From a virus: a DNA stretch of 26,860 bases. Numbering within the stretch: the stretch's first letter is position 1; every line of letters begins with the position of its first letter. The notes beneath the pieces were generated by a model that saw only the letters and a list, made by a program, of their open reading frames with translations, ran no database searches and had not been told where the DNA came from. Of the stretch, positions 1 to 26,860 are shown one piece after another. Location of the stretch: positions 1 to 26,860 of IMG/VR virus record IMGVR_UViG_3300024518_005761. One strand, given 5' to 3'. The position numbers and the translations under genes are program-made.

Positions 1-45
1 TCCGCGCTGACGCTCTTCGAAAAAGGCGGGCTGTTCGAGACGTAA
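1..45 (+). CDS. 3' end of a + strand gene (partial, unidentified)
   Basis: Frame 1 is open from the window edge to a TAA at 43-45 and would end a protein in SALTLFEKGGLFET. The stop lies directly before the hairpin at 51-73 and faces the minus-strand genes, as expected for the end of a convergent transcription unit. Fourteen codons are too few to identify a family, and chance openness cannot be excluded. Frame 2 is closed at once (TGA at 8-10), while frame 3 also stays open into the terminator, so the choice of frame rests mainly on the stop-hairpin spacing. Confidence 0.35.
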   Translation, partial: SALTLFEKGGLFET

Positions 46-73
46 AAAAACTCCTCGGCCACGAGCCGAGGAG
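44..73 (-). terminator. Rho-independent terminator of the minus-strand gene pair
   Basis: A perfect 9-bp GC-rich stem (51-59 with 65-73, five-base loop) is followed on the minus strand by seven consecutive T (complement of A44-A50). This is the classic intrinsic terminator layout and lies 38 bases past the TGA of the minus-strand gene at 112. Read on the + strand the hairpin is followed by AACAGG and no T-run, so it should mainly stop minus-strand transcripts. Confidence 0.85.
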
Positions 74-111
74 AACAGGTTGCCGCTCCGAATCCCGTTT
101 TTTCGCTGCTG

Positions 112-414
112 TCAGAATTTAGCGTCTGGAGTTGCCTTGCCGCCGAGCAGCTCGGAGACCCGGACGTAGTCGATGGCTTGCAGTCCGATGTTCCGCCCTT
201 GGCTCGGGAGCGCGTTCACGACCCGCTGGAGCGCCTCGCCTGCCTGCGCCCAGCGATTCACGAGTTCTTTTATCTGGTTATTCGACACGCCATGATCGCC
301 GGGCTTCATCAGTTCCTCGAGGAAGACCCGCCATCTCTCGTTCACGTCCGAGATGTGGGAGAGCTCGATCCTCCCGTGGACCGGCCCGCCTAAGACGTCG
401 ATACTAGACCCCAT
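112..414 (-). CDS. Hypothetical protein, 100 aa
   Basis: I do not recognise this protein. The start at 414 (MGSSIDVLGG) is chosen because the sequence upstream on the minus strand reads AGGAG at good spacing and because it overlaps the stop of the glycosyltransferase gene by 11 bases, as in a translationally coupled pair. The longer reading from 603 would run deep into the glycosyltransferase gene and is not needed. The product is small and soluble-looking, with a helical middle (residues about 20-70) and no signal peptide, membrane segment or cysteine motif. It is the last gene before the terminator at 44-73. Its co-transcription with a glycosyltransferase on the strand opposite the virion genes suggests an accessory role, but this is inference only. 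Confidence 0.7.
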   Translation of the reverse strand: MGSSIDVLGGPVHGRIELSHISDVNERWRVFLEELMKPGDHGVSNNQIKELVNRWAQAGEALQRVVNALPSQGRNIGLQAIDYVRVSELLGGKATPDAKF

Positions 415-1228
415 AAATCTTCTCCTCTTCTCTGAGTTCCTTCTCGAAGTCGGTCCAGGGTTCCGGGCCCCGGTCCCTCCAGTAGCAGTGAACGGCGGAA
501 GCTCGAGTCGAGGCGAGTTTCCAGGCATCCATGTACGTCGACATTTGCTCTTCTTCCGGTAGAAGGGGGCGCCGATCAGCGGGTCCGTAGCCGCGTTTCC
601 CAACGGCGCTGGGCATCCAGTTCCTGATCTTGACGAGCCGCCGGTTCAGCTTTGCGAATGCCTTGGCGTGGGCACAGCAGGCATAGCAGAACTCGTGATC
701 CTCTCCGAGATCCCACGCCTCGAGCCAGCCGCCGACTCGCTGGAACAGCTCGGGCTTGATGAACATCCCGACTGAGAAGTTGCCGTGCGCGGTGTCGACG
801 TCAGTGATCTCCTCGAGTTCCGTCAGCGGTGCCCGGCAGGTCTGCGCTCGTTGGAGTTCGATGAGCTGGATTTCGCGGTCGCTTCCGTAGTAGGCCCGCT
901 CGGACCAGATCTCGCCCCAGACCGCCTCGAGCTCCGGGACGAGTGCGACCGCGTTCTCGAGGACTCGGAGGTAGGACGGGAAGCAGAGGTCGTCAGCGTC
1001 GAGAAAGAAGAGCCAGTCCGGCGGCTCCTTGTTGTCGAGAATCGCGCTCTGGGCGAGCATATTCCGGGCTTTAGCTCGTCCGAGCTCGCCTTCGGTGTCG
1101 TCGAGGAGATAGCCATCGATGGTCCAGTCGTCCGGACAGTCGGCGTTCTCGGCGAGCGCGCTGGCCATCGCCTCCTTCGCCACTTCCGCGTGGCCGGGGC
1201 CGACCGGGACCAGAACGGAGATTCTCAT
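404..1228 (-). CDS. GT-A fold (family 2-like) glycosyltransferase
   Basis: The 274-aa product begins MRISVLVPVG, the usual first beta strand of nucleotide-sugar-binding GT-A enzymes. It carries GRAKARN at residues 50-56 and a DxD metal/nucleotide-sugar motif in FFLDADD (D77, D79). A GEDHEF segment near residues 175-180 fits the catalytic acidic pair seen in GT2-like enzymes. The start at 1228 follows an AAGGAGG site with five-base spacing. The open frame continues upstream to 1702 but is antisense to the terminase gene and lacks GT features. The enzyme presumably transfers a sugar from an activated donor. The acceptor (host surface polysaccharide, phage protein or modified DNA) cannot be told. 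It is the first gene of a two-gene minus-strand unit ending at the terminator 44-73 and diverges from the packaging operon. The Cys-rich patch CYACC near residue 183 is unusual. Confidence 0.85.
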   Translation of the reverse strand: MRISVLVPVGPGHAEVAKEAMASALAENADCPDDWTIDGYLLDDTEGELGRAKARNMLAQSAILDNKEPPDWLFFLDADDLCFPSYLRVLENAVALVPELEAVWGEIWSERAYYGSDREIQLIELQRAQTCRAPLTELEEITDVDTAHGNFSVGMFIKPELFQRVGGWLEAWDLGEDHEFCYACCAHAKAFAKLNRRLVKIRNWMPSAVGKRGYGPADRRPLLPEEEQMSTYMDAWKLASTRASAVHCYWRDRGPEPWTDFEKELREEEKIYGV

Positions 1229-1324
1229 TCGCTCCTCCTTCCGGCTCCCATCTTGCGGCCCAGCCCCCGAAGCGCAAGACTGGGCCCCCGCCTGGCTAAA
1301 TGTAGCCAGCTCAAAGGAGGGACA
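1229..1324. promoter_or_regulatory. Divergent intergenic region with interleaved inverted repeats
   Basis: This 96-bp spacer separates the minus-strand glycosyltransferase from the + strand packaging operon and should hold promoters for both. Three inverted repeats are visible. TCTTGCG (1251-1257) pairs with CGCAAGA (1273-1279). GCCCAG (1258-1263) pairs with CTGGGC (1280-1285). CTGGCT (1292-1297) pairs with AGCCAG (1304-1309) around a six-base loop. The first two interleave, so as RNA hairpins they exclude each other; as DNA they could be protein sites. I see no convincing -10/-35 pair, so the polymerase or activator may not read a sigma70-type promoter. Confidence 0.5.
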
Positions 1325-1327
1325 TTG
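1313..1327 (+). promoter_or_regulatory. Strong RBS deciding a TTG start
   Basis: AAAGGAGG at 1313-1320 is the best Shine-Dalgarno match in the region. It is followed after GACA by TTG at 1325-1327, in frame with the putative small terminase. The first in-frame ATG (1397) has no comparable site, so the SD favours TTG 1325. The four-base spacing is slightly short. Confidence 0.6.
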
Positions 1328-2002
1328 ACCGGGAAGAGAGAAGAGCGAGAGAGTCAGCTCGTCCCCGTTGCCGCCACAGAGGGGCGGTCGCGGGAGATGG
1401 GTGGTTTCATGATGCGCGAGAGCCTCCTCAAGAAGATGAAGAAGGGCATTGACGCGGGACTCGCTTTCCCGGACGCAGCGAAGGCCGCCGGGATCCCCTA
1501 CGAGCTGGTCGTCTCCGCCCTCTCCCACGACACCGAGCTTCGGGGCTGGTTCAAGATCAGTGCTGGGCGGAAGTCGCTGATCCGGTCCCAAGACGCGCAC
1601 ACTCTCCCGACTGTCCGGTCGACGATGGAGATCAAGAAGGAGTTGACGAACCTCATCTTCTCGAGCGGGCTCGGGGAGAGGTTCGCAGAGACCGCCGCCC
1701 ACCTACAGGTCATCGACCCCCACACGGGCGAGTTCAACAAGGAGCATCTGGCGATCATGTTCGCGCTCGGGAAGCTCGGGTTCAGCCTGCTGCCGAAGGA
1801 GAACGAGATCGCGCAGACGGAAGTGGAAGCCAAGGTGGAGAAGCGGAGCGAGCAAGACATCATGCAAGAGCTGATCACGATGCGGGAGGAGCGTCTGCGT
1901 CTCGAGGCTGGCGACCAGCGCGCAATTCAGGCCCGCGGCACCGGAGGAAGAAGCCTCGAGGGCCCCGCCTCAGTTGAACCGAGCTCCCCGTTTGTCAGAT
2001 GA
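1325..2002 (+). CDS. Putative terminase small subunit
   Basis: The 225-aa product sits directly upstream of, and overlaps by 29 bases, the large terminase gene, which is the standard place for the DNA-recognition subunit of the packaging motor. After an N-terminal tail, residues about 34-60 (AFPDAAKAAGIPYELVVSAL) look like a helix-turn-helix of the kind small terminases use to bind DNA. The C-terminal part (about 170-200) is charged and coiled-coil-like, as in oligomerising small subunits. It is longer than T7 gp18 (89 aa) and I see no direct similarity to gp18. The start is TTG 1325 by its SD; ATG 1397 (201 aa) is the alternative. The frame stays open further upstream to 785, but that stretch is antisense to the glycosyltransferase. 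Function rests mainly on position. Confidence 0.65.
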   Translation: MTGKREERESQLVPVAATEGRSREMGGFMMRESLLKKMKKGIDAGLAFPDAAKAAGIPYELVVSALSHDTELRGWFKISAGRKSLIRSQDAHTLPTVRSTMEIKKELTNLIFSSGLGERFAETAAHLQVIDPHTGEFNKEHLAIMFALGKLGFSLLPKENEIAQTEVEAKVEKRSEQDIMQELITMREERLRLEAGDQRAIQARGTGGRSLEGPASVEPSSPFVR

Positions 2003-3476
2003 CCTACAGAGGGAACTAGCTCTCGAGCGGGAGCTGCAGAATGCTCGAAAAGAGACGAGCCGTCTAAACGGGTTCGCTCCCAACCCGCAGCAGTGGAACT
2101 TCTGTTCGGCGGGCGGCGGCAATAGCAAGATCCACGAGGTCCTTCTCAGCGGCCCGAACCAGGCCGGCGGCAAGACCTACACCCTGCAATACCTGATCAC
2201 TGTCCACGCCACTGGCCTGTATCCGCCAGAGTGGGAAGGCCCCCGGTTCACTTCCCCTCCCCACCTCGCCATCGCCTGCGAGACCGCCTCCACGACCCGC
2301 GATCAAATCTACTTCGGGACAGAGAACGACGAGGCGTGTCTGTTCGGGAAGTCCGGGTGGATGCCCGAGTCTGTCTACTCGAAAGAAGATCTCGTCAGCC
2401 TCCGCTCCCACACCTACGGAGACATCCTCGACTACGCGAAGATCGACTGGCGGGACCCCGAAGGCAAGGTGCAAGGGAAGTCGACGATCCGGTTCTTCGG
2501 CTACTCCAAGGGCTGGCGGAAACTGCAGGGTCTGAAGCTCGACGGTATCTTCCTCAACGAGATGCCGCCCGACGACGTCTACAACGAGATGCGCGCCCGG
2601 ATCAATAAGACGATGGGATACATCTGGATCGCTGCCTGCCCGCTCGGGGGAGAAACCGAGACGTACCTGATGTTCGAGAAGGACCAGTCCGGCTACCTCT
2701 CTCTGATCACCTACACCATCGACGAATGCACGCACCTCACGCAGGCAGAGTACGACTTCATCATCGGTAGGTGGAAAGACCACCCGGAAGCGGAAGCCCG
2801 ACTGTATGGCCGACCCTGCCGCGGAGCGGGAATGGTCTACGGGTACCAACGCAGGGAGATCGTCGAGCCTCCCTTCCGGGCTTCTCCACACGCTCCGCAG
2901 GTCATCGGTCTCGACCTCCCCCACGGCACGGGGGTCTTCGCAGCCGTGAAGCTCGTTCACGAGGAGGGGCCCGACGTCCTCCACGTCATCGACGAGTACA
3001 AAGCGAGCAACCAGGACACGCCGGTCTACATCGAGCGCGTGAAAATCATGGGAGGGACTCGGATCCCCGTCGCCTGGCCGCACGACGGAGGGGTCGGGTT
3101 CGCCTCGACGACATCGGGCGGGACGATCGCTGAGAAGTACAAATCGATGGGCCTGAAGATGATGAAGACCAGCGCATTCGTTTACGACAACGAGAACAAG
3201 CAAAGCCGGAAGATTCTCAATGCGGTCGAGATGCTTCAGGATCGGTTCGCGACCGGGCGTCTCAAGATCAGTCAGAACTGCAAAGGGCTCCTCGAGGAGA
3301 TCCGGCTCTACCGGCACGACAAAGGGAAAATCAAAGCGAACCAGAACGACCACCTGATCGACGCGCTCCACAAGGCGGTGATGATGCTCCGGTACGCGAA
3401 GCCGGAATCCGACCAGATCACCTCGAGGTTCGACGTGTACAGGAACTCAAAGACAGAGCACAACTTCTTCGAGTAA
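1974..3476 (+). CDS. Terminase large subunit (packaging ATPase-nuclease)
   Basis: This is the ATP-driven motor that cuts and pumps DNA into the prohead through the portal. The 500-aa protein has a Walker A at residues 60-68 (GPNQAGGKT), a Walker B-like strand at 188-196 (KLDGIFLNE, catalytic Glu 196, with Asn in place of the usual Asp before it) and a coupling motif near 219-226 (IAACPLGG). The C-terminal RNase H-like nuclease shows acidic positions in IGLDLPHGTG (D314), VIDEYK (D340/E341) and NDHLIDALHKA (D459, D463). Length is normal for the family. The start is uncertain: TTG 1974 overlaps the upstream gene and lacks a good SD, TTG 1992 is the alternative, and no in-frame ATG occurs before Met 130. 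Translation is probably coupled to the upstream gene. The portal gene follows nine bases later. Confidence 0.95.
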   Translation: MNRAPRLSDDLQRELALERELQNARKETSRLNGFAPNPQQWNFCSAGGGNSKIHEVLLSGPNQAGGKTYTLQYLITVHATGLYPPEWEGPRFTSPPHLAIACETASTTRDQIYFGTENDEACLFGKSGWMPESVYSKEDLVSLRSHTYGDILDYAKIDWRDPEGKVQGKSTIRFFGYSKGWRKLQGLKLDGIFLNEMPPDDVYNEMRARINKTMGYIWIAACPLGGETETYLMFEKDQSGYLSLITYTIDECTHLTQAEYDFIIGRWKDHPEAEARLYGRPCRGAGMVYGYQRREIVEPPFRASPHAPQVIGLDLPHGTGVFAAVKLVHEEGPDVLHVIDEYKASNQDTPVYIERVKIMGGTRIPVAWPHDGGVGFASTTSGGTIAEKYKSMGLKMMKTSAFVYDNENKQSRKILNAVEMLQDRFATGRLKISQNCKGLLEEIRLYRHDKGKIKANQNDHLIDALHKAVMMLRYAKPESDQITSRFDVYRNSKTEHNFFE

Positions 3477-3485
3477 AGAGGGCAA

Positions 3486-5147
3486 ATGCCAGTAGTCAGT
3501 GACCCGATCCAGCTCAAGGGTCTGATCTCTCACCTGAAGGTCGAGCGTAACGATTACGACGAGACCAAGCAGGAGATCAGCGATCTCTTCATGCCGTTCC
3601 GCGGGGACATCACGACCCAGTTCCGGCACGGGTCGAAGCGCAAACCGCTCTTCGACAGCTGGGGGGTTATGCAGGCGGATCGGTTCACCAACTTCCTGAA
3701 CGGGTCGCTCTACCCCTCGTCTTCGGACTGGGTTGGGTTCCGCGTCCCGCAGAGCTTGCGGTTCGACAGGAAGATCACCGGCGCAATGGACGATACCTCG
3801 CTCAGGGTTCTGGACGCCCTCGCCGCCTCGAACTTCTACGTCGCGGCCCACACCGACACTCGAGACTGGGGAGTTCTGGGGAACAGCACGATGTTCGTCG
3901 GGCACGACGACGAGAACGCCCCCGGAGAAGGCAAGTGGGGCGGGTTGATCTTCGACCCGATCCCGTACTCGCGAGTCTGGTGGAAGTTCTCGCATATCGG
4001 GCGGCCACTGTTGATGGCGGTCGAGATGGAGATGCCGGCGATCGATGTCGTTCACTTCTTCGACAAAGACGGGGACCACATTCCGCGGCAGATCCGCGAG
4101 ATCTCCCAGAGCATTAACCCCTACGCCCTCTGCACTCTCTACCGGGTCATCCAGCGGAACCACTCCGGGAAGAAGGGGACGGCCAACAAACCATGGATCT
4201 CTACCTACTTCTACGAGCAGGACCCCGTCGTCATGCGGGAGTCGGGTTTCAACAACAACCCCTACGTCGGGGCTCGAATGATGGTGATGGACGGGGAGCA
4301 CTACGGACGCGGGAGGGGGGATATCGCAAGGCCGGTGATGAAGGGCGCGAACGAGATCACCCGTCAAAAGATGATCGCGCTCGGGAAAGAGTTCAACCCT
4401 CCGTTCATGAGCGAAGAGGACGAACTCGCCAGCCTCGACTTGACTCCCGGCGGGCACGTCATCGTGCGTCCGCCGAAGGAAGTGGCGCCCGGGTACCTGA
4501 GATCGGGGACCGACTTCCAGATCGCGGAGCTGATCACCGACAACCTGCACAAGCAAGTGACCGACGCCTTCCTCGGAGACGTGCTTGGTGAGCCGGAATC
4601 GCAGACGCGCAGTGCCGAAGCGGAGAGGTCCCGTTCGCAGAGGGCCCTGGCAGTGCTCTCGTCAACGGGCCAAACGGTCTATCACGAGAAACTATCACCG
4701 ATGATGGAGAACGTCGTCGACATCATGCTCTCCAAGAAACAGCTCCCGGAGCTGCAGGAGGTCATGAACGAAAACCCGGACCTCGACATTCGCCCGGAGT
4801 TCACCTCCCCGTTCTTCACGGCGCAGAAAGCGCAGTCCCTTAACAGGGTCGACGTGTTCCTCGAGCGGAGGCTGCAGCGGTTCGAGAGGACCGGCGACCC
4901 CAGCGCTCTGGAGGATATCGACAACGACGAACTGCGGGAGCTCGAGAAGTTCCTTGGCGATGTCCCCGCGCGCATCTTCAAGAGCCAAGAGGAGATCCTC
5001 GAGATCCGCGCCGCAAGGGCGGACCAGAATACCGACGACCAGATCGCAGCCCTGACACAGCGAGCGGGGCAAGCGCAGACACAGGTACAACTGCGACCAG
5101 GGGGAGGCCGTTCCTCAGGTGCCGGCGGACTGTTAGGGGCCGTCTAA
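3486..5147 (+). CDS. Portal protein (T7-type head-tail connector)
   Basis: The 553-aa product matches the T7 gp8-like head-tail connector family in length and layout. It has an N-terminal helical region with the conserved stretch about residues 55-80 (FDSWGVMQADRFTNFLNGSL) and a central region around DWGVLGNSTMFVG. Next come the crown/stem-type helices (ITDNLHKQVTDAFLGDV, then SAEAERSRSQRALAVL). The C-terminal tail is flexible, Gln/Gly-rich and ends RSSGAGGLLGAV. As a dodecameric ring it forms the DNA channel, binds the terminase during packaging and the adaptor afterwards. GAGGG before ATG 3486 serves as the RBS. It lies between the terminase and the scaffold genes, as usual for phages with this head type. 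Confidence 0.94.
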   Translation: MPVVSDPIQLKGLISHLKVERNDYDETKQEISDLFMPFRGDITTQFRHGSKRKPLFDSWGVMQADRFTNFLNGSLYPSSSDWVGFRVPQSLRFDRKITGAMDDTSLRVLDALAASNFYVAAHTDTRDWGVLGNSTMFVGHDDENAPGEGKWGGLIFDPIPYSRVWWKFSHIGRPLLMAVEMEMPAIDVVHFFDKDGDHIPRQIREISQSINPYALCTLYRVIQRNHSGKKGTANKPWISTYFYEQDPVVMRESGFNNNPYVGARMMVMDGEHYGRGRGDIARPVMKGANEITRQKMIALGKEFNPPFMSEEDELASLDLTPGGHVIVRPPKEVAPGYLRSGTDFQIAELITDNLHKQVTDAFLGDVLGEPESQTRSAEAERSRSQRALAVLSSTGQTVYHEKLSPMMENVVDIMLSKKQLPELQEVMNENPDLDIRPEFTSPFFTAQKAQSLNRVDVFLERRLQRFERTGDPSALEDIDNDELRELEKFLGDVPARIFKSQEEILEIRAARADQNTDDQIAALTQRAGQAQTQVQLRPGGGRSSGAGGLLGAV

Positions 5148-5148
5148 A

Positions 5149-5448
5149 ATGGGAGAGCAGGAGTTTTTTGGGAGAGGCAGCGATCAGGACCCGGAGAAGG
5201 GGAAGGACCAGGAGCGGGCGCGAGAATACGCCGAGCATGTTGGTCGCCTCTTCTCCGAAACCTTCGGGACGCCCTCGGGCAAGCTCTGCCTTGGCGAAAT
5301 GCGAAAGCATCTCGTTGGGGGCGTGCTGCTAAACCGGGGGCCAGAGACGGAGACTCAAGTCATCCGACGAGACGCCCTGCGAGACGTGCTCTGGTGGGTT
5401 GAGGGAATGGTGAAGCAGGGGAACTCTGAGAGAGAGGTCATATTTTGA
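5149..5448 (+). CDS. Bbp19-like small phage protein
   Basis: The 99-aa protein has the core YAEHVGRLFSETFGTPSGK (residues about 26-44), a middle segment and RRDALRDVLWWVEGMVKQG near the C terminus. This fits the small helical Bbp19-like family that sits beside portal or scaffold genes in many podophages, named after Bordetella phage BPP-1; its role is not known to me. It starts one base after the portal stop. Its own stop (TGA 5446-5448) overlaps the TTG start of the scaffold gene in a TTGA junction, so the three genes are probably translated as a coupled set. The N-terminal 20 residues are highly charged. The family call is from memory of motif shape and not from a search. Confidence 0.6.
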   Translation: MGEQEFFGRGSDQDPEKGKDQERAREYAEHVGRLFSETFGTPSGKLCLGEMRKHLVGGVLLNRGPETETQVIRRDALRDVLWWVEGMVKQGNSEREVIF

Positions 5449-6260
5449 AGATAAGCGAGCTGCAGGAGGGCCCCGAAAGAGAGGCTCTCATCAGCGAGTT
5501 CGGCGCGGACGCTGAAATGATGACGGTGGCGAAGGGCTTCATTGAGACGAAGAGGACGCTCTCCTCGACGAGGCGTCTCCCCGGGCCGGACGGAACGCCG
5601 GAGGAGTACTCGAGCCTCTACGATCACCTCGGTCGACCAGCGGGGCCAGACAAGTACGAGCTGCCCGACGCCCCCGACACCTTGAAGCCGGTCCTCGAGA
5701 AGCTCCGGTCGGTCGCCTACGAGAAAGGTCTCAGCCAGGAGCAGTTCGCCGCTCTCGCTAGCCAGGCAGGCGCCGTCTCGGTGGAGGCAGATACCGCCGT
5801 CAGCGCGGCGAAGACCGCCTGGGAGCAGAGCATCCGCGAGAAGTTCGGTGACAAGGCCGACTCGAAGCTCGAGGCCGCCGACTCCCGGCTGCAGGATCTC
5901 CTCGCGTCCAATCCGGAAGCCGCAGACGTCATCAGGAAGACCGGGATGGACCGCCACCCCGCGCTTGTCGACCTCATGCTGAAAGTGAACAACGCCATGA
6001 ACGAAGACACCACGCCGGCAGCCGGCAGCTCTCCTCCAGCCGCCGCCGGGCCCTCCGCAAAAGACCTCTTCACTGAGGGGATGTCGGTCATGAGGACCGA
6101 AGCCTACAAGGGCGGGCAGCGGCACCCGGAGTACCCCCTTGCCACCGCTCGAGTGACCGAGATCCTCAGGGACCTCACGGCGCTGGGGTTCGACGGGTTC
6201 AAAGATAAGAGATTCCACGAGAAGCCGAAGTTTCAAATCCCGGATGCGAGCAACCTGTGA
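5445..6260 (+). CDS. Putative capsid scaffold protein
   Basis: The 271-aa protein is charged, Ala/Glu/Lys-rich and mostly helical. It lies between portal and capsid, the usual place of the internal scaffold that guides capsid assembly and then leaves the head. Residues about 49-70 (PDGTPEEYSSLYDHLGRPAG, then PDKYELP) are a segment I associate with podophage scaffold proteins. A Pro/Ala-rich linker (about 185-203) separates the helical body from the C-terminal end, where scaffolds normally bind coat protein. The start is TTG 5445, with AGAGAGG eight bases upstream and a TTGA overlap with the preceding stop; there is no suitable ATG. The 3' end overlaps the next gene as GTGA. Confidence 0.8.
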   Translation: MKISELQEGPEREALISEFGADAEMMTVAKGFIETKRTLSSTRRLPGPDGTPEEYSSLYDHLGRPAGPDKYELPDAPDTLKPVLEKLRSVAYEKGLSQEQFAALASQAGAVSVEADTAVSAAKTAWEQSIREKFGDKADSKLEAADSRLQDLLASNPEAADVIRKTGMDRHPALVDLMLKVNNAMNEDTTPAAGSSPPAAAGPSAKDLFTEGMSVMRTEAYKGGQRHPEYPLATARVTEILRDLTALGFDGFKDKRFHEKPKFQIPDASNL

Positions 6261-6448
6261 GCTCCAAACAAGAGAAAGACGAGGAGTGGGGCCGGGTCCA
6301 GCAGCGGTACCACGAGAACCGGAGGCGTGCTGAAGAGAACGGGACGGTCGCTCCGACGAGCAGCGCCAGAGCGAGTCATTGTTGCAATGCGGGGGTCTTT
6401 TACAGTTCGCAGTCAGTAGTTTGTAAAGAATGTGGAGAGGTGCAGTAA
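6257..6448 (+). CDS. Small zinc-ribbon-like protein, 63 aa
   Basis: The gene starts with GTG in a GTGA overlap with the scaffold stop and ends directly before the next ATG, so it is fully embedded in the operon. The N-terminal half is a charged helix. The C-terminal 23 residues contain HCC and CKEC (C43, C44, C56, C59 approximately), a spacing that could hold one zinc ion as a small ribbon. No enzyme motif is present. I do not recognise a family. A role as a head-assembly helper or nucleic-acid-binding peptide would be guesswork. Confidence 0.65.
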   Translation: MSSKQEKDEEWGRVQQRYHENRRRAEENGTVAPTSSARASHCCNAGVFYSSQSVVCKECGEVQ

Positions 6449-6715
6449 ATGAACGAATCCGACGAGCAGAAGGTCGATAAGGCTCTTGCCCTAGTTTGTC
6501 AGGTTATCGGCCAGGACCTGAGGGGGCTCAAGGAGGTCATTGACATCCCAGCCGTCGTTCGGGTGCTGACGGAAGCCAAGCGTCTACTCGAGGAGGCACT
6601 CGGGGACGTCGCTCCGCGCCCCAGCCGTGACGCCCTCGAGCCGAAGAAGTCCGAGCCAGCCCCGAAGCGGAAAAACAAGAAGTTCTCAGACCCACCGAAG
6701 GTCGATCTCGACTAA
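6449..6715 (+). CDS. Hypothetical helical protein with basic/acidic tail, 88 aa
   Basis: The ATG directly follows the upstream TAA and GGAGAGG lies at good SD distance. Residues 1-50 form one or two amphipathic helices (VDKALALVCQVIGQDL, then VVRVLTEAKRLLEEAL). Residues 55-88 are a low-complexity Pro/Lys/Asp tail with the basic run KRKNKK. It is the last gene before the structured capsid leader. I do not recognise it. Position between scaffold and capsid would suit a minor head or assembly protein, but nothing in the sequence proves that. Confidence 0.65.
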   Translation: MNESDEQKVDKALALVCQVIGQDLRGLKEVIDIPAVVRVLTEAKRLLEEALGDVAPRPSRDALEPKKSEPAPKRKNKKFSDPPKVDLD

Positions 6716-6874
6716 AGGGTTGACAGGGCCCCCCTTAGGCAGGACAGTCCGCGCGTGAGCGATTTCCCCCCCGGGGCCGCTCTCCTGCGACGGACTGCAG
6801 TGCCGTAGGGGGGCCCGTCAGGTGACGGATTTCCTACCGAGTGTCTTCTCACACCGGATCAGGAGTTCGTCGTC
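6716..6874 (+). promoter_or_regulatory. Structured 5' leader of the capsid gene
   Basis: This 159-base non-coding stretch can fold into a long irregular hairpin spanning 6721-6820. Paired arms are 6721-6724/6817-6820, 6726-6735/6807-6816 (ten pairs, mostly G-C), 6738-6741/6801-6804, 6745-6751/6791-6797 (seven perfect pairs), 6752-6755/6786-6789 and 6757-6761/6778-6782, about 34 pairs in all. A second hairpin (6837-6844/6851-6857, seven pairs with one bulged A) ends four bases before the capsid RBS AGGAG (6861-6865). There is no T-run after the long hairpin, so it is not a standard terminator. It could be an RNase III site, an mRNA-stabilising 5' end or a regulatory RNA. A TTGACA at 6720-6725 matches a -35 box but no good -10 follows. 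Confidence 0.65.
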
Positions 6875-7927
6875 ATGGCGATCGTAGATAATCTAATTCC
6901 CGGCCCAGCAGTTACCGGAGCTTGGCCCGGAAACACCGTCCTCAACGAAGACGTCCCCTCTGTATCACTGATGCGTATGGTCTACGAGCAGACGATGCTT
7001 GTGGAAATGCAGCAGATGGTCTCCGTCGCGACTCGGGCAGCCGCCCGCCAAACGGAGCTGCGCGGATACGAGAAGCGCATTGATCGCTGGGACCAGACGA
7101 CCGTCGCGCAGCGCGCTCGCGGTCGGTTCATCGGCGGAGACGTCACCGGCGGCGTCGACTCCATTGATACCCCGATCCGGACCGTCGTCATTCGCGGCGA
7201 GCACTGGGAGCACCCGGAATTCTTCGACCTCCGCGACGACGTCGGAACTGACGGGTTCCTCTCGGCCATGGTGCCGGGCGGCGCTTACCAGCAGAACGTG
7301 CTGGCTGCCATGGAGCAGAAGGCCGACAGCATCTTCTTCAACGCTTCGACCGGCCTTGACGGAACGGTCACCCTCGGCGACGGAGCCGGGACCTCCACCC
7401 TCCCAGCCGGGAACCGCGTAGACGAGAGGACCAGCAACGACGGCACGATCGCCACCGTCGCTACCGCGTTCAACGTCGGCAAAGCGATCGCGATGATCAC
7501 CCAACTCCAGACGAACAACGCCTTCAAGCGTGGTGAAACCTGGCTTGCGCTGACGCCGCGTCAGCTCGGTGACTGCATGAACGATCCGCTGAACCGTCTC
7601 ACCTCTAACGACTTCAACGCGCTTCGCCCCCTCATGGACGGCGAAGTTTCTCAATTCATGGGGGCCCGCTGGATCCTCTCGACTGAGATCCCCGTCGTCG
7701 CGGACGTCGATGCCACCGTGGCGAGCGCGCAGGTTGGCGCGAAGGTCTACGCCTGGAACTCGATGGCTGTGACCTGGGGTCGCGGCAGAGAGACCACTTG
7801 GACCCGGGACGTTGCAAGTCGCGGCGAGACGATCCTTGCCTACTCGGGCGCGTTCTTCGGGGTTGTGCGGACTGACGACAACGGAGTCGTCACCTCCGAG
7901 TGCCACGACAACGGCGCATACGCTTAA
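6875..7927 (+). CDS. Major capsid protein (HK97 fold expected)
   Basis: The 350-aa product follows the scaffold and a strong leader, as major coat genes do. Its N terminus has the helical stretch MRMVYEQTMLVEMQQMVSVA (about 33-52) followed by a basic loop (RQTELRGYEKRIDRWDQ) and the VVIRGEHWEHPEFFDLRDD region. This resembles the start of podophage coat proteins whose E-loop follows a helical N-arm. The middle (FNVGKAIAMITQLQTNNAFKR) and C-terminal strands (ETILAYSGAFFGVV) fit the P- and A-domains. The RBS AGGAG lies nine bases before ATG. The lack of a detectable protease gene nearby suggests a T7-like, uncleaved coat. The family name is inferred from position and shape. Confidence 0.88.
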   Translation: MAIVDNLIPGPAVTGAWPGNTVLNEDVPSVSLMRMVYEQTMLVEMQQMVSVATRAAARQTELRGYEKRIDRWDQTTVAQRARGRFIGGDVTGGVDSIDTPIRTVVIRGEHWEHPEFFDLRDDVGTDGFLSAMVPGGAYQQNVLAAMEQKADSIFFNASTGLDGTVTLGDGAGTSTLPAGNRVDERTSNDGTIATVATAFNVGKAIAMITQLQTNNAFKRGETWLALTPRQLGDCMNDPLNRLTSNDFNALRPLMDGEVSQFMGARWILSTEIPVVADVDATVASAQVGAKVYAWNSMAVTWGRGRETTWTRDVASRGETILAYSGAFFGVVRTDDNGVVTSECHDNGAYA

Positions 7928-7942
7928 TAATAAGGGGGAAGA

Positions 7943-8380
7943 TTGGCTGGCCGAACTACACTCATGGCTGACAAAGCTCTGAACCTCTACAACGGTTTAG
8001 TGGCGCAGCCGGCGGTGGAAATGTGGCTCAGTCTGTTTACCACCTCGCCAACCGCGGACCACCCAACGGCCCACGGTGGTGTGGAGTGGGGCCCAGCACG
8101 CACGCAGATCTTCGCGAACGGCGACGTGCTGGGCCCTCCCAACTGGAGCGTACCGAGCGATCTGACTTCGACTGTCCGGTACATCGCGAACGAGGGATCG
8201 GTCCAATGGATCAATGTCACGCTCACGACGAGCCCCTCGACAGTACTCGCGGTCGGCGTTTGGGACGCATCGTCCGGTGGGAACCTTTTGACCTGGGACA
8301 CGCTCGAGAACTCCGCCATCGTGACGGACGCCGAAGACCGCGTCTTTGGAACTAACGACCTCAAAATAACGGGAGACTAG
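7943..8380 (+). CDS. Small beta-rich virion-type protein (paralogue A)
   Basis: This 145-aa protein belongs to a common phage type, often labelled small tail or tail fibre protein, that reads as: short helix, VEMWLSLFTTSP, a variable loop, WINVTLT, VLAVGVWDASSGGNLLTWDTL and an AIVTDAEDRVFGTNDLKITGD end. The following gene has the same order of motifs, so the two look like diverged duplicates. The TTG start at 7943 is chosen because GGGGGA lies three bases upstream, the spacing used by several genes here; ATG 7964 is the alternative. It follows the capsid gene and starts the large insert before the tail adaptor. It may decorate the head or belong to an appendage. Confidence 0.65.
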   Translation: MAGRTTLMADKALNLYNGLVAQPAVEMWLSLFTTSPTADHPTAHGGVEWGPARTQIFANGDVLGPPNWSVPSDLTSTVRYIANEGSVQWINVTLTTSPSTVLAVGVWDASSGGNLLTWDTLENSAIVTDAEDRVFGTNDLKITGD

Positions 8381-8381
8381 A

Positions 8382-8840
8382 ATGCCTCTTACTCACCTAG
8401 GGTCGCAGGAAATGCTCCAGGTCATCATGACCAACACGTTGAAGAGCTTTTCTACGACCGTCGAACTCGCCCTTTTCACTCAGGCCGCTGGGGGGCCCGG
8501 CGCCGCCCCTGACGACAACCCGGCAAGCGGCGCCGCAGGTACCGACGTCCTCGAGATCGATACCGGGACCGGCTACGCGCGGGAGCCCACCACCTTCGGA
8601 ACCGCGACTGCGGCGAGCCCCTCGGTGATCTCCAATACCAACCTGCTTGCCTACACTCAGGCAACCGCCCAGTGGGGGAGCACAACTCACCCAACCGGGT
8701 TTGTCGGGGGCTGGGTTGTCTACGACACCTCGGCGACCGAAATCCCCGTTTGGGTGGGCGCCTTCAACACCGCGAAGCAGGTACTGAACCTCGACACGGT
8801 CTCAATCGCAATGGGCGACTTGACGCTGCAGCTGGACTAA
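8382..8840 (+). CDS. Small beta-rich virion-type protein (paralogue B)
   Basis: The 152-aa product shows VELALFTQAAGG after a short helix, a Gly/Ala/Pro loop with GTGYAREPTTFG, then TAQWGSTTHPTGFVGGWVVYD and an end VSIAMGDLTLQLD. The same layout appears in the preceding gene and in many phage proteins of 120-150 aa called hypothetical or tail fibre proteins. It starts two bases after the upstream stop with GGGAG as RBS, and ends immediately before the GTG of the next gene. Its role is probably structural, as a beta-sandwich on head or tail. Exact location cannot be told. Confidence 0.7.
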   Translation: MPLTHLGSQEMLQVIMTNTLKSFSTTVELALFTQAAGGPGAAPDDNPASGAAGTDVLEIDTGTGYAREPTTFGTATAASPSVISNTNLLAYTQATAQWGSTTHPTGFVGGWVVYDTSATEIPVWVGAFNTAKQVLNLDTVSIAMGDLTLQLD

Positions 8841-9188
8841 GTGGCGAAATCGTGTGGTGACTGTCGCGCCTGTTGTTGCGCTCCGGCGATTGAGGAGTTG
8901 GGGAAGCCAGCGTGGCAACCGTGCCCTCACCTCGGCGAAGCGCCCAGGGCGTGCAGGATCTACGAGGAGAGACCGGGCTCGTGCGCGAACTTCCAGTGCG
9001 CTTGGAGCACGAGCCCGGACCTCCCCTCTCGTTTCAGACCTGACCGCTGCGGGTTCGCAATACGCGGGAAGGCCGGGGACGGCTGCGAGGTCTGGGAGCT
9101 TGGGGACGAGCCTTTCGAGGGTAGTCGGTTGCACCGTTTTCTCGACGCCCGACATTCTGGGGCGATCACCGTGATCCGGAAGAAGTGA
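8841..9188 (+). CDS. CxxCxxCC cysteine-cluster protein (YkgJ-type)
   Basis: The 115-aa protein begins MAKSCGDCRACC, an exact CxxCxxCC motif (C5, C8, C11, C12) of the zinc/iron-chelating YkgJ family. Other cysteines are C13, C28 (WQPCPHL), C38, C48, C53, C70 and C82. The stretch ACRIYEERPGSCANFQC matches the typical C-terminal half of that family (CxIYxxRPxxC). Such proteins are thought to bind a metal or iron-sulphur centre; the cellular role is unclear. The GTG start directly follows the TAA of the preceding gene. Finding it inside a structural operon suggests a helper that modifies or matures a virion protein, or a virion-bound metal protein. That is inference; the family call itself is strong. 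Confidence 0.85.
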   Translation: MAKSCGDCRACCCAPAIEELGKPAWQPCPHLGEAPRACRIYEERPGSCANFQCAWSTSPDLPSRFRPDRCGFAIRGKAGDGCEVWELGDEPFEGSRLHRFLDARHSGAITVIRKK

Positions 9189-9191
9189 CCG

Positions 9192-9887
9192 ATGGCCGTA
9201 ACTCTGGTGCAGGACGGGGTGTCGGCGATCCCCGGGAAGAGCGCGACGGTGACGGTTGTGCTTGGTGCGACCCCGACTTCTGGGAATCTGCTGATCGCCC
9301 TCCCGGCGACGACCAACGACAACACCCTCCCCACGGTCTTGAACCAGGGCTCGGGCAAGAACTACACGCTGATGGTGGACAAGGTTTGGAACTCTAACGA
9401 TCGTTGTTGGGTCTACGCGCGGATCGCTGACGGAACCGAGTCAGCCACTGCGACATTCACTTGGGCCTCAGGACTTGGCGGGACGCTCTACGTTGGGGAG
9501 TTCTCTCCCAACGACGAGTGGGAAGTGATCGGCTCAGTCCTCGGGACAACGGCCACAACGGACTCGGGCAGTGGGTCTCCTTCGGTTGGAGCCGTGGGCG
9601 CGACTGCGGAGTCAACCCTCCACGTTGCAGTACTCTCGACGACCGGGGCAACAGCACACACCAGCCCGACGAACTCCTACACAAACAGACTCTCGACCTC
9701 GTCATCCGGGGGCGAGATCCTCACCTCCCACCTCCACAAGTTCTACACAGCGCCAAGTACTTCCGAGGGCGTGGCTGTCACTGCGGGGAATGCGCCGAAC
9801 GGTGCCATTCACGCTGAGTTTTTAGAGGTGGCGAGCGCTTCTTCAATTGGCGCCGCCGCCTACCACCGCAGAATGATGATGGGCTGA
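9192..9887 (+). CDS. Beta-rich putative surface/appendage protein, 231 aa
   Basis: The protein is Ser/Thr/Gly-rich with alternating hydrophobic residues. It has the arrangement ATVTVVLGATPTSGNLLIAL, a GKNYTL loop, YARIADGTESATATFTW and YVGEFSP. This resembles a common beta-sandwich found in phage and bacterial surface proteins in which a Gly-Asn-Leu-Leu strand is followed by a Thr-Trp strand. The C-terminal end, AAAYHRRMMMG, is short and basic. ATG 9192 follows the previous stop by three bases with a weak GGAAGAAG site. It lies among other virion surface candidates and is best taken as a minor structural protein or adhesin part. No catalytic motif is seen. Confidence 0.65.
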   Translation: MAVTLVQDGVSAIPGKSATVTVVLGATPTSGNLLIALPATTNDNTLPTVLNQGSGKNYTLMVDKVWNSNDRCWVYARIADGTESATATFTWASGLGGTLYVGEFSPNDEWEVIGSVLGTTATTDSGSGSPSVGAVGATAESTLHVAVLSTTGATAHTSPTNSYTNRLSTSSSGGEILTSHLHKFYTAPSTSEGVAVTAGNAPNGAIHAEFLEVASASSIGAAAYHRRMMMG

Positions 9888-9890
9888 ACA

Positions 9891-11666
9891 ATGTTCCTCA
9901 GACAATCCACAGCGCAGACCATTCGGATCGGCCCCTTCATAGACGACACCGACTTCGTTTCGGAGGAGGTTTCGCTGACGATCAGTGCCGCCGACATCCG
10001 ACTCTCGAAGGACGGCGGGAACATGGTCTCCTGCTCGGTGGGTGGAACGCACGACGAAGTCGGCTACTACTCGGTCGCCCTCGGCACAGGGGACACCGAC
10101 ACAGTGGGCACGTTGGACATCATGGTCTCTGAAACAGGGACGCTGTTCGTCAAGCACCAATACTACGTTGTCGAAGAGGCCGTCTACGACGCGATGCTCG
10201 CAAGCGGTGCCGCCCTGAATGTGGGGACGGCAGCGAGCGTGACCGGGGCAGTGGGCTCGGTGACTGGGAACGTGGGCGGAGCACTGCTCGGTAACGTGCA
10301 AGGGGATGTGGAAGGCAACGTGGACGGGTCGACTGCTTCCGTCACTGGCGCCGTGGGAAGCGTCACCGGAGCCGTTGGAAGCGTGACTGGCGCGGTGGGC
10401 TCGGTCACGGGCTCAGTGGGAAGTGTCGTCGGGGCGGTCGCCAGCGTGACGGGCGCGGTCGGGTCGGTGACTGGGCACACTGCTCAGACTGGAGACACCT
10501 TCGCATTGGCTAACGGTGCCGCCGGTTTCTCCGCCATAAACACCGACGTCGAAGCGATCCTTGCAGACACATCGACTGCCGGGGTTGTTCTTGCGACGGA
10601 CTCAGTGAACGCTGCGGCGCTCGCAGCCGACGCTGTCGCCGAGATCGCAGCGGGGATCACAGCGTCGGGGGACCCTTACGCAGGCGCCGTCTGGCTCGAC
10701 GCAGACTCAGGCACAGCGGGGACAACGGTCGGGACGCACGGGCTCCCCGGGAACCCCGTAGACAACATGGCCAACGCGGTGACCCTGGCCGACGTCGGGA
10801 AGACCGGCCTCTTCCGAGTGAACATCGCCGATCACGGGACCCCTCCGTTGGCGCTGGTGGCTGGGATCCCCGCGGTCCAGGTCGTCGGCATCGGGATGAA
10901 GGCGAACATCAATCTCAACGCGCAGGCATTCGGGGAGGGAACCGAGCAAACCGCGACGACCTTCCAGAACTGCTGGCTGCAAGGGACCTCGACCGGAGGG
11001 ATCCGTCTCGTCGACTGCGCGGTCGCGACGGCAACGGCTCTCTTCCACAGCGCCCGGGACACCGTCTTCACCGGGGGGACGATCTCGCTGCTCGCCGGGA
11101 ATTCGCAGTTCTACTCCTGCTCTTCCCAGACTACGGCGGCTTCCTTTGTCACGTTCGACCTCGCAACCAACGGGTCGATGGCGATCTTCCGACAGTTCTC
11201 CGGCGCCTTGGAATTCCAGAACATGGACGCTACCAACACGGTTGACGTCGAGGGGACCAGCACGGTCACGATCAACGCGAACTGCACCGCCGGCACCCTC
11301 ACGGTCCGGGGCGACGTCACGGTGATCGACAACTCGTCGGGCGCGGTGACACTTGTCCAGGTGAGCGGCGTGAACCTAACCCAGATAAACGGGGAGACTG
11401 CTCCGGCCTTGACGCTGCAGCGGATCCTCGACGCGACGATCGACACCACGGTCACCAGCGGCGCGAGCACTACCGGGTTCATTGCGACTGGGATCCCGAC
11501 GACGAACGACGACCAGCTCATCGACAAGACGGGGGTCTTCATTGACGGAAACGCGAAGCTCCGGGGCTTCGTCATTGCGGACTACGTTGACTCGACCAAG
11601 ACGGTGACCGTGGACCTCTTGAACGTCGCTCCAACGGCGGGCGACCGCTTCTTGATTTTCGCCTAG
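9891..11666 (+). CDS. Tail fibre/appendage-like protein with GAVGSVT repeats
   Basis: The 591-aa protein has three parts. Residues 1-115 form a beta domain (IRIGPFIDDTDF, then ADIRLSKDGGNMVSC, THDEVGYYSVAL, DTVGTLDIMVSETG) that I recognise as a frequent N-terminal module of phage appendage proteins. Residues 116-195 are low-complexity repeats of GAVGSVT type. Residues about 210-260 read INTDVEAILADTSTAGVVLA, a short coiled element. The remainder (about 270-530) has the spacing of a right-handed beta-helix (TTFQNCWLQGTSTGGIRLVDC, then DTVFTGGTISLL), ending in a small beta tail domain. Such proteins are typically trimeric and bind or decorate surfaces. There is no spike hydrolase motif that I can see. 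ATG 9891 follows the upstream stop by three bases. Confidence 0.75.
   Translation: MFLRQSTAQTIRIGPFIDDTDFVSEEVSLTISAADIRLSKDGGNMVSCSVGGTHDEVGYYSVALGTGDTDTVGTLDIMVSETGTLFVKHQYYVVEEAVYDAMLASGAALNVGTAASVTGAVGSVTGNVGGALLGNVQGDVEGNVDGSTASVTGAVGSVTGAVGSVTGAVGSVTGSVGSVVGAVASVTGAVGSVTGHTAQTGDTFALANGAAGFSAINTDVEAILADTSTAGVVLATDSVNAAALAADAVAEIAAGITASGDPYAGAVWLDADSGTAGTTVGTHGLPGNPVDNMANAVTLADVGKTGLFRVNIADHGTPPLALVAGIPAVQVVGIGMKANINLNAQAFGEGTEQTATTFQNCWLQGTSTGGIRLVDCAVATATALFHSARDTVFTGGTISLLAGNSQFYSCSSQTTAASFVTFDLATNGSMAIFRQFSGALEFQNMDATNTVDVEGTSTVTINANCTAGTLTVRGDVTVIDNSSGAVTLVQVSGVNLTQINGETAPALTLQRILDATIDTTVTSGASTTGFIATGIPTTNDDQLIDKTGVFIDGNAKLRGFVIADYVDSTKTVTVDLLNVAPTAGDRFLIFA
10236..10475 (+). repeat. 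Imperfect 21-bp coding repeats (GAVGSVT heptapeptide)
   Basis: Residues 116-195 of the surrounding protein are built from about eleven heptads of the form SVTGAVG with variants such as NVGGALLG and SVVGAVA. At DNA level the copies differ at third positions (GCC/GCA/GCG/GCT, GGA/GGG/GGC), so the repeat is kept for its protein and is not a recent tandem slip product. The central half (10343-10475) is the most regular. Confidence 0.85.
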
Positions 11667-11674
11667 GGGGAACG

Positions 11675-12280
11675 ATGGGCTGGGGAACATACAGACACCG
11701 ACCCATGGGGACCGGCGGTCCGCTCGGGGGAAGTATCAAGTGGAGGCGGGCTCGAATGCTCGTCTCGAGCAACGTCGTCCGAATCGACGGTCCGATGCTT
11801 TCGCACAAGAGTGTGCTGCCGGGCACGGGGCCGATCCTCGTCGACAGCCTCGGCGACGTCCACCAGCGCGTTTACCTCGAGCAGACCTCGAAGGGCCGGG
11901 ATTGGCAACGGTCGATCCGCGTCTCGAGTTCGGCTTCCGTTGCTCCCGCGGTTGGCGGTCTACCTCCTGGGACGGGAGGGGCCTGGGTAGAGATCGGCGC
12001 CGCAGTTGTGACGAACTTCGGGTTCAACATGGGGCACTGGGAACCCTACCAGCAGTTCCTCGACCCCAGCGAGTACCAAGGCGACGACTACCTCGACATC
12101 TCGACTACCGTCTGGCAGCCGCCGGAATACTGGGAGTCGGCCTTCACCGTCCGGCACGAGCTCTGGGCCAACGCCTACCTTTACCAGAGAGCGCTGGCGG
12201 TCCCCGAGGAGAACCAGAGAGCCCGGATCGCCGGTAGCCAGTACGCCAAGGAGCTCTCGAGCAGAAGCCGGGGGGGCTAG
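11675..12280 (+). CDS. Hypothetical virion-region protein, 201 aa
   Basis: ATG 11675 follows a GGGGGAAC site directly after the preceding stop. The N terminus is basic (KWRRARMLVSS), the middle is beta-like (VVRIDGPMLSHKSVLPGTGP) and the C-terminal third is aromatic and acidic (FNMGHWEPYQQFLDPSEYQG, then TTVWQPPEYWESAFTVRHE), ending in a helix with RARIAGSQYAKEL. No signal peptide or catalytic motif is visible. I do not recognise a family. It lies between the repeat-containing appendage gene and the Ser/Glu-repeat genes, all on the same strand with almost no spacing, so it is most likely a minor structural protein or a chaperone for its neighbours. Confidence 0.65.
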   Translation: MGWGTYRHRPMGTGGPLGGSIKWRRARMLVSSNVVRIDGPMLSHKSVLPGTGPILVDSLGDVHQRVYLEQTSKGRDWQRSIRVSSSASVAPAVGGLPPGTGGAWVEIGAAVVTNFGFNMGHWEPYQQFLDPSEYQGDDYLDISTTVWQPPEYWESAFTVRHELWANAYLYQRALAVPEENQRARIAGSQYAKELSSRSRGG

Positions 12281-13738
12281 TTGGCCAGCCTAGAAAATAG
12301 GTGCTTAGGGACTTTCGATAGCGCCACCGCTGCGCGGATCGGGACCTTCTCAGGCACCCAGGTCGGGGCTTGGTACCCGGCGAGCGAGTCCGACTCAGTC
12401 ACCCTGAACACCCATGCGTTCGAGATCTTTTGGTTCGTGAACGACGCAGGACCAGACCTTGAGGATCAGACGATCGTCTCGGTGAGGAGGGTGAGCGACG
12501 GAGCGGTCGTCAACCGCCTCTACTTCAGCGACTGGTCGCCCAAGAAAGCCATTCTCACTTGGGAGTGGATGGACATGGCCGCGGCCCCGCACTCCATGAG
12601 CGTGAAGCTGGACCTGACGCAGCTCGTCGGGGTCTGGTGGCACTCGATCATCCAGGTGTGGCCCAGGGCTGGCCAACCAGGGTCCGGCTGGGAGTCCTAC
12701 CACGGGCGCACCGGGGTCTCCCCTACCGGATCGACAGCCCCCTCGGACTCTATGCCCTATCCGAACAGGTCGCAGCAGGCGTTGCCTGGGGGCTCCTCCC
12801 TGAGCTCTGAGAAGCTCATGGGGTTCCGGTCCCCGAAGCAGGGATACAACGTAGGGTTCGGCTCGCATAAAGACGTGGCGGGGACCGGCTGGGAAACTGG
12901 GACGGACCTCGACGGCGGCTTCGCGGAGATGCGCTTGTGGTCGGGGTCGTTTGACCCGAGCCCCCGCGAGGGGGTCTCTCTGTTGGAGTCTCGTCGCAGT
13001 GTCTATGTGAGGCACGATCAAAACGCGGGAGCCTCGGGAGAGGGGAGCGGGAGCGTCTCCTCCTCGAAGCTCTTCCACTGCCAGCGGTTCAACGAAGACG
13101 CCGCCTTTGTCGATGTCGGTCAGCGCCTGTCGGACTTCACGCTGAACCTGACTCCCGCGACTCCACTGACCATCCCCTCGAGCCCGATCCAGAGGCCTAT
13201 CGATTCCGTTTCTCTCCTGCCGGAGGAAAGAGACGCAGCCGCCTCGAGCTCTTCGGCCACTCTGGACTGGGAGCGTGGCCTGGGGCTCCTGAACACCGGC
13301 GACCTCTCGAGTTCGAGCGAAGCCGCAGCTGTGGACGGCCTGCCGCTGACGTCGTCCTTCGTAGGGACAGCCGACGCCTCCGCGAGTTCGGACGCCGCGT
13401 CTGACATCCTTGCCACCCGCCGGTTTAGAGGCACCGACGACCTTGCCAGCTCGAGCGAGACTTCTGACGCAGACGTTCGTGACGCGGAGGGCCATGTTGG
13501 GACAGACCTTTCCGTAGGTGACGAGAGCGGGGTACTGACTCGGGCCTTCAGTTTCGCGCCGACTTCCGACTCTGCTGCGAGTTCGCAGAGCGCCCTCACC
13601 ATCCTCGCCTCTGAAACGGTCTCCTTGGAGTCGGCGTTCAGCTTCGGGGAGAGCGGGGAGACCTCCGTGCTGGGGATCGCCTCGGCACTTGAGCTAACGC
13701 CGTCGACGTCCCTTGCCGAGTCGTCGGAGGTGGTCTAA
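12281..13738 (+). CDS. Lectin-like domain with acidic Ser-Ser-Glu repeat tail, 485 aa
   Basis: The N-terminal half (about 1-250) has a ConA/LamG-like layout: SATAARIGTFSGTQVGAWYP, FEIFWFVNDAGP, QTIVSVRRVSDG, a WWHSIIQVWP strand and DGGFAEMRLWSGSFDP, the last being typical of a closing lectin strand. From about residue 310 it becomes acidic and Ser-rich, with recurring DLSSSSEAA, DASASSDAAS, DLASSSETSD and DSAASSQSA units 30-40 residues apart. The same repeat type continues on a large scale in the next gene. TTG 12281 directly follows the previous stop with a G-run five bases upstream; the first in-frame ATG lies near residue 95 and would remove half the lectin-like domain. It is a probable receptor- or polysaccharide-contacting surface protein. 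Confidence 0.7.
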   Translation: MASLENRCLGTFDSATAARIGTFSGTQVGAWYPASESDSVTLNTHAFEIFWFVNDAGPDLEDQTIVSVRRVSDGAVVNRLYFSDWSPKKAILTWEWMDMAAAPHSMSVKLDLTQLVGVWWHSIIQVWPRAGQPGSGWESYHGRTGVSPTGSTAPSDSMPYPNRSQQALPGGSSLSSEKLMGFRSPKQGYNVGFGSHKDVAGTGWETGTDLDGGFAEMRLWSGSFDPSPREGVSLLESRRSVYVRHDQNAGASGEGSGSVSSSKLFHCQRFNEDAAFVDVGQRLSDFTLNLTPATPLTIPSSPIQRPIDSVSLLPEERDAAASSSSATLDWERGLGLLNTGDLSSSSEAAAVDGLPLTSSFVGTADASASSDAASDILATRRFRGTDDLASSSETSDADVRDAEGHVGTDLSVGDESGVLTRAFSFAPTSDSAASSQSALTILASETVSLESAFSFGESGETSVLGIASALELTPSTSLAESSEVV

Positions 13739-16700
13739 ATGGCGAGCCCAAACGGTAGTAGAATTTGTGACGCGAACCGGGTCGCTCTGGGAGCTATCGA
13801 TGCCTCGGTCATTCTCACCTCACCGACGCAGCCCTTCGTCTTCGCCGCTGGGGTGAACGACGCCGGCGACCGCTTCCGTCCAGAGCACACGATGACGCTC
13901 TCTGCGAGAGCGATCGGCGGGACGTTCGCAGAAGTCACGACCGCCAGCACTACCGGCCCCTTCATTCAAACAAGCGAAGTCCTGATCAATAACACGGCTG
14001 TCACCGAGGCGAACCGGAGGGCTGGGCTCGGCGGGATCGGGAACTTCATCGTCTCCGGGAAGGAGCACACGAGCGCGAACGGGCTCAACCACGCTCTCGA
14101 GGTAAGAGGGAACCACACCGAAGCGCAGTGGCACTTACAGTTCGGGACCTCTGCTGTCGCTGATAGGCAGTGGGAGTTCCAGGTACTTTGGTTAGGCAAA
14201 GACGGCAACACGACCATCACCTACCCGGCCATGGTGACGACCGCAACCGGCGGTGGGCTCGGGGTTGAACGAATCCTGAACCCCACGGTCGACGTCCCTG
14301 CCGAAGGTGTCTCGAGCGAGCTGAACGTCGAACTGATAAGGGCTCGGATCCTCTTCTTTATCAGCAACCCTGTAGAGCTTGCGATCCAGAGCCAAGAGAT
14401 CGCGCAGAGCGAGAACTCTGTTCTCCTTGGCAACAATCTCGTTCTTTCGGAAGCAGCCTCCGCCGATGACATCCCTGTTTTGGAGTCGGTACTTGGGCAA
14501 GCCGCCCTAGTCGACCTCCCCTCGACCGGGTTCTCTGGCGAGGTGGGATTGCAGTACGAAGTCTCGCGCCTGGTCCCGATGATCCCTGAGCCTTTCTTGG
14601 ACGAGTCACTGTCGAGCGAGCCCCTCGCGGTCGGGCTGCACGACCTCGTCGGTTCGCTGAACCCCACGACGGACCTTGCACTAGGCTCTGAGCCACTCCC
14701 CGAGCCGGAGATGCTCACGGCCAAGGAACTCGTTTCCAACGACGTACTGTCGCAAGGGCTGTCGTCCGAGGACGAGATCACCTTGATCGTCGCCGGACGT
14801 GTGCTGCTCGTCCCCGAGGCGGTCGACAACTCTTCCAGCTCCGAGGACGACACGCTCAACCTTCTATCGAGAACCGGGTTCCTCGACGCGCTAGTAGATC
14901 TCGTTGAGTCGGACGAGCCATTGCCGCCCTTGTTCCTACTGTCGGCCAAGGAGCAAGTCTCTACTCTGGATGCCTTCTCAGACGGGGAGAGCACCGAGCT
15001 GTCGGTGCAGCTGATTAAGCATCGCGCGGTCCACCTCGTGGGCAGGGACCCCGCGCTAGACATCGGGGTCAGTAGCGAGTCAGTCGGACTCGCGCACGCC
15101 TACACCGTCGCCGTAGGAAACCCCGACAACGACAGGAGCACCGCGGCAGAGTCGGTGGGCCTGTCGCGGGCGAAGTTTCTCGAGATCGACGCCTCGATAG
15201 ACGCAGCAAACGCCGCGCACGCCACCGTTTCGAACCTGGGTCTCACCGTATCCGGGATCGTCACCCTGACGGGGCACGACGGGCTGTCCGAAGCGGCCAG
15301 CTCCGAGGTGGCATTCTGGGACAACACCCTCGCGCCGGTTGTGGACCTCGCGGCATCTTCGGAGCCCTTGCCGCCCACCGACATGGAGCTCGCGCAGGAG
15401 CTGGAGCCGGTGACGGTTTTCTTCTTCCCGGGTGGCCCATCGCAAATTCAGTGGGGGTTAAGCAGCGAGGCCGGCGTCGACATGACGGTCGCCGGGGAGG
15501 TCCCCCTCTTCCCCGAGGAGTTCCTCGACTTCGCCGAGGGCACCGAGCCTCTGTTCGACATGGAGATCGCGCAGGAACTCGTCGCTGACACGACGGACCC
15601 GGCGGAGATCGCGCAGGGCAGCGAGGCAGGGTTCGACTCGGCCATCGCTCAAGAGTACCTCGTCAAAAACCTCGCAGACCTCGTGGTTTCTGTTGAGTCC
15701 AAAGCCACGCTGATAAAAGCCGGCCAGAAGATCTTCGTCACCAACAACCCCCCCACTAACTCCTTCAGCTCCGAGCTTCTGCATCATTTCTCACTAGCGA
15801 AAGAGATGGAGGCCAGGGACGCTGCGCTCGATATCGGGGTCAGTAGCGAGGGCTCGGTCGGGTTCGCGGGGGCCTTCGAGTTGGAGGGCGTGGCGGACCT
15901 CTCCTTGAGCGACTCAGAGGCTCTCCCTACAGAGTTCCAAGTCAGTGGCCAGGTGCTCATGGTCCCGCGTGGGGACCTGGCGGCGTCAACGAGCGCTGAA
16001 GAGGCTGAGTTCGGGGTGAGCTGGGACCTCAAGCCGTCTTCCTCGACGGCTGCAGCGTCCGAGCCAGAGCTAGACGCAGGCCTTCTGAGGCTGTCGGTTC
16101 ATGACGTCGTTGCGGACGCCCCCGCCGAGGTGGAGGGGTCGAGCGAGCTCAGCCTGGAGTTGGATATCGCAGGGCAGGTTGTCTTGTTGCCGGTTGCGGT
16201 CGAGTCGGAGGCCGAAAGCACCGACCCTGTCGTCGACCTCGAGACGGCTATCGTCTTTGGCCGAGTTGCAGACGACTCCTTCGCTCTCGAGCCGCTCCCG
16301 GAGCCCGGGATAGAGAGGGACGGGTTCCTTTTCCCGAGAGAGGGAGGGGCGACCCCGAGCGGGTACTCGTTCTCAAAAGAACTCGTCTGCAACTCGGCGA
16401 AGATCCCCTCCGACCTGACCGACTTCGCGGCGTTCGTCTCGATCCCGGCCAATTCCGACCTGCGGTGGGATGCACTTGGCGGCAAGGTCTCGACGCTCCA
16501 GGGGTTCGACATCGCCTTCTTCTCGGACGCGGAACTCTCGACCGCTGTCAAACACGAGAAGATTTCCTACAACGCGGGGACCGGAGCATACGAGGCCTGG
16601 GTTCGGTTCAACCCCAGCTCGACGGTCGACACCAGCCTGTGGATCGCCTTCGGGGACGACTCCAGATCGACCGACCTCTCCGACACCTCCACGACGGGGG

Positions 16701-19700
16701 TCTTCGCGGCGTATGCAGACGGAGGGACCATCGGGTTCTGGTCGCATATGGACGAGGACCCGGAAGCGGCGACCGCCGCCGAGCGGGACCTTGTCGACGC
16801 GACTGGCCAGGGCAACACGCTACTCTCTAAATCCATCACTCCGTTTGCCGCGGCCCAGGCAGTCGGCAAGGCCGGGGACGGTATCGTCTTCGACGCCCCG
16901 TTCTCCAGTAACGCCGGATACGGGCACATCAACGCGAGCACCCATGTATGGAACGCCAGCACTACAGACTTCACGACCTCTATCTGGTGGAAGTCCGACT
17001 CCGCTCTGGGCGACGCGGACGAGCAGTACATCTGGGGGTCGTTCAACAACGGCAACGGGTTCACCGGGTTCTTCTTGAAGACCGACTTCATCACGGACAG
17101 CCTCATCTGGGAAGTGAGACTCTCTGGGCTTGAGGTGACGCAGCTCGGCATCAACGTCATCACCGACACTGACTGGCATATGCTTTCGGCATCCTGGGAC
17201 AACACGGCGGGGACGTACAAGATCTTCGTCGACGGTGTTCTCCATACCACGTTCGTCGGCGAGACGATGGGGAACACTGGGCAGCGGATCGGGATCGGCA
17301 AGCCAGACACCGGGCGTCCCCCGACCAAAGCGTTCCTTGACGAAGTCCGGATGACCGAGGCAGTTCTCTCTGACGACTGGATCAAGGCCGAGTACGAGAA
17401 CCAGATCTCCGCCGTCCCCAACGCCGGCGACTTCTGGAGTTCGCTCGGCGCGACGGTCGAGGTAACAGTCGACGGAATCTCCTCGGAGCTTAAAACCCTG
17501 CTCGTGGTGGATAGGCAAGTCTTGCTCTTCCCCCGGGCGGACCTCTCGGCGTCGGTCTCGTCGGAGCCATCGTCCCCGCCCACCGACCTCGTCATGACCT
17601 TGGGGATGGAGCCGGTGACAGCTTTCGTCTTCCCAGGCGACCCGACGTTCCAGTGGGGGTTAAGCAGCGAAGCCGACCTCGCGATCCACCGGGCTGGATT
17701 CCTAGATGCGGTCGTCGACCTGGTCGCGTCTGATGAACTATTGCTCTCGCTCTTCGTCTCCGGCCAGGTGGTCCTCGTCCCTGATGGGGCGGACAACTCG
17801 TTCTCGGACGAAGACGCGGATCTCTCGAGGACTATGGCCGACAACCCGGGGACGGACTTGGTCGTCGCCGCGGAGGCAGGGTTCGAGGGGATCGGCCTGC
17901 CCGCGATCGAGCGGGCCGGATTCGTAGATGCAGTTGTCGACCTCGTCGAGTCTGATGAGCAGGGAGTCGATCTCGCGAGGCGTTCCCCGGTCGAGTTTTT
18001 CCCGACCACCCCGGAGCTCTCGCTCTCCTCGGAACTGATCTTCGGCCTGGACCGCAATCGCACCCTCTCCTCTACCGACGCGGCTGTGAGTAGCGAGGGC
18101 GGTGACACCTCAACCGACGACTTCCCCACCGTGATGCAGGCGATGGCGCCCAACTGGTGGTGGAGGCTCGACGAGCCGCTCGGCGAGACCGCGATCCTTC
18201 AGTACGGGACAGCCGGCGGCGGACTCGGAACGAACACCGGGGCGACAATGGGAGCGGACGGAGTCATCTCCGACTCGTTCACCTCGGCGGAGTTCCTCGA
18301 CTCGCTGGACTTCGTCGCCTCGGACGACACGACGACCTGGATGACGGACGACGGGGCTTCCACTGCGGGCCCCGCCGACTACTCCTTCGGGTGCTTCTTT
18401 AATCTGAACTCCTTCTCTGCAGGAGGCCAGCAGCACCTGATGAACAAGGAGGTCTACTCAGAGATCAACGTCAACGACGACGGGTCTCTCGAGTGGATTA
18501 GATGGTCGGACGTCGCGGGCGGTACTCCCCGTTCGATCACGTCCGCCGCCGGCGTGATCCAGCTCAACACGAGGCACTTCGTCTGCTGCGTGTGGCAGAG
18601 GAGTCCGCTCCCCTTCCTCCGCGGGGAGCGTCTCTACGTCGACGGGATCGAGGTCGCAAGGGACGACACCTCAGGCGCGAACGCTTCCCAGAACTTGCCA
18701 CTGAGCAGGCCGATGAACCTCGCCGCGGAGGAGGGCCCCACCGGGGAGACCCTCGACGGAAACATACAGCACGCCTTCTTCTTCAAGGGCCGGGGGCTGA
18801 CAGCGGTAGAGGTTCAGGCTCTAAATACTGGTGGGACCGGGACGCCTGGGGTCGGAGACGCCGACCTCCTGAGATCGCGGGTCCTCGAGGTGGACGCCGA
18901 CGCTTCCTCCGGGTCTAGCGGAGACGGTGGAGGCGCCGCCGGCGACCTGGACCGAGACCGTGGACTCGAGCCCGTCGACGATCAGTCGGAGAGTGACCAG
19001 TCGGAACCCCTGAACGGGTCGGACGGGTTCGTCGCGTCTATCAACGAGGTGGAGGGCGCGACCGGGCCCGTCTGCAAATTGGAGGACTACTTGAGCAAGC
19101 TGGACATTTGGAATGTGACCCTGACCAAACTCGGGATCGAGACGCTGACCGCAACGACCGACAACGTGAGCCAGGCGGTTGGGCTCGCGGCGAACTGGGA
19201 GCCGTTCAAGAAGAACTTCCTCCGGGACCACGTTTGGAACGGAGCGAACACGACCGTCGAGCTCGTGACGTACAAAGACAACGACGGAGTGACGGCTGTC
19301 GAGCCTACGGGACCCTGGGCTCTCGCGTACTCCCTCGACCCGCTTGTCCCGGAGTGGGTCCGGTCGATCAAGCTGAACGGCAAAGAGAACAGGCCGGGCG
19401 GCAAGTCCAGAGGCGGCACTGGGCTCTGGACCGAAGGGGTAGTGTTCAATGACGTTGGGGCCGGGAAGTTCTGCCTGCTGACCAACGAGGGGACGGCCCT
19501 CCTCGAGTACACGTTCCTCGTCGCCGACAACAACCTCGACTCGTTCTTGCCTGCCGACATGCTCTGGGCTATGGCCCTCACCTTCGCAGTGCATATGGCT
19601 TCGGACCTCGGGTCCTCCAACGCTGACCTTGTGCAGCTGAAAGCGGACGCGGAACAGGCGCGGAGAGACTCGCGGAGAACTGACGCGCAGTCTGGTGCGA

Positions 19701-19744
19701 AGTTCACCTACGTTGACACCGGCATCGCGGACAGCTTCTTCTAG
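13739..19744 (+). CDS. Giant repeat/LamG protein fused in frame to the gp11-like tail adaptor, 2001 aa
   Basis: One open frame holds several modules. Residues 1-180 form a beta-rich N-terminal domain. About 190-865 are acidic repeats built on SSE cores (GVSSE, GLSSE, VDLAASSEPLPP, VDLVESDEPLPP). About 869-985 resemble DUF2341 (LTDFAAFVSIPANSDLRW, then AYEAWVRF). About 990-1225 are a LamG/ConA-like domain (TTSIWWKSDS, WHMLSASWDNTAGTYKIFVDG, FLDEVRMTEAVLS). About 1230-1455 are more repeats. About 1459-1705 are a second lectin-like domain (WWWRLDEPLGE, RLYVDGIEVARDD). An acidic linker follows, then the adaptor domain from residue 1785. GGAGGTGG precedes ATG 13739. Known gp11-like adaptors are about 200 aa and stand alone, so this fusion is exceptional. 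An internal RBS (see 19081-19744) suggests the adaptor is also made alone. The large form could anchor adhesive arms at the head-tail junction. Confidence 0.8.
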   Translation: MASPNGSRICDANRVALGAIDASVILTSPTQPFVFAAGVNDAGDRFRPEHTMTLSARAIGGTFAEVTTASTTGPFIQTSEVLINNTAVTEANRRAGLGGIGNFIVSGKEHTSANGLNHALEVRGNHTEAQWHLQFGTSAVADRQWEFQVLWLGKDGNTTITYPAMVTTATGGGLGVERILNPTVDVPAEGVSSELNVELIRARILFFISNPVELAIQSQEIAQSENSVLLGNNLVLSEAASADDIPVLESVLGQAALVDLPSTGFSGEVGLQYEVSRLVPMIPEPFLDESLSSEPLAVGLHDLVGSLNPTTDLALGSEPLPEPEMLTAKELVSNDVLSQGLSSEDEITLIVAGRVLLVPEAVDNSSSSEDDTLNLLSRTGFLDALVDLVESDEPLPPLFLLSAKEQVSTLDAFSDGESTELSVQLIKHRAVHLVGRDPALDIGVSSESVGLAHAYTVAVGNPDNDRSTAAESVGLSRAKFLEIDASIDAANAAHATVSNLGLTVSGIVTLTGHDGLSEAASSEVAFWDNTLAPVVDLAASSEPLPPTDMELAQELEPVTVFFFPGGPSQIQWGLSSEAGVDMTVAGEVPLFPEEFLDFAEGTEPLFDMEIAQELVADTTDPAEIAQGSEAGFDSAIAQEYLVKNLADLVVSVESKATLIKAGQKIFVTNNPPTNSFSSELLHHFSLAKEMEARDAALDIGVSSEGSVGFAGAFELEGVADLSLSDSEALPTEFQVSGQVLMVPRGDLAASTSAEEAEFGVSWDLKPSSSTAAASEPELDAGLLRLSVHDVVADAPAEVEGSSELSLELDIAGQVVLLPVAVESEAESTDPVVDLETAIVFGRVADDSFALEPLPEPGIERDGFLFPREGGATPSGYSFSKELVCNSAKIPSDLTDFAAFVSIPANSDLRWDALGGKVSTLQGFDIAFFSDAELSTAVKHEKISYNAGTGAYEAWVRFNPSSTVDTSLWIAFGDDSRSTDLSDTSTTGVFAAYADGGTIGFWSHMDEDPEAATAAERDLVDATGQGNTLLSKSITPFAAAQAVGKAGDGIVFDAPFSSNAGYGHINASTHVWNASTTDFTTSIWWKSDSALGDADEQYIWGSFNNGNGFTGFFLKTDFITDSLIWEVRLSGLEVTQLGINVITDTDWHMLSASWDNTAGTYKIFVDGVLHTTFVGETMGNTGQRIGIGKPDTGRPPTKAFLDEVRMTEAVLSDDWIKAEYENQISAVPNAGDFWSSLGATVEVTVDGISSELKTLLVVDRQVLLFPRADLSASVSSEPSSPPTDLVMTLGMEPVTAFVFPGDPTFQWGLSSEADLAIHRAGFLDAVVDLVASDELLLSLFVSGQVVLVPDGADNSFSDEDADLSRTMADNPGTDLVVAAEAGFEGIGLPAIERAGFVDAVVDLVESDEQGVDLARRSPVEFFPTTPELSLSSELIFGLDRNRTLSSTDAAVSSEGGDTSTDDFPTVMQAMAPNWWWRLDEPLGETAILQYGTAGGGLGTNTGATMGADGVISDSFTSAEFLDSLDFVASDDTTTWMTDDGASTAGPADYSFGCFFNLNSFSAGGQQHLMNKEVYSEINVNDDGSLEWIRWSDVAGGTPRSITSAAGVIQLNTRHFVCCVWQRSPLPFLRGERLYVDGIEVARDDTSGANASQNLPLSRPMNLAAEEGPTGETLDGNIQHAFFFKGRGLTAVEVQALNTGGTGTPGVGDADLLRSRVLEVDADASSGSSGDGGGAAGDLDRDRGLEPVDDQSESDQSEPLNGSDGFVASINEVEGATGPVCKLEDYLSKLDIWNVTLTKLGIETLTATTDNVSQAVGLAANWEPFKKNFLRDHVWNGANTTVELVTYKDNDGVTAVEPTGPWALAYSLDPLVPEWVRSIKLNGKENRPGGKSRGGTGLWTEGVVFNDVGAGKFCLLTNEGTALLEYTFLVADNNLDSFLPADMLWAMALTFAVHMASDLGSSNADLVQLKADAEQARRDSRRTDAQSGAKFTYVDTGIADSFF
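15371..15472 (+). repeat. Internal repeat block, copy 1
   Basis: The block encodes PPTDMELAQ followed by EPVTVFFFPGG and QWGLSSEAG. It matches the block at 17576-17674 in order and largely in DNA. The two share the 20-base string cagtgggggttaagcagcga (15449-15468 and 17651-17670). A second coding repeat lies nearby: atcggggtcagtagcgag occurs at 15062-15079 and 15833-15850 (ALDIGVSSE). Identity at codon third positions indicates fairly recent duplication or recombination inside the giant gene. Confidence 0.85.
17576..17674 (+). repeat. Internal repeat block, copy 2
   Basis: The block encodes PPTDLVMTL, EPVTAFVFPGDP and QWGLSSEAD, the counterpart of 15371-15472. It is followed by RAGFLDAVVDLVASDE, itself related to RTGFLDALVDLVESDE near residue 377 and RAGFVDAVVDLVESDE near residue 1390. 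The gene therefore carries shuffled copies of several units on both sides of the first LamG domain. Confidence 0.85.
19081..19093 (+). promoter_or_regulatory. Internal RBS and TTG start for the adaptor domain
   Basis: GGAGG at 19081-19085 is followed by five bases and TTG at 19091, in frame with the giant ORF. The strength and spacing equal those of the glycosyltransferase gene. The TTG also overlaps an out-of-frame TGA (TTGA at 19091-19094), the same junction shape as at 5445. The position coincides with the first residues of the adaptor domain, which makes a functional start likely. Confidence 0.6.
19091..19744 (+). CDS. Tail tubular protein A / adaptor (T7 gp11-like), internal-start product, 217 aa
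   Basis: Read from the internal TTG the protein begins M-SKLDIWNVTLTKLGIETL, a usual opening for gp11-like adaptors (a helix with NxxLxxLG). Next come SQAVGLAANWEPFKKNFLRDHVWN, matching the conserved pattern of a basic helix followed by (H)xW; GPWALAYSLDPLVPEWVRSI, the strand contacting portal or nozzle; and LEYTFLVADNNLDSFLPADMLWAMALTFA with a final charged helix (LVQLKADAEQARRDSRR). The length of 217 aa compares with 196 aa in T7. Adaptors form a ring between portal and nozzle. The gene is followed nine bases later by the nozzle gene, exactly as gp11-gp12. It is listed as a separate feature because the domain has its own SD; whether the fused form, the short form or both are made is unknown. 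Confidence 0.75.
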   Translation: MSKLDIWNVTLTKLGIETLTATTDNVSQAVGLAANWEPFKKNFLRDHVWNGANTTVELVTYKDNDGVTAVEPTGPWALAYSLDPLVPEWVRSIKLNGKENRPGGKSRGGTGLWTEGVVFNDVGAGKFCLLTNEGTALLEYTFLVADNNLDSFLPADMLWAMALTFAVHMASDLGSSNADLVQLKADAEQARRDSRRTDAQSGAKFTYVDTGIADSFF

Positions 19745-19753
19745 GGGGAACCA

Positions 19754-22501
19754 ATGGTCTGGGTCGGACAAGAATCGTTCGCGAGTGGAGAGATCAGCCC
19801 AAGTGTGTTTGGGTTGGTCAGCTCATCCCAATACCGCAACGGCTGCCAAACGCTTACGAACGCGCTCCTCACCCCCACCGGAGCCGCGAAGAAAAGGCAC
19901 GGGACGGTGGAGGTGTCGGACGTGACGGGGCCGGATCCTGCAGGCTTGCCCGCGGCCCTCTTCTCCTACTTCGCGAAGGGGAGGCAATACGTTGTCCAGT
20001 TCGTCTCTCAGGACGACGACGCGGGGGACCTAAACACGTCGCTCCGGCAGGTCCGGGTCCTCGACGCGGTGACTCGAGCCTTCATCAACGTGGGCGACAA
20101 CTTGAGCCACGGCCCGTTCGACTCATTCGGCGACACCACCGCGTATCACCACCACTTCACCGCGTCACAGCTCGGGGAGGTCTACTCCTACCAAGACAAC
20201 GAGCGAATCTACTTCTGCCACCCGGACCTTCCGCCGCTCTTCCTCGAGAGGGAGGTAGTCGAGGGTGGAGTCGAGAGGTGGAAGTACGGGGTCACGCCTC
20301 CGCCGGCAACGAGTCCGAGGATCATCGACTACCAAATACCGTCGACCCTCACCCACCCGACCAGCACCACTATTGAGTTCAGCACTCCGCAGTTCGAGAA
20401 GGAGGACGAAGGCTCGTTCTGGAGGCTCGGAGGACCTGGGGTCGCCCCGCAAACAAACCTCTACGGAGGATGGTTCCGGGCTGACACCTACAGGAGCGCT
20501 ACCACCATGGAAGGCGCCGAGGTCTATGGTGCCCCGTTCGGCGTGGACAATTCCGACTGGACCGGCCCATACCTTCCGGGAGGGGCCCCTTGGACCGTCA
20601 CCCTAGTCACCGCGCTGACCGTCCAGAACTCGACCTCGGTCGTAGACTGGTCGGCTGGACCGACCGCCGGCGTGAACTGGGTGGGTCTGATCATCGTGAT
20701 CGCGGCAGTCCCCTGCATTGTGATAGACGTCTCAGCGACGAACCAGTTCACCGTTCTCCGGCTCGGCGGGGGAGCGACCCTCGGCGCGTCCCCCACTACT
20801 CATCAGGCATTGAACTACGCCCTTGGCGCCGACCCGAACATCGTCGCGAATCAGTTCCTCGAGACTCGCCCTTACTTCAAGAAGCACCCGATCAAGCCGT
20901 CGAACTCTACCGGCACTGTCACGCTGACCAGCTCGTCGGGGTTTCTCGACGCGACGGGCGGGGGGCATATCTCATGGCTTCCAGACCAGCACCATGTCAC
21001 CTTTGACGATGACGCCGGGCTTGCCGTTGGAGGGACGGTGCATCTCAACGGTGGCATTATCGCGCTGACCGGAGTCACGACGACGGCTGGCCCTGGCTCT
21101 GACGAGACGACCTATCAGGGCAAGGTGGTCAAGACACTCGCCCACGTTGGGCCCTCTATGCAGTGGGGGCTCGGGATGAGCAATGGAGTTGGGTTCCCGG
21201 CGTGCGGAGGTTCACACCAGGGGAGGAACTACTTCGGAGGGTTCAAGGAGAGGCCGACGAGGCTGATCGGTTCCCGTGTGTTTGCGAGGGACGACTACCT
21301 CGCAGGTCCGAACGACGCCGACCCGATCGCAATCGACTTGTCCGACCCTCTCGGCGGTCGCATCAACTGGATGGAGAGCAGCTCCGACCTCCTGGTCGGG
21401 ACCGCGACTGCGGAGTTCTCTATCGGTGGGCGCCCGCTAACGCCTTCCAACCTGGCGGTCGAAAGACAGAGCGGGTTCGGGTCGCGTAACGTCCGACCCC
21501 AACTCGTAGGAAGCTCCGCGGTCTTCGTAGACGGTGGGGGCAAGGGGCTAAGGGAGATGACCTTCAGCCTGGAGGCCGACCGATACGATAGCCCGGACCT
21601 CACCGACCTCGCGAAGCACCTCTTCGAGAACATCGTCATCAAGCAGATCGCCTACGTCACTTCGCCCGAAACGATCCTCTACGTTCTGGATACCGAGGGT
21701 GTCATGTACGCCTTCAGCTACTTCAAAAGAAACGGGGTCGCGGGCTGGAGCAAGTTCGAGCAGGCGGCCTTCCCGGTCGACACCAACACCGCGACTGAGG
21801 TCTCGACGATCGAGACCATGTGCGTCGTCAGAGCTGACGGGGTGAACATCCTGAAGGACGAGGTATGGCTCGTTCGGGACTTCAAAGTCGGTGGGGCGGT
21901 AACCGCAGGATCTCAGAGGTTCCAGATCGAGTTGATGTCGCCAGACTACAACATGGATGCCAGCCATCTCGACGTGACCCCAGCGCAGACGACATGCAAT
22001 GCGGGTCTCAACTACCGCCTGCTCACCGTCAGCTCCACCGCGCAACTGGCCGCCGGAGATGACTTCGTTTACCTCGGGGACTTCTCAGCCTCAGTCACAG
22101 GGAACCTCGACTTCTACCCCGACCTCGGGGTCGTACCTATCGAGCAGCTCTCAGGAATAAAAATACGGTTCAACCTCGTTGCCGTCACTCCGCACGTCAC
22201 GATCCCCGGAGAGGGAGACACGCAGGGCCGGCTCGAGCGGGTGACCGCTGCGCTGATCCTCTTGCGAAGGTCTCGAGGAGGGACTGCCGGCGACGGAGTG
22301 AAGGCTGGGACCTTGATGCCCCCTGGTGTGGTGATCCCAAACCAGAGCAACGCGGCAGTGCCGATCGCCGCTCTGAACGAATGGCGGAGGGTCGTCTCGG
22401 TCGGGGTTCATGGGAGCATGGCGCGTCTCGAGATCATCCAGACGGAGCCCTACCACTTCGAGGTGGGGGGGATCAACTTCCAGATGACGTTTGGCAAATG
22501 A
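19754..22501 (+). CDS. Tail tubular protein B / nozzle (T7 gp12-like)
   Basis: The 915-aa protein begins VWVGQESFASGEISPSVFGL followed by YRNGCQTLTNALLTPTGAAK and KRHGT. This is the hallmark N terminus of gp12-like nozzle proteins (F..GE.SP...G, Y..GC..L.N....P.G...R.GT). The long beta-rich body includes NYFGGFKERPTRLIGSRVFA, FSIGGRPLTPSNLAVERQSG, then RNVRPQLVGSSAVFVDGGGK and LREMTFSLEADRYDSPDLTD, all typical of the propeller-like body. It is somewhat longer than T7 gp12 (794 aa). GGGGAACC precedes ATG 19754. The nozzle forms the distal end of the short tail and usually carries the fibres or spikes. Its stop overlaps the next start as ATGA. Confidence 0.93.
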   Translation: MVWVGQESFASGEISPSVFGLVSSSQYRNGCQTLTNALLTPTGAAKKRHGTVEVSDVTGPDPAGLPAALFSYFAKGRQYVVQFVSQDDDAGDLNTSLRQVRVLDAVTRAFINVGDNLSHGPFDSFGDTTAYHHHFTASQLGEVYSYQDNERIYFCHPDLPPLFLEREVVEGGVERWKYGVTPPPATSPRIIDYQIPSTLTHPTSTTIEFSTPQFEKEDEGSFWRLGGPGVAPQTNLYGGWFRADTYRSATTMEGAEVYGAPFGVDNSDWTGPYLPGGAPWTVTLVTALTVQNSTSVVDWSAGPTAGVNWVGLIIVIAAVPCIVIDVSATNQFTVLRLGGGATLGASPTTHQALNYALGADPNIVANQFLETRPYFKKHPIKPSNSTGTVTLTSSSGFLDATGGGHISWLPDQHHVTFDDDAGLAVGGTVHLNGGIIALTGVTTTAGPGSDETTYQGKVVKTLAHVGPSMQWGLGMSNGVGFPACGGSHQGRNYFGGFKERPTRLIGSRVFARDDYLAGPNDADPIAIDLSDPLGGRINWMESSSDLLVGTATAEFSIGGRPLTPSNLAVERQSGFGSRNVRPQLVGSSAVFVDGGGKGLREMTFSLEADRYDSPDLTDLAKHLFENIVIKQIAYVTSPETILYVLDTEGVMYAFSYFKRNGVAGWSKFEQAAFPVDTNTATEVSTIETMCVVRADGVNILKDEVWLVRDFKVGGAVTAGSQRFQIELMSPDYNMDASHLDVTPAQTTCNAGLNYRLLTVSSTAQLAAGDDFVYLGDFSASVTGNLDFYPDLGVVPIEQLSGIKIRFNLVAVTPHVTIPGEGDTQGRLERVTAALILLRRSRGGTAGDGVKAGTLMPPGVVIPNQSNAAVPIAALNEWRRVVSVGVHGSMARLEIIQTEPYHFEVGGINFQMTFGK

Positions 22502-22980
22502 TGAGAGAACTCCGAATCCAACCCTTCCGAGAAGAGCACCTCCGCTGCTTCCCAGAAGAGCAGTTCATCCCTGGCATGGCTGGCGTGACCATGACGAGCG
22601 GAGACGAGATTGTCTTTTGCGGGGGAGTCGTTGACTGCGACTGGGGGACGGAACTCTGGATAGCGGTCTCCGAGTCAGCGTCTCCTGGGCAACGACTTCG
22701 GGTAGGAAGACTCGCGAGGGCTTACGTCGACGTGCTCCTTGAGACGTGCGACGAACTGTGGACCTCGACGCTCACAGACCAGGAGCGCTGGATGCAGTGG
22801 ATCGGGTTTCGGTACGTCGAGACGATCGGCAGCGATGCCGGGGACATCAAGCGTTGGGTGCTAAGAAAGGAGGACGACAATGGTGACAGGAGCAACAGCC
22901 TTAGTCATCGCGCAGGTGGCGGGAGCTACTGCAGCAGTGGCGGGAGCCGCAATCGCTGTGAACCAGGGAGAAGTCGCTAG
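22498..22980 (+). CDS. gp13-like protein with GNAT-type fold, 160 aa
   Basis: The start ATG 22498 overlaps the nozzle stop (ATGA). The protein opens MMRELRIQPFREEHLRCF, then GDEIVFCGGVVDCDWGTELWIAVSE, a long helix RVGRLARAYVDVLLETCDEL and WMQWIGFRYVETIG. This beta-alpha order is that of a small GNAT-like domain and matches T7 gp13 (138 aa, MMTIRP start, helix, then an IGAVF strand), which is needed for assembly of the internal core. An acetyl-CoA-binding loop is not obvious, so catalysis is doubtful. The fold appears complete by about residue 125. The remaining 35 residues are read over the start of the next gene, have low-complexity Ser/Gly/Arg composition and look like a by-product of a lost stop. 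Confidence 0.75.
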   Translation: MMRELRIQPFREEHLRCFPEEQFIPGMAGVTMTSGDEIVFCGGVVDCDWGTELWIAVSESASPGQRLRVGRLARAYVDVLLETCDELWTSTLTDQERWMQWIGFRYVETIGSDAGDIKRWVLRKEDDNGDRSNSLSHRAGGGSYCSSGGSRNRCEPGRSR

Positions 22981-23332
22981 CAGGAACGCGAAGCGAGCAG
23001 GCCGCAAGCAAGCGGCAGCCCTCCGAGCGGAGGCCGCAGCCGAGAGGGAGCGCGGTAGGCGGTTAGCGTCGAGCCAGTCCGCAGCGTTCGGTGCAGCTGG
23101 AGTTGGCGCAGGGGGGAGCGCTCACCTCGTCCAGGCGCAGGGGATCGTTGACAGCCTAAGGCAGAGAAACCGTGTTCTCGTCGGGGCTCAGAACGCGCAG
23201 TCGAACGCTAACGCGCAAGCCGAGGCATTTAGAATCCAGGGGCTCGCCGGCGGGATCCAGTCCGCATCGAACGCGCTGTCGTTCGCAGGGTCCGCTACCT
23301 CCCCGGCGACTACCACCCCGGCGACCGGCTAA
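22880..23332 (+). CDS. Internal virion protein B (T7 gp14-like)
   Basis: ATG 22880 follows AAAGGAGG with six-base spacing, one of the best RBSs in the window. The 150-aa product begins with a hydrophobic Ala/Val/Gly-rich stretch (about residues 5-27) and continues as a long helix rich in Ala, Arg and Glu (AGRKQAAALRAEAAAERERG). A conserved-looking SQSAAFGAAGVGAGGSAHLV follows, and then Asn/Gln/Ala-rich helix (VGAQNAQSNANAQAEAFRIQ). This is the pattern of gp14-type ejection proteins, which leave the head at infection and help form a channel in the outer membrane. It is shorter than T7 gp14 (196 aa). It overlaps the gp13-like gene by 101 bases in another frame. Confidence 0.82.
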   Translation: MVTGATALVIAQVAGATAAVAGAAIAVNQGEVASRNAKRAGRKQAAALRAEAAAERERGRRLASSQSAAFGAAGVGAGGSAHLVQAQGIVDSLRQRNRVLVGAQNAQSNANAQAEAFRIQGLAGGIQSASNALSFAGSATSPATTTPATG

Positions 23333-23346
23333 AAGGAGAATCCTTT
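23332..23346 (+). promoter_or_regulatory. Hairpin masking the RBS of the gp15-like gene
   Basis: AAAGGA (23332-23337) can pair with TCCTTT (23341-23346) around a GAA loop, six pairs directly before ATG 23348. The 5' arm contains the Shine-Dalgarno AAAGGAGA, so the hairpin would hide it until ribosomes arriving from the upstream gene, whose stop is at 23330-23332, open it. Confidence 0.5.
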
Positions 23347-23347
23347 C

Positions 23348-26005
23348 ATGGTGCGACCGATCAGAATTCCGCAAAGAGACGTGGGCGGGGGGGCGCCTCC
23401 GGTGCTTCCCAGTATTGCCGCACAGGCTGCGCCCGCTCTCGCGGCTGGTCGGCTGGCCCTGCAAGCATCCGGGGTCGTCGTTGGAGCCGCCAAGGACCAC
23501 ATCCGGAAACAGGACAACCTCACCAGGGTCCGAGAGCAGGGCGAGTTCGAGACCGTTCTCAGCGCGGGGGTCGCCGCCCTCGACTCACGCCTCGGGGACT
23601 ACGTCCAGTCGGACGAATACAACGAGTCCGACTACCGGGACATGCGAGAGGAGGGGATCCGGAAGGTCTTCGCGGACGCCGGGGCGAACGTCACCCACAA
23701 GGAGCTGCGAGCTAGTGCGGAGGGCCGACTCGAGGGGATGCTCCGGGGGGACTTGACGGCAGAGCTCGAGGGGAACGCCAAGGTCCGAGAAGTGATGGGG
23801 GTGGAGCACGTCTCCGCGACGGTGATCGACATCCTCTCCAGAATACCTGCCGACGCGGTCCCGGCAGCGGTCAATGCGTTCGCGGCGAATGTGGACCGCA
23901 CGCTCGAGGAGAACCCCGAAATGCTCCCGCAGATTCAGGCGGAGCGTAAGAGGGTTTTCAGAGCAGCGAAAGCAGCCTACCCCTCCGGTGTGATGGGGGA
24001 GCTGCAGTTTCAAATCGACATTGACAATGGGGAACTCGACTCGCTTGGTCTCGACATCATCGCTCCGGCGCGGGACGGGGCAGCGGAGCGGCGAGCGTCA
24101 CTGACCGCAGAGATCGCTCGGGACGCTTTCAGCGACGACGAGTACGGGGTGGCGGTCGATAGCGGCGGGCAGTTCAAAGGGTTCGACAACAGCCCCAATG
24201 TGAAAGAGCTGGAGGCTCTCCTAGTCGGGCTGGAACCTATGGCTCCCTCTCTCGAGAGGGAGCGGCTGATGACGGACCTCGGTAAAGCAATCAGGAGGAG
24301 GGAGCGCGCCGCCAAAAACATGAAGCAGGTGGTCGCCTTCAACAACGGGGAGCTAGAGCGCCTCCCCGGGAACCTCACGACCAACCCAAGCCTTCGCTCC
24401 GCCTGGAACCATCACTTCGCCCAGGAGGTCTCCCAGTGGCTGAGTGACCCCCGCACATCGCGAGAGGACAAGCAGCAGTATCTGACCCGGTCAATCGCGA
24501 GGCTCGGGGTCGCCCCTGAGGCTTTAAAGACCTGGATGCAGGCGACTGTGGCGTCGGCGACCATCAATGATGCTGATACCTTGATGGCGGTTGCTATCGC
24601 GACGAGGGTCTTTAACGGGAACCCGGTGCAGGGCGTCAGCGTGACGACGAGCCGGGAGCGCCTGGCCGCGCAGGAGGGGCAGCTGGCCCACGTCCCGCTC
24701 GGAGACGTCTTCGACGAGGAGCAAGAAGCGCTCCTCGATCATATGTCAAGGATGCCCAGCCACAACGCCGCCTCGGCGTACATCTCAGCGGTGAATGCGG
24801 CTCAAGCCAGAGAGAGTTCCAGCGGGCAGAGCTTGATCCCCGAACTGTCGACCAGGGCGGGGAGAAAAGCGGCGGACGCGCAGGAAAAGGGCTTCGCCAA
24901 GATCCAGAAGGAGCTCGAGGACATCCACGGAGGCAAGATTCAGGACCTCGGGGCCCGGACTAAGGCTGACATCCAAAATCAGATAAGCGCCAAGGTGCAG
25001 CAGCTCATCCACGAGAGTGGGCTTTCGATTGACGATGCGGTCAAGTCGGGCACGGAGCAGGCGTACAAGGAGTACCTCGAGGCGAACCCTCCGGTCACGA
25101 TCTTAGGTCGCACCTACCTCTCGTCCCCTCTCCACGAGGCGACGAAGGGCTACCCCCCCGAGATGCCGGAACTCGAGCTGGTTTCTTACTACCAGGAGCT
25201 CGGGTTTGCCGACCCCGGGGACATGCCGCAACGGTCGAGGTTCGTCCACAGCATCGGGATGAAGCCCGGCGAGTTCGAAGTCATGATCGAGACAGACGGG
25301 AAATGGGACTACGTCCAGCACCCGACTGCCGAGCAGCGGATCGCGAGAGGTCTCCCCGACACCGAGGACGCGGCGCAAGGCCGGGCCAGGATCTTGATCG
25401 ACGGGGAAACCAGCGTTCTGCACCTCGGGGATGAGGCACTCGAGGTCATCGGAATGCAGGAGGAGGCGGTGAAGCTCGGGAAGGATGGCGTCGAGGAGAT
25501 GCGCTCGGAGTTGGTCGACGCCGCGTTCATGGACAAGCAGACCTACCGTCGATTCGGCTCCGCGTTTAGGGGGGCGCCGGACAGAAGCCCGTCCAACTTC
25601 ATCGACCCGTTTGGAACTCATGCGCGGACCCCCGCCCCACCTTTTACGGCGCCCGACACTCGCCCCGTGCATATGTTCCACGACGTCGAGGACGGAGACC
25701 CGCTCTGGAGCAAGAGGCAGGACCTGAAAGACGCCTGGCAGAAAGGGTACGACGACTCCGTTAAGGCCCGGATCAAGAAGGACGCGCCTCTATTCAGCCT
25801 GGGGCCGCTCGACGTCCGCCGGAGTCAGCCGTTCACCACCGCGCAGACCAAGGCGGAGGCGATCAAGAACGCGGACGATCACGTTCGCCTCCTCATCGAG
25901 AAGAACACCAAGGGCAGCACGATTCCGGAATTCGTCCGCTTCTTGAGGACTGGCCTCTGGCCGAACGAGTCGGGGCCTGGGCTGCCACTGGGGGGGAGCG
26001 AGTAG
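23348..26005 (+). CDS. Internal virion protein C (T7 gp15-like)
   Basis: The 885-aa protein is long, largely helical and charged, and sits between the gp14- and gp16-like genes, as gp15 does in T7 (747 aa). The N terminus (MVRPIRIPQRDVGG, then a helix with ALAAGRLALQASGVVVGA) and the repeated long helices with few cysteines fit ejected core proteins that line the periplasmic tunnel. The C-terminal 120 residues contain DLKDAWQKGYDDSVKARIKK and end with LRTGLWPNESGPGLPLGGSE. I see no lysozyme or protease motif. ATG 23348 has the SD AAAGGAGA, held in a small hairpin. Assignment rests mainly on position, size and composition; sequence similarity to gp15 is not evident by eye. Confidence 0.75.
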   Translation: MVRPIRIPQRDVGGGAPPVLPSIAAQAAPALAAGRLALQASGVVVGAAKDHIRKQDNLTRVREQGEFETVLSAGVAALDSRLGDYVQSDEYNESDYRDMREEGIRKVFADAGANVTHKELRASAEGRLEGMLRGDLTAELEGNAKVREVMGVEHVSATVIDILSRIPADAVPAAVNAFAANVDRTLEENPEMLPQIQAERKRVFRAAKAAYPSGVMGELQFQIDIDNGELDSLGLDIIAPARDGAAERRASLTAEIARDAFSDDEYGVAVDSGGQFKGFDNSPNVKELEALLVGLEPMAPSLERERLMTDLGKAIRRRERAAKNMKQVVAFNNGELERLPGNLTTNPSLRSAWNHHFAQEVSQWLSDPRTSREDKQQYLTRSIARLGVAPEALKTWMQATVASATINDADTLMAVAIATRVFNGNPVQGVSVTTSRERLAAQEGQLAHVPLGDVFDEEQEALLDHMSRMPSHNAASAYISAVNAAQARESSSGQSLIPELSTRAGRKAADAQEKGFAKIQKELEDIHGGKIQDLGARTKADIQNQISAKVQQLIHESGLSIDDAVKSGTEQAYKEYLEANPPVTILGRTYLSSPLHEATKGYPPEMPELELVSYYQELGFADPGDMPQRSRFVHSIGMKPGEFEVMIETDGKWDYVQHPTAEQRIARGLPDTEDAAQGRARILIDGETSVLHLGDEALEVIGMQEEAVKLGKDGVEEMRSELVDAAFMDKQTYRRFGSAFRGAPDRSPSNFIDPFGTHARTPAPPFTAPDTRPVHMFHDVEDGDPLWSKRQDLKDAWQKGYDDSVKARIKKDAPLFSLGPLDVRRSQPFTTAQTKAEAIKNADDHVRLLIEKNTKGSTIPEFVRFLRTGLWPNESGPGLPLGGSE

Positions 26006-26860
26006 ATGGGCCTGATCACAGGGGCCGCTGCCCGAGAGTCTATACTGCGAGGGCAGTCCAATATCGCGGCGCGGGCGGAGGTCGCCCGTAGCTCCCTCGT
26101 CGATACACCCGTCCCCGGCTTCACGTTCGGCCAACAGCTGGGCGCAGCGTTCCGGACCGAGAACCTGTTCCTCACCAACGTTCTGCCGTTCTTGGAGGGG
26201 TCCCCGACCTTCTCTGATGACGAAGGTTTCGACCCGGCTCCCCACCTCGGGCGGTACGCGCAGTTCGTGAACCAGTTCCCGGAGCTCGAGCGGGCTGGCT
26301 CCATGCCCGAGCTGGCCCACATCATGCGGCGGATAGACCAGGAGGCGAAGGACCGAGGGCGCCTCGAGGAGATGGGGCTCCTGCGCTCGCTGGCGATCTA
26401 CCTCCCGGCTGGTCTCCTCAGTCCGGAGAATTTCATTCCGATCGGTGGAGCTGTCCGGGCAGCAGGGACCACGGCCAAGATCGCGGGCAAGGTCGGGGCG
26501 AAGGCCGCCAGGCGCTCTGTGCTGGGCCAGGCTGCGCGCACGGGGGCCGAGGGTGTGATAACTGCCTCTCTCGCGGAACTCGCAATACAGCCCACCCAGG
26601 GCTTCCGCACGACAGAGGAGGGGGTCACTAACGTCATCGGGGCCGGTCTCTTCGGCTCTCTCCTCGGTGGAGGGGCACGCGGGGTCGGGAAAGCGCGATC
26701 AGCACTGCTGAAGAAGATGATTGGGCACGAGAATGTGACGGACGCGGTCGAGGACGCTGCCGACGCGATCGAACTCGAGCTCGCGAAGCCGAGCAGTGAG
26801 CTCGGGCTCCGGATCGACGCCCTGAACGACAAGCACAACAAGTTCTTCGAGCCGGGGGGG
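26006..26860 (+). CDS. Internal virion protein D (T7 gp16-like), N-terminal part, cut by window end
   Basis: ATG 26006 follows the gp15-like stop directly, with GGGGGGAG upstream, and the frame stays open to the window edge (285 codons). It begins MGLITGAAARESILRGQSNI. It then has a helical segment with RYAQFVNQFPELERAGSMPE, the stretch LLRSLAIYLPAGLLSPENFIPIGG (about 125-148), and TASLAELAIQPTQGFRTTEE, followed by a Gly-rich hydrophobic segment NVIGAGLFGSLLGGGARG (about 209-226). This series occurs near the N terminus of giant podophage ejection proteins. T7 gp16 is 1318 aa and carries a lytic transglycosylase at its start; no such domain is visible in the part shown. The product should be the largest core protein, ejected into the cell envelope with DNA. 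Confidence 0.75.
   Translation, partial: MGLITGAAARESILRGQSNIAARAEVARSSLVDTPVPGFTFGQQLGAAFRTENLFLTNVLPFLEGSPTFSDDEGFDPAPHLGRYAQFVNQFPELERAGSMPELAHIMRRIDQEAKDRGRLEEMGLLRSLAIYLPAGLLSPENFIPIGGAVRAAGTTAKIAGKVGAKAARRSVLGQAARTGAEGVITASLAELAIQPTQGFRTTEEGVTNVIGAGLFGSLLGGGARGVGKARSALLKKMIGHENVTDAVEDAADAIELELAKPSSELGLRIDALNDKHNKFFEPGG

Follow-up and report, generated by a model that had tools for sequence, protein, structure and literature searches.

A giant repeat protein fused to a T7 gp11-type head-tail adaptor, with a conserved candidate start site where the two domains meet, in four lineages of uncultured short-tailed phages

A giant open reading frame that ends in a head-tail adaptor

The window, that is, the whole stretch of DNA analysed here (26,860 nucleotides), is a virus fragment of 26.9 kb, and cultured phages include no near relative of it. 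A giant ORF in its structural region (Table 1) had been noted beforehand from the sequence as an uninterrupted frame of 2001 codons, and positions 13739-19744 are indeed open from the ATG to the TAG. The encoded protein comprises, in this order, an N-terminal domain, degenerate repeats, two LamG domains, a flexible linker and a C-terminal gp11-type adaptor. The two LamG-like domains named in the preliminary description both reach the gathering cut-off of Laminin_G_3 (PF13385; 45 and 32 bits, cut-off 27.6). Its "acidic repeats" form a degenerate array with a period of ~22-26 residues and an SSE/SAE-like motif. Neither the repeats nor the N-domain of the window's giant protein matched a Pfam family, and Pfam and phrog profiles revealed no fibre anchor of a known family in the arm.

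Table 1 Features of the giant ORF and its neighbourhood in the window
Feature	Position	Strand	Remarks
Portal (Head-tail_con)	3486..5147	+	Basis of the tree
Probable virion fibre, 591 aa	9891..11666	+	Low-complexity V-T-G repeats
201-aa protein	11675..12280	+	Syntenic upstream neighbour in all four lineages
485-aa ORF	12281..13738	+	Same frame as giant ORF; ends with TAA right before ATG 13739
Shine-Dalgarno (SD) GGAGG	13726..13730	+	8 nt 5' of the giant ORF's ATG (13739)
Giant fusion ORF, 2001 codons/2001 aa	13739..19744	+	ATG to TAG, no stop inside
First Laminin_G_3 domain	16913..17383	+	Residues 1059-1215; Pfam
Second Laminin_G_3 domain	18356..18814	+	Residues about 1540-1692; Pfam
Linker end	19046..19090	+	Amino acids conserved across the four lineages (E-x-E...[VL]-C-x-L-E-x-Y)
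Codon-invariant block TTG GAG NNN TAC TTG AGC	19079..19096	+	Covers SD and internal start
Internal SD GGAGG	19081..19085	+	
Internal in-frame TTG	19091..19093	+	Codon 1785, putative start of free adaptor; 5 nt (ACTAC) after SD
gp11-type head-tail adaptor, 217 aa	19091..19744	+	C-terminus of giant ORF
Tail nozzle, gp12-like (phrog_376)	19754..22501	+	Directly after giant ORF

The C-terminal 217 residues are a T7 gp11-type adaptor, as had been proposed for residues 1785-2001. The phrog_394 (tail protein) profile aligned from model position 3 with about residues 1786-1985 of the giant protein (1-201 of the 217 adaptor residues; E 5.9e-16). A phmmer search of the PDB with the single adaptor sequence gave no match, whereas the adaptor family profile matched 8ck1_E (connector, 3.1e-27) and 9efk_T (3e-7), both solved podovirus adaptors. 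Moreover, the structure predicted for residues 1740-2001 (moderate confidence, mean pLDDT 67) gave significant fold matches to podovirus adaptors only, T7 gp11 among them; the best 28 Foldseek matches were all phage adaptor or tail-complex chains, with TM scores of about 0.5 by target length. In this model, the linker is disordered to about residue 1780 and helix 1 runs from L1781, within the codon-invariant block. The gene order portal - capsid - adaptor - nozzle, as for T7 gp11-type adaptors, is present as well.

The preliminary description had envisaged arms anchored without separate fibre genes, which is doubtful, as at least one other fibre-like gene (9891-11666) and an arm-like gene (12281-13738) lie just upstream. 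The latter, the 485-aa ORF, is split from the giant ORF by a single TAA, with the ATG immediately after it and GGAGG 8 nt upstream of the ATG. Homologues of the 485-aa protein form the N-terminus of the fused giant protein in the relatives described below (L002, L088/L089 and L092), and profile comparison showed no relation between the N-domain of the window's own giant protein and that of the 485-aa protein. The window's phage thus appears to make an extra arm-like protein without an adaptor, while its giant protein bears a different N-terminal domain. A low-confidence model of the 485-aa protein resembles concanavalin-like lectins and alginate lyases. As for the fibre-like protein, its first ~110 residues show a 40% match to a small protein of Microcystis phage Mvi-Yong1342-1 (L007:12228-12851), and this segment is possibly a mobile virion-anchor domain.

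Distribution and history of the fusion

Besides the window, the fusion was found in three further lineages, giving four lineages on five contigs, all of which are uncultured fragments. L002 was found via the nozzle protein, L088/L089 via the DNA pattern of the SD and start, and L092 via adaptor peptides alone; L088/L089 are two assemblies of nearly one virus with the same frame. Several other searches gave no match, namely the adaptor and the N-terminus as single queries against viral contigs (the pattern MSKLDIWN misses relatives with LSKLDIWN), the adaptor pair in genome contigs, and either the arm domains or the adaptor of L092 against cultured phages. In each relative, the adaptor ends one giant single frame, of 1947 codons in L002, 1625 in L088/L089 and 1543 in L092. 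The adaptors of these relatives are 64-73% identical, their portals are only 65-70% identical to that of the window, and the gene order of the structural module is common to all four lineages. The arm is strongly divergent between lineages, as would be expected of a host-facing part, whereas the adaptor is conserved.

In the portal tree, the four fused lineages form one clade with support of 100/100, far from the remaining phages. At 40 loci of more distant relatives, by contrast, the adaptor stands alone in a frame of 188-215 codons from stop to stop and starts at most one residue from the position of the window's TTG. Because the fused lineages form one clade and the adaptors of distant relatives are stand-alone, the fusion would most simply have arisen once before the clade split and then been kept. 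The preliminary description had also considered a recent stop-loss and had suggested looking in related genomes for a stop before 19091. None was found in L002, L088/L089 or L092, and the adaptor is separate only in the distant relatives. As the window is a single fragment, its fusion might be suspected to be an artefact of assembly or the result of a frameshift or recent stop-loss in this one contig, but its recurrence in four lineages that come from different assemblies refutes this and leaves it a negligible probability; the fusion is older than the split of lineages with 65-70% portal identity.

Several further features were observed. The giant protein of L002 (4149-9992) contains an inserted region at residues about 1020-1590 that matched no Pfam family, has a LamG-like segment at its centre and, judged by eye, resembled a polysaccharide-lyase-type domain. 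In the L092 contig (G004), the major capsid gene (25995-26937, minus strand) is split into two frames, probably by an assembly or sequencing error. In addition, the differences between the near-identical assemblies L093/L094 (14254-16881) fall almost exclusively within residues 683-842 of a protein of 875 aa in the internal-virion-protein region, with 10 silent and 32 replacement changes, which suggests a local recombination patch.

A codon-invariant block at the adaptor border

At the first residue of the adaptor, GGAGG is followed after five bases by an in-frame TTG, exactly as described beforehand (19081-19093). To score its conservation, the adaptor and linker codons of the four lineages were aligned, and positions with an invariant amino acid were scored for codon identity. 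From L1781 to S1786, all five amino-acid-invariant positions are also codon-invariant, compared with 13/104 in the rest of the adaptor, in which the 13 other invariant leucines all vary in codon. The comparison was extended to six-codon windows with at least five invariant residues in nine genes common to all four genomes. Only one of 315 such windows is fully codon-invariant, and it is the SD/TTG block; with L088/L089 (the lineage retrieved through its DNA pattern) left out, the block is again the only one, among 467. Because the site had been named beforehand, this was not a search over many sites. Strong in-frame sites, defined as GGAGG or AGGAG with a spacer of 4-9 before a start, occur twice in the giant frame of the window and once or twice per relative, and only that at 19081-19093 lies at the same place in the four lineages. 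A 20-base motif at the joint occurs once in the window (0.02 in shuffles), and RNA structure around the internal start is weaker than average in all four lineages. TTG is as a rule a weak start codon. The simplest reading of the codon constraint is selection on translation initiation, and production of a free adaptor from the internal start, in addition to the fusion, is well supported by this comparative evidence.

The same block may be explained if only the fusion is made, with an arm on every ring subunit (up to 12) and codon identity arising by chance over a protein constraint on helix 1. Such a reading agrees with the continuous frame in every lineage and with the LE.YLS residues, which are kept as protein and begin helix 1 in the model, but it is unlikely considering the contrast in codon identity with the rest of the adaptor and the uniqueness of the block among the 315 windows. 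Furthermore, only a minority of leucines are encoded by TTG, and although L092 has 50% GC and uses TAC at only 7/28 of its Tyr codons, it still has GGAGG, the 5-nt spacing, TAC and TTG. Alternatively, the constraint at the nucleotide level might reflect another nucleic-acid signal, such as a late promoter, a regulatory hairpin or a recombination point. The block is present in one copy per genome, by which a late promoter or other repeated signal was rejected; it has the exact geometry of SD, spacing and start at the homologous adaptor start, and a tract of ~20 bases between diverged codons is short for recombination, so that a signal other than a start is highly improbable. Cleavage of the giant polypeptide at the conserved linker into separate arm and adaptor would suit a flexible linker with conserved E-x-E and C residues. 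It is nevertheless quite improbable, as the analysis identified neither a recognised protease site nor a phage protease and the codon-invariant SD and start would be left unexplained.

Compared with the block, the residues just upstream show the opposite pattern. In all four lineages, E1770, E1772 and C1779 remain the same amino acids although their codons differ synonymously, which is expected if the joint is also translated from upstream as protein; the rest of the linker diverges between lineages. Since the linker evidence consists of few residues, it is mainly the conservation of the open frame that makes the case for a read-through product. Together, the fusion in four lineages and the protein-level conservation just upstream of the border favour a genuine read-through fusion. 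They also speak against the free adaptor being the only functional product, with the giant tolerated or a by-product. Although the SD and start are the most codon-constrained stretch in the shared genes, as this would predict, frames of more than 1,500 codons stay open through the joint in all four lineages, making it very unlikely. Structural genes of the SPP1 17.1* and T7 10B type are recoded by programmed frameshift or readthrough, but no recoding site was found between arm and adaptor, which lie in one frame without a stop; by inspection of the four lineages, they share no slippery sequence at the joint. A programmed frameshift was considered as well, because a +1-frame TGA (cTTGAgc) overlaps the start, and was rejected, as the required slip of tRNA-Tyr from TAC to ACT is implausible.

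A proposed mixed adaptor ring and known systems

Translation initiation at both sites is thus the preferred explanation, and the two-product idea of the preliminary description gains support from an SD and TTG kept codon-invariant amid varying codons. One frame with two starts probably yields a covalent arm-adaptor fusion and a free adaptor that mix in one ring. Ribosomes entering at 13739 would make the 2001-residue protein, consisting of a long lectin-bearing repeat arm, the flexible linker and an adaptor subunit, whereas those entering at GGAGG-N5-TTG (19091) would make only the ordinary adaptor of 217 residues. Plain and fused subunits would then both enter the adaptor ring beneath the portal, most positions being plain and some carrying a giant arm extending to the host surface. 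On balance, we slightly favour such a chimaeric ring, with covalent lectin arms of 1,300-1,800 residues whose number per virion would depend on how often each start is used relative to the other, rather than on the docking of fibres made as separate proteins. The LamG domains and the low-confidence lectin-like model suggest that the arms may bind, and perhaps degrade, sugars of the host surface. The model predicts two products from one frame, the short one starting at the TTG, which ordinary gene callers would miss by annotating one giant gene and no adaptor in this clade.

The adaptor resembles the T7 gp11 type in profile, in its gene position before a gp12-like nozzle and in predicted fold, a helix bundle with a beta domain. 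On the portal, and only there, T7 gp11 assembles into a ring of 12 subunits, which bears docks for separate fibres (PMC6702177). Known adaptors of this type are stand-alone proteins of ~200 aa, whereas here the adaptor is fused, in its only open frame, as the C-terminus of a protein of 1,500-2,000 aa with a putative internal start, the product of which would be a stand-alone protein of about that length. A search of the literature outside subscription papers found no other adaptor-arm fusion.

Two in-frame starts in one gene are familiar from lambda C/Nu3 and T7 4A/4B. SPP1 genes 24.1 and 26 also have dual starts (PMC6316719). Such genes carry an internal in-frame start served by a ribosome-binding site that is its own or lies at the correct spacing, and the giant ORF likewise has a spaced SD and in-frame start inside the gene, at a site conserved beyond the encoded amino acids. 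The products of the SPP1, lambda and T7 pairs, however, are lysis proteins, scaffold/protease or primase-helicase, and none links a surface arm to a head-tail adaptor. A closer parallel in function is the SPP1 tail tube, in which gp17.1 and the extended gp17.1* occur together at 3:1 through a +1 frameshift (PMC6316719). In both cases, one gene would give a plain and an extended ring-building tail subunit, in SPP1 at a set ratio. The extension of gp17.1* is an 87-aa C-terminal one made by frameshift, whereas here it is N-terminal and ~1,780 aa long, and the short form would be made by internal initiation.

Podoviruses normally dock their fibres, made as separate proteins, to the adaptor-nozzle joint. 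The giant arm would resemble podovirus fibres and tailspikes (T7 gp17 and others) in being elongated, in its position around the adaptor and, presumably, in binding the host surface. T7 gp17-type fibres, however, are separate trimers with an N-terminal anchor domain, whereas the anchor of the giant arm is a covalent, C-terminal adaptor. A conserved covalent arm-adaptor fusion with a conserved internal start would offer a further means of attaching host-binding appendages and of setting their number.
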